Positions 1 to 41,898 of a stretch of DNA of 41,898 nucleotides are shown here, piece by piece. Source of the stretch: a virus; IMG/VR virus record IMGVR_UViG_3300043774_000236, positions 1-41,898 of that record. One strand, given 5' to 3'. The position numbers were made by a program, and so were the translations under genes. The notes beneath the pieces are model-generated. The model saw only the letters and a list, made by a program, of their open reading frames with translations. It was not told the DNA's origin and searched no databases. Every line of letters begins with the position of its first letter. Position 1 is the stretch's first letter.

Positions 1-126
1 AATCGCAGCAACGAGCGCAGACGGGATCACTTGGACGCAACGGACGCTGCCTATGAGTGCAGGCTGGTACGCCCTCGCTTTCGGCAACGGCACGTTCGTG
101 GCGGTGTCTTACGGCAACGCAATCGC
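1..126. repeat. Terminal direct repeat, copy 1 (identical to 41755-41880)
   Basis: All 126 bases match 41755-41880 exactly, and the reading frame is kept if the two copies are merged (codon GCA spans 41753-41754 and base 1). Bases 127-144 then differ from 41881-41898 at four positions, all synonymous. This is what is expected where an assembler cuts a circular or circularly permuted genome inside a repeat-rich gene. Confidence 0.9.
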
Positions 127-670
127 GGCGACTAGCACTGACGGAATTACATGGACGCAGCGGACGCTGCCTGCGAACGCGGCGTGGACGCACGTTAGCT
201 ACGGTGGCGGCATATTTGTCGCGGTGGCTTACGATACGGCAATCGCAGCAACGAGCGCAGACGGGATCACTTGGACGCAACGGACGCTGCCTATGAGTGC
301 AGGCTGGTACGGCATAGCCTACGGCAATGGCGTGTTCGTCGCGGTGGCTAACGGCGGCACAATCGCAGCCACTAGCGCAGACGGCATTACATGGACTCAT
401 CGGACGCTGCCTGCCAATGCGAATTGGTACGGCATAGCCTACGGCGACGGCACGTTCGTTGCGACAGTCTACAACTACAGCGCGATCGCGGCGACAATCA
501 CGCTCTCGGGTCAGTCTGATTTCGCCAACGTCTCTGGCGCGACCTCATCTACGCTCGCCCTGACCGGCTTGACAAGTAACGCCGACAACCTCGACCGCTT
601 CCGCGTGGTCGTGTCGGCTGCGAATGCGTCGAGCGTGACGAGCCAGCCCGCAACACTCACGGTGTCGTGA
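1..670 (+). CDS. Tail fibre / receptor-binding protein, C-terminal part (continues from window end)
   Basis: The reading frame is open from base 2 to the TGA at 668-670 and has no start of its own; the ATG at 53 lies inside a repeat and is not a believable start. The protein has about 40-residue repeats with the pattern W..AYGNGTFVAV followed by AATSADGITW, one per 120 nt, about four in this piece. They resemble BNR, Kelch or propeller-type sialidase repeats. The last about 55 residues (FANVSGATSSTLALTGL and on) are the second half of an Ig-like domain whose first half lies at 41530-41640. The gene therefore belongs with 40424-41898. Bases 1-71 recur exactly at 241-311. It probably forms a surface-exposed host-binding fibre at the tail tip. 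The repeat family assignment is inferred. Confidence 0.85.
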   Translation, partial: IAATSADGITWTQRTLPMSAGWYALAFGNGTFVAVSYGNAIAATSTDGITWTQRTLPANAAWTHVSYGGGIFVAVAYDTAIAATSADGITWTQRTLPMSAGWYGIAYGNGVFVAVANGGTIAATSADGITWTHRTLPANANWYGIAYGDGTFVATVYNYSAIAATITLSGQSDFANVSGATSSTLALTGLTSNADNLDRFRVVVSAANASSVTSQPATLTVS

Positions 671-671
671 C

Positions 672-1811
672 ATGCCAAACCGCCAAAAAGTAAAGCGAAG
701 CTATACCGCTGGCGTCACGCCAACGGCGGCAGAGCTTGGGCCGCACGAGTTCGCCGTCAACTGGGCTGACGGCATCGTGTATGTCAAGGCGGCTGATGGG
801 TCGGTTCAGTCTCTGACGCTAGGCGGCAGCGGTGGCGATGATGCCGTTGACGGCGGCGACTACGTCGGCGTGGTAGCGTCCATCGCGATCACGCAGCACC
901 CGTCAGACGTGAGCATCTCGGTCAACCAGGGCTCAACCGGCTCGGCCTCGTTTACGGTCGCCGCATCGGCCTCGACGGGCTCGCCTGTCGGCTTCCAGTG
1001 GGAGCAGAACCAAGGCAGCGTATGGGCGGCGATCAGCGCGGCAACGTCTGCAACGCTGTCGCTGACAGGTCTGACGGGGGCAGACGACGGCACGCTCTAC
1101 AGATGCGTTGTCAGTGCGTTTGGCCTGCCATCCGTTACGAGCAACGCGGCATCGCTCGACGTGGCAGTGATCGTGCCAGCCGCCCCGGTCATCACCATTG
1201 CAACGCAGCCGCAGCCCGCCACTATCGCCAACACGGCCAGCACGGCATCGTTCGCGATCACGGCCAGTGTCAACTCGGGGACGCTCGTCTACCAGTGGCA
1301 GAAGCGCGGTCGTGGCTCGTCAACGTGGGCAAATGTCAGCGGGGCCACGAGCAGCACGCTATCGCTCTCGGGCCTGACCTATGACATAGATCGCGAAACG
1401 TACTACCGATGCAGATTGACGGCGACGGGTGCCGCAGCGGTCACATCGTCTGCGGCGCAGCTTGCGATCACATGGGCGACTGCTCCGCAGATCAACATCA
1501 TCAACGGGCCGAGCGAGGTTAGGTATCCGTCGCAGAGCAACGCCGTCACCGTCACCTACGGCGAGCAGATTTTCGGCGGCGTGACTACGACGCGGCAGTG
1601 GGAGGCATTCAACGGCAGCAGTTGGGTGTCGCCGGCCCCGTCCATTCTCTCTTTCAGTAACGTCCCCTACGGCACGGCTGGCGGGTCGCTCACGCTGTAT
1701 TCCATCAGCCGCGATGTCACGGTCCGGTGTGTAGTCACGTCCTCAAATTCCTACGGCACGACAACAGCCACGACGGCATCGGTTCTAGTCCGTAGGCCGG
1801 TGTCTGTATAG
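672..1811 (+). CDS. Tail fibre / adhesin with Mtd-like N-terminus and three Ig-like domains
   Basis: The 379-residue protein begins with a short adaptor (residues 1-55: KRSYTAGVTP, ELGPHEFAVNWADG, VYVKAADGS) of the kind found at the N-terminus of phage receptor-binding proteins such as the major tropism determinant. Three Ig-like domains follow at about 70-165, 168-265 and 270-375. The first two have the signature W-Q core, then SGATSSTLSLSGLT and Y-R-C before the last strand. Ig-like domains on phage virions typically bind surface glycans weakly. The start lies one base after the stop of the preceding fibre gene. The same adaptor recurs in the genes at 1820, 38097 and 38704, so this is one member of a modular fibre island. 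Confidence 0.85.
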   Translation: MPNRQKVKRSYTAGVTPTAAELGPHEFAVNWADGIVYVKAADGSVQSLTLGGSGGDDAVDGGDYVGVVASIAITQHPSDVSISVNQGSTGSASFTVAASASTGSPVGFQWEQNQGSVWAAISAATSATLSLTGLTGADDGTLYRCVVSAFGLPSVTSNAASLDVAVIVPAAPVITIATQPQPATIANTASTASFAITASVNSGTLVYQWQKRGRGSSTWANVSGATSSTLSLSGLTYDIDRETYYRCRLTATGAAAVTSSAAQLAITWATAPQINIINGPSEVRYPSQSNAVTVTYGEQIFGGVTTTRQWEAFNGSSWVSPAPSILSFSNVPYGTAGGSLTLYSISRDVTVRCVVTSSNSYGTTTATTASVLVRRPVSV

Positions 1812-1819
1812 GAGAAGTC

Positions 1820-2902
1820 ATGCCCAACAGAATTAAGCCCAAGCGTAGCTATACCACCGGCGCAGTCCCGACCACTAGCGACCTTGAAGCAAATGAGCTG
1901 GCGATCAACTGGGCTGATAACAAGGCGTATACCAAAACTGCCAGCGGCAACATCGTCAGCGTGACGCTGGGCGGCGGTGGCGGCGGCTCAAGTGGTGGCG
2001 GCTCCGCAAACATCGTTGAGGCATCGACGGCGGCGGGCTTCCCGGCGACGGGGGCCAGCAGCACCCTGTACGTCAGCACCGATGCCAGCCGTGCCTATAG
2101 GTGGGATGCGTCTGGAGTCTACGTCGAGATCGGCACAGCTGGTGGCACTGGCACAGACGCGGACCTCCGCGCGTTGTTCACGCCGGCAGCACCGACCAGC
2201 GTCACGGCGACAGGTGGCAACGCACAGGCGACCGTTTCGTGGACGGCACCCAGCGTACTCGCACAGACCCCGATCACGGACTACACCGTTCAGTTCAGCA
2301 GCAACAGCGGCACGTCTTGGACGGCCTTCACGCGAGCGGCTTCAACGGCAACCAGCGGGGTGGTTGTGACAGGTCTGACCAACGGCACGGCGTATGTGTT
2401 CCGCGTGGCGGCGGTGAATGCGTTAGGCACGGGTGCGTACTCGACGGCGAGTAGTGCGGTGACGCCTGCGGCGGCACCGTCAGTGCCGGTGACATACGCC
2501 AATAAGTACGGCTCGTTTGCCCACTCGGTGACAGGCACCACCACCGTCACTGCTACGCTTACGGGCACAGGTTTTGCCAGTGCCGACACGCGATTGTGGT
2601 TACTAATCGGAGCCACCGGCACACTCAGCTACACAGTCACGGCTAGCTCGCAGGCCGGGGCTGACGGCGGGCGGCTTTACATCACGTCGTCGTCGCCAAG
2701 CAACCACGGCTCAAGCTATGAGTCGCCAGACGTGGCTTCACTTTCTGGTCTGACAAACGTCTCAGGCGCGGTCACCGGGACGCAGGCATCCACCGGCACG
2801 CTCTCGGTGACTGCTGGTCAGTACCTCGTCCTGCGTTACGCCAAGGACTCTGAGGACAGCGACCTGAACGACCGCATCACCGCCGTACTCAGCATCTCGT
2901 AG
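1820..2902 (+). CDS. Tail fibre with Mtd-like adaptor, FN3 domain and unknown C-terminal knob
   Basis: The protein has 360 residues. Residues 1-52 repeat the adaptor of the upstream gene almost word for word (MPN R.K.KRSYT.GA.PT, NELAINWADNKAY). A Gly/Ser linker follows, then a short module (FPATG, LYVSTDASRAYRW, VYVEIG) that is also seen at 38704 and near 41165. A fibronectin type III domain spans about 115-215 (PTSVTATGGNAQATVSW, YVFRVAAVNALG.G.YS). The last about 140 residues are beta-rich and unrecognised, possibly the host-contacting tip. The GGAGAAG ribosome site lies just before the ATG. Function in adsorption is inferred from domains and location. Confidence 0.85.
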   Translation: MPNRIKPKRSYTTGAVPTTSDLEANELAINWADNKAYTKTASGNIVSVTLGGGGGGSSGGGSANIVEASTAAGFPATGASSTLYVSTDASRAYRWDASGVYVEIGTAGGTGTDADLRALFTPAAPTSVTATGGNAQATVSWTAPSVLAQTPITDYTVQFSSNSGTSWTAFTRAASTATSGVVVTGLTNGTAYVFRVAAVNALGTGAYSTASSAVTPAAAPSVPVTYANKYGSFAHSVTGTTTVTATLTGTGFASADTRLWLLIGATGTLSYTVTASSQAGADGGRLYITSSSPSNHGSSYESPDVASLSGLTNVSGAVTGTQASTGTLSVTAGQYLVLRYAKDSEDSDLNDRITAVLSIS

Positions 2903-2910
2903 GAGTCATC

Positions 2911-3864
2911 ATGCCACTCTCTTTCCCATCATCGCCAACCGTCGGGCAGCAGTCGACGCAGAACGGACGCACCTACTCGTGGACGGGCTATGCGTGGGAA
3001 CTGGTCGCGGCGAGTGGTGGCTCTGGCCTGTCATGGTCAAGCGTACCAGCATCTGCGACGGCGACCGGCACGGCTGGGCAGATTGCGTATGACGGTTCGT
3101 ATTTCTATGTTGCATCGGCAAGCAACACTTGGGCGCGGGCGGCCCTGAGTTCTTGGGATCCGCTGTTTTCGTCCGTGACCTTGCTGCTGCATTGTGACGG
3201 GGCGGATGGCGGCACCACGTTTGCCGACAGCAGCGCGTACGCGCAGGCGGCTACTCGCATTGGCTCTGCGCAGACCAGCACATCGCAGAGTAAGTTTGGT
3301 GGCGCAAGTTTGCTGCTGAACGGCACCACCGATTACGTGCGATTTGCTTCCAGCGACAACTTTTATTTCAGCGGAGATTTTACGGTTGAGGCATGGATAA
3401 GGTTGTCGGCATATCCATCTGCATACGAAGGTGATCACGGTGCGATTATTATTTCCCGCGATGACGGAAGCAGCACGCCATCATCACTGGGATGGAACTT
3501 TGGTGTCTCAGGGTCTAGTGCTCAGTTGCTCAATCTTGGACTGACAAGCACCTCTGGAGCTAGAACGTTGATATCGGGCACAGCCAATTTCGCGCTGAAT
3601 ACGTGGTATCACGTTGCGGCGGTGCGAAGCGGGAATACCGTGTATCTGTACAAGGATGGCGTGCTCTTGAATAGCGGCGGCACTTCATATACATCCGCGC
3701 TTGCAAACAATACCGCAACGCTAAAAGTCGGCGCGCTAGATTATGACGTTACCTACAAATACTGGTTTCCGGGCAACATTGACGAAGTGCGGATTACCAA
3801 GGCGGCCCGCTACCCAAGCGGCACGACGTTTACGCCAGCTACATCAGCGTATTTAGGCACATGA
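2911..3864 (+). CDS. LamG / concanavalin A-like domain virion protein
   Basis: The protein has 317 residues. The N-terminus (FPSSPTVGQQSTQNGRTYSWTG) is a short module common at the start of phage fibre proteins. From about residue 90 to the end there is a LamG-3/concanavalin A-like jelly roll: LLLHCDGADGGTTFADSS, FSGDFTVEAWIR, NTWYHVAAVRSGN, VYLYKDGVLL and GNIDEVRITKAARY are all typical. Such domains bind sugars, so a glycan-binding tail protein is likely. A clear AGGAG precedes the ATG at 2911. The second half is visibly more AT-rich than its neighbours, which suggests recent acquisition of the LamG module. Confidence 0.88.
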   Translation: MPLSFPSSPTVGQQSTQNGRTYSWTGYAWELVAASGGSGLSWSSVPASATATGTAGQIAYDGSYFYVASASNTWARAALSSWDPLFSSVTLLLHCDGADGGTTFADSSAYAQAATRIGSAQTSTSQSKFGGASLLLNGTTDYVRFASSDNFYFSGDFTVEAWIRLSAYPSAYEGDHGAIIISRDDGSSTPSSLGWNFGVSGSSAQLLNLGLTSTSGARTLISGTANFALNTWYHVAAVRSGNTVYLYKDGVLLNSGGTSYTSALANNTATLKVGALDYDVTYKYWFPGNIDEVRITKAARYPSGTTFTPATSAYLGT

Positions 3865-3989
3865 TCCGCTCCCCCATCTTCCTCGCCGCCCTCCTCACGT
3901 TCTCGCTCGCAGCGGGCGTGATGGCGGCACGCACTACGGCGGCGTTCATGCGATGGGCTGTCCAGCGAACACTAGCAGCGGAGTGGTGA
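3861..3989 (+). CDS. Small single-pass membrane protein
   Basis: This 42-residue ORF starts in an ATGA overlap with the LamG gene and ends one base before the ATG at 3991, so it fills the gap exactly. Residues 5-23 (PIFLAALLTFSLAAGVMAA) are hydrophobic and could be a signal anchor, followed by a short basic segment ending in AEW. The tight spacing on both sides supports translation. No function is recognised. Confidence 0.55.
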   Translation: MIRSPIFLAALLTFSLAAGVMAARTTAAFMRWAVQRTLAAEW

Positions 3990-3990
3990 T

Positions 3991-4452
3991 ATGAGCAGCG
4001 TCCTTCGCACTATCGCCGACAGCCTCGCCACGGGCTTAGATTCCGTGACGTGGGCGATTCCGTCCACCACCGTCGAGCGTCGCAACTGGGTGAACATTGA
4101 CGTAGACGCCATGAGCGTGCCCCGCGTGTTCGTCGTGCCTGGCAATGCTGACGTGTCACGCATCAGCCGCCAAGTGATGCAAGTAGATTACACCGTCACG
4201 GTTTTCGTCGGGCGTCACGTCACGACTGACGCTGAAGTGGATGGCATGCTTGACCTGGCTGACAGCGTCATGCTCTACGTGCGTGCCCATTCGTTCGGGC
4301 AAGCGGTAACGTGGCCGGCTGGCGTTACCAGCCCGCAGACGGTCAGCATCGACTTGAATCCCGACGACGCACTGACGGAGCGAAACGTCTGGCGTGCCGT
4401 GATCACGGCGACGTATCGAGTGTTCGAGACGAACGTGCTGCCGACTGTCTAG
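3991..4452 (+). CDS. Putative tail terminator / tail completion protein
   Basis: This 153-residue protein lies between the fibre island and the tail-tube genes, where tail terminator or neck genes are usual. It has the alternating pattern of a small alpha/beta protein: an initial helix (VLRTIADSLATGL), then strands such as YTVTVFVGRHV and WRAVITATYRVF. Length and position fit head-tail or tail completion proteins, for example the lambda gpU class, but no decisive motif is visible. It is followed closely by the gene at 4462. Confidence 0.55.
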   Translation: MSSVLRTIADSLATGLDSVTWAIPSTTVERRNWVNIDVDAMSVPRVFVVPGNADVSRISRQVMQVDYTVTVFVGRHVTTDAEVDGMLDLADSVMLYVRAHSFGQAVTWPAGVTSPQTVSIDLNPDDALTERNVWRAVITATYRVFETNVLPTV

Positions 4453-4461
4453 GAGGCTGCT

Positions 4462-5277
4462 ATGCCGTCGATGCTTTCTGGCATGAGCCGGGCGTTCATC
4501 CGTCCCGGCATGATCGGCGGCAATCGCCGCGAGATGTCTGCCGACACGCTCGGTCGGCTCAAGCTGCGGGCGTCGCTCCGAGGCAACTTCTTCGACCGTC
4601 AGAAAGTCAGTCGGATGATCGGTGCGATGAATGCCAAGGTGTTGTCTAACCTGGGGCACAACATCAAGAACGCGGCAAAGGCTGGAATCGGACGCGGCAG
4701 CGGCAAGGTAAGCAACGCGGCGAAGCGACGTGCCGGACGAGGCACACCCGTGGAGTTTGTTGGTGGTCTGTACCTCGACATCACGGCGTACGGGTCTGGC
4801 ACGCCTCGGGCTGCCGGCCAGCCGATAAAGTCGTGGGCACCTAAGAAATGGTTCTACTACGACATCATTGACGTCTACGATGCCGCCAAAGGCACGGCTG
4901 TGATTGGCACGTACAAGACGAAGCCCTGGCTGGCACAGCTGCACCAGATGGGCGGCACGGTGAAGCAGACGGCGTGGCGTATCGGAGTCGGGGCTGCACG
5001 CAATGCGTACCTGCGAAAGCGTGGCAATGGTCGCCAAGGGCGAGACGAGAAGGGGCGGTTTACGAACGCACTGCCGCAGAGGAACCAGTACGAATACGGT
5101 GCTCTCCAGTGGGTCATCGACAAGGGCGGCTTCCGCTACAGCCGCAACTGGGAGAAGACGACGATCACCCGAATGGCTCGTTATCCGGCTCGCCCCTACA
5201 TGCAGGGCTCCAAGCGTGTAGACGAAGCCGTACGCAAGGCCAACGAGAAGTGGCGGAACATGCTGGCGAGAAACTAG
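4462..5277 (+). CDS. Putative tail completion / HK97 gp10-like virion morphogenesis protein
   Basis: This 271-residue basic protein contains an Arg/Lys-rich first third and ends with ARPYMQGSKRVDEAVRKANEKW, resembling the A-R-P-F/Y...GL...... end of HK97 gp10-like and phage virion morphogenesis proteins. Those act at the head-tail junction. The usual family length is 120-180 residues, so about 100 residues are extra. An AGGAGG ribosome site precedes the ATG. The call rests on the C-terminal motif and on position immediately upstream of the tail tube genes. Confidence 0.55.
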   Translation: MPSMLSGMSRAFIRPGMIGGNRREMSADTLGRLKLRASLRGNFFDRQKVSRMIGAMNAKVLSNLGHNIKNAAKAGIGRGSGKVSNAAKRRAGRGTPVEFVGGLYLDITAYGSGTPRAAGQPIKSWAPKKWFYYDIIDVYDAAKGTAVIGTYKTKPWLAQLHQMGGTVKQTAWRIGVGAARNAYLRKRGNGRQGRDEKGRFTNALPQRNQYEYGALQWVIDKGGFRYSRNWEKTTITRMARYPARPYMQGSKRVDEAVRKANEKWRNMLARN

Positions 5278-5281
5278 CCAC

Positions 5282-5321
5282 GGCATACCCGGTCTAGATT
5301 CAGCCCTGCTGCCCATACCGT
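5282..5321 (+). promoter_or_regulatory. Candidate late promoter, copy 1 (GGCATACCCGGTCT-N20-TACCGT)
   Basis: The box at 5282-5295 and the TACCGT at 5316-5321 match elements at 33125 and 15563 with identical 20-base spacing. It lies in the 91-base gap before the first tail tube gene. A start near 5328 would leave a leader of about 40 bases. Confidence 0.5.
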
Positions 5322-5368
5322 GAGCGAACCAGCCGCACCGCTGGCACTCGCACACGAGAGGGCACCAA

Positions 5369-5701
5369 ATGCCAATTGGCTCAGTTGAGATCACGCTCGG
5401 CAAAGACGTGACTATCACGGGCGTCGCGAACGCTCGGTCATGCACCGTCACCAACTCGGCGTCAGATGTTGACGTCACCAAGTTCGGCGACACTTCCCGC
5501 AAGTTCCGCAAGGCTCTCATCGAGCAGACGATTGAGCTTGAGTGCGTGGACGCTCCCGGCGTCAGCATCGGCGGGACGTTCACCATCAGCGGCACGCAGA
5601 CCGGCAACGCGACTTACATCTGCACAAATATCGGTCAGAGCCAGCCGCTCGACGGGATTATCACCTTCACGGTCAGCGGCTCTCGCACGGTCAGCGCCTA
5701 A
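5369..5701 (+). CDS. Tail tube-like protein, paralogue 1 of 3
   Basis: This 110-residue beta-rich protein starts MPIGSVEITLGKDVTI and contains a DVDVTKFGD segment, then TFTISG and ITFTVSGS. Its size and location just before the tail assembly chaperones and tape measure fit a major tail tube protein. Two shorter-diverged paralogues follow directly. It is preceded by the longest gap in this region, which holds a promoter-like element, so it probably heads a tail transcription unit. Which of the three copies is the main tube subunit cannot be told from sequence alone. Confidence 0.6.
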   Translation: MPIGSVEITLGKDVTITGVANARSCTVTNSASDVDVTKFGDTSRKFRKALIEQTIELECVDAPGVSIGGTFTISGTQTGNATYICTNIGQSQPLDGIITFTVSGSRTVSA

Positions 5702-5725
5702 CCACTCTCACAGGAAAACGAACCA

Positions 5726-6049
5726 ATGGCAATCTCTCTCGGAAAAGACGCAGCGTCCGCTCCTCCGTTCGGCGAAGGCATCATCTCGGCGAGCTTCACC
5801 GAGGAATGCGAGACGATTGACGTCTCGAATCGTTCCAACGTCGGCGGCTCTGCCGGTGCTCCTGGCCGCAGGGTGAGTCGTGCAGGCTTCGTGACGAAGA
5901 CTTGGGAAATCGAGTGCCACGATCCCGACGGACTCATCACATCACTGACCGCTGCCGGCACCGCTGGCTCGTTCTCAATCATGAGCGTGTCCGAGAACAT
6001 CGGCGTTGACGGAGCAGTCACCTACAACGTGACAGCCAAGGAGTTCTAA
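5726..6049 (+). CDS. Tail tube-like protein, paralogue 2 of 3
   Basis: The protein has 107 residues, beginning MAISLGKDAASAP with TIDVSNRSN later, matching the layout of its neighbours (I.LGKD, then SA..T....TIDV, then a closing strand rich in V and T). It has an AGGAAAACGAACCA leader before the ATG. It likely shares the tube or Ig-like fold of the flanking copies. It could form part of a hetero-oligomeric tube, a tail-tip adaptor, or a decoration of the tube. Confidence 0.6.
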   Translation: MAISLGKDAASAPPFGEGIISASFTEECETIDVSNRSNVGGSAGAPGRRVSRAGFVTKTWEIECHDPDGLITSLTAAGTAGSFSIMSVSENIGVDGAVTYNVTAKEF

Positions 6050-6415
6050 GTGGCGATCACGCTGGGGAAAGACTGTTCCATCGTTCTCGATGGCGGGTAC
6101 ATCGCCAGCGCTCGCAACGTCACGCTGACAGAGTCGGCTCGCACGATTGACGTCAACCCGTACGGCAGTCGCTACGCAGCGACCTACAACACGGGCTACG
6201 ACTGCACGGTGAGTGTGGAACTGAACGACGTATCTGGACTGGGGACGGCGTTTCAGAAGATGCACACGGGCGGGACGTTCACTGTATCAGGCGGTGCCGC
6301 TGGGTTTTCTTTTCTCGCCGTGATGACAGGCATCAGCGAGAGCGACCCGGTGGATGGCGTGGCGACTTTCACGCTTGAAGGCAAGATGACCGACCCGAGG
6401 CTAGTGAGGGAGTAG
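6050..6415 (+). CDS. Tail tube-like protein, paralogue 3 of 3
   Basis: The protein has 121 residues and starts at a GTG directly after the TAA of the preceding gene with no gap. It opens MAITLGKDCSIVLDGG and contains ARTIDVNPYGSRY, TFTVSGG and DGVATFTLEGKM, the same frame of motifs as the two upstream genes. The chaperone gene follows two bases downstream. Translational coupling to paralogue 2 is likely because no separate ribosome site is visible. Confidence 0.6.
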   Translation: MAITLGKDCSIVLDGGYIASARNVTLTESARTIDVNPYGSRYAATYNTGYDCTVSVELNDVSGLGTAFQKMHTGGTFTVSGGAAGFSFLAVMTGISESDPVDGVATFTLEGKMTDPRLVRE

Positions 6416-6417
6416 GC

Positions 6418-6975
6418 ATGCGTGAGTTCAGGGACGACCAAGGCAGACCGTGGCAGGTGGCGTTGACCGTCGCCTCGGCACTTCGTGTCCGCGACAACGT
6501 CACGGTCGATGTCGTGGACGAGGAAAGCGGCGAGCGTAAGGCTGTGCCGTTTGACATGGTGGACGCTGCGAACATCTCGCAGACGTTCCAAGTGCTGCGT
6601 AGCCAGTACGCCAAGATTGGCGAGATCCTCTACGCACTGCTGACCAAGCAAGTCGAGACTAAGGGACTGTCGCGAGAAGACTTCCTTGACGGTCTGCGTG
6701 GCGATTCTCTGGACGCTGCGACGAAAGCACTAGAGCAGGAACTTGTCGATTTTTTCCCGCAGCGCCTCCGCAGGATGATCGGTCTTCTCGCGTCCAAGAT
6801 GGACGAAGTGGCAAACGAGATGCTCGGCAGAGCGGAGGCGGGTCTGGAGAAGGCGACGATAGAGAGTCTGGCAGGAGCGTCTGGGACGCCATCTGGGAAG
6901 CCGCAGGAATCCTCGGAGTCTACCCCGGCGAGTGGACCGTCAGACAACTCTTCGCCGCTCGCGACAGCCGCCTAG
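6418..6975 (+). CDS. Tail assembly chaperone (lambda G-like), upstream frame
   Basis: The protein has 185 residues. Residues 1-150 look like a real helical protein (LRSQYAKIGEILYALL, RLRRMIGLLASKMDEVANEML). The last about 35 residues are only S, P, G and T and look like out-of-frame sequence. In the -1 frame a convincing protein begins at this point (6879-7157). That arrangement, a chaperone just before the tape measure with a -1 extension, is the lambda G/GT pattern found in most long-tailed phages. The upstream product probably coats the tape measure during tail assembly. Confidence 0.7.
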   Translation: MREFRDDQGRPWQVALTVASALRVRDNVTVDVVDEESGERKAVPFDMVDAANISQTFQVLRSQYAKIGEILYALLTKQVETKGLSREDFLDGLRGDSLDAATKALEQELVDFFPQRLRRMIGLLASKMDEVANEMLGRAEAGLEKATIESLAGASGTPSGKPQESSESTPASGPSDNSSPLATAA

Positions 6976-7157
6976 AGCACGATTGGTGGCACACGGCGAA
7001 CATACTTGCCCAGCAGGCAAACATCAACCGAGACAAGAACTCGCCCAAGGCAGACCCTCGCAAACTCAATCCGTACGCAAAGAAACCGAAGCCGAGACAG
7101 GCGACGCCTGATGACCTGAAGCGCCTCTTTGGCAAAGACTGGCAGAAACACGTATGA
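6879..7157 (+). CDS. Tail assembly chaperone extension (lambda T-like) reached by -1 frameshift
   Basis: The frame is open from 6690 to the TGA at 7155-7157 but contains no ATG, GTG or TTG upstream of the good-looking region, which reads VWDAIWEAAGILGVYPGEW and then VRQLFAARDSRLEHDWWHTA. It ends in a TGA overlapping the tape measure ATG. With no start codon, expression needs slippage from the 6418 frame. A textbook T_TTT_TTC heptamer exists at 6750-6756 but is about 120 bases too early to give a sensible protein. The true slip site is more likely between 6862 and 6900 and is not canonical. Confidence 0.6.
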   Translation, partial: VWDAIWEAAGILGVYPGEWTVRQLFAARDSRLEHDWWHTANILAQQANINRDKNSPKADPRKLNPYAKKPKPRQATPDDLKRLFGKDWQKHV

Positions 7158-8752
7158 GTGCAGGAGCAGTCAGAGCCGGCGGCGTATTTGTCGAGATCGG
7201 TGCCGATCCGAGGAAGTTTTTCTCGGCACTGACCAAGGTCAATAAGTCGCTCGGCAATATGGGCCGCTCGCTCGCCTCGGGTGGCGGGCGGCTGGCAGCT
7301 GCTGGCATTGGAATGGCGGCACCGATTGCCGCTGCCGTGCAGCAGGGTGCGGCGTTTGAGTCAACGCTGCTCAACATTCGGGCGAGCACGGGTGCGACAT
7401 CGGCGCAGATTGACCAGATCAAAGCATCGTCTATGGCGATGTCGCAGGCTCTCGGCGTCGGGCCGACCGAGGCTGCTCAAGGCATGCTTGAACTGCTGAA
7501 GGCTGGCATGTCGCTTGATGCTGTCCTTGGCGGTGCCGGCAAGACGGCGTTGGAGTTCGCCAAGGTTGGCGAGATGGACGTTGCCCAGGCGGCTGTGGTG
7601 ATGTCGGACGCCATGAACGTGTTCAAGGTGTCATCCGACGTCGCCGCCAATGCGTTGTCCTCTGCTGCGGATGCGTCGAGCACCTCAATCGCTCAGATGT
7701 CGGAAGCGTTCTCGATGTCGTCTGCCGTCGCCGGCCTAGCGGGGCAGAGCATTGAGGACTTGTCTGCCACGCTGGCGATCCTCGCCAATAACGGCGTGAA
7801 GGGCAGTGACGCAGGCACCAGCGTCAAGACGATGCTGATGCGGCTGATGGCACCGGCTGACGATGCCGTGGGTGCTCTTGACCAACTCGGGCTTTCGGTC
7901 GCCTCGTTTCGTGGCGCTGACGGGCAAATGAAGCCGATGGTGGAAATCATCGGCACGCTCAATCAAGCGATGGGCGGCCTAGACCAGACGGCGAAGGATG
8001 ACATCTTTCGCCGCATCTTCGGTGCTGACGCCATTCGTGCCGCGTCGATTCTCGCGTCTGAAGGCGTGGATGGATTCACCAAGATGCGGGAAGCGATGGC
8101 ATCCGCTCTGCCGGTGGGCGAGAAGTACAAGATGATGATGTCGGGCCTGGCTGGCTCGTTCGGCAGCGTGCTGGCGGCAATGCAGCGTATGGCGATTGCC
8201 ATTACGGATGCCGTGGCACCGGCTCTCGCGGGTGCGTTGCCGTTTATCACTGGCTTCATTGACGGGCTGACGAAGCTGGCGACTGACAACAAGGAAGCCG
8301 TCGTCTTGTTTGCTCAAGTTGCTGCCGCAGCCATTGGCATCGGTGCCGCAATGGTAACTGTAGGGTATGCGTTGCAGGCGTTGAGTGGCTTCATCGGTCT
8401 TGTCTTGAAGGGCTTCGGTCTCTTTTCTGCCCTTGCTAGCCCGGTGCTGCTGGTTGCGGCTGGCATCGGTGCGGCGGTCTTTGCGCTCTACAAGTTCAAA
8501 GACCAGATCGGTGCGGCCCTCGGCCCGGTGGCTCCGCTCGTCCAACAGGCGGCAGGAGCCATCGGCGAGGGTTTTGGTGCTGCCGTATCGGACGGCATTG
8601 TGGTGCTCAATGACTTGGCTGCGACTGCCACGACGACCTTCAACGGCGTCTATGAAGCCGTCGCCGCCGGTGACTTGTCTGGTGCTATGGACGTCCGCTG
8701 GGCTCATCGCTGGCTGGCTGCGTGGCACCGAAGCGTTGATGTCCTACGTTGA
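7154..8752 (+). CDS. Tape measure protein, N-terminal part (TP901 type)
   Basis: This frame encodes 532 residues, with the real protein running to about residue 515. The first half has the phage tail tape measure core: AAFESTLLNIRASTGAT, ALGVGPTEAAQGMLELLKAG, AQMSEAFSMSS, LAGQSIEDLSATLAILANNG and GTSVKTMLMRL. Several hydrophobic stretches at about 375-450 match the membrane-seeking segments usual in these proteins. It sets tail length and is released into the host envelope during DNA entry. After AAGDLSGAMD near 8692 the frame becomes meaningless and stops, and the protein continues in the +1 frame, so the gene is interrupted by a frameshift or split. Confidence 0.85.
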   Translation: MSAGAVRAGGVFVEIGADPRKFFSALTKVNKSLGNMGRSLASGGGRLAAAGIGMAAPIAAAVQQGAAFESTLLNIRASTGATSAQIDQIKASSMAMSQALGVGPTEAAQGMLELLKAGMSLDAVLGGAGKTALEFAKVGEMDVAQAAVVMSDAMNVFKVSSDVAANALSSAADASSTSIAQMSEAFSMSSAVAGLAGQSIEDLSATLAILANNGVKGSDAGTSVKTMLMRLMAPADDAVGALDQLGLSVASFRGADGQMKPMVEIIGTLNQAMGGLDQTAKDDIFRRIFGADAIRAASILASEGVDGFTKMREAMASALPVGEKYKMMMSGLAGSFGSVLAAMQRMAIAITDAVAPALAGALPFITGFIDGLTKLATDNKEAVVLFAQVAAAAIGIGAAMVTVGYALQALSGFIGLVLKGFGLFSALASPVLLVAAGIGAAVFALYKFKDQIGAALGPVAPLVQQAAGAIGEGFGAAVSDGIVVLNDLAATATTTFNGVYEAVAAGDLSGAMDVRWAHRWLAAWHRSVDVLR

Positions 8753-9677
8753 CCCGTGGATGGCAGCGTTCCAAGACGTTTTTACGGACATCGGCTCGGG
8801 CATCTACATCGCGTGGGACAAGATTTACACAGACTCGTCGGCAATCCTCAACACGATGGGCGCGTTCATCATGGGGTTCTTCGACAACATCGCTAACGGC
8901 GTCATGGCGACGTTTGACAACCTCGTGGCTGGCATCCAGATCGCATGGACGAGGGTTCAGGGATTCATCACTGGGGCGAAGGATACGAAGGAGCGAGTGC
9001 AGAAAATCAAGGACGAGAACGCAGCGAGAGCAGAGCAGCGGGCGCAGGAACGTCCAGGCATTGAGAGCCGCACAGACAAGGCGGCAGCAGAGAACGCACA
9101 GGCAGAGCAGGAACGCAAGGACAGAGAGCAAGCCGTCAGGGACGACGCACAGGCGACGAAGGACGGGCGGCAAGCAGAGAACGCAAGGCGCGCTGACAAA
9201 CGTCGCAAGGAGACGCAGGCAGCAGAGGACAACGTCGGAGCGACGGCACGAAAGGGCAAGGCTAGTCGGATCATGGGCGAGCAGTTTGCGGACCTGCTCA
9301 AAGAGGTCGAAGGTGCCACGTCAATCGACCAGCTGCGCGATCTTTACGGGCAGTTTGACGCACTCAACTCCAACGGCAGGCTCACGAGTTCGCAGGCAGA
9401 CACGCTCGACAACGCATTGACAGACGCACAGGAGCGGATTAGCAAGGCGACTGGCTCTATGGGCGCGTCGCCAAGCGAGAAGGCTGCGACGGCTGGCGCT
9501 GGTGCCGCTGGTGCTGACTCCGCGATGAGCAAGAGCGAGGTTGCAGGCACGTTCTCGTCAACGAACCTCGGGCAGATATTCGGCGGCAGTTCGCTCGCTG
9601 AACGCACCGCGAAAGCCGCAGAGGAAACAGCAAAGAATACCCGCAAGATTGACGACGGCGGAAAGGTGGCGGCGTAA
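8739..9677 (+). CDS. Tape measure protein, C-terminal part in +1 frame
   Basis: The sensible reading begins around 8697 with AGLIAGWLRGTEAL, before any start; the first ATG is at 8739, which would give 312 residues. The first 80 residues (FQDVFTDIGSGIYIAW, NIANGVMATFDNL) are typical tape measure C-terminal sequence. A long, charged, Glu/Gln/Ala/Arg-rich coiled coil follows (about 85-190), then an Ala/Ser-rich end. It continues the protein encoded at 7154 if one base is skipped near 8693-8700. It could be a sequencing error, a mutation, or a true second gene restarting at 8739. Its stop overlaps the next ATG (TAATG). Confidence 0.75.
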   Translation: MSYVDPWMAAFQDVFTDIGSGIYIAWDKIYTDSSAILNTMGAFIMGFFDNIANGVMATFDNLVAGIQIAWTRVQGFITGAKDTKERVQKIKDENAARAEQRAQERPGIESRTDKAAAENAQAEQERKDREQAVRDDAQATKDGRQAENARRADKRRKETQAAEDNVGATARKGKASRIMGEQFADLLKEVEGATSIDQLRDLYGQFDALNSNGRLTSSQADTLDNALTDAQERISKATGSMGASPSEKAATAGAGAAGADSAMSKSEVAGTFSSTNLGQIFGGSSLAERTAKAAEETAKNTRKIDDGGKVAA

Positions 9678-10564
9678 TGGCACTTACTTGGGTAGAAGAC
9701 GGCGACTCACGTCAGGCGACGATTGTGCGGCGTGGCAAGAAGGCGACGTCGTCATACACGAAGAGCTACAAGGTTTTCGGCACCGCAGACGACACTGTGC
9801 TGCACGCTGACATCAACCAGCAGATCAGTAGCGGCGGCTACGGCTGGCAGTATCCCGGCGTCGCCGATGCTCAACTGTGGGTGGAGCAATACAGCGTCGC
9901 GTACCTCGGCGACAATGCGTGGCAAGTTACGATCAACTACGAGAAGGCTGGGGCCGAGCCTTCAACGTCTGACCCGCTGAAGCGTGCCCGCAGTTTTGAT
10001 ACCACAGGCGGCACGCAGCACATCACGCAAGCGTGCTCGGTCGGCTCTGGCGGCACGCTCGACTTCGAGAAGCGCTACCCGTCGTCTGCCACGAATATGT
10101 CAGGTGCTATCGGCGTCGATTCAAACGGCGTCAACGGCGTTGACATTGTCGTGCCGCAGCTTCAGTGGCAGGAAAGCTACGACGTGCCAAATGCGTACGT
10201 GACGGCTGCGTATGTGCGTGGCATGGCTGGGATTACCGGCACGACGAACAACGCCACGTTTCGTGGGTTTGACGCTGGCGAGGTTCTTTTCCTCGGTTGC
10301 AGCGGCTCGCAGGAATGGGACGACCAGAAGGGGAAAGGCCCGTGGTCGCTGTCGTATCGCTTCGTGGCGTCAAAGAACGTGACAGGGCAGACCATCGGCA
10401 GCATCAGCGGCGTTGAGAAAAAAGGGCACGAGTACCTGTGGGTGCGGTATGAGGACTCTGTGTCTGGTTCTTCGCTAATCAAGCAACCGAAAGCCGTCTA
10501 CGTTTCCAAGGTCTACAAAGACTCTGACTTCTCGCTGCTTGGGCTTGGCACGGGGTATGTCTGA
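9677..10564 (+). CDS. Putative distal tail / virion protein
   Basis: This 295-residue beta-rich protein directly follows the tape measure, where distal tail or tail tip proteins usually sit. It has no transmembrane segment and no recognised catalytic motif. Aromatic-rich segments such as GYGWQYPG and LQWQESYDV suggest a compact structural protein. Its TGATG overlap with the next gene indicates coupled translation. I do not recognise a named family. Confidence 0.55.
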   Translation: MALTWVEDGDSRQATIVRRGKKATSSYTKSYKVFGTADDTVLHADINQQISSGGYGWQYPGVADAQLWVEQYSVAYLGDNAWQVTINYEKAGAEPSTSDPLKRARSFDTTGGTQHITQACSVGSGGTLDFEKRYPSSATNMSGAIGVDSNGVNGVDIVVPQLQWQESYDVPNAYVTAAYVRGMAGITGTTNNATFRGFDAGEVLFLGCSGSQEWDDQKGKGPWSLSYRFVASKNVTGQTIGSISGVEKKGHEYLWVRYEDSVSGSSLIKQPKAVYVSKVYKDSDFSLLGLGTGYV

Positions 10565-11310
10565 TGTCACGCCCAGACGGACGCATTGAGCAAGGCCAGC
10601 CGCTACGCGGTGCCATATCGGCACGGGCGTGGAATCGGGCGCAGGACGCCGCTGACTTGGTGCTCGGTGCCAATCCCGGCACAGAAGGCGTCCCTGGCTC
10701 GCCTGTGCTGAAGCCGTACACATGGGCGTACTGCCGTCCGTCTGTGACCGTGGCCCGCTGGGGCGTGCTGGCGATCACTGGCGTGGCGATCACGCCTACG
10801 TCGTCGTCTGGAGGTGCTACAGCGTCATTCGAGGAAATGCCCGTACTGACGGGTGACGCGCCGTCTGCGAGCACGACGGCCTGGTGCGTGGCTGTCGAGC
10901 CGATTGCGGCGAACGCTGTTGGCAGGGTGGCTGTGGGTGGTGTGGTGCAGTGCAAAGTCGAGGTGACGAGTGCTGACGACAAGTTCGTTGCGTGCAAGGC
11001 GTCGACGGCAGAACTGAAAACCGGCACGACTGGCGAGGGGCTGATTCTCTGGAAGGACAGCGGCACGGGAAGTGGCAAGTGGGCGCTTGTGCGGCTCGCT
11101 GGTGGCGGTGCTGCTGGCGGCATTGTCCGTGGCACGTTTACAGCACCGTGGGCCAAGGGTTCCACAAAGACAGTCGCCGATGCCGTGACGAGCGACACGA
11201 CATACTCGGGCGTCAAGAATTACTTCGCCGCAGTAGGCGGCACCGGCAGCAAGGCTTGTGCCATCGCTTACGTTGGCACTGAGTGGATTCTCATCGCTGC
11301 GGAGTGCTGA
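10564..11310 (+). CDS. Hypothetical virion-associated protein
   Basis: This 248-residue protein starts MSRPDGRIEQGQPLRGAISARAWNRAQDAADLVLG, an N-terminus that looks like a trimmed helix used for docking. The rest is made of Val/Ala/Gly/Thr-rich beta strands. It sits between the putative distal tail protein and two cysteine-bearing proteins, so a role at the tail tip is plausible. No motif pins it down. Confidence 0.5.
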   Translation: MSRPDGRIEQGQPLRGAISARAWNRAQDAADLVLGANPGTEGVPGSPVLKPYTWAYCRPSVTVARWGVLAITGVAITPTSSSGGATASFEEMPVLTGDAPSASTTAWCVAVEPIAANAVGRVAVGGVVQCKVEVTSADDKFVACKASTAELKTGTTGEGLILWKDSGTGSGKWALVRLAGGGAAGGIVRGTFTAPWAKGSTKTVADAVTSDTTYSGVKNYFAAVGGTGSKACAIAYVGTEWILIAAEC

Positions 11311-11313
11311 ACT

Positions 11314-12084
11314 ATGGTGATGCTTGGTGCGGAGTGCTCAGAGTGCTGCGGTGGGTGGTATTGCTACACAGAGTCATGCCCCTGCAATTACTCAAAGTCG
11401 CTGCCCCAGACGTTGCGCGCAACGCTATCGTTCACGCTTTCCTCGAATATGTACGGCATCGCACTCGGCAATTTCACAGGAGCGTTTCTGAGCACTTGGA
11501 GAACAACTCCGCAGGAAGCATCTCAGATAAACGGGACTTACACGCTAAACAAAAACTCTTCTCTATTTCAGCCGTGCCTATACGAGTTTCAAAGTGATAG
11601 CGTTTTAATACAAGTGACTGTCGGAACTTCTTCAGGTTCGTTTAATTACGAGTCGCTAAACGCTGGGTGCTCTACTGCACAGACGAATTTGCATCTGTCG
11701 TGGCTCGGGTTTTCAGTCCCTGCAATGTATCCGCAGGAATACTGGGCTAGCTTTATCAACAACATCTGCCCAGGGCATCCAACGTATGTCAACAATGCAG
11801 CGGCTCGCACATACACGAGGGAGCAGACTTCTGTGTCTTGCCCAGCAAGCATCAGCAACGGTTTTAATGACCAGTGCAACTGGCAGCCTGCATTTCCTTT
11901 GTACAACCGTGGCATGCGTCTTGACGGTGCTGCTGGTGGCAGGGACACGCCAGCTTGCTTGAGCAAGAATCTGGAAGCCATAAATCACTCTTGGGCGTTT
12001 GATGTTGTCTATACAGACACATCAGGCGCGGCCCCAGTCGAAGGTCGTCTATCAAGGGCTGTCAGGCTCACCGTGTCAGAGTAA
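11314..12084 (+). CDS. Cysteine-containing hypothetical virion protein
   Basis: The protein has 256 residues. The N-terminus is unusually cysteine-dense (AECSECCGGWYCYTESCPCNY, eight Cys in about 20 residues), suggesting a small zinc- or disulfide-stabilised knob. The rest is Ser/Thr/Asn-rich and predicted beta-rich, with further Cys. It is clearly more AT-rich than most of the genome. With the next gene it forms a pair that may be tail tip adhesins; disulfides would make sense only for a protein exposed outside the cytoplasm. No family is recognised. Confidence 0.5.
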   Translation: MVMLGAECSECCGGWYCYTESCPCNYSKSLPQTLRATLSFTLSSNMYGIALGNFTGAFLSTWRTTPQEASQINGTYTLNKNSSLFQPCLYEFQSDSVLIQVTVGTSSGSFNYESLNAGCSTAQTNLHLSWLGFSVPAMYPQEYWASFINNICPGHPTYVNNAAARTYTREQTSVSCPASISNGFNDQCNWQPAFPLYNRGMRLDGAAGGRDTPACLSKNLEAINHSWAFDVVYTDTSGAAPVEGRLSRAVRLTVSE

Positions 12085-12088
12085 ACCA

Positions 12089-12853
12089 ATGCCCTGCCGC
12101 CAAGTCTCCACATACGAAGGCACCACAGGCTCCGGTAAAGCCGGCGGCGGCGGTCACGCCACCGAGGCCGAGTGCAACGAAGCCTGCCGCGAGGGCGCGT
12201 GCTGCGAGGGGACGGTTTGCACGGTCAAGCCGCAGTGCCAGTGCCAAGAGGCGGGGAAGGTGTTCAAGGGCGTGGGGACGGTGTGTGCAAACGGGATATG
12301 CACGCCATGCTGCAAAGACATAACTAAACTTCCTTCTTCACTTACCGTCACGCTGTCAAACTGGCGCGCCATTACATGTGCGCAGAGAGGCTCAGGAGGG
12401 GGCGTGCTAGGTGCTCAATGCACGCAGGTCGCGCTTGATTTTGCGCAGACCCTCGTTGATCACACTTTTGTATTGTCTCAAAGACAGCTAATGCTGTCAG
12501 ACTTAAACAGCTGCAAGATCGTCTATTCCACGCCAGCGTCGTCGGGGCAATGTGTCTTTGCGGGAGACATGGAGATACTGCTAACCAAAAATACATCAGT
12601 TCGTGGCGCAAATCTGTCCTACTCTTGTACACTTCCAAATTCAACTAACACTGAAAAACGCGTTGGGGCCAACGCAAACTTGTTTGCGACGACCGTCCCG
12701 ACTCTTGACGATCTGTGCAACGGCACAAAAACATTTCCTGCAACGTACGAGAGTGGAGTTGCGGCGGAGTACGTGGTGTTTAGCCAAGAAGTGTTTGTCA
12801 TCACTAGCACCGCAAATATCAAGATAGAGGCAGCGTTTAACCCTCTCCCATGA
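12089..12853 (+). CDS. Cysteine-rich hypothetical virion protein (EGF/knottin-like N-terminus)
   Basis: The start is taken at 12089 (MPCRQVSTYEGTTG), four bases after the stop of the previous gene, because an earlier in-frame ATG would overlap that gene deeply. Residues 25-75 carry about a dozen cysteines with spacing like a small disulfide-rich fold (ECNEACREGACCEG, then QCQCQEAGKVFKGVG, then ICTPCC). The remaining about 180 residues form a beta-rich domain resembling that of the upstream gene. An extracellular, disulfide-bonded host-binding protein is a reasonable guess. It overlaps the next gene by ATGA. Confidence 0.55.
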   Translation: MPCRQVSTYEGTTGSGKAGGGGHATEAECNEACREGACCEGTVCTVKPQCQCQEAGKVFKGVGTVCANGICTPCCKDITKLPSSLTVTLSNWRAITCAQRGSGGGVLGAQCTQVALDFAQTLVDHTFVLSQRQLMLSDLNSCKIVYSTPASSGQCVFAGDMEILLTKNTSVRGANLSYSCTLPNSTNTEKRVGANANLFATTVPTLDDLCNGTKTFPATYESGVAAEYVVFSQEVFVITSTANIKIEAAFNPLP

Positions 12854-13275
12854 TCACCACCCACCGCTCCAACCTCGAAGCCCGTTGCACCGAGCGTGGC
12901 TACACGCTCGACGAGGTGCTGCCGTGCGTCGTCAGCCGGGACGGCGACGAGTGGACGATTGACGTGGATCATTCGGCATACCCGCGAGTGTCGCGGCTGC
13001 CAGAGCCAGCACCGATCCCCACTCACGGCCCCGGCACTGAGTTATCCCGCCTGCTGAAACGCTTCGGGATTGAGCCAACGCCAACTTGTGCCTGCCGATC
13101 CAAGCAACAGCAGATGGACGCCTGGGGCTGCGACGAGTGCAGCAAGCCCGAGCGGATCGACGAGGTGGTTGCCGTCATGCGGACCGAGGCCGAGGCTCGC
13201 GGCCTGCCGTTCCTCGACGTGGCGGGCAGGATGCTCGTGCGGCGGGCTATCAGCAACGCACGCCGGAACGCTTGA
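12850..13275 (+). CDS. Hypothetical protein with Cys pairs
   Basis: The protein has 141 residues. The middle reads LSRLLKRFGIEPTPTCACRSKQQQMDAWG and then CDECSKP, so two C-x-C or C-x-x-C pairs could hold one metal. The C-terminus is a helix ending ARNA-like (VRRAISNARRNA). It is translationally coupled to the cysteine-rich gene by an ATGA overlap. No function is assigned. Confidence 0.55.
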   Translation: MITTHRSNLEARCTERGYTLDEVLPCVVSRDGDEWTIDVDHSAYPRVSRLPEPAPIPTHGPGTELSRLLKRFGIEPTPTCACRSKQQQMDAWGCDECSKPERIDEVVAVMRTEAEARGLPFLDVAGRMLVRRAISNARRNA

Positions 13276-13296
13276 CAGTGCTGCCACCCTAGTGGC

Positions 13297-13482
13297 ATGG
13301 GACGCACCAAGCCACAGCCGAAGCCCGAGGCGGTGATCCTGCCGCCCGAGTTGGACGACGACGAGGAGCACGCTGGTGGCGGCATCCCTGACGACGATGG
13401 CTGGGTGCATCTTGAACGCAAGGAGCCTGAGCGTGAAGAGGAAAAGCCCAAGCGTCGCCGTCCTAGCCGACGCCGTGCGTGA
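13297..13482 (+). CDS. Small highly charged hypothetical protein
   Basis: This 61-residue ORF goes from an acidic centre (ELDDDEEHAGG) to a strongly basic tail (KPKRRRPSRRRA). It begins 21 bases after the previous stop and overlaps the next ORF by 50 bases in another frame. The charge pattern suggests a disordered nucleic-acid-binding or adaptor peptide. The composition is also what GC-rich out-of-frame sequence can give, so confidence is modest. Confidence 0.4.
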   Translation: MGRTKPQPKPEAVILPPELDDDEEHAGGGIPDDDGWVHLERKEPEREEEKPKRRRPSRRRA

Positions 13483-13699
13483 GCGTGTGCGTGGCATCAA
13501 GCCAGGCCCAAAGCCGTGGCTTGACCGTCTTCCGCCTGACGTGCAAGAGCAGCTGCTTGACGTGCGACGCCGCTTTCAGTCTGGCGATTACGGGGCTGCA
13601 TCTGCACGCGAGATCGGTCAACTGGTAGCCGAGACTGCCGCAGAGCGGAAGTGGCTCGTCGCAGGATGGAAGGAGATTTCCCTATGGCTGCGAAGATAG
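13433..13699 (+). CDS. Small putative DNA-binding protein
   Basis: A GTG start at 13433 gives 88 residues: basic N-terminus, then KPGPKPWLDRLPPDVQEQLLDVRRRF and a helix-turn-helix-like end (SAREIGQLVAETAAERKWLV, ISLWLRR). The layout resembles small phage or transposase-type HTH proteins that recognise DNA. A small terminase subunit cannot be excluded, but its distance from the large terminase argues against it. It overlaps the following gene by 16 bases. Confidence 0.5.
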   Translation: MKRKSPSVAVLADAVRERVRGIKPGPKPWLDRLPPDVQEQLLDVRRRFQSGDYGAASAREIGQLVAETAAERKWLVAGWKEISLWLRR

Positions 13700-14850
13700 G
13701 CGACGCAATCAAAGCCAAGGTGCCGCCGGCCAAGCGGGCCGACGCCGAAGAGGTGACGCAGTCGCAATCCGGCGACGTGCTAGAGGCGCGCTCCACCAGC
13801 AAGCGAATCAAGACGGTTGAGGACTTGCTGCGTCACATTGAGGCGGACATGAGCCGCTTCGAGATTGCTGCCAGTGAGGCAACCACGTGGGAGTGTGGTG
13901 ACGGAGAAGGCGGCAGCATTGAACTGCATCGTGTGTTTGTGAGGCTCAAGCCGAAGGGCGGGCCGACGACACGCGAGGTGGTGCAGGCGATGATTGACGC
14001 CGCAAAGAAGGACATCCGCAAGCCATTGACCAAATCTGTCAAGGCACCGAAGCGTGACGGTCTGTGGCAGGTGCTTGTCGTTGCAGATACGCACTTCGGC
14101 AAATACTGCTGGGACAAAACAACCGGCGGCGGCGACTACGACTTGGACATTGCTGCTCGGCTTGTGGGTGACGCTGCGAGCGAACTGCTGGCAGTCGGCA
14201 ACGACAACAAGCCAGCCAGACGCACGGTCGCCTTCTTGGGAGACCTGTTCCATTATGATACGCCTGCCGGAACGACAACCGGCGGCACGCCGCTAGAGCG
14301 TGACGGACGGCTTCAGAAGATGATCGAAGTCGGCTGCGACACGCTGCTGTCTCTGGTTCAGCAATCCGCCGAGACTGTGCCGACAGACGTTGTGATCGTC
14401 AATGGAAACCACGACGAAGTTCTGACGTGGACTTTTCAGCGAATCTTGCAGGAGCGTTTTCGCAATTCGCGAACAGTTAAGGTGAAGCCCGACTTCACCG
14501 GCAGGCAGTATCTCTCAGACGGTGTCGGCAATCTCCTCGGGTTCACGCACGGCCACAAGGCAAAGCCTAAGCTGCCACAGATCATGGCACTAGAGCAGCC
14601 AAAGGCGTGGAGCCAGAGCGTCTACCGCGAGTGGCACACTGGTCATCTTCACCACCAGGCGGCTGCGAACAACAAGCCCATCGACACGCTTGACGGCGTC
14701 ATCGTCAGGACAGCACCGGCACTGAATCCGCCAGACGACTACCACGCCATCAACGGATGGATCGGAAGCCGTCAAGCAATGGAGACGTTTCTGTATCGCC
14801 ACGGCGGCGGTCTGGCATCCATGCACGTCGCAGGCCCGAGGCTTGACTGA
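13684..14850 (+). CDS. Calcineurin-like metallophosphoesterase
   Basis: The protein has 388 residues. The start at 13684 has a strong AAGGAG at 13670-13675. All metallophosphoesterase motifs are present in order: D135-x-H137 in VVADTHFGK, GD in FLGDLFHYD near 187, GNHDE near 245, the HGHK segment near 293, and GHLHH near 325. The complete metal ligand set predicts an active two-metal phosphatase or nuclease. The first about 120 residues are an extra helical domain without a recognised family. Similar enzymes occur in phage genomes beside structural genes, but the substrate is unknown; DNA ends, RNA or nucleotides are possible. Confidence 0.85.
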   Translation: MAAKIGDAIKAKVPPAKRADAEEVTQSQSGDVLEARSTSKRIKTVEDLLRHIEADMSRFEIAASEATTWECGDGEGGSIELHRVFVRLKPKGGPTTREVVQAMIDAAKKDIRKPLTKSVKAPKRDGLWQVLVVADTHFGKYCWDKTTGGGDYDLDIAARLVGDAASELLAVGNDNKPARRTVAFLGDLFHYDTPAGTTTGGTPLERDGRLQKMIEVGCDTLLSLVQQSAETVPTDVVIVNGNHDEVLTWTFQRILQERFRNSRTVKVKPDFTGRQYLSDGVGNLLGFTHGHKAKPKLPQIMALEQPKAWSQSVYREWHTGHLHHQAAANNKPIDTLDGVIVRTAPALNPPDDYHAINGWIGSRQAMETFLYRHGGGLASMHVAGPRLD

Positions 14851-15578
14851 TGGAATACGAATTAACTGACGAGTACATCGCCGAAGCCCGCCAGCGAGCG
14901 TACAGATTCCAGGGACAGTGGTGCGGCACATCAGGTGCTCTGGCTGCGGACACCGCTCGGCTCCTAATCGAAAGGGAAAAGATGCAAGGATTTATTACAG
15001 AACTTGAGGCGACCAACGCACAACTGCGAGCCGCCGTAGAGACTCGCCTATCTGGCGGATGCTGCGACGGCGGCAAGTGCCACGCACCGGCAGACGATGC
15101 ACCAGATCGGTGGAAGGAAATCACGCAGGCGAGTGCAGAGAAGTACGCAGCAGAGCGAGAGGAAGCGGCGCCGGCTGATTGGATTCTGCAAGGGCAGCGA
15201 GAGATGGAAGCCGTGCAGGATGACATCCGCTGGACGGGTGACAGCATCCTCGCGAAGCAGAGCGACGACATCCGGCCCGGCTCGCGGGAGTTCCTCGCCA
15301 TCCTTGAGGAACTGAAAACCCTGCACCTCGCCAAGACTCTTGACTACGGCGTTGACGAGGACGCACTGAGCAACATCCGCCAGAGTGCCGACGTGGTGAA
15401 TATGCCAGCGTGGGCGGGCTGCATCCTCAGAATCTCGGACAAGATGCACAGATTGAAGGCGTACTTCCGCCGTGGGAAATGCGAATTCGACGGCATCGAA
15501 GACACGCTCAAGGATATTGCGTGCTATTCAGCCATTGCCCTGGTGCTCTACCGAGAGGGGCAGGCAGAGCCGGTCTAG
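14850..15578 (+). CDS. DUF1599-like putative nucleotide-associated protein
   Basis: The protein has 242 residues, overlapping the phosphoesterase stop by one base (TGATGG). Residues 1-90 contain a coiled-coil segment (LLIEREKMQGFITELEA) and a Cys patch (GGCCDGGKCH). The C-terminal about 85 residues (HLAKTLDYGVDEDALSNIRQ, ILRISDKMHRLKAYFRRG, EDTLKDIACYSAIALVLYRE) match the DUF1599 pattern frequent in phages, an all-helical domain resembling MazG-type pyrophosphohydrolases. A role in nucleotide pool control is inferred. The stop codon lies inside the promoter-like box that precedes the holin-like gene. Confidence 0.65.
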   Translation: MEYELTDEYIAEARQRAYRFQGQWCGTSGALAADTARLLIEREKMQGFITELEATNAQLRAAVETRLSGGCCDGGKCHAPADDAPDRWKEITQASAEKYAAEREEAAPADWILQGQREMEAVQDDIRWTGDSILAKQSDDIRPGSREFLAILEELKTLHLAKTLDYGVDEDALSNIRQSADVVNMPAWAGCILRISDKMHRLKAYFRRGKCEFDGIEDTLKDIACYSAIALVLYREGQAEPV

Positions 15579-15602
15579 TCTGCGTCCCGTCCCGCCTAGT
15601 CT
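15563..15602 (+). promoter_or_regulatory. Candidate late promoter, copy 2 (GGCAGAGCCGGTCT-N20-TAGTCT)
   Basis: The box is at 15563-15576 and TAGTCT at 15597-15602, with exactly the spacing seen at 5282 and 33125. The expected start, about seven bases on, coincides with the ATG at 15609, which would make the holin-like mRNA leaderless. Confidence 0.5.
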
Positions 15603-15608
15603 GGCAGC

Positions 15609-15980
15609 ATGGTTGCTGACGCTCCACTCGCTGCCGCTGCGCCTTTCAATGACATCGCGTCGAAGGTGTCTGCGTTCTTGGTGACGGCTCGCGTGTCTGC
15701 CAGGGACGGTCTGACGTGGGGCGAGTTCGGGATGCTCGTCGCTGCACTCGTGCGACTGACTGTCGAGACGCTGGACTCAACCAAGACGCTGACGGGCGAA
15801 GAGAAGCGAGCCATCGTGCTTGAGGCTGTCGGCGTGCTGTTCGACTCGGTCGCCGTGCTGTGCGTGCCGTATGCGACGTACCCGTTTTGGTACATCGTTC
15901 GCCCAGCCGCTCGCTCGCTGGTCGTCGCTATCGCCGCCGGAACCATTGAGACTCTCCTACCGCTACTGAGGAAAAAGTGA
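15609..15980 (+). CDS. Putative holin
   Basis: This 123-residue protein has an amphipathic N-terminal half and a hydrophobic C-terminal half (AVGVLFDSVAVLCVPYATYPFWYIV and then LVVAIAAGTIETLLPLL), ending in a short basic tail LLRKK. Size, two possible membrane passes and a basic end are holin-like. It begins the cluster of membrane proteins before the peptidase gene. There is no visible Shine-Dalgarno, consistent with leaderless expression. The neighbouring promoter-like element supports timed expression of lysis genes. Confidence 0.5.
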   Translation: MVADAPLAAAAPFNDIASKVSAFLVTARVSARDGLTWGEFGMLVAALVRLTVETLDSTKTLTGEEKRAIVLEAVGVLFDSVAVLCVPYATYPFWYIVRPAARSLVVAIAAGTIETLLPLLRKK

Positions 15981-16531
15981 TTACAGCGTTACTCATCGCG
16001 TTCGCTGCCTACGTGCTCGCGGGCAAGCAGATAACCGAGAAGGTGCAGGCGTGGTACGCCACGGCACACATGCCAACCATCGACGGCAAGCACGTCGCCG
16101 CCGTGGCGTTGCTCGTGGCTGCGGTGATTGCGTTCGCACCAAGCCGGCAGGCACCAGCACCAAGCCCGGCACCAGTGCCGCCGGATGCGTTCTCGCTTCG
16201 CGGCAAGTTTGTCGGCCCGACTGCCGCAGAAGATTCTTCGATCATGGCAGAACTCTGCGGCTCTCTCGCAGATTGCATCGAGTACGACGGAAAGAACGAC
16301 CAACGGCTGAAGACGGGCGTCGCGTTTGACGACCTGCGGATTGCCGCCCGCGAGATGCGTTGCAAGGGCGAGAGCATCGGTGCTCGCCAGCCGCAAGTGA
16401 GGGATGCCGTCCACAAGTTTTTGGATGACGCCGTGGGCTCGTCTGGCGGTCCTGTGACGCCCGAGAGCCGTGCGGCGTGGGTCTCTGCACTCCGTGACCT
16501 GTCGAGGGCTGCTGCCGATGTCACGCGCTGA
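15977..16531 (+). CDS. Membrane protein of the lysis region
   Basis: The protein has 184 residues, with a GTG start overlapping the previous TGA. It has two hydrophobic segments (residues 2-16 and 38-54, the second HVAAVALLVAAVIAFA), a Pro/Ala linker (APAPSPAPVPP) and a soluble C-terminal domain of about 115 residues containing Cys pairs (AELCGSLADCIEYDGK and MRCKGESIG). The anchor, Pro linker and soluble domain arrangement would suit a spanin-like or periplasmic accessory protein. No family is recognised. Confidence 0.5.
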   Translation: MITALLIAFAAYVLAGKQITEKVQAWYATAHMPTIDGKHVAAVALLVAAVIAFAPSRQAPAPSPAPVPPDAFSLRGKFVGPTAAEDSSIMAELCGSLADCIEYDGKNDQRLKTGVAFDDLRIAAREMRCKGESIGARQPQVRDAVHKFLDDAVGSSGGPVTPESRAAWVSALRDLSRAAADVTR

Positions 16532-16823
16532 TCGATGGTCACTTTCTGCCGTATCCTTCGTCGTCGTAATGGCGATTCTCGGCGTGCTGGTCGAGCGTGC
16601 CACTCGCCGCACGGCTGACGCCATTGACGCACGGTTTGGCTACACGCCTGATCCTGTCGGTACGCGACAGTTTCTTGCTGAACTGGACCAGCCGCTTTTC
16701 TCTGACGCTGCAAAGACGTCATGCAGAAGGCGCAGCAGAAGGACACGTTTCTTTATCGCCACGCCGACCGGGCACACCGTGAGGTCTACGGCAAGCCATT
16801 CGGCCCGTGGAAGCAGGGGATAG
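16518..16823 (+). CDS. Membrane-anchor ORF overlapping the peptidase gene (possible N-terminus of it)
   Basis: An ATG at 16518 gives 101 residues. Residues 8-26 (SLSAVSFVVVMAILGVLV) form one membrane segment, followed by a linker TADAIDARFGYTPDPVGTRQFLAELDQPLFSDAAK. After this the frame turns into Arg/Ser-rich nonsense while the -1 frame reads DVMQKAQQKDTFLYRHADR, the beginning of the peptidase. Removing one base near 16710 would fuse an N-terminal anchor to the peptidase. Either this is a short separate gene or the front of a frameshifted single gene. Confidence 0.5.
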   Translation: MSRADRWSLSAVSFVVVMAILGVLVERATRRTADAIDARFGYTPDPVGTRQFLAELDQPLFSDAAKTSCRRRSRRTRFFIATPTGHTVRSTASHSARGSRG

Positions 16824-17650
16824 GTGACTGCGTAAGCTTTGGTTGGTCGATGGGAAGTTACGTCGGGCAGTGTGTGGATTGGGCAGAAGGCGAATTGCCC
16901 GAGCCGCCGAAGCTTGTGGCGACCGAAGCGATCTACAGTGGATCAAGGACCGCCGGGCGTCTACCGCCGGTCAGCCAGGCGGGCTACTCAGACGGCTCCT
17001 ACGGTGGTGCAGCTGCACGCTGGGTGGCAGGGAAGTGTAAAGACCCGAGCGTAGGCGGCATCCTCTTTCGCCAGCAGTATCCCGGTGCCGATCTGACAAC
17101 GTACAACCCGAGCCGTGCGAAGGAGTGGGGAAACCTTTTGTGCGGTGGCGGGCAAGTGGGCCTTGCCCTTGCAAAGCTTGCAAACAAGCACACAGCCAAG
17201 AACGTCGCGCTTGTTCGCACGTTTGATGAGGCGGCGGCGAGCATCGAGTCAGGCTATCCAGTGCCGGTCTGCTCTGGCGTTGGCTTCTCGTCGCAGCGAG
17301 ACGCTGACGGCTTCGCACCTCGAAGCGGATCGTGGGCGCACTGCATGTGCTTTATCGGCGTGCGGTATGCCAAGAACGAGGGCAAGCGTGACGGGCTGCT
17401 CTGCATCAATTCTTGGGGCGTGTTCAATGCTGGTCCGAAGTGGCCCGCCGATCAGCCTGACGGCTCTTTCTGGGTGAGCCGCGAGACGGTTGACGCGATG
17501 CTCTCGGGGCAAGACTCCTTCAGCATCTCGGGCGTGAACTTCCGCTATCGGAATCTGGATCACGGCAACTGGCTGCAACCTGTCCCTCCAGAGGCTCGCA
17601 CGCCGTCGCCAGCTCGGCTCATCGCAGACACGTTCCATCTCGCACAGTAG
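16721..17650 (+). CDS. Papain-like (C1-type) cysteine peptidase, lysis region
   Basis: The protein has 309 residues. The papain catalytic set is recognisable: the oxyanion Gln and nucleophile in KQGIGDCVSFGWS (Q32, C37), the His in GSWAHCMCFIGV near residue 207, and the Asn in CINSWGVFNAGP near 228. The INSWG motif is diagnostic of C1 peptidases. Located right after holin-like and membrane genes, and with no muramidase, amidase or lytic transglycosylase elsewhere in the window, it is a candidate for cleaving peptide cross-links or a proteinaceous envelope at lysis. It could instead act during virion maturation or entry. No signal peptide is present unless the upstream 16518 segment is fused to it. 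Confidence 0.75.
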   Translation: MQKAQQKDTFLYRHADRAHREVYGKPFGPWKQGIGDCVSFGWSMGSYVGQCVDWAEGELPEPPKLVATEAIYSGSRTAGRLPPVSQAGYSDGSYGGAAARWVAGKCKDPSVGGILFRQQYPGADLTTYNPSRAKEWGNLLCGGGQVGLALAKLANKHTAKNVALVRTFDEAAASIESGYPVPVCSGVGFSSQRDADGFAPRSGSWAHCMCFIGVRYAKNEGKRDGLLCINSWGVFNAGPKWPADQPDGSFWVSRETVDAMLSGQDSFSISGVNFRYRNLDHGNWLQPVPPEARTPSPARLIADTFHLAQ

Positions 17651-17658
17651 GAGTTTCT

Positions 17659-17886
17659 ATGTCGTTGCTCTTGTGGCTCGCATTCGGTGCCGTCGCTGGC
17701 GGTATCGCCAAGTGGGTGATGCCGGGACGCTGCCCTGACGGCTGGGTGCCGACCATCGGGCTCGGCATCGTCGGCTCGCTCGCTGGCGGTCTTCCGTTTG
17801 GCGATGCTCCTGCTGGTCTCATCGGCAGCGTGATCGGTGCCTGCGTCGTGATGTTCCTGTACTCGCTGTGGAGCGTGGACCGATGA
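17659..17886 (+). CDS. GlsB/YeaQ/YmgE (transglycosylase-associated) family membrane protein
   Basis: The protein has 75 residues with the Gly-rich three-helix pattern of the family: LAFGAVAGGIAKWVMPGR, then TIGLGIVGSLAGG, then LIGSVIGACVVMFLYSLW. Preceded by AGGAGTTTCT before the ATG. These small proteins are common stress-related inner membrane proteins in bacteria. In a lysis region it could serve as an alternative holin or a membrane-remodelling factor. It overlaps the next ORF by ATGA. Confidence 0.8.
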   Translation: MSLLLWLAFGAVAGGIAKWVMPGRCPDGWVPTIGLGIVGSLAGGLPFGDAPAGLIGSVIGACVVMFLYSLWSVDR

Positions 17887-18143
17887 CCAAAAGAGAAATC
17901 CAATCCGCCGTCGTCGTGGGCCTGGTTGCCGTGATGCTTACTTGGTGGGCAGCGACATCGGATTACTCGCCCGTGAAGCCTGAGCCCGCCCGCCCGGTCC
18001 TGCGGTTGATTCAGCGGCTCGCCCGCCTTGGGCTGTGGGCGATGATGTTTGCCGAGCCGCCACCGGCAGAGCAGGCGTACGTCGTCCACGCTCGCGTCGA
18101 TGCCGATGGGCACAGAGTTCTCAACCACGGGCAAGGATGGTGA
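17883..18143 (+). CDS. Small membrane protein
   Basis: The protein has 86 residues, starting in an ATGA overlap. A hydrophobic segment at 8-24 (SAVVVGLVAVMLTWWAA) precedes a Pro-rich stretch and a second moderately hydrophobic segment (LGLWAMMFAEPPPAEQ). It belongs to the membrane protein run 15609-18455. No family is recognised; a spanin or antiholin role is possible but unsupported. Confidence 0.5.
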   Translation: MTKREIQSAVVVGLVAVMLTWWAATSDYSPVKPEPARPVLRLIQRLARLGLWAMMFAEPPPAEQAYVVHARVDADGHRVLNHGQGW

Positions 18144-18146
18144 CGC

Positions 18147-18455
18147 ATGTGGCAATGGCTGCTATCCGTACTGGCGTCGCTCGCCGCTGACCCGGCACAG
18201 ATTGACCGAGAGGCTCCCAGAGCCTCGGCGGCTGTGTCGGCAGCGTATGCCGTGACGGCTGTCGAAAAGGCTCCACAGCCCACGCCAGAGCCGCCCAAGC
18301 CGGGATGCTGCACCGACTGTGGCGGGCGAGGCTACATCGTCCACGGCGACGGGCACCGGACTGCTTGCCCGTGCCCAGCGACGTGCCGCTGTAAAAACCC
18401 GCCCGGCGCGTCGCTCACGCCTGCTGCACCTGCTCGGCCTGCGGGCGGGAGGTGA
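18147..18455 (+). CDS. Small secreted or zinc-binding protein with DnaJ-like Cys motif
   Basis: The protein has 102 residues. The N-terminus MWQWLLSVLASLAADPA resembles a signal sequence. The centre carries CCTDCGGRGYIVHGDGHRTACPCPATCRC, with a C-x-x-C-G-G-x-G half motif as in DnaJ zinc fingers and further Cys pairs that could bind one or two zinc ions. Pro-rich linkers flank it. It is coupled to neighbours by short gaps and a GTGA overlap. Function is unknown. Confidence 0.5.
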   Translation: MWQWLLSVLASLAADPAQIDREAPRASAAVSAAYAVTAVEKAPQPTPEPPKPGCCTDCGGRGYIVHGDGHRTACPCPATCRCKNPPGASLTPAAPARPAGGR

Positions 18456-18835
18456 CGGTGAGTGACGCGCCGGCTGGGATGCTGCCGCACCTCCGCAGCC
18501 GGTTGCGTGCTGAAGTTGGGCCACGAGCCGTCAAGGCTGGGCGTGCGTTCGATGAGTTCGTGGACGCTGTCTGTCGCTGCTGGAATTGCGAGCACTGGAC
18601 GAAGCTGGCACGCTCGCAGCCCGAGTCGGAAATGGCTGCGGTGAAAGACGCCAAGGTGCTGATCGCCAAAGTACGCGAGGACGTCGAGGCTATGTGGGGC
18701 GACTCGCCAGAACTGAAGGCACTCTACTCGGACGTCGGCACTGACGCCGTCGAGTCGTTCGCTCGCCTCTGGTTTGAGAGCATGACAAATCGCACATGGA
18801 TGAGGCAGGCGTGCCGGGAATCCCGAAAGGCTTGA
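18452..18835 (+). CDS. Hypothetical protein
   Basis: The protein has 127 residues if it starts at the GTG at 18452, or 125 from the GTG at 18458, which sits better behind the GGGAGG at 18447. It is helical and charged, with a C-W-N-C motif (CRCWNCEHWTKLARS) and a helix AVKDAKVLIAKVREDVEAMW. It ends RESRKA just before the next gene. No family is recognised. Confidence 0.5.
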   Translation: MTVSDAPAGMLPHLRSRLRAEVGPRAVKAGRAFDEFVDAVCRCWNCEHWTKLARSQPESEMAAVKDAKVLIAKVREDVEAMWGDSPELKALYSDVGTDAVESFARLWFESMTNRTWMRQACRESRKA

Positions 18836-18857
18836 CACCCTCGCCAGACTTGCACGC

Positions 18858-19250
18858 ATGGGCGAGGTTCAGCGATCACTACTGAGCGATGACGAGTTGC
18901 CGCCGCCGAAGGGGCAGAAGCGACGCATGCCTGAGCGTCTGTCCCCACAGATGCGGAAGTGGCTGACCAAGCTGGCTCGCGTCGGTGCTCGCATCACTTG
19001 GACGATTGAACTGCTCTACGATCCGAGCAAGGGCGGGCAGGGCGAGTTGTGCCAGAGGGCACGGGCTGGCGATCACACGCTCGTGCTGGACACGGTGCGT
19101 GAGGTTGAGCACCGAGCCGCTACGCTGGCAGAGGACATCGAGGTGTTCATGACACCACCGCAGAAGTTGCCCGCAGAGCCAGGGCATCCGCTGCGAGTCG
19201 AAGCGATGGCACGGCGGCAGCTGGCGAAGATGCACATCTTCGACGGCTAG
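18858..19250 (+). CDS. Hypothetical protein, end of the late plus-strand unit
   Basis: The protein has 130 residues. A basic stretch (PKGQKRRMPERLSPQMRKWLTKL) is followed by amphipathic helices. It is the last plus-strand gene before the minus-strand arm. Its TAG (19248-19250) shares the palindrome CTAG with the stop of the convergent gene, leaving no room for a terminator. No function is recognised. Confidence 0.55.
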   Translation: MGEVQRSLLSDDELPPPKGQKRRMPERLSPQMRKWLTKLARVGARITWTIELLYDPSKGGQGELCQRARAGDHTLVLDTVREVEHRAATLAEDIEVFMTPPQKLPAEPGHPLRVEAMARRQLAKMHIFDG

Positions 19251-19795
19251 GCGAGGCGGTCCAACAGCTTACGGAGCGTGGCGGCTGTCTGGTCATCCGG
19301 CACATAAGCCGTCCGCAGCCGCGCCTCGGCGCGATAGAGCGACGCCCGCTCCTCGTCGGTGAGCCGCAGACGCTCGATCTCGCAAGCAGCCTGATCCATC
19401 AACGCCTGAGTCTCCGCCCTGTCCGCAAACTGCTCGCACCACCGTGTCAGACGCACCGCGATGTCGTCGCCGTGAGTGAATTGCACCGTTGTATTTCCGG
19501 CTGGCGGATCGGAGGCTCTTACCCGATTGCCATCTGAGTGACTGCCGTCACTGCCTGCTGACGGAACAGCGTTGTTTTGCGTGGCGATCTCTGCCTCCAA
19601 CGCCTTAAACGCCGCAATGGCTTCGTCGTTGTTGTATTCATCGCCGTCGGATTGAATGAAAAACGCATCTTCAAGAGCAACAAGCACGGAGAAAAGAACA
19701 TCCGATGAAATGCAGTGTCTATCGGCGTGGGCGACGATTGCACGCAGCCTTTCTGCTTGAGTCATAAACCCTTCTGGCAATTGATTGTCTGTCAT
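19247..19795 (-). CDS. Hypothetical protein of the minus-strand arm
   Basis: The start is placed at 19795 because a GAGGG lies six bases upstream; an earlier ATG at 19810 would place it inside the protein. The 182-residue protein is acidic and helical. Near its end DQAACEIERLRLTDEERASLYRAE resembles the EIERLR and LTDEEQEAI segments of the gene at 20075, so the two share a short accessory-protein motif common in phages. Function is unknown. Confidence 0.6.
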   Translation of the reverse strand: MTDNQLPEGFMTQAERLRAIVAHADRHCISSDVLFSVLVALEDAFFIQSDGDEYNNDEAIAAFKALEAEIATQNNAVPSAGSDGSHSDGNRVRASDPPAGNTTVQFTHGDDIAVRLTRWCEQFADRAETQALMDQAACEIERLRLTDEERASLYRAEARLRTAYVPDDQTAATLRKLLDRLA

Positions 19796-19979
19796 TTCGA
19801 CCCTCTGCATTTCATGGACAACCGCAGTTCCTTCCGGCGAGCGTCCAATTTTGATCGCTCCGATTGTAGCCGCGACATCCGCTTTTCGTTAGTTTGCACA
19901 AGGATGCACGCCATCGCTTGGTCTAGCCAACAAATGCCGCGATCCAATTGCGCAAGCCGCTTTCGGCAAGACTTTTCAA

Positions 19980-20052
19980 TTGAGAGGCCGCGACTCGAAC
20001 GCGGGCCTTTGGCGTTCCTGCCAATGTGCTGCACCACCTACACCACCCCTCA
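19980..20052 (-). tRNA. tRNA-like sequence with an abnormal anticodon loop (possible pseudo-tRNA or attachment site)
   Basis: On the minus strand the 73 bases fold as a cloverleaf: acceptor TGAGGGG with CCTCTCA, D arm GTGT with GCAC and a GG-containing loop, and a perfect T arm CCGCG-TTCGAGT-CGCGG, then a discriminator A. The anticodon arm TTGGC-AGGAAC-GCCAA pairs well but its loop has six bases and no U33, so no normal anticodon can be assigned. No CCA is encoded. The D arm and acceptor are reminiscent of tRNA-Gln. It may be a decayed phage tRNA, or a tRNA-derived attachment site, being in the same arm as the integrase about 1.3 kb away. The rest of the 19796-20074 gap shows nothing else clear. 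Confidence 0.5.
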
Positions 20053-20074
20053 TAAATACATTGCTTCTGTCAGT

Positions 20075-20377
20075 TTATTTAGATTGATCGCGTGCTCTTT
20101 TGAGTAGCGACCGGAAAACCATTTCGTCTTTTGCTCGCAGCGAAGAGTATTCCACAAGAAGCTCAATCGCCTCTTGCTCCTCGTCGGTGAGCGTGAAGTT
20201 CAAGCTGCAATGCTGCGTGACCGTGCCGCGAACGTGCGGGCACACCGTTTCGCAGGCCGCTGATGAACCGTTTCGCAGCCGCTCAATCTCGGCGGCGGCT
20301 TCGTGCATCATCCCTACTCGAAGATCGTACGTCAGCCCATGCGACCAGTGGCGTAGACGATGAACGATGTCAGTCAT
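20075..20377 (-). CDS. Small hypothetical phage protein (IERLR motif)
   Basis: The protein has 100 residues: MTDIVHRLRHW, then HEAAAEIERLRNGS, a Cys/His pair region and FTLTDEEQEAIELLVEYSS. A GAGGG five bases before the ATG supports this start. The IVHRLR and AA.EIERLR segments recur in many small phage early proteins of unknown role. It is likely co-transcribed with 20413 or from its own upstream AT-rich region. Confidence 0.65.
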   Translation of the reverse strand: MTDIVHRLRHWSHGLTYDLRVGMMHEAAAEIERLRNGSSAACETVCPHVRGTVTQHCSLNFTLTDEEQEAIELLVEYSSLRAKDEMVFRSLLKRARDQSK

Positions 20378-20412
20378 TCTGCCCTCAGTTTTTTTGCAAT
20401 AAATCTTGACAC

Positions 20413-20625
20413 TCAGTCATCGAGCAAACCTGGCCGATCTCTGAGCATCTCGCGTATCCCCTCCAAGTGCCGCCTCGTCTCCGCTGACGGCTCGCCGTGT
20501 TTGAGGACTCCACGACAATACTGGTCAACCTGCCAGATCGCCGATTTGGCGTCAGCGCCCTGCATGGCGGCGTTGAGCTCGGTCTGCTCGTCGGGCAGGC
20601 GGAAGCGGATGATGACGTGAGGCAT
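20413..20625 (-). CDS. Small hypothetical phage protein
   Basis: The start at 20625 gives 70 residues beginning MPHVIIRFRLPDEQTELNAA, followed by AIWQVDQYCRGVLKHG and a helical end. This IRFRLPDEQ.E pattern is familiar from small accessory proteins of many unrelated phages. A longer frame to 20715 exists but its extra residues look non-coding. Function is unknown. The region 20626-20784 downstream of the next gene shows no convincing feature. Confidence 0.65.
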   Translation of the reverse strand: MPHVIIRFRLPDEQTELNAAMQGADAKSAIWQVDQYCRGVLKHGEPSAETRRHLEGIREMLRDRPGLLDD

Positions 20626-20784
20626 TCCAGATTCCAGAAAGTGGAACGCCGCCCGGCTGGGTCGGCGACACGGGTTATATGTCCGCTGCCTGCCAGCCGG
20701 GCGACGTATGGGCATTGTGGTGAGGGCGTCAAGTGTGCCGAAACCTCGGTCGTTGGGAATAAGAGTCGAGGTTTCGTCACAGGG

Positions 20785-21219
20785 TCACTGACCGCCCGTG
20801 ACGTACTTACGCCCTGACGCTTCCTGCTCTTCGTGCAGCATGCGGATGATGTCCGACCGTATCGTGCTCTTCTTTGTGCCAGCCTCTTCTCGGAGTAGCT
20901 CAAGAAACAATTTCTTGTCCATGCAATCGTCTGTCAGGTGAACGTCTCTGCCAGAGATTTCGCAGTTAGGTGGATGCTTTGCCATCCTCACGGCGTCAAT
21001 GACGATGTTTGCGTCAACGAATCGGAAGTCTACGTCAAGCCGTGGCCGCACTTTCCGTGGTCGCTTCGTGGCTGGCAGCCCACGGACGTAGCCGAAGTCT
21101 TGGCGTATCTCTGTCTGAGGCGTAAAGCCCTCAAGGGTGCGGCGACCGCAAGAAATCACCCATGATTCGTTCTTCGTCCATACGATTCCAGTTCCGGCTA
21201 ACCAAGAAAGCAGCGACAT
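20785..21219 (-). CDS. Hypothetical protein of the lysogeny arm
   Basis: The start at 21219 has a GGAGG nine bases upstream; it gives 144 residues. N-terminal SLLSWLAGTGIVWTKNESWVISCGRR is followed by a basic segment (ATKRPRKVRPRLDVDF) and a charged helical C-terminus (KKLFLELLREEAGTKKSTIRSDIIRMLHEEQEASG). It lies just downstream of the integrase on the same strand, a usual place for lysogeny or immunity functions, but no HTH is evident. Confidence 0.5.
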   Translation of the reverse strand: MSLLSWLAGTGIVWTKNESWVISCGRRTLEGFTPQTEIRQDFGYVRGLPATKRPRKVRPRLDVDFRFVDANIVIDAVRMAKHPPNCEISGRDVHLTDDCMDKKLFLELLREEAGTKKSTIRSDIIRMLHEEQEASGRKYVTGGQ

Positions 21220-21277
21220 TGCACAGTCCCTCCGATTGGGGATGCTACCGCCGTGCAATGCCGCTGGCTAGTTGGCG

Positions 21278-22195
21278 TCACGCCGCGGGCGGCTCGTCCT
21301 TTCTGGCGTCTAGGTCGAGCTTCGGCAGGCAGTCGAGCGCCCTCTTGGCTTGGGTAATCCTTGGGTCTAGGTAATGCTGCCGCGTCATCTCTGGCGAGGC
21401 GTGCCCGAGGTGCTCGGTAGCGTCACCGCCGCCAAGTGCCACGTAGCTGGCAGAGGACTTCCGCAGCCGGTGAAAGCCTGTGCCACGCACGCCGGCCCGC
21501 CGGCACAGCAGTCTCAGACTAGGCCAGAGCGAGTGATAGGCACGATCCCAACGCCACACCAGAGCCTCGGGCGATCCTGCCTGAACCCGCATCATGTCAG
21601 ACAGGTCAGGCGTGATGGCTCGCTGGATGTCGGTGCAGCGTCCCTTGCGGGTCTCTGCTCGAAACAGGAGCGTCTGCCCGTCTAGGTCAACATCCTTCCA
21701 GCGGATCTCAAGCAGCGGAGAAATACGTTCGCCGCTGCACCAAGCAGCGTAGATGATTGTGCTCCACCACCAGGCGGCTGGCTTGCCGTCAATGTTGCCG
21801 ATCCGCTGCTTAGCCAGCCTGATGAGCCGCGAGACCTCATCGACGGTGTACGCCTGCGGGGCGTGGCGAATCTTCCGCATCCGTGGCAGGGACAGGAACT
21901 CGACGTCTGTGCCGTCTGAACGCTTCAGACGCTTCTTGGCGGCCCAGTTAGCCAAGGCGGTCAGTTGGGACTTGTCCTTCGCCACCGAGGCGGCAGAGGG
22001 CTTGCCACGCTTCCGTGGCGTGGCTGCACGCCATCGAAGGAATCCGGCGACGATGAGATCGTCAATGTCGTCAATCGTCGGCTCGTGGCCGATGCACTCG
22101 GCAAATCGGTCAAGCGTGTGGCCGTAGAGCACCACCGTTCTGTCAGTCAGGTTTTGAAGAATCGCGTATCTGTTCAGCACATCTCTCAGCGTCAT
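21278..22195 (-). CDS. int: Tyrosine recombinase / phage integrase
   Basis: The start at 22195 (MTLRDVLNRYAILQNLT) gives 305 residues, with AAGAAGGA upstream; longer frames would start before the predicted promoter. Residues 1-105 form the SAM-like core-binding domain. The catalytic residues are all visible: R157 in SGERISPLL, K184 in TRKGRC, H242 and R245 in GFHRLRKSS, H265 in HLGHAS and the nucleophile Y275 in QHYLDPR. It integrates phage DNA at a host attachment site and makes the phage temperate. It is transcribed away from the early genes, from a promoter overlapping short direct repeats. Confidence 0.95.
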   Translation of the reverse strand: MTLRDVLNRYAILQNLTDRTVVLYGHTLDRFAECIGHEPTIDDIDDLIVAGFLRWRAATPRKRGKPSAASVAKDKSQLTALANWAAKKRLKRSDGTDVEFLSLPRMRKIRHAPQAYTVDEVSRLIRLAKQRIGNIDGKPAAWWWSTIIYAAWCSGERISPLLEIRWKDVDLDGQTLLFRAETRKGRCTDIQRAITPDLSDMMRVQAGSPEALVWRWDRAYHSLWPSLRLLCRRAGVRGTGFHRLRKSSASYVALGGGDATEHLGHASPEMTRQHYLDPRITQAKRALDCLPKLDLDARKDEPPAA

Positions 22196-22225
22196 TGTTG
22201 TCGTCCTTCTTGTGTAGAAGGGCAT

Positions 22226-22252
22226 AGTATACAGCGGTGTACAGGTGTACAA
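22226..22252 (-). promoter_or_regulatory. Integrase promoter with tandem GGTGTACA operator-like repeats
   Basis: On the minus strand TATACT (22226-22231) is a good -10 and TTGTAC (22247-22252) a possible -35, spacer 15. The spacer holds the tandem 8-bp repeat GGTGTACA at 22236-22243 and 22244-22251 (plus-strand sense), with a related GTATACA just before. Repeats inside a promoter spacer suggest a repressor or excisionase-type regulator binds here. Confidence 0.5.
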
Positions 22253-22369
22253 GGGAGGTAGTCCCGCCCTCTCCGCTAAACATCCGCCCGGTAGCCATCC
22301 TAAAGCTGCCGGGTGGGCGGGGCAACGAGCGGGATGGGAATCGGTGAGGACTGGAAATCTGGCGTAAGT

Positions 22370-22397
22370 TTGACCAAGTAACGATGGCTGGTAGTAT
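22370..22397 (+). promoter_or_regulatory. Early rightward promoter (leaderless)
   Basis: TTGACC at 22370-22375, a 16-base spacer and TAGTAT at 22392-22397 form a sigma-70-type promoter. The predicted start is at about 22404, the ATG itself. Divergent from the integrase promoter 120 bases away, so 22226-22397 is the likely genetic switch region. Confidence 0.55.
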
Positions 22398-22403
22398 GGG
22401 GGT

Positions 22404-22685
22404 ATGGTCTGCATGACACAGAAGATAGATGGCGGCGAATACCTCACGGTGGCGGAAGCCGTTGAGGTGATGGGATGCTCTGAAGGCTGGGTGCGAACCC
22501 TGCTGGGAGAGGGCAAAATCAAGGGCGCTCGCCGCATCGGACAGCGTGTCTGGCTAATCCCGGCAGCTGCGGCTCGCGAGGTTCGAGACGGCTTAAGCAC
22601 GCGGTCAGGCGGCAAGAAGCACTTGGCAAAGCGGCCAGTGTCCAGCCGCAAGAAAGCCAAGAAGCCAGCCGCCAATCGGAAGTAG
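22404..22685 (+). CDS. MerR-like helix-turn-helix protein (excisionase or regulator)
   Basis: The protein has 93 residues (90 if the ATG at 22413 is used). Residues 12-60 form an excisionase/MerR-type winged HTH: GEYLTVAEAVEVMGCSEGWVRTLLGEGKIKGARRIGQRVWLIP. A long Lys/Arg tail (GKKHLAKRPVSSRKKAKKPA) probably adds non-specific DNA binding. Lying directly divergent from the integrase it is a good candidate for the directionality factor or an early/lysogeny regulator. No Shine-Dalgarno is visible and the promoter -10 ends six bases before the ATG. Confidence 0.75.
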   Translation: MVCMTQKIDGGEYLTVAEAVEVMGCSEGWVRTLLGEGKIKGARRIGQRVWLIPAAAAREVRDGLSTRSGGKKHLAKRPVSSRKKAKKPAANRK

Positions 22686-22704
22686 GGTTTTCCTGCGGAA
22701 AACC
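22686..22704 (+). terminator. Perfect hairpin after the HTH gene
   Basis: GGTTTTCC-TGC-GGAAAACC is a perfect 8-bp hairpin starting right after the TAG at 22683-22685. There is no T-run immediately after it, so it is either a weak or factor-dependent terminator or a protein-binding palindrome in front of the next promoter. Confidence 0.4.
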
Positions 22705-22732
22705 GCACAGAAAAAAATCTTTTCTCATCCTG

Positions 22733-22761
22733 TTGACGCCTAACTGACGATAGCCTACACT
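22733..22761 (+). promoter_or_regulatory. Strong sigma-70-like promoter
   Basis: TTGACG (22733-22738), a 17-base spacer and TACACT (22756-22761) lie upstream of the gene at 22811. The spacer contains AACTGACGATAG, which recurs as AACTGACGCTAG at 23288-23299, again just after a TTGACG. Confidence 0.6.
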
Positions 22762-22810
22762 ACACCCATGCGAGCGATTGAGACTCGCAGCCGCTAACCG
22801 GGAGACGAAA

Positions 22811-23074
22811 ATGGAAATCAACGTCATCGACACCAGCCGCCAGACTGCCCTCGGAAACAACTACCTCTACGTCGAGATGCAGTGCGGCAAGCACGCCGCC
22901 CTCGTCGTCGTCTGCCGTGGTGCCACCAACTACGTGCAGGTCGTCATGCAGAACGCAATGAACCGTGCTTGGCGTGGGATGGGCAAGCGGTTCGCCACGG
23001 TTGACGCTGCCGTTGCCGCGTACAAGACGGACGCCATTCGCGGGATGATTCAAACCGCCTGCGGAATTGCCTGA
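22811..23074 (+). CDS. Small early protein
   Basis: The protein has 87 residues from the ATG at 22811, with GGGAG six bases upstream. It is compact: MEINVIDTSRQTALGNNYLYVEM, then HAALVVVCRGATNYVQVVMQNAMNRAWRGMGKRF and a helix to the end. It reads as a folded alpha/beta protein. First gene behind the best promoter in the region, so it should be expressed strongly and early; such genes often inhibit host functions, but nothing here proves that. Confidence 0.6.
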   Translation: MEINVIDTSRQTALGNNYLYVEMQCGKHAALVVVCRGATNYVQVVMQNAMNRAWRGMGKRFATVDAAVAAYKTDAIRGMIQTACGIA

Positions 23075-23141
23075 CGACATACGCCTGCTGGCAATCTCGC
23101 CAGCGGGCTCAAGGATTCTTCCGGCCAAGGGGGGCCACGCG

Positions 23142-23285
23142 ATGCGACGCCACATAGACCGCCTCATTCAAGCGTTGGTCTTTATCCGGCTCGGGCAGCA
23201 GCTCGGCACCGACTCTGACCTCGCCCAGGCCGTGGCTCACGGCATTGATCTGGTTGTTTCCACACTCTCAAGATTTCTGTCTTGA
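23142..23285 (+). CDS. Very small early protein
   Basis: The ORF encodes 47 residues from the ATG at 23142, supported by a GGGGGG seven bases upstream; a longer frame from a TTG at 23067 has an unlikely start. It forms two helices (RRHIDRLIQALVFIRLGQQL, DLAQAVAHGIDLVVSTLSRF) with an amphipathic pattern. No function is recognised. Confidence 0.45.
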   Translation: MRRHIDRLIQALVFIRLGQQLGTDSDLAQAVAHGIDLVVSTLSRFLS

Positions 23286-23396
23286 CGAACTGACGCTAGT
23301 CACTAGCCTATCCGACGCTATCCAATACCACCGCTTCGGCATTCGCACCCACTACTGCACACCGTTTCTAGTCCCCGCATTTTGTTCGCCAGACAG

Positions 23397-23424
23397 TTGA
23401 CGTACCTGAACGTCCGTATATCTT
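23397..23424 (+). promoter_or_regulatory. Probable promoter for the gene at 23449
   Basis: TTGACG at 23397-23402, spacer 16, TATCTT at 23419-23424, followed by an AAGGAGAG ribosome site and the ATG. The rest of the 23286-23448 gap holds the second AACTGACGCTAG copy and no gene. Confidence 0.4.
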
Positions 23425-23448
23425 CCCGTTAACCAAGGAGAGACCCAC

Positions 23449-23694
23449 ATGACAACGAATGACGCACACGCAAACGAATACGCAGGAGCCGTCGCTGGCA
23501 TGACCGAGACGTACGGCACGGGCTGGAAAGACACGACCAACACGACGCCAGCGGTCGGCGACTTCGTCAGCGGCTTGACCGCAGGGCGACGCTGGAGCGG
23601 CCACATCGAATGGTTCAGCGACGACGACGCCACGGTGGTTGTCAACGTGGATCACGCATGGGTGCGTGTCCCGGTCGTAGACATCACGCACTGA
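23449..23694 (+). CDS. Small acidic early protein
   Basis: The protein has 81 residues with an AAGGAGAG site well placed before the ATG. After a Thr/Gly-rich start the second half reads VGDFVSGLTAGRRWSGHIEWFSDDDATVVVNVDHAWVRVPVVDI, like a single small beta-barrel (SH3 or KOW-like) domain. Such folds bind RNA, DNA or peptides. It is followed by the structured RNA candidate. Function is unknown. Confidence 0.6.
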   Translation: MTTNDAHANEYAGAVAGMTETYGTGWKDTTNTTPAVGDFVSGLTAGRRWSGHIEWFSDDDATVVVNVDHAWVRVPVVDITH

Positions 23695-23703
23695 CACAAG
23701 GTC

Positions 23704-23774
23704 GCTTTGCCTGTCCGCTGGCGCGTCAGCGGTGCAACAACCGGATTGCTAACACGACGAGGTACAGGCAAAGC
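23704..23774. ncRNA. Candidate structured RNA (three-stem junction)
   Basis: An 11-bp outer stem, GCTTTGCCTGT (23704-23714) with ACAGGCAAAGC (23764-23774), is perfect. It encloses a 6-bp hairpin CCGCTG-gcgcgt-CAGCGG (23715-23732) stacked directly on it and a 4-bp hairpin GCAA...TTGC (23734-23749), leaving a 14-base single-stranded joint. The region lies in a 361-base gap without a gene, nine bases after the stop of the preceding gene. The strand is not certain because the stems are symmetrical; plus is likelier from context. Confidence 0.45.
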
Positions 23775-24055
23775 CACCGCACACACGAGAGAAATCATCA
23801 GCGCCCCTCGGGGGGGGGGGGGGCCGTTAGGGCGCGGGGGTTGCGCGCTGGTGAACGACTGAATATCACACTCCCCCAACAGTGGGCCGCTCACAAGAAG
23901 GACCGCACATAGAGGGACAGGACCGCAAGCCAGCAGGATGCAGCGAGCGGAAAGGAGGGCGACGGAGTCGCCAGCAGCAAGGACGCACGAACCACCCGCC
24001 GAGCAGGACGCAAAGCGGGCATTTTCACAGGAACGGAAACGAAAGGACACGGCAT
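23775..24055 (+). other. Non-coding stretch with G14 homopolymer and GC hairpin
   Basis: No ORF here has sensible composition. A run of 14 G at 23810-23823 is flanked by GCGCCC (23801-23806) and GGGCGC (23830-23835), which can pair. A purine-rich 150-base leader follows, ending in GAAAGGA before the RecT-like gene. It could be a long leader for that gene or the tail of a non-coding transcript. The exact homopolymer length may be an assembly artefact. Confidence 0.5.
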
Positions 24056-24889
24056 ATGAGCACGGAAATCAGCACACACAGAGCCAGCACAGGGCTGGCA
24101 CTTCAATCGTTCGACGACGCTTTCCGCTTCTCCAAGATGGTGGCGGCATCGGAGTTCGCCCCCAAGGATTTCAAGGGCAAGCCTGAGTCGTGCATGCTGG
24201 CGATCCAGCACGGCAGCGAGGTCGGGCTTTCCCCGATGCAGAGCCTTCAGTCGATTGCCGTCATCAACGGCAGGCCGACCATCTGGGGCGATGCCGCCTT
24301 GGCGTTGGTTCAGTCCTCGCCAGTGTGCGAGTACGTCAAGGAGTACGTCGAGGGCCAGGGCGACAACCTGACGGCTGTCTGCGAGGCAAAGCGTCGCGGC
24401 TACCCAGCACCTACCGTCAGCCGGTTCTCAATGGCTGATGCCAAGCGTGCTGGTCTGGCTGGCAAGTCTGGCCCGTGGAGTCAGTACCCAGAGCGGATGC
24501 TGGCTCTGCGTGCCCGTGGCTTTGCCCTTCGCAATGCGTTCGCTGACGCTTTGCGGGGCTTGATCACCGCCGAGGAGGCACAGGACTACCCGCAGCCAAC
24601 CGTGGCGTCAGAGCCCATCGTGGTGCGTCCCAAGTTCGATGACGAGCCGCGACCGGCGAAGGTCGTGCTGTCGCCCAAGGCGAAGCAGGAGCCGCAGCGG
24701 ACTCGGGCCGAGGCGGGACGCCTGGCTATCAGCGCCGCCAGCACCATCGAAGCCTGCGAGGCACTGCGTTCCAAGCTGGACACGTACGCCAACGCAGGCG
24801 AGATCACTGACGCCGAGTTCGCAGAGTTGACCAAGCTGCTGATGGGCAAGGTCGAAATCCTCATGACGCGAGAGGAGGTGACGGCATGA
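24056..24889 (+). CDS. RecT-like single-strand DNA annealing protein (putative)
   Basis: The start at 24056 has GAAAGGA upstream and gives 277 residues. The core region (SFDDAFRFSKMVAASEFAPK, AIQHGSEVGLSPMQSLQSIAVINGRPTIWGDA, then MLALRARGFALRNAFADALRGL) has the layout of phage RecT-type annealases: a membrane-less helical protein with the GLSPMQ.LQ.I.VI.G.P..WGDA signature. The last 110 residues are a variable, charged tail. It probably anneals single-stranded DNA during recombination-dependent replication and partners with the downstream RusA resolvase. No partner exonuclease is seen beside it. Confidence 0.75.
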   Translation: MSTEISTHRASTGLALQSFDDAFRFSKMVAASEFAPKDFKGKPESCMLAIQHGSEVGLSPMQSLQSIAVINGRPTIWGDAALALVQSSPVCEYVKEYVEGQGDNLTAVCEAKRRGYPAPTVSRFSMADAKRAGLAGKSGPWSQYPERMLALRARGFALRNAFADALRGLITAEEAQDYPQPTVASEPIVVRPKFDDEPRPAKVVLSPKAKQEPQRTRAEAGRLAISAASTIEACEALRSKLDTYANAGEITDAEFAELTKLLMGKVEILMTREEVTA

Positions 24890-25134
24890 GGCTCGCAGAG
24901 GAACTCGACAAGTTCGCCTACACGATTGATGAGGTGCTGCGTGGTAGCCGCTACCACAAAGCCGCCGACATCGTGCAGATAGCGTTTCGGGACATCAAGC
25001 GGCACGACGTAGAGATGCCACAGCTTCGGCGTCGCATCGCAGAGCTTGAGGCTGAACTGGCGACGCTCAAGCCGCCAGCGCCGCCGGTTGAGCGAGAAGA
25101 GTACGGGCAGCACATCAAGTACACGGGGGACTGA
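24886..25134 (+). CDS. Small coiled-coil protein
   Basis: The protein has 82 residues, starting in an ATGA overlap with the RecT-like gene. It is helical, with a probable coiled coil at 38-60 (PQLRRRIAELEAELATLK) and a Pro-rich, acidic end. The coupling suggests an accessory to the annealing protein. The following gap (25135-25297) holds the perfect palindrome GCCGCAGCTGCGGC near 25212 and a second CCGCAGCTGC near 25153, but no convincing gene. Confidence 0.6.
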   Translation: MRLAEELDKFAYTIDEVLRGSRYHKAADIVQIAFRDIKRHDVEMPQLRRRIAELEAELATLKPPAPPVEREEYGQHIKYTGD

Positions 25135-25297
25135 CACAGACCGGCACGCCATTGCCGCAGCTGCTTGCATCGGAGCAGCGTTGGTCGCCCAGCGGATGGG
25201 TGGCGAGTAACTGCCGCAGCTGCGGCTTGTCTCCAACAGGTAACGCAGCCGGATGCCGCACGAGACGCGGCCAATACACGAGGGAAAGGACGCACGG

Positions 25298-25582
25298 ATG
25301 GGCAGTCACGGAATGGCAAGGTGCGAGCGGCTGGCAAAGCTCGTTTCATTGAAAGCACCAATCAAGCTGCTTGTACATGAGGCCAGGATGCTTCTCCGCG
25401 AGCACGAGGAAGACGACCTTGCTTGGGGCGTGCTGCCTGGTGTCGTGCGTTGGCGCAGCCTTGTCATCTGGTCGCTTGTCTGCCTGTGTAAGCAGAACGC
25501 CGACCAAATTCTGTCGCTCAAGCGTCAAGTTCGTGAACTGAAGCAACGCGCAAAGCAGTCAACGCAGGAGACATCCGCATGA
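25298..25582 (+). CDS. Small hypothetical protein with hydrophobic segment
   Basis: The protein has 94 residues from the ATG at 25298 (89 from 25313). A hydrophobic stretch near 55-70 (WRSLVIWSLVCLCK) lies between a helical N-terminal half and a basic coiled-coil end (ILSLKRQVRELKQRAKQST). It may be a membrane-associated helper protein. It overlaps the next gene by ATGA. Confidence 0.5.
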   Translation: MGSHGMARCERLAKLVSLKAPIKLLVHEARMLLREHEEDDLAWGVLPGVVRWRSLVIWSLVCLCKQNADQILSLKRQVRELKQRAKQSTQETSA

Positions 25583-25881
25583 GCGACTACTACGCAGACG
25601 ACGTCAGCACGCTGCCGCTATTTCGCCGCACCGATCCAGTGACGAGCAAGGCCGCAGCCGCAAGCGTCAAGACGTTTGCAGGCGAGCACCACGCGGCGAT
25701 CCTTGAGGCGCTGTCGCACGGGCCGGCAGGGGCGTCAGGCATCGCTGCTCGATGCGGACTGCTCGGGCACCAAGTCAATAAGCGACTCACGGAGCTTGCC
25801 AAGGCTGGCAGGATCGTTGCGACGGGACGGCTTGTGGCGAGTGCGAGTGGACGTGGCGAGAGGGAATGGAGGTGCGTATGA
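25579..25881 (+). CDS. Winged-helix DNA-binding protein
   Basis: The protein has 100 residues. After an N-terminal peptide with RRTDPVTSKAAAASV, a motif shared by many small phage proteins, a winged helix follows: HHAAILEALSHGPAGASGIAARCGLLGHQVNKRLTELAKAGRIVATGR. This looks like a MarR/GntR-sized wHTH. It probably binds DNA as an early regulator or replication accessory. Coupled to both neighbours by ATGA overlaps. Confidence 0.75.
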   Translation: MSDYYADDVSTLPLFRRTDPVTSKAAAASVKTFAGEHHAAILEALSHGPAGASGIAARCGLLGHQVNKRLTELAKAGRIVATGRLVASASGRGEREWRCV

Positions 25882-26108
25882 GCATGCAAAAGCAGCCAAC
25901 GTTCACGCAGACTCTTATGCGTCTGATCCGAAAGATGCTTAACGACATGGCAGCCGAAGATGGACGGTCTATTGAGTCGAGCCGCGCGTTGTACGAAGCG
26001 GCAAACGCTATCGGCAGGAATCACGTGGCACTCGTCAAGGAGGCCGCCGAGGCGGTTGAGTGGCAAAAGCAGCTACAGAGCCGGGAGGCAAGTAATGTCG
26101 GCAGATGA
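25878..26108 (+). CDS. Small helical protein
   Basis: The start at 25878 has GGAGG five bases upstream and an ATGA overlap; it gives 76 residues. The sequence is one long helical protein (FTQTLMRLIRKMLNDMAAED, HVALVKEAAEAVEWQKQLQSRE). It overlaps the replication gene by 14 bases. An accessory to replication initiation is possible from position only. Confidence 0.5.
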   Translation: MSMQKQPTFTQTLMRLIRKMLNDMAAEDGRSIESSRALYEAANAIGRNHVALVKEAAEAVEWQKQLQSREASNVGR

Positions 26109-26988
26109 ACGAGTGGACATTTACATGCCGCTCTACGTCAGAGACTTCCTGACTGCCACGATCGGTTGGACGGCCTCTGAGCGAGGACACTACCTCACCC
26201 TACTGATGCTGCAGTGGGACAGGGAGGGACTGCCATCAGACATTGACGCTCTGGGCCGGCTGTCGCCTGGCGTTGCCGAAGTTTGGGGCATGCTCCAAGA
26301 CAAGTTTCCGCTAGAGCCTGATGGCCAGCGACGCAACGCGAGGCTGGAGGAGCATCGTGGCCGGGCAGTCTCGCTTCGCCGAAAGCGATCTGAGGCTGGC
26401 AAGGCAGCTGCAGCCGCACGGATTGGCTCCATCAATCGTTCATCAAACGTTGAGCAATCGTTGAGCAATCGTTCATCAATCGTTAACCATCCACCTTCAC
26501 CTTCACCTTCACCGTCAGATTCAGGGATTTCTTCTAAAGAAGAAATCATTCAACCGGCTGCGCCGGTTGTTGCTACGAGCGATTCGCCGAAGCGGCGAAA
26601 ACGCTCGCAGCACCACAACGCAGTTTCTTGGAGTTGTGAAACGGGCTGGGCAGGGATCACGGCAGAAGACCGCAAAACGTGGGCCGAAGGATTTCCGGCT
26701 GTCGTGCTTGATGTCGAGCTAATCCGAGCATCCGAGTGGCTGAAGGCCAACCCAACTCGGGCTCACAAGAGCAACTGGCGTCGCTTCCTCGTCTCGTGGC
26801 TGACTCGGTCGCAAGATCGCGGCGGCACAAACCGCAGCGTTGGGAAGAGTGCAGACGATGCCGCCAAGAGGGCGTTGCTTGAGCGTAAGTCAAAAGAGTT
26901 TGCCGGATACAGGCCCGCACCATACCGCACGCCAAAGGAAGTCATGGCGCTTGCAGCATCAATGAAACTCAAGGAGGAGGACGCATGA
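26095..26988 (+). CDS. DUF1376 phage replication protein
   Basis: The start at 26095 is preceded by GGGAGG; it gives 297 residues. Residues 6-90 are a DUF1376 domain (IYMPLYVRDFLTATIGWTASERGHYLTLLMLQWDREG), found in phage and prophage replication initiators. Residues 95-175 form a low-complexity linker rich in Asn/Ser and then Pro/Ser, where the DNA carries iterons and hairpins. The C-terminal about 100 residues (DRKTWAEGFPAVVLDVELIRASEWLKANPTRAHKSNWRRFLVSWLTR) match the helical domain that recruits the host replicative helicase in such proteins. Probable role: origin binding and helicase loading, like lambda O. Confidence 0.8.
   Translation: MSADERVDIYMPLYVRDFLTATIGWTASERGHYLTLLMLQWDREGLPSDIDALGRLSPGVAEVWGMLQDKFPLEPDGQRRNARLEEHRGRAVSLRRKRSEAGKAAAAARIGSINRSSNVEQSLSNRSSIVNHPPSPSPSPSDSGISSKEEIIQPAAPVVATSDSPKRRKRSQHHNAVSWSCETGWAGITAEDRKTWAEGFPAVVLDVELIRASEWLKANPTRAHKSNWRRFLVSWLTRSQDRGGTNRSVGKSADDAAKRALLERKSKEFAGYRPAPYRTPKEVMALAASMKLKEEDA
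26431..26599 (+). other. Candidate phage replication origin (iterons plus hairpins) within the replication gene
   Basis: Five head-to-tail 11-base units with consensus ANCAAWCGTTN occupy 26431-26485 without gaps. A CACCTT repeat follows (26492-26514). Then come three perfect inverted repeats: GATTTCTTCT-AA-AGAAGAAATC (26526-26547), CAACCGGC-TGC-GCCGGTTG (26551-26569) and TTCGCCG-AAG-CGGCGAA (26583-26599). The array is in the linker-coding part of a replication protein gene, the same arrangement as the lambda origin within gene O. Function is inferred. Confidence 0.55.
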
Positions 26989-27224
26989 CAACAACCACAG
27001 AACGCCAGCCGCTCACGGCCCGCCAGCAGGACGTGCTGACGTGGATCGCAGGCTACATCAACACGCACGAGTACCCGCCAACGCTGCGAGAGATTCAGCA
27101 CCACTACGGGTGGAAGACGCCCAACGCGGCGAAGTGCCACTTGGAGCCGCTGCGGCGGAAAGGCTACGTGACGTGGCAGGAAGGCTGCTCGCGGACGATC
27201 CGCGTGATTGGAGGTGACGCATGA
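26985..27224 (+). CDS. Stand-alone LexA-type DNA-binding domain
   Basis: The protein has 79 residues and matches the N-terminal wHTH of LexA: LTARQQDVLTWIAGYINTHEYPPTLREIQHHYGWKTPNAAKCHLEPLRRKGYV. Full LexA has a second S24 protease domain for dimerisation and self-cleavage, which is absent. It might bind host SOS operators or phage sites without being inactivated by RecA. It overlaps both neighbours (ATGA), inside the replication cluster. Confidence 0.8.
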   Translation: MTTTTERQPLTARQQDVLTWIAGYINTHEYPPTLREIQHHYGWKTPNAAKCHLEPLRRKGYVTWQEGCSRTIRVIGGDA

Positions 27225-27412
27225 ATCCCGAGTGGCACTACCTCCCGGCACCGCTCGATGTCGTCCAGGCGTTGATGAGTCGTGCGTGGGACGACGACGT
27301 GAGCGACGACGACCGGATTCTCATCGAGACGGCTGCGCGAACGCTAGAGGCGACGCTAGAGCGTTGCGTGAGGCTCGCCAGCGTGATTGAGAAGACGGAG
27401 GTTGGGCTATGA
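27221..27412 (+). CDS. Small acidic hypothetical protein
   Basis: The protein has 63 residues, helical and acidic (ALMSRAWDDDVSDDDRILIETAARTLEATLERCVRLASVI). ATGA overlaps on both sides show it is part of the replication operon. No function is recognised. Confidence 0.55.
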   Translation: MNPEWHYLPAPLDVVQALMSRAWDDDVSDDDRILIETAARTLEATLERCVRLASVIEKTEVGL

Positions 27413-27675
27413 GCGACATCGCCTTGGTCTGCATTGGTTCGATTTTGCACGCCGTGACGTTCACGGTTGGCATTTTGGTGGGGACTTCTCTGCGAAAGGA
27501 TGTGCGGAATGACAGCAACGAAGGAACGAAGAAAGACGAAGGCTGGTGGCATCAGCCTGTCAGCGCCGGAAATCAAGGCGGCTCTAGCAGCCGTGGGCCA
27601 GGCGGTGCCAAGCCGGTCGCCACGGCCCATCTACCAGTCAGTGCTCCTGTCGGGCGCGGTTCTGTCTGGGAGTGA
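27409..27675 (+). CDS. Small membrane-anchored ORF overlapping the clamp gene
   Basis: The protein has 88 residues. Residues 4-26 (IALVCIGSILHAVTFTVGILVG) form a membrane segment; the last half, overlapping the clamp gene for 167 bases, is Gly/Ser/Pro-rich and may be only a by-product of the clamp frame. The ATGA start overlap and natural N-terminus argue for real translation. Function is unknown. Confidence 0.4.
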   Translation: MSDIALVCIGSILHAVTFTVGILVGTSLRKDVRNDSNEGTKKDEGWWHQPVSAGNQGGSSSRGPGGAKPVATAHLPVSAPVGRGSVWE

Positions 27676-28630
27676 CGGCGATGTCCGCATCGACGTGACG
27701 CTTGAGACGGTCCCGAGCGATGTGAGTCTGCTGCTGCCGAAGGACAGGCTGTCTGCCATTCTCGGCTCGCACTCGGGCGATGAAATCACGATCACGCCTG
27801 ACGAGTCGTCGTGCGTCATCAAGGCTGGGCGTGGCGAGTGGACGCTGCCAACGGAAGACGCGGGCGAGTACCCGGCGTGGGACGTGGTGGGTGCGAAGCC
27901 TGTTACACGGTTGCCGGTGGATCAGTTCTGCCGTGCCGTGAAAGGCGTCGTCTTCGCCGTGGACGACGAGTCGAGCCGCTACGCTCTCGGTGCCGTGCTC
28001 GTCGAAGTCAAGGGCGAGGTCGTCACGTTCGTCGCCACGGACGGTCGCCGGCTCTCGTGCGTGAACTGCGAGCATGACCTAGCGGTGGACGACTCGCAGA
28101 CGCTCGTCCCGGCTCGTGCGATGGCAATCATTGCTCGGCTGGCTGCGTCAGCGGGTGATGCCAGCGTGCAGCTGGAGACGACCGGAAAGGAAATCGTCGC
28201 CACGGTTGGCAGCGTGACGGTCAAGGCTCGCCTGCTCGACGGTCGCTACCCTCGCTGGCGTGACACGCTGCCGGAACGTGATGCCAAGGCAACCACGGTC
28301 AGCCGTGCGGACCTGCTCGCAGCGACGCGGGCCGCAGCCATCGTGACCAGCGACGAGAGCAAGGGCGTGCAGTTCTCCTTCAGCGACGGCGGCATCTGGC
28401 TGCACGGGCAGAGTGCCGAGAAGGGCGAGTCGAGCGTCACCTGTGACGTTGTCGAAGCCGGTGACAAGGCGACGGTCAAACTTGACCCGCTGTTCGTCCA
28501 GCAGTGGCTCGGCGGCATCGACAGCGAGGCAGAGCCAGAGGTCGAGGTCGAAGCCGTGGACGCACAGTCTGCCGTCATCCTGCGATGCGGCGATAACACT
28601 GGCGTGATCATGCCACTGGCGGTGGACTGA
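27509..28630 (+). CDS. dnaN: DNA polymerase III beta sliding clamp (phage-encoded)
   Basis: The start at 27509 (MTATKERRKTKAGG) has AAAGGA eight bases upstream; it gives 373 residues, the usual length of bacterial beta clamps. The three clamp repeats can be followed: ALAAVGQAVPSRSPRPIYQSVLL and WTLPTEDAGEYPAWDV in domain I, FCRAVKGVVFAVDDESSRYALGAVLVEV with FVATDGRRLS in domain II, and DLLAATRAAAIVTSDESKGVQFSF with the C-terminal CGDNTGVIMPLAVD in domain III. It would encircle DNA and tether host or phage polymerase and repair enzymes. A phage-borne clamp is uncommon; no phage DNA polymerase is seen, so it probably recruits the host enzyme. Confidence 0.9.
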   Translation: MTATKERRKTKAGGISLSAPEIKAALAAVGQAVPSRSPRPIYQSVLLSGAVLSGSDGDVRIDVTLETVPSDVSLLLPKDRLSAILGSHSGDEITITPDESSCVIKAGRGEWTLPTEDAGEYPAWDVVGAKPVTRLPVDQFCRAVKGVVFAVDDESSRYALGAVLVEVKGEVVTFVATDGRRLSCVNCEHDLAVDDSQTLVPARAMAIIARLAASAGDASVQLETTGKEIVATVGSVTVKARLLDGRYPRWRDTLPERDAKATTVSRADLLAATRAAAIVTSDESKGVQFSFSDGGIWLHGQSAEKGESSVTCDVVEAGDKATVKLDPLFVQQWLGGIDSEAEPEVEVEAVDAQSAVILRCGDNTGVIMPLAVD

Positions 28631-28947
28631 TGGGAAAACACGGTTCATGCGTCTACAGCGTGGCCCGGTTGGAACAGCTTTGGGCGGCAGGCAAGACTCA
28701 CGTCGAGATTGCCGCCGCCCTTGGCTGTGCAACTGCGTACGTCGCTGAACTGGTGGCACGGCACAACCTTCCGAGGCGACGCCGTGCGTACCACGGACCA
28801 CAGGAAGACGATCCGACGCCAGAGCAGATAGCGGAGCGTGCGGCGGAATGTCGAGCACGGCGAGAGCAGCCAGCAGTGCCAAAGACAGAGCGAGTGAGCG
28901 CCCCGAAGTATTCATGGGACGGCTACCGCTTCCACGGGATTACTTGA
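28630..28947 (+). CDS. HTH DNA-binding protein
   Basis: The protein has 105 residues, overlapping the clamp stop by one base (TGATG). Residues 10-50 are a homeodomain-like HTH (VARLEQLWAAGKTHVEIAAALGCATAYVAELVARHNLPRR). A charged middle (DPTPEQIAERAAECRARREQ) and a short conserved-looking end (KYSWDGYRFHGI) follow. It is a likely early or middle transcription regulator. Confidence 0.7.
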   Translation: MGKHGSCVYSVARLEQLWAAGKTHVEIAAALGCATAYVAELVARHNLPRRRRAYHGPQEDDPTPEQIAERAAECRARREQPAVPKTERVSAPKYSWDGYRFHGIT

Positions 28948-29014
28948 CGCGCCGTCTAGTGTGAGTCGCAGTGCCGCACGGAGCGGCTGTCACAAGGACG
29001 AAAGGACTGACGAT

Positions 29015-29326
29015 ATGCAACGGATTGTATTGGCTCTCGCGTTTCTGATTACTACCCCCCCCGGCATCATTTTTGGGCAGGACGTGATCATCAACGCTAG
29101 GCGGGTAAATATTTCTTCGGCTCAGGATGACGCCGAGCAAATGGCACGCTCGGGCGTGCTGCGTCACTGCGGCACAGCTGGAGGACGCCGTGAAGGCATC
29201 GGCTTCTCGTCGTCGTCGCCTGATGCTGCGCTGCGGAACTGCTGCTACTACGGGCGATACCGCATCGTTGAAAAGGGAGTAGCCCGTGGTCCGCGTGGCT
29301 GGTTCGCGGTGATTCGCTACGAATGA
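29015..29326 (+). CDS. Small secreted protein, CAP-like fragment
   Basis: The start at 29015 has AAAGGA upstream; it gives 103 residues. The N-terminus MQRIVLALAFLITTPPGIIFGQ is a signal peptide, with a run of eight C (29055-29062) encoding part of it. The mature part (AEQMARSGVLRHCG, GGRREGIGFSSSSPDAALRNCC, GWFAVIRYE) loosely resembles a shortened CAP/SCP domain (A..M...G...H, then EGIG, then W....Y). A secreted phage protein made early is unusual. It might modify the host surface. The 28948-29014 leader has no clear promoter. Confidence 0.55.
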   Translation: MQRIVLALAFLITTPPGIIFGQDVIINARRVNISSAQDDAEQMARSGVLRHCGTAGGRREGIGFSSSSPDAALRNCCYYGRYRIVEKGVARGPRGWFAVIRYE

Positions 29327-29529
29327 GCAAAGGCTGGATAACAGTCGAGTTCCTCGGCGGCCCACTGGACGGCGCTTTGCGGCCCGTCCAAGTGGGCGTC
29401 GCCGTTTTCTATTTGGCGAATGGTGCCGTCATCCATGCGTATGCGTTGGATGAGATTCATGAGGGGCACTACGTGCGACAGGTGATGCGGCACTTCGAGG
29501 TGCTCAACGTGTCGCACTGGTTTGCTTGA
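29323..29529 (+). CDS. Small hypothetical protein
   Basis: The protein has 68 residues in an ATGA overlap with the previous gene. It reads as a compact beta protein (ITVEFLGGPLDGALRPVQVG, VFYLANGAVIHAYAL, HYVRQVMRHFEV). The GGPLDG segment is common in small phage proteins of unknown role. Confidence 0.55.
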   Translation: MSKGWITVEFLGGPLDGALRPVQVGVAVFYLANGAVIHAYALDEIHEGHYVRQVMRHFEVLNVSHWFA

Positions 29530-29550
29530 CGCTGCTGCGATGATCCGTGC

Positions 29551-29949
29551 ATGAAGCCGATCACGTTCAGCGTCGCAGGCGACCCAGTGCCACAGCCTCG
29601 GGTGCGAGTCAGCACACGCGGTGGCTTCGCCAGAGCGTACGTGCCGTCGAAGCACCCAGTGCATGCGTATCGTGACGCAATACTGCGTGAGGCTCTAGCG
29701 TGCGGTCTGACGCCACTCAGCGAACCGATTGAGGTGATTGTTGATGCTGTGTTCACACGTCCCAAGTCGCACATGAACAAGCGTGGAGTGAAGGCGACAG
29801 CACCAGTGCTGCCACGACCTGACTGCGACAACGTCGCAAAGGCTGTGCTTGATGCGTTGAAAGAGTTGTTTGACGACACGCACGTCAGGCGATTGATCGT
29901 GGAAAAGTCGTGGGGCGATGAGGCGAGGACGACAGTGAGGGTGCAGTGA
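29551..29949 (+). CDS. rusA: RusA-type Holliday junction resolvase
   Basis: The protein has 132 residues, the normal RusA length. Family landmarks are VAGDPVPQPRVRVSTRGG, HPVHAYRDAIL, FTRPKSHMNKRG, LPRPDCDNVAKAVLDALKELF and DDTHVRRLIVEKSW. The catalytic aspartates are those in RPDCDN and FDDTHV. It cleaves four-way junctions made during recombination and before packaging, and would act with the RecT-like protein. It overlaps the next gene by GTGA. Confidence 0.9.
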   Translation: MKPITFSVAGDPVPQPRVRVSTRGGFARAYVPSKHPVHAYRDAILREALACGLTPLSEPIEVIVDAVFTRPKSHMNKRGVKATAPVLPRPDCDNVAKAVLDALKELFDDTHVRRLIVEKSWGDEARTTVRVQ

Positions 29950-30467
29950 GTCGTGAGCTTGTCACATTTGGCGAAGATCAAAAGCAGGCGCTCGTCGCAG
30001 CGATGCTTGCATTTCTTGATAGGCCAGATGCCGCAGGACGTCTCATGACGGCAATGGGCGGTTTTCTGTTCGAGGATTGGCTAGCAGATCAAGCAGCCAA
30101 AGCCGGGTTTGACTTTGAAAATGTGTCACACAAGAAACTTCCGTATGACTTGGTCATTAATGGCTATCGAGTACAAGCGAAAAGCAGCGGGTCAACAAAG
30201 GGAACGGTTGATGTCAGGCCCGTGCGTCCCGTAGTTGGCTCTACATGCAGACGATATTCGCTAGAAGATTTTGATGTATTGGCTGTCCATCTTGCGTCCT
30301 TTGATGAGCGATACTTCATTCCTGTCAAAGAATTTCGCTGCCCTCAGTTTCAAGAGATGGTCTGCGGATGCTTCGTCAGAGATCGTCACGCAAAGTGGCG
30401 CGACGCATGGTCAGTCGTTGAGGGCAAGCGTGGTGAGTTTTCTAGCGAACAGATGCTTTTGTTCTGA
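29946..30467 (+). CDS. Putative PD-(D/E)XK nuclease-like protein
   Basis: The protein has 173 residues, GTG start in a GTGA overlap with rusA. FLFEDWLADQAAKAGFDFENVSHKKLPYDLVINGYRVQAKSSGS looks like a PD-(D/E)XK core: a helix with Glu, then PYD, then nine residues to QAK in place of the usual ExK. This resembles group I intron-type and restriction-like endonuclease folds. The gene is more AT-rich than its neighbours, suggesting recent transfer. It could serve in DNA processing, host takeover or as an inactive DNA-binding relic. Confidence 0.6.
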   Translation: MSRELVTFGEDQKQALVAAMLAFLDRPDAAGRLMTAMGGFLFEDWLADQAAKAGFDFENVSHKKLPYDLVINGYRVQAKSSGSTKGTVDVRPVRPVVGSTCRRYSLEDFDVLAVHLASFDERYFIPVKEFRCPQFQEMVCGCFVRDRHAKWRDAWSVVEGKRGEFSSEQMLLF

Positions 30468-30526
30468 AAAGCCCAGAAAACAAGGGCGAAACGCCTGCGA
30501 AGTGCGAAAAAGCCTAGAAAACAAGG
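30467..30526 (+). repeat. Pair of 19-bp direct repeats upstream of terminase
   Basis: AAAAGCCCAGAAAACAAGG (30467-30485) recurs with one change as AAAAGCCTAGAAAACAAGG (30508-30526), 41 bases apart. Two T-runs follow (30552-30557 and 30573-30577). They fill the 155-base gap before the large terminase. A packaging (pac or cos) recognition site or a regulatory region are both possible. Confidence 0.5.
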
Positions 30527-30622
30527 CATCCCCAGCGGTCTGTCGGGCGGATTTTTTAGGTTCTTCCGGCGGTTTTTGCTTCTAGCCTCATACGCGAGCT
30601 TGCCATAAATACAGCCTCCTGA

Positions 30623-32716
30623 ATGAACGCCCGCACTCCCAAAAAGACAGACGCAGCCAAACGCAGCTACGAGCGGCAGAAGGCTCAGGGCGGGCAGTGG
30701 TCTAGGAACATCTCTGCCGCCGGTCGAGACATCGGCAGCATCCCGCCGGTCAAGGACGCCAAACGCCGCGACGCTTGCCGGTCGTCCTTCCGCCAGTTCT
30801 GCGAGGTCTACGGTGCCGAGTCGTTCCCTCTGGCATGGTCTGCGGACCACCTGACGGCAATTGCCAAGATTGAGGCTGCGGTGCTGCGTGGCGAGTTGTT
30901 CGCCTTCGCCATGCCTCGCGGCTCGGGCAAGAGCACGCTGTCGATCTGGGCGTGCATGTGGTCGATGCTCTACGGGCATCGCTCGTTTGTGATGCTCGTT
31001 GGCAGTGACCAAGCGATTGCCTGCCAGATGCTCGACACGCTCAAGAGCCACCTAGAGCAAAACGACTTGCTCGCCGAGGACTTCCCAGCGGCGTGCTATC
31101 CAGTGCGAGCGTTGGACGGCATCACGGCTCGGGTGCGTGGTCAGACGTGCGAGGGCGAGCCGACGCACATGGGATGGACGGCAGACAAGGTGACGCTGCC
31201 GTGGATCGCTGGTGCCGCCTCTGCTGGTGCGGCTGTGCGTGTCGCTGGCATCACGGGCCGCATCCGTGGCGTCAGTCACACTCGACCGGACGGCAAGACG
31301 ATACGTCCTGACCTGTGCCTCATAGATGACCCGCAAACGGATGAGAGTAGTGCTTCGCCTTCTCAGGTGGCAACCCGCGAACGCATCCTAGCCGGTGCGA
31401 TCCTTGGGCTGTCGGGGCCGGGCAAGAAGATCGCCGGTCTTGCTACCATCACCGTCATCCGCCCTGACGACCTGGCTGACCGACTGCTTGACCGGATGAG
31501 GCACCCGTCGTGGCAGGGCGAACGCACGAAGCTTGTCTACGAGTGGCCTACCGCTGATGAGTTGTGGGGCCAGTACGCCGAGATGCGGCGAGAGGGGCAG
31601 CGTAGCGGTGAAGGCACAGGAGCCGCCGACGCCTTCTACGCTGCCAATCAGGCGACGATGGATGCAGGCTCTCGGGTGGCGTGGCCTGAGCGGAAGCACG
31701 ACGACGAACTCACGGCGATACAGCACGCATGGAATCTGCGGATTGACCGTGGAGAGTCAGCGTTCCAAGCGGAGTACCAGAACGCACCGCTGGCGGATGA
31801 CATATCGTCCGAGAAACTAGACAAGCGTGCGCTCGCCGCTCGTGCGATGACGCTTCCGCGTGGGGCTGTGCCGCTGTCGCACCAGACGCTCACTGCGTTC
31901 ATCGACGTGCAGGACAAACTTCTGTACTGGCTCGTCGCTTCGTGGGGCGAGTCGTTCGGTGGTCACGTCGTCGCCTACGGCACATACCCTGACCAAGCCA
32001 GCACGTTCTTTGAAGCGAAGAACGCAAAGAAGACGCTGGCACTAACTTCCAAGGGTGCCGGGTTTGAGGGTGCGTTATCCGCTGGGCTGGAATCTCTGAC
32101 GCAGATACTTCTCGGCAAGGATTGGATGCGTGAGGACGACGTGCCTATGCGTGTGCGTCAGGTGCTCATAGACGCCAACTGGGGGCAGTCCACCGAGACG
32201 GTGCGGACGTTCTGCCGGCGGTCCACGTTTGCGGCGAGTCTGCTGCCGAGTCACGGCAAAGGCATCGGTGCGTCTGGCGGCTCGCTCACGGAGAAGAAGG
32301 GGCGAGGCGAGAAGATTGGTTTGAACTGGGTCATGAGGCAGACGGCGACTAGCCAGCGGTACGGTGTCTATGACACGAACTTCTGGAAGACGTTCTCTGC
32401 GGCTCGGCTGCGTCTGGCACTGGGCGATCCCGAGGCTATCACGCTCCACGCTGGCGAGCACGACATGCTGGTCGAGCATCTCACCAGCGAGTACCCGGTG
32501 CGGACTGAGGCGAGGGGCAGAGTCGTGGACGAGTGGAAGCTAGACAACCGGCGAGAGAATCACTTCTGGGATTGTCTCGTGGGCTCTGCCGTTGCGGCGT
32601 CGATTGCTGGCGTGCATCCCGTGGCGACCGAGGCGGGTGGACGCCAGCGGAAGAAGGTGACAATCCCGAGCGGGCCGAATGGCAAGAAGATGATCCAAGT
32701 GAAGAGGCTGAAATGA
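30623..32716 (+). CDS. terL: Terminase large subunit (GpA-like)
   Basis: The protein has 697 residues. The ATPase part has Walker A MPRGSGKST (P98 to T105), and a Walker B-like LCLIDDPQ near 235. The nuclease part has FIDVQDKLLYWLVASWG, LIDANWG and NHFWDCLVG, giving acidic metal ligands; the DVQ...YW.V pattern points to the lambda gpA branch. It cuts concatemeric DNA and pumps it into the prohead. Length fits that branch. No small subunit gene is recognisable upstream, where a nuclease-like gene and direct repeats are found instead. Confidence 0.93.
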   Translation: MNARTPKKTDAAKRSYERQKAQGGQWSRNISAAGRDIGSIPPVKDAKRRDACRSSFRQFCEVYGAESFPLAWSADHLTAIAKIEAAVLRGELFAFAMPRGSGKSTLSIWACMWSMLYGHRSFVMLVGSDQAIACQMLDTLKSHLEQNDLLAEDFPAACYPVRALDGITARVRGQTCEGEPTHMGWTADKVTLPWIAGAASAGAAVRVAGITGRIRGVSHTRPDGKTIRPDLCLIDDPQTDESSASPSQVATRERILAGAILGLSGPGKKIAGLATITVIRPDDLADRLLDRMRHPSWQGERTKLVYEWPTADELWGQYAEMRREGQRSGEGTGAADAFYAANQATMDAGSRVAWPERKHDDELTAIQHAWNLRIDRGESAFQAEYQNAPLADDISSEKLDKRALAARAMTLPRGAVPLSHQTLTAFIDVQDKLLYWLVASWGESFGGHVVAYGTYPDQASTFFEAKNAKKTLALTSKGAGFEGALSAGLESLTQILLGKDWMREDDVPMRVRQVLIDANWGQSTETVRTFCRRSTFAASLLPSHGKGIGASGGSLTEKKGRGEKIGLNWVMRQTATSQRYGVYDTNFWKTFSAARLRLALGDPEAITLHAGEHDMLVEHLTSEYPVRTEARGRVVDEWKLDNRRENHFWDCLVGSAVAASIAGVHPVATEAGGRQRKKVTIPSGPNGKKMIQVKRLK

Positions 32717-33123
32717 TTTCCGTGATGGCGATTGACGGCGTTCACCCTCGCGACTTGTTGGCTATCAAGCTGCGAATGACGCACGATGATAGCGAATGGC
32801 AGCAGGAGGTAACCGCCGTCCTGGAAGGGCAGGCAAGCAACATCACTCCTGTCGCCTTGTGCCACCGTGACGACGGTCTAGTTGGCTGGGCTTGCTCTCA
32901 CGTCTGGCGTGGGATGCAGACGCTAGAGCAGTGGGTTGACGACCGCCACAGGCGTTGTGGGGTAGCAACTGCACTGTCTGCGGCACTTGTGGCACACGGC
33001 ACGCTTGATCGCCGTGAAACTATCGCCGTGTTCAGCGAGCACACAGAAGGCATCGCTCGCCGCCTTGGGTTCGCTGACGTGCATCGGTACAAGCACGACG
33101 GCTCTGATTGGGTCAAAGTCTGA
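32713..33123 (+). CDS. GNAT family N-acetyltransferase
   Basis: The start at 32713 overlaps the terminase stop (ATGA) and gives 136 residues. The acetyl-CoA binding motif is VDDRHRRCGVATALSAALV (R-x-x-G-x-A), preceded by the usual strand VALCHRDDGLVGWACSHVW and followed by EGIARRLGFADVHRYKHDG. The enzyme would acetylate an amino group of a protein or small molecule. Being between terminase and portal it might modify a virion or packaging protein, or host factors; the target is unknown. Confidence 0.8.
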   Translation: MISVMAIDGVHPRDLLAIKLRMTHDDSEWQQEVTAVLEGQASNITPVALCHRDDGLVGWACSHVWRGMQTLEQWVDDRHRRCGVATALSAALVAHGTLDRRETIAVFSEHTEGIARRLGFADVHRYKHDGSDWVKV

Positions 33124-33124
33124 C

Positions 33125-33164
33125 GGCACACCCGGTCTGGAACGCACGACGTTTCCCGTAGCGT
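33125..33164 (+). promoter_or_regulatory. Candidate late promoter, copy 3 (GGCACACCCGGTCT-N20-TAGCGT)
   Basis: Box at 33125-33138, TAGCGT at 33159-33164, spacing as at 5282 and 15563. The predicted start falls on or next to the ATG at 33172, so the head transcript would be leaderless. Confidence 0.5.
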
Positions 33165-33171
33165 TGCTCGC

Positions 33172-33375
33172 ATGAGCGACGAACTGCGCGACAAGATCAG
33201 CGAAGTGGCATCCGGCCCGAAGCGCGTCCGCACGGACGCAGGCGAGGTCGAGTCGCAGGACGTCGCCGCCATGATCGAGGCGGACAAGTATTTGTCTGCA
33301 AAGGCTGCGAGTGCCGGCACGAACAAGCGACGTGGTCTGCGTTTCAACAAGCTCCTGCCGCCAGGGACTATCTAG
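33172..33375 (+). CDS. Small head protein (head-tail joining-like)
   Basis: The protein has 67 residues: LRDKISEVASGPKRVRTDAGEVESQDVAAMIEADKYLSAKAAS and a basic end RGLRFNKLLPPGTI. Small proteins of this size and pattern immediately before lambda-type portals are usually head-tail joining (gpW-like) or stabilising proteins. A candidate late promoter lies just upstream. Function is inferred from context. Confidence 0.65.
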   Translation: MSDELRDKISEVASGPKRVRTDAGEVESQDVAAMIEADKYLSAKAASAGTNKRRGLRFNKLLPPGTI

Positions 33376-33376
33376 C

Positions 33377-34825
33377 GTGGGACTGCTTGGCAACCTGTTT
33401 TCGCGTGGGAACAGGCCGCAGCCTGCGGCTATGCCCGTGCGTGTCCGTGCCAAGTTTGACGCTGCCGAGAGCCAAGACGACCGGCGGCACTGGGCAAACG
33501 CTGACGCCTTCGCTGCGGATGCGGCACTCTCGCCGATGAAGCGGCGCGAGATGCGGAACCGTGCTCGCTACGAGCGTGCCAACAACTCGTGGCTCGCTGG
33601 CATCTCGTCCACGCTCGCCAATGACTTGGTCGGCACCGGCCCGCGTCTGCAATTGCAGTTTGGCGACGACGAAAGTGCACGGGCAATCGAAAAGCTGTTC
33701 TTCGACTGGGGCTGGCAGATCGACCTTCCGGCGAAGCTGCGGACGATGCGTGAGGCTTTGGTCGTGGACGGCGAAGCGTTCTCGCTGATGATTTCCAATC
33801 CTCGCCTGCCTGGCGTTCAGCTTGACCTGCGGCTTGTGGAAGCCGAGATGGTCGCCACGCCTACGGAACTGATGAGCGAGACGATCACGCCAGACGGCTC
33901 GACTGTTGACGGCATGGAGTTTGACGCCGTCGGCAACGTCGTTGCCTATCAAGTTCTCAACTTCCATCCCGGCAGCAATTTCCGCGTCAACACTTTGCAA
34001 TTCCAGCGCGTGCCCGCTGCCCAGATGGTGCATTGGTTCCGGCCTATCCGGCCCGGTCAACACCGTGGGTATCCAGAGGTGGCACCGGCTCTGCGGTTGT
34101 TTGGTCAGCTTCGCCGCTACACCGAGGCGGTTGTTGCTGCTGCTGAGACTGCCGCCGACTTCGCTGGCTTCCTGCGGACGAACTCACCTGCCGCCGAGAT
34201 TGACGAGGTCGAAGCGTTCGCCGAGATGCCGATTGAGAAGCGGACGATGGTCACGCTGCCAGACGGCTGGACGTTCGAGCAGCTGAAGGCAGAGCAGCCT
34301 ACGACGCAATTCCCGTCGTTCGTGCGTCAGATTCTCGGCGAGTTGGGTCGCTGCATGAATCTGCCATTTAACGTCTGTGCCCTCGACTCGTCGTCATACA
34401 ACTACGCGAGCGGTCGCATGGATCACCAAATTTACGCGACGACCCAGCGGGTCATGCGTGACGATCTTGAGCGTGTGATGCTTGACCGTCTGCTTGCGGC
34501 GTGGGTCAACGAAGCCACGCTTGCGGGTGTGCTGCCGGAAGGCGTGCCGCCGTTCAGCGAGTGGGATTGGTCGTGGCAGTGGGATGGCAAAGAGCACGTT
34601 GACCCGTCCAAGGAAGCCAACGCTGCCGAAACTCGGCTGCGAACGCACACGACCACTCTGGCTGCTGAGTACGCCAAGGCTGGCAAGCAGTGGGACGTGG
34701 AACTGCGTCAGCGAGCCGCCGAGGTGGCGCTGATGAAGGAACTCAACCTCTTCGTTGACTTCGCGCCGGAAGTGAACTACGGCGGAACGCTTGACGAGAA
34801 CGGCGAACCAATGGGGGCCGAATGA
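33377..34825 (+). CDS. Portal protein (lambda family)
   Basis: A GTG at 33377, one base after the previous stop, gives 482 residues; an earlier in-frame ATG would overlap the upstream gene. Lambda-type portal signatures are RARYERANNSWLAGISSTLANDLVGTGPRLQLQ, LRTMREALVVDGEAFSLMIS, LDLRLVEAEMVATP and the C-terminal DWSWQWDGKEHVDPSKEANAAETRL. It forms the dodecameric ring through which DNA enters and leaves the head. It overlaps the capsid gene by ATGA. Confidence 0.93.
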   Translation: MGLLGNLFSRGNRPQPAAMPVRVRAKFDAAESQDDRRHWANADAFAADAALSPMKRREMRNRARYERANNSWLAGISSTLANDLVGTGPRLQLQFGDDESARAIEKLFFDWGWQIDLPAKLRTMREALVVDGEAFSLMISNPRLPGVQLDLRLVEAEMVATPTELMSETITPDGSTVDGMEFDAVGNVVAYQVLNFHPGSNFRVNTLQFQRVPAAQMVHWFRPIRPGQHRGYPEVAPALRLFGQLRRYTEAVVAAAETAADFAGFLRTNSPAAEIDEVEAFAEMPIEKRTMVTLPDGWTFEQLKAEQPTTQFPSFVRQILGELGRCMNLPFNVCALDSSSYNYASGRMDHQIYATTQRVMRDDLERVMLDRLLAAWVNEATLAGVLPEGVPPFSEWDWSWQWDGKEHVDPSKEANAAETRLRTHTTTLAAEYAKAGKQWDVELRQRAAEVALMKELNLFVDFAPEVNYGGTLDENGEPMGAE

Positions 34826-36636
34826 ACGCAATCAATCTCAATTCTGGTGTCGAGTTCCTGCAAGCTGCCGAAGGCGATTCGGCACCGGCTGGCAAGAAGT
34901 TTCGCATCGTCGCCTACACGGGTGCTCCTATCCGTCAGGGCTGGAGCCGCGAGCCGGTCGTGATCGACATGGCTGGGATGCAGCTGCCGGCGACTGTGCC
35001 CGTGGTGGTCGGCCACGACTACGCACTTGGTTCAATCGTCGGGCAGGGTCGCCCGTTCATCGAAGCTGGGCAGATCATCGTTGAAGGCGAGATTCTGGCC
35101 GACAACGAGAACGCACGGCAGGTCGCCGCCCTTGGTGCCGCTGGCTACCAGTTCCAGGCGAGCGTGGGTGCCGATGTCCGCAGGCACCAGAAGATCGACG
35201 CCGAAGGCGTCACCACCGTCAACGGCACTGCCCACATCGGGCCGGTGCGAGTCGTCAAAGCCTCATCGCTGCGTGAGGTTTCGTTTGTCACCTTGGGCGC
35301 TGATGCAGCTACCAGCGTCGCCATCGCGGCTGAAGCCGACGAGGAGTTTTCTATGGCGGACAACGCCAACCAGACGCCCACCGAAGAGCCGGTCACGGCT
35401 GCGGTGGAAGCCACGGCGAGTGTCGCCGTGGAGACCAAGCCCGAAGTCGATCACGCCGAAGTGATCGCGTCCCTCACGCAGAAAGTTTCCAACATGGAAA
35501 AGCTCCTTGCGACCCGCGACGAGCGACCGGCGGCTCCTGCCATCCACATGGCGCAGCCGACCAGCCGCAGCCCCGAAGTGATTGAAGCGGCGTTTGCCCT
35601 CCAGGGCAACCTGCCGAATGTCGAGAAGCAGTACGACGCCAAGACCCTCGAAGCCGCTGGCAAGATTCAGCGGACGACGAGCCTCGGCGAAGTTCTGCTC
35701 TCGGCTGCTGAGGAAGGCGGCTACACCGGCTCGCGTCGGATTTCCGCCGCGACTCTGCGTCCGATCCTTGCTGCTGCTTGGGCGACCCACAGCATCAGCG
35801 GCATCCTGTCGGCGACCGTCAACAAGTTCCTGCTCGCCGGCTTCAACGGCGTCGAGTCCTCGTGGCGGTCCATCTCGTCGGTTCGCAGCGTGAACGACTT
35901 CAAGGCGCTGACGAGCTACCGGCTCAACGGTGGCATGAAGTTTGAGAAGGTCGCCCCTGGCGGCGAACTCAAGAACGCTGCCGTCAGCGACGAGTCGCGG
36001 ACGATCTCGGCAGAGACCTACGGCATCATGACGAGTGTCACTCGCAATGACCTCATCAACGATGACCTCGGTGCTCTGACTGCGGTGCCGCAGCGGATCG
36101 GTCGTGGCGGTGCTCTGAAGCTCAACGACGTCTTCTGGGCTTCGTTCCAAGATGACTCGGCGTTCTTCACCACGGGCCGTGGCAACAAGAAGACCACGGC
36201 GGGTGCTCTCTCCTTGAGCAACCTCAAGGCGATTGCCACGCTGTTCCGCAAGCTCAAAGACCCCGATGGCAACCCGGTTGCCGTTGAGCCTCGCGTGCTG
36301 CTCGTGCCGTCCGACATCGAACTGTCGGCTGCGGAGATCATGGGCTCGGCGTTGCTGGTTGGCGGCTCGTCCGCTGGCCCCAACGTGAACGTGCTCGCCG
36401 GTCGGTATCAGGTCGTCTCGACCAGCTACCTGTCCAGCGCCGAGGACTACTACCTGCTTGCCTCGCCGGCTGACATGCCGGTGATGGAAGTGGCGTTCCT
36501 CAACGGCGTGCAGTCTCCCATCGTTGAGACGGCGGAAGCCGACTTCAACACGCTGGGCGTGCAGATGCGTGGCTACTTCGACTTTGGCGTTGCCAAGGCC
36601 GAGTACCTCGCCGGCGTGAAGGCTGACGCTTCTTGA
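34822..36636 (+). CDS. Fused prohead protease and HK97-fold major capsid protein
   Basis: The protein has 604 residues. Residues 1-175 are a prohead protease: VVVGHDYALGSIVGQG carries the catalytic His, QASVGADVRR the Ser, and LREVSFVTLGADA.TSV the family end. Residues 178-250 are an acidic, helical scaffold-like linker. Residues about 255-604 form the HK97-type capsid protein (LGEVLLSAAEEGGYTGSR, TSVTRNDLINDDLGAL, RIGRGGALKLNDVFWASF). An in-frame ATG with its own ribosome site at 35353 would also make the scaffold-capsid part alone (427 residues). Self-cleavage presumably trims the fusion during head maturation. Confidence 0.88.
   Translation: MNAINLNSGVEFLQAAEGDSAPAGKKFRIVAYTGAPIRQGWSREPVVIDMAGMQLPATVPVVVGHDYALGSIVGQGRPFIEAGQIIVEGEILADNENARQVAALGAAGYQFQASVGADVRRHQKIDAEGVTTVNGTAHIGPVRVVKASSLREVSFVTLGADAATSVAIAAEADEEFSMADNANQTPTEEPVTAAVEATASVAVETKPEVDHAEVIASLTQKVSNMEKLLATRDERPAAPAIHMAQPTSRSPEVIEAAFALQGNLPNVEKQYDAKTLEAAGKIQRTTSLGEVLLSAAEEGGYTGSRRISAATLRPILAAAWATHSISGILSATVNKFLLAGFNGVESSWRSISSVRSVNDFKALTSYRLNGGMKFEKVAPGGELKNAAVSDESRTISAETYGIMTSVTRNDLINDDLGALTAVPQRIGRGGALKLNDVFWASFQDDSAFFTTGRGNKKTTAGALSLSNLKAIATLFRKLKDPDGNPVAVEPRVLLVPSDIELSAAEIMGSALLVGGSSAGPNVNVLAGRYQVVSTSYLSSAEDYYLLASPADMPVMEVAFLNGVQSPIVETAEADFNTLGVQMRGYFDFGVAKAEYLAGVKADAS
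35341..35355 (+). promoter_or_regulatory. Internal ribosome binding site and start within the protease-capsid gene
   Basis: GAGGAG at 35341-35346 is six bases before an in-frame ATG at 35353, exactly at the junction between protease and scaffold-like linker. It would let the phage make excess capsid protein over protease, as lambda does with C and Nu3. Confidence 0.55.
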
Positions 36637-36654
36637 TCTGAAGACAAACCGTGA

Positions 36655-36686
36655 CCGCCGGGCGGGAGCCCAAGCCCGCCCGGCGG
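36655..36686 (+). terminator. Strong GC hairpin after the capsid gene
   Basis: CCGCCGGGCGGG and CCCGCCCGGCGG form a perfect 12-bp stem around an 8-base loop, 18 bases after the capsid stop. No T-run follows, so it may be a partial terminator or an mRNA-stabilising structure for the abundant capsid message. Confidence 0.55.
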
Positions 36687-36727
36687 CATGATTCCAACCA
36701 ACTCCATTCCCAGAAAGTAGGTGATCT

Positions 36728-37051
36728 ATGGCTTCTTATTCTCAGGCTGGCTGTCTGATTGAGCACACGCCGTCGGCTGCTGTGGCTGCTGGTGCTGTCG
36801 TTCTGCTCGGTGATCTTGTGACCGTTGCCACTCATTCCATTGCCGCCAACGCGGCTGGTACGGTGGCGGTTGATGGCGTGTGGAGCATCGCCAAGGCTTC
36901 GGGCGCTGTCTCGCAGGGTGCGCTTCTGTACTGGGATGCCACCAACAGCGTCGTCACCACGACTGCCAGCACGCACAAGCGGGCCGGCAAGGCCGCTGCT
37001 GCGGCTGCGTCGGGCGATGCGTCGGTGATGGTCATCCTCAACGTCGGCTGA
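36728..37051 (+). CDS. Capsid decoration / DUF2190-like protein
   Basis: The protein has 107 residues, Ala/Val-rich beta protein: VAAGAVVLLGDLVTVATHSIAANAAGTVAVDGVWSIAK, then GALLYWDATNSVVTT, then GKAAAAAASGDASVMVILNV. The layout matches DUF2190 proteins, which follow the capsid gene in many phages and stabilise the head surface. A ribosome site AGGTGATCT precedes the ATG. Confidence 0.8.
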   Translation: MASYSQAGCLIEHTPSAAVAAGAVVLLGDLVTVATHSIAANAAGTVAVDGVWSIAKASGAVSQGALLYWDATNSVVTTTASTHKRAGKAAAAAASGDASVMVILNVG

Positions 37052-37069
37052 GTTCTCGTCCCACTGCAA

Positions 37070-37112
37070 GCCGCCGGCGGCAGCGTTTCATCCTTTCCGC
37101 GCCGCCGGCGGT
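37070..37112 (+). terminator. Paired palindromes after the decoration gene
   Basis: CCGCCGGCGG occurs at 37071-37080 and again at 37102-37111; each is self-complementary and the two can also pair over a 21-base loop. Together with the hairpin at 36655 they flank the decoration gene with stable structures. Confidence 0.45.
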
Positions 37113-37131
37113 CTTGTAGTCAGAGGTGCCT

Positions 37132-37821
37132 ATGTCCGATCTACTCGCCAGCGGTGCAGCGTGGCTCGCCGGTCAGTTGTCGGCGAGTGCGTCGCGGTCT
37201 GTCCGCTACTCTCGCGGGGCTGACTACGGCACAGTCAGTGCCACGATTGGAACAAGCCGCTTTGAGTCGCAGGGCACCAGCGGCGTGGTAGAGCAGTGGG
37301 AGTCGCGTGACTTCGTCATCAAGGCGGGCACGCTTCCGTTTGGCGAGCCGCTGCGGCACGACAAGATTGTTGACACGATCAACGGCGTGGACATCACGTA
37401 TGAAGTGACGAGCCCGCGTGGCGTCCCCGTGTTTCATTACGGCGACGCATTCCGGCAGACGGTGCGTGTTCACACGATTGCCACTGCCGAGGCGGCGCAG
37501 GTCGCTCCGACGCTCAGGCGTCGATTCTGGGGCTCGTTTGCTGCGACGACTATCACTGACGCTCAGATCGTCGCCAGCCTCGCTAATGACCTCGGAGGCT
37601 CTCGGGCACAGTCGAGGACGATTACCGCACAGACTGCGTATATCTACGTCGTCCTGCCGACGAGTTTCGGCGTACCGACGTTTGCAGTCAGCGGTCTGAC
37701 GTCCTCGGCGTGGGAGACCACGACCAGGTCGATCACGTTCGCCGGGCAGGCGGCACAGAGTTACGGCATCTACCGCTCAACGTATCCGATCACCGGCACC
37801 GTCAACCTCGTGGTCACATGA
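37132..37821 (+). CDS. Head-tail connector-like protein with fibre-like C-terminal domain
   Basis: AGAGG before the ATG at 37132 fixes the start; 229 residues. Residues 1-115 (LLASGAAWLAGQLSASASRSVRYSRGADYGTVSATIG, DFVIKAGTLPFGEPLRHDKIVD, YEVTSPRGVPVFHYGDAFRQTVRVHT) resemble minor head or head-tail joining proteins that follow the decoration gene. Residues 125-229 (FWGSFAATTITDAQIVASL, AYIYVVLPTSFGVPTFAVSG, YGIYRSTYPITGTVNLVV) look like a beta-rich domain normally seen at the ends of tail fibres. A fusion of a structural base and a surface-exposed tip is therefore suggested. Confidence 0.6.
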   Translation: MSDLLASGAAWLAGQLSASASRSVRYSRGADYGTVSATIGTSRFESQGTSGVVEQWESRDFVIKAGTLPFGEPLRHDKIVDTINGVDITYEVTSPRGVPVFHYGDAFRQTVRVHTIATAEAAQVAPTLRRRFWGSFAATTITDAQIVASLANDLGGSRAQSRTITAQTAYIYVVLPTSFGVPTFAVSGLTSSAWETTTRSITFAGQAAQSYGIYRSTYPITGTVNLVVT

Positions 37822-37824
37822 CGT

Positions 37825-38094
37825 ATGTCAAGCATCAAGGGCACCAACGTACTCGCGCCGGTCGTGCCATTCGACACGACGGATGCACACGCCTCGCACG
37901 AGGCGCGGTACGGCAAGGGCGGCTACCGCAGCGTAGCCGACATCGCCGAGAGAGACGCGATTCCGCAGTTGAGGCGGGAAGCCGGGATGCTGGTGCTGAC
38001 GCTCTCGGACGGCATCGTGTGGCGACTCAATAACAACTTAACGACATGGACTGACAACAACCTCACCACAAGCCTCGACGGCGGGAATTTTTGA
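37825..38094 (+). CDS. Small fibre-region structural protein
   Basis: The protein has 89 residues: SSIKGTNVLAPVVPFDTTDAHASHEARYGKGGYRSVADIAERDAIPQLRREAGMLVLTLSDGIVWRLNNNLTTW. The GKGGYRSV..I..R..IP...R..GMLV pattern is frequent in short proteins or N-terminal modules next to phage fibres. It probably links fibres to the tail or head. It ends two bases before the next gene. Confidence 0.6.
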   Translation: MSSIKGTNVLAPVVPFDTTDAHASHEARYGKGGYRSVADIAERDAIPQLRREAGMLVLTLSDGIVWRLNNNLTTWTDNNLTTSLDGGNF

Positions 38095-38096
38095 GC

Positions 38097-38702
38097 ATGA
38101 GCAACACTATCCGCATTAAGAGACGCAACGCAGCCGGTGCGGCAGGCGCTCCCGCTAGTCTTCAGCAGGCAGAACTTGCATTCAACGAAGCCGACTCGAC
38201 GCTCTACGTGGGCGTCGGCACTGGTGGCGCTGGCGGGTCAGCTACGACGATTCAGGCAATTGGCGGCAGTGGGACGTTTGCGACGAAGGCGTACGTGACG
38301 TCTGCGGTGTCTGCGGTGGATGTTTCGTCGCAGCTCTCAAGCTATCTGACCACATCCGCCGCTGCATCGACGTACCTTTCACAAGCGACGGCGGCCAGCA
38401 CATATGCAACGCAGAGCAGTGTAAGCACGGCGATCTCAAACGTAATCAATGCGGCACCGGCTGCTCTCGACACGCTCAAGGAACTGGCTGACGCTCTCGG
38501 TTCCGATGCTGCGTTTTCCACGACCGTCACAGCGTCCCTCTCTGGCAAGATGGCAAAAGCAAGCAACTTGTCGGATGTGGTCGATGTTTCGGCGGCTCGC
38601 ACGAATCTCGGGCTCGGCACAATGGCAGTCCAGGCGGCGAGCAACGTGGCGATCACTGGTGGCTCGGTTGCAGGCATCGACTTGAACGGCGGGACGTTCT
38701 GA
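38097..38702 (+). CDS. Short tail fibre with Mtd-like adaptor and tail-repeat segment
   Basis: The protein has 201 residues from the ATG at 38097. The adaptor SNTIRIKRRNAAGAAGAPASLQQAELAFNEADSTLYVG matches the genes at 672, 1820 and 38704. The middle is an Ala/Ser/Thr coiled-coil-like stalk, and the end AAPAALDTLKELADALGSDAAFS with ARTNLGLGTMA is the classic phage tail fibre repeat. A compact C-terminal VAGIDLNGGTF closes it. It likely trimerises as a fibre stalk. Confidence 0.75.
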   Translation: MSNTIRIKRRNAAGAAGAPASLQQAELAFNEADSTLYVGVGTGGAGGSATTIQAIGGSGTFATKAYVTSAVSAVDVSSQLSSYLTTSAAASTYLSQATAASTYATQSSVSTAISNVINAAPAALDTLKELADALGSDAAFSTTVTASLSGKMAKASNLSDVVDVSAARTNLGLGTMAVQAASNVAITGGSVAGIDLNGGTF

Positions 38703-38703
38703 C

Positions 38704-39630
38704 GTGTCAAACACCGTACGCATCCTCCGAAGCACCACGGCAGGCAACGTGCCGTCCTCGCTCGTCAGCGGCCAGATTGCCGTCAACGAGGCGGACGGGC
38801 GTCTGTTCTTTCGCTCGCCGTCGGGCACCGTAACGACGTTTTCGTCCATTGCGTCGTTCGCTACTACGGCGTCTTTTCCCGCAGTCGGTTTGGCGAATGT
38901 GCTGTACCTCGCGTCGGATAGCTCTCGCGCCTATCAGTTCGTGGGCGGGGTATACATTGAGGTCGGAGTCTCTGGTGGCGGGGGGACCGCCACGACATCG
39001 GCTTCCGATCTCACGAGTGGCACGCTGCCCGATGCGAGGTTGAGCAGCAACGTCACAGTCAACCAAAACCTGCGATGGGCGATGCAGACCACGAGTACAT
39101 CAATTGACTGGTTGCCTCGCGGGCACGGCACTATCGGCAACGCGGCGGCATTCTCGGGAAGTCTGATGCTGGCGTTTTTTACAGCCCCGTACTCGTTTAC
39201 CGCCACCACACTGACATTTATAACGGGCGGCACTGCCACTGCCTCGCTGTCGCTGTGTAGGTTTGCGCTTTTTACCGTGAACGAGACGATTGTCGACTCT
39301 GTCACGGGCACGTCACCGATAATTACGATGGTTGCACGGACGGCAAACGACACAACAATCGGAAACGCCTCCCAGACGATTTATTCTCGCGCGTTTGCAA
39401 CTGACGGATACCCAGCCTCGTACAGCATTGTCGCTGGAACGCGATATGCCGCTGGCGTGCTGGTTGTCGGCAGCACGGCCGGAACATGGCAAGCGGGCAC
39501 GGTTACAACAGGCGCGATCACGCGACTGCCGCCAATGGCTGCGGGTGCTGTCACTGGTTTGTCTGATATGCCGACTGCGCCCACGACCGTATCAAATGGC
39601 AACTTCATGATCTATGGGCGGATTTCATGA
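38704..39630 (+). CDS. Tail fibre with Mtd-like adaptor and C-terminal beta domain
   Basis: A GTG one base after the previous stop gives 308 residues. The adaptor SNTVRILRSTTAGNVPSSLVSGQIAVNEADGRLFFRS is followed by the module FPAVG, LYLASDSSRAYQF, YIEVGV also found at 1820, a stretch typical of fibre stalks (DLTSGTLPDARLSSNVT) and a beta-rich C-terminal domain of about 170 residues rich in Thr and aromatic residues. It is a probable receptor-binding fibre. It overlaps the next gene by ATGA. Confidence 0.78.
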   Translation: MSNTVRILRSTTAGNVPSSLVSGQIAVNEADGRLFFRSPSGTVTTFSSIASFATTASFPAVGLANVLYLASDSSRAYQFVGGVYIEVGVSGGGGTATTSASDLTSGTLPDARLSSNVTVNQNLRWAMQTTSTSIDWLPRGHGTIGNAAAFSGSLMLAFFTAPYSFTATTLTFITGGTATASLSLCRFALFTVNETIVDSVTGTSPIITMVARTANDTTIGNASQTIYSRAFATDGYPASYSIVAGTRYAAGVLVVGSTAGTWQAGTVTTGAITRLPPMAAGAVTGLSDMPTAPTTVSNGNFMIYGRIS

Positions 39631-39977
39631 CGACCACCTACCTCGGCGTGATCGATGGCATACGCACTTGGGAAGTGCGTGACGAGAGCGGCAACGTCAT
39701 CGGCATGAACCAGCAGGCCGTGGACGACTCTGTACCGGCGAGCGTCTCCGCTCGCCAGATACGCCTGTGGATGCTTCGGCATGGCATCTCACTTGCAGCC
39801 GTGGACGCAGCTATCGACGCCATCCCCGACCAACTCCAGCGGGACTCGGTCAGGGTGGAGTGGGACTACGCTCCGTACGTCGAGCGGTCGCACCCGATGC
39901 TCGTGCCGCTAGCGGCGGCTCTCGGACTCACTGAGGCTCAGGTCGATCAGGCGTTTGTCGAGGCGGCGGGGATTTAA
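39627..39977 (+). CDS. Fibre-associated small protein
   Basis: The protein has 116 residues: TYLGVIDGIRTWEVRDESGNVIGMNQ, then SARQIRLWMLRHGISLAAVDAAIDAIPDQLQRDSVRVEWDYAPYVERSHPML. The helical ARQIRL.L...G....V..AI..IP....R...+.EWEYA pattern is common in genes adjacent to tail fibres. It may be a fibre assembly chaperone or fibre-base protein. It starts inside the stop of the upstream fibre gene. Confidence 0.65.
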   Translation: MTTTYLGVIDGIRTWEVRDESGNVIGMNQQAVDDSVPASVSARQIRLWMLRHGISLAAVDAAIDAIPDQLQRDSVRVEWDYAPYVERSHPMLVPLAAALGLTEAQVDQAFVEAAGI

Positions 39978-39987
39978 CGCTGCTGAA

Positions 39988-40026
39988 GGCATAGCCGGTC
40001 GCTGTGCTGCTCGTCGCCGTGACAAT
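39988..40026 (+). promoter_or_regulatory. Candidate late promoter, copy 4 (GGCATAGCCGGTCG, weaker -10)
   Basis: The box at 39988-40001 matches the other three copies at 13 of the 14 consensus positions. The -10 counterpart is GACAAT at 40021-40026, one base closer than in the other copies. It lies in the 69-base gap before 40047. Confidence 0.4.
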
Positions 40027-40046
40027 GCCAGCCACGAGGTGCCGCG

Positions 40047-40427
40047 ATGTCCAACGTCTTCTCTCTGCTGCCAGGCCAACTTGACGTCACTTTCGTGGTG
40101 GGCGACGAGGTCAATATCGCCATGAACCTGGGGCAGTCGATCACTGGCTACACGCTGCAATCGGGCATCTATGTGGCAAGTGTTGGCGGCTTCCAGGGCG
40201 GCGGCGGCGGCACTGTGTCTACGGTTGGCACGACTGCTGCAACGCCGACGATCCAGGTCGTGACGGCGTCCACTGGCGCAATCATCTGGAGCCTCAACGA
40301 GGTACAGACTGCCTCTCTGAGTCCAGCCATTAGATACCTCTGGTATCTGCGATGGATCACGCCTGGCACGACTATGACGCGAACAATCTTGGCTGGCAGC
40401 TGCATCCCGAGGGCACCGGGCGCATGA
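40047..40427 (+). CDS. Tail fibre/baseplate-associated protein
   Basis: The protein has 126 residues. The opening LPGQLDVTFVVGDEVNIAMNLGQSITGYTLQSGIYVAS resembles the N-terminal Ig-like module of upper baseplate proteins that attach receptor-binding proteins. The second half (IQVVTASTGAIIWSLNEVQTASLSP, YLWYLRWITPGTTMTRTILAG) continues that small beta-sandwich. It overlaps the large fibre gene by ATGA, supporting a partnership with it. Confidence 0.65.
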   Translation: MSNVFSLLPGQLDVTFVVGDEVNIAMNLGQSITGYTLQSGIYVASVGGFQGGGGGTVSTVGTTAATPTIQVVTASTGAIIWSLNEVQTASLSPAIRYLWYLRWITPGTTMTRTILAGSCIPRAPGA

Positions 40428-41898
40428 GTGAGATTTCTGTCACAGTCAACGGCTCAACGACAATCAACCCGACTGTCGGCAACGGCGACACAGTCAACGT
40501 CACGGTCAATCCTAGCGGCGAGCGTGGCCCTAGTGGGACGCAGGGAGTTGCTGGGCCTGCCAACTCCCTCGCCATAGGAACCGTTACTAGCGGTGCTTCT
40601 GCGTCGGCAACGATCACCGGCGTGGCCCCGTCGCAGACGCTCAATCTTGTACTGCCTGTAGGTGCCACGGGAGCCACGGGCGGCGTTGGTGCCACGGGCG
40701 GCGTTGGGGATACTGGGCCTGCTAACTCGCTCAGTATCGGTACGGTTGCGAGCGGATCGTCAGCCAGCGCCACGATCACGGGAGCAGCACCGTCGCAGAC
40801 TTTGAATCTGGTGCTTCCCGTCGGAGCCACGGGCGCAACCGGAGCCGCTGGCCCAGCTGGCCCGCCGGTCAACCTCGCGGACGAGACACCGCAGCCGCTC
40901 GGGACGGCGTCCGCCGGGACGGCACTGACTGCGGCGCGGGCAGACCACGTCCACGCGGTTGGCTCAATCACCTATTCGTCGCTCTCTGGAATACCAAGCA
41001 CATTCGCTCCCTCTGCCCACTCGCACGCCGTAAGCGACGTGACTGGATTGCAGACGGCGCTAGATGGCAAGCAGGCGGCAGGCTCGTATGCCACTCTGGT
41101 AAACAACCTCGTGCCATCGGCAAACCTGCCGAGCTTTGTCGATGACGTTGTGGATGTCGGCGGAACCCTGCCGGCCACGGGCGACGTGGGCAAAATCTAC
41201 GTCGTCTCGACAGGCGCGAACACCAACAAAATCTACCGCTGGAGCGGCTCGGCGTTCATCGAGATTTCGCCGTCTCCCGGCTCGACGGACAGCGTGACCG
41301 AGGGCAGCGTCAACCTCTACCACACGACTGTCCGCGCTGCGGCGGCGGCACCTGTGCAGAGCGTGGCAGGCCGCACTGGTGTCATCACGCTCGCCCAGCT
41401 TGGCAGTTCCGGCACCGCGTCAGCATCGACGTTCCTGCGAGGGGACGGGCAGTGGACTGCGGCGGGTGGTCTCGGCGCAGACGACGACATCGACGGCGGG
41501 TGGTTTTACGGCGCCAGCGGTCTGTCTCGGTCGATCACGATCACGTCGCCGCCGACGAACCAGACGGCCAGCAGTGGAGCAGCGACGTTCGCCGTGACTG
41601 CGATTGCGGAGCCGAGCGGGACGCTTTCGTACCAGTGGCAGAAGAGCGATTCGGCGGGTTTCGCTGCCACGCAGAGGACGATGCCTGCGAGCGGGCAATG
41701 GTACGGCGTCGCATACGGAAACGGCACGTTTGCTGCGGTGGCTTACGATACGGCAATCGCAGCAACGAGCGCAGACGGGATCACTTGGACGCAACGGACG
41801 CTGCCTATGAGTGCAGGCTGGTACGCCCTCGCTTTCGGCAACGGCACGTTCGTGGCGGTGTCTTACGGCAACGCAATCGCAGCGACAAGCACCGATGG
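40424..41898 (+). CDS. Large tail fibre, N-terminal part (continues at window start)
   Basis: The frame is open from the ATG at 40424 to the window end (491 residues); with 1-670 the protein exceeds 700 residues. Order of parts: a short beta N-terminus; collagen-like GXY with two copies of an about 45-residue block (ANSL.IGTV.SG.SASATITG.APSQTLNLVLPVGATGATG); a stalk with HVHAVGSITYSSLSGIPSTF and HAVSDVTGLQTALDGKQ; the LPATGDVGKIYVVSTGANTNKIYRWSGSAFIEI module; VAGRTGVITLAQLGSS; an Ig-like domain starting SITITSPPTNQTASSGAATF; then W/G repeats inserted in that domain. It is the most elaborate receptor-binding protein here. Confidence 0.88.
   Translation, partial: MSEISVTVNGSTTINPTVGNGDTVNVTVNPSGERGPSGTQGVAGPANSLAIGTVTSGASASATITGVAPSQTLNLVLPVGATGATGGVGATGGVGDTGPANSLSIGTVASGSSASATITGAAPSQTLNLVLPVGATGATGAAGPAGPPVNLADETPQPLGTASAGTALTAARADHVHAVGSITYSSLSGIPSTFAPSAHSHAVSDVTGLQTALDGKQAAGSYATLVNNLVPSANLPSFVDDVVDVGGTLPATGDVGKIYVVSTGANTNKIYRWSGSAFIEISPSPGSTDSVTEGSVNLYHTTVRAAAAAPVQSVAGRTGVITLAQLGSSGTASASTFLRGDGQWTAAGGLGADDDIDGGWFYGASGLSRSITITSPPTNQTASSGAATFAVTAIAEPSGTLSYQWQKSDSAGFAATQRTMPASGQWYGVAYGNGTFAAVAYDTAIAATSADGITWTQRTLPMSAGWYALAFGNGTFVAVSYGNAIAATSTD
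41755..41880. repeat. Terminal direct repeat, copy 2 (identical to 1-126)
   Basis: Exact match to the first 126 bases. It lies in the W/G-repeat part of the large fibre gene. Bases 41741-41754 also match 227-240, because the repeat unit recurs internally. Confidence 0.9.

Follow-up and report, generated by a model that had tools for sequence, protein, structure and literature searches.

Why should the gene for a phage replication initiator hold, within its own reading frame, five direct repeats, a tract of shorter repeats and three hairpins? The question is raised by a DUF1376 gene on a viral contig of unknown host, the whole of which (41,898 nt) was analysed and is here called the window. 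An initial annotation read these elements as a replication origin like that within gene O of phage lambda. We consider it very likely that positions 26430-26612 are indeed such an origin, lying within the gene of its own initiator and bound by that protein's DUF1376 domain. Intragenic origins are known as a kind, and the DUF1376 version appears to be undescribed. In the literature searched, which lay outside subscription, DUF1376 was not linked to any origin, and the papers mentioning DUF1376 that were examined give it no function.

The window encodes an integrase, RecT, RusA, a beta clamp, a terminase, a portal protein and tail genes. Of the window genes that were scanned, none was recognized as encoding a helicase or a loader. 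Directly behind the initiator gene, at 26985-27224, is a gene whose 79-aa product is little beyond a LexA DNA-binding domain. This is followed, close downstream at 27467-28630, by a phage-encoded DNA polymerase III beta clamp; a P-like helicase-loader gene is absent there. Elsewhere in the contig, a 120-bp unit is repeated in tandem at the left end (1-463), in about 3.9 copies, and ARAGORN reports a doubtful minus-strand tRNA at 19980-20052, with no amino acid assigned. The GC skew does not turn near 26.5 kb, which counts neither for nor against an origin there. The window has no DnaA-box-like site (TTWTNCACA).

The start codon of the initiator gene, the ATG at 26095, was picked by alignment with relatives. 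Its assignment to DUF1376 held: the domain, at aa 10-86 of the protein, scores 34.2 bits against the curated Pfam cut-off of 30.1 and is the sole Pfam match. PHROG 3992 and PHROG 9327, both 'primosomal protein', match the protein as well. The AlphaFold2 model has a confident N-terminal domain, then a disordered linker and then a C-terminal domain, and the repeats and hairpins do fall in the linker-coding part (Table 1). Because the putative origin lies mostly where the protein is disordered, the DNA there is left free for two purposes. Compared with PDB structures, the model has no confident match, only weak winged-helix matches (for example MarR, DnaD and ORC2), and a sequence search of the PDB with the initiator protein found nothing. 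Among viral structures the matches are other DUF1376 and Lin1244-like proteins.

Table 1. Features of the initiator gene and of the proposed origin within it (window coordinates)
Feature	Position	Strand	Description and basis
DUF1376 replication initiator gene	26095-26988	+	297 aa; Pfam PF07120, PHROG
N-terminal DUF1376 domain and long helix, aa 10-118	26122-26448	+	presumed iteron-binding; AlphaFold2 confident, co-variation with the iteron unit
Five contiguous 11-bp iterons	26430-26484	+	unit CATCAATCGTT / GAGCAATCGTT; repeat search, synonymous shuffles, divergence
Disordered linker, aa 118-161	26446-26577	+	DNA overlaps iterons, tract and hairpins 1 and 2; pLDDT below 50
CACCTT hexamer tract, 4.3 copies	26492-26517	+	presumed unwinding or single-strand capture element; repeat search, divergence
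Hairpin 1, GATTTCTTCT-AA-AGAAGAAATC	26526-26547	.	10-bp stem and 2-nt loop, or 9 bp and 4 nt; DNA fold
Hairpin 2, CAACCGGC-TGC-GCCGGTTG	26551-26569	.	8-bp stem; DNA fold
Hairpin 3	26571-26612	.	inner perfect 7-bp stem 26583-26599 nested in longer stem; DNA fold
C-terminal domain, about aa 178-241	26626-26817	+	presumed helicase or loader contact; AlphaFold2, relatives

The C-terminal domain is common to initiators with unrelated N-terminal domains. The same C-terminal domain is joined to N-terminal domains without a Pfam match in the proteins of survey loci L042 (1557-2441), L051 (1485-2426), L052 (1584-2414), L053 (1641-2519) and L054 (1704-2744). Instead of 11-bp iterons these genes have pentamer tracts (AGAAG, AGACA, AGAAC) and some GTAACG-type sites. 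In L056 and L057, which share the C-terminal domain and have an N-terminal domain not matching DUF1376, there are 11-bp iterons and 9-bp repeats.

The five repeats are real. They follow one another without gaps in the order CATCAATCGTT, CATCAAACGTT, GAGCAATCGTT, GAGCAATCGTT, CATCAATCGTT, and the consensus ANCAAWCGTTN fits all five in the frame starting at 26431. Their period-11 score, 38 of 44, is the top score of all periods from 7 to 30 across the window. In 20,000 synonymous shuffles of the gene the score averages 20.2 and never exceeds 32, and so coding constraint does not explain the repeats, as the initial annotation had argued. One further CAAWCGTT match is present in the window, at 24104 in the RecT gene (CAATCGTTCGA), and none elsewhere. 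It had also been argued that the period places every unit on nearly the same face of the helix. This stands as an approximation, the units being 11 bp and not 10.5 bp long, and helical phasing is supported indirectly by the DUF1376 family as a whole, in which period 11 stands out (see below), its harmonic at 22 is also seen, and periods 10 and 13 show no peak.

The CACCTT tract lies beside the repeats, as described, and in the window gene alone its synonymous-shuffle p is 0.006. At about 50% GC within a 60% GC region it is not very AT-rich. Family tracts have a GC content of 0.38-0.41 against about 0.55 around them, with G making up 10% of the coding strand. The tract unit varies by lineage: CACCTT, CAACGT, CCCCTT (L044) or CCA (L047).

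All three of the hairpins initially described were found; the third, however, proved to be nested in a longer stem that had been missed. Folded as single-stranded DNA, 26515-26620 has an energy of -35.1 kcal/mol against -14.2 kcal/mol in shuffles (z = -10.1). Among 11 relatives, both sides of the stem have changed at three pairs in hairpin 1, at one pair in hairpin 2 (CG to AU in 2 sequences) and at one pair in hairpin 3, which has one position mismatched in 3 sequences. These 5 pairs comprise 17 cells, against 4.9 cells in shuffles, and sliding the hairpin partners by 1-3 columns destroys the pairing. The hairpins carry compensatory changes and their pairing is kept. Phages that otherwise differ (L061, L062, L067, L075, L143, L292) share a near-identical TTCTTCACTTCGTTCAGAAG-like hairpin motif downstream of the tract or linker in their DUF1376 genes.

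At what level does selection act on these elements? Synonymous divergence was taken as the share of same-residue codon pairs that differ among 12 relatives. It is 0.438 in the N-terminal and 0.454 in the C-terminal coding part, and falls to 0.126 in the iterons, 0.019 in the tract and 0.058 in the hairpins, a 4- to 20-fold reduction of synonymous change relative to the flanks. Amino acids over the iterons, in contrast, change no more slowly than those of the N-terminal domain; in clade A the respective values are 0.219 and 0.141. Selection on the iterons, tract and hairpins acts at the DNA level. Relatives that keep the residues and lose the repeats, which the initial annotation had named as evidence against an origin, are the opposite of what we saw: repeats, tract and hairpins are kept and the residues of the iteron segment change.

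The iteron unit has also been rewritten in concert between lineages. It is CATCAATCGTT in clade A and AGCAAACGCAT in clade B, and the pairing extends to the tract, CATCAATCGTT / GAGCAATCGTT being found with CACCTT and AGCAAACGCAT with CAACGT. Among 14 relatives the distance between iteron units follows the distance between N-terminal domains (rho 0.81) and not that between C-terminal domains (rho -0.05). The unit is co-inherited with the N-terminal domain, for which their physical closeness could partly account.

Is this organization peculiar to one phage? We tested 127 non-redundant DUF1376 genes for periodicity against a synonymous-shuffle null, with significance at 0.01 and with 214 ORFs of the same loci as controls. 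The loci came from records of phages, from viral contigs and from contigs of bacterial genomes. Period 11 is significant in 37 DUF1376 genes (29.1%) and in two controls (0.9%; Fisher p = 1e-15), and period 22 in 15.7% of DUF1376 genes and no controls. Periods 6, 7 and 12 reach 13-19% of DUF1376 genes against at most 1.4% of controls, and periods 8, 10, 13, 17, 19 and 20 stay at 0-1%. One scan used linker peptides as queries and may have been biased toward repeat-bearing genes; the result held for loci found through the N-terminal domain alone, with period 11 in 15 of 73 genes against 1 of 130 controls (p = 9e-7). Only about one third of the DUF1376 genes pass the strict period-11/22 test. In the remainder the spacing is 12 bp or irregular, or no array can be detected.

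In the significant genes the array has a median position of codon 113, usually just behind the DUF1376 domain, and a few peak inside the domain near codon 52. A tract of 5-7-bp units comes after the array in 24 of 25 genes. A period-11 run (AACGACCGTTGGACG...) is found within the domain-coding part, at about codons 51-56, in L065, L159, L172, L173, L176 and L228, which are genes of Pseudomonas or enterobacterial type and may thus have a second, upstream iteron cluster. Hairpins of at least 7 bp are found behind the tract in 20% of genes, compared with 4.6% of synonymous shuffles and 4.4% of other windows. A DnaB, DnaC/YdaV, DnaA-domain or P-like gene is nearby in 31 of the 127 loci, directly behind the DUF1376 gene in 21. 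In two Rhizobium phages (L062, 3249-3824; L076, 2171-2629) the gene directly after the DUF1376 gene encodes a DnaA-like protein.

How might such an origin work? By analogy with lambda O, we infer that initiation would begin when copies of the initiator bind the five iterons through their N-terminal DUF1376 domains, one per helical turn. The bound initiators would form a nucleoprotein array, the strain of which would open the adjoining short-repeat tract, and the initiator, again on the lambda model, may hold the single strand of the opened tract. After strand separation the hairpins would fold, and they probably mark the point of entry of helicase or primase. The C-terminal domain would recruit a host or phage helicase, or its loader.

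Other functions for the region have to be weighed. The array might instead be an operator, at which the DUF1376 protein would bind its own gene to silence the early operon or make its transcription pause, with the hairpins acting in the mRNA. An intragenic protein-binding array of this kind would likewise be conserved at the DNA level and stable hairpins would form in the transcript too. Plasmid initiators, moreover, often regulate themselves. However, the array lies about 335 bp inside the coding sequence, and an operator leaves unexplained the tract, its almost constant place directly after the array across the family, and the lambda-like order of the elements. We therefore regard regulation in place of replication as improbable. 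The two roles are compatible and not exclusive, and an operator could coexist with the origin.

It is less probable still that the region is a recombination joint for swapping the N- and C-terminal halves of initiators, the repeats and hairpins being crossover sites. The hairpin segment is nearly identical in a relative with an unrelated N-terminal domain (L042), and hairpin 2 is kept in L051-L053, as such a joint would have it. Yet the iterons and tract, on the N-terminal side, differ by lineage where a crossover site should be alike, so that only the hairpin end is accounted for, and an origin, too, would be expected to have mosaic swapping beside it. Least credible is a low-complexity linker whose repeats arose from slippage or amino-acid composition and have no function as DNA: the linker is disordered and reads PSPSPSPS across the tract, but such an artefact is rejected because synonymous shuffles encoding the same protein lack the periodicity and synonymous sites are frozen while residues change, and the 5-, 7- and 11-bp periods are out of codon step.

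If the region is an origin, a family of unknown function in Pfam, common in phages and prophages, gains a testable function, and the replication origins of DUF1376 phages and prophages become readable from their sequence. The unit and the N-terminal domain change together, which makes the family well suited to studying how such a domain reads DNA. The 5-7-bp tract, almost invariant at synonymous sites and yet different from lineage to lineage, raises a pointed question about the way in which phage origins are opened. Speculatively, there might be a widespread class of initiators in phages, made up of DUF1376 proteins together with some relatives whose N-terminal domains are unrelated. In this class the DNA-binding domain, the matching iterons and the 5-7-bp tract would form one mobile cassette before an exchangeable C-terminal domain. 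The tract would be more than a low-melting sequence: it would bind the initiator as a single strand, a counterpart in phages to the DnaA-trio. We put this forward tentatively, as a possibility with the odds somewhat against it.

Three known systems bear comparison with this locus. Iteron plasmid origins of the Rep type, like the origin proposed here, have direct initiator repeats in helix phase beside an opening region (PMC5043065). Unlike them, the proposed origin lies inside the initiator gene, and no Pfam match to a plasmid Rep family was found in the window initiator, nor any DnaA-box-like site in the window.

The ydaU gene of the Escherichia coli Rac prophage belongs to the same Pfam family, DUF1376, as the window initiator. 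In the same place as in the window it has TGTTCAAACA-type repeats (period 23, p = 0.002) and then a AAAGATACAGATAAAGAT tract. Its repeats are of mixed orientation and spaced about 23 bp, whereas those of the window are spaced 11 bp, and an AAA+ gene, ydaV, lies behind it. An active origin, oriJ, has been reported for the Rac prophage (PMC3945230). We found no text that places oriJ in ydaU, and a possible correspondence between the two is a lead.

The closest known system is the origin within gene O of lambda and the Stx phages, with initiators of PF04492 / TIGR01610. Lambda O binds its iterons, opens an AT-rich tract and binds the single strands of that tract (PMC7466680, PMC5043065). The proteins are unrelated in sequence, as the initial annotation had said: BLASTP gives no significant match between lambda O and the window initiator, and PF04492 and TIGR01610, both matched by lambda O, are absent from the window protein. 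The DNA differs as well. Contiguous 11-bp direct repeats in the window contrast with imperfect inverted repeats of about 19 bp, spaced 20-24 bp, in lambda (PMC7466680); a short tandem tract and several hairpins stand in place of a plain AT-rich tract; and gene P follows O, whereas no P-like gene follows the window initiator. Our periodicity test nevertheless recovers the lambda iterons, as a positive control, at periods 20, 23 and 24. Their annotated place is codons 116-145 of O, just past the Phage_rep_O domain (aa 22-115) and close to the DUF1376 family position of about codon 113, and behind them are an A-rich tract and an inverted repeat, TTCGTCAGAGAATTCTGGCGAA. The analogy with lambda holds for order and position: in both systems the elements sit in the middle of the initiator gene, immediately downstream of the sequence for the DNA-binding domain (a presumed one in DUF1376), and run from iterons through a tract to an inverted repeat or hairpins. 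The DUF1376 locus very probably works like the lambda ori, but with an initiator from outside the O family.
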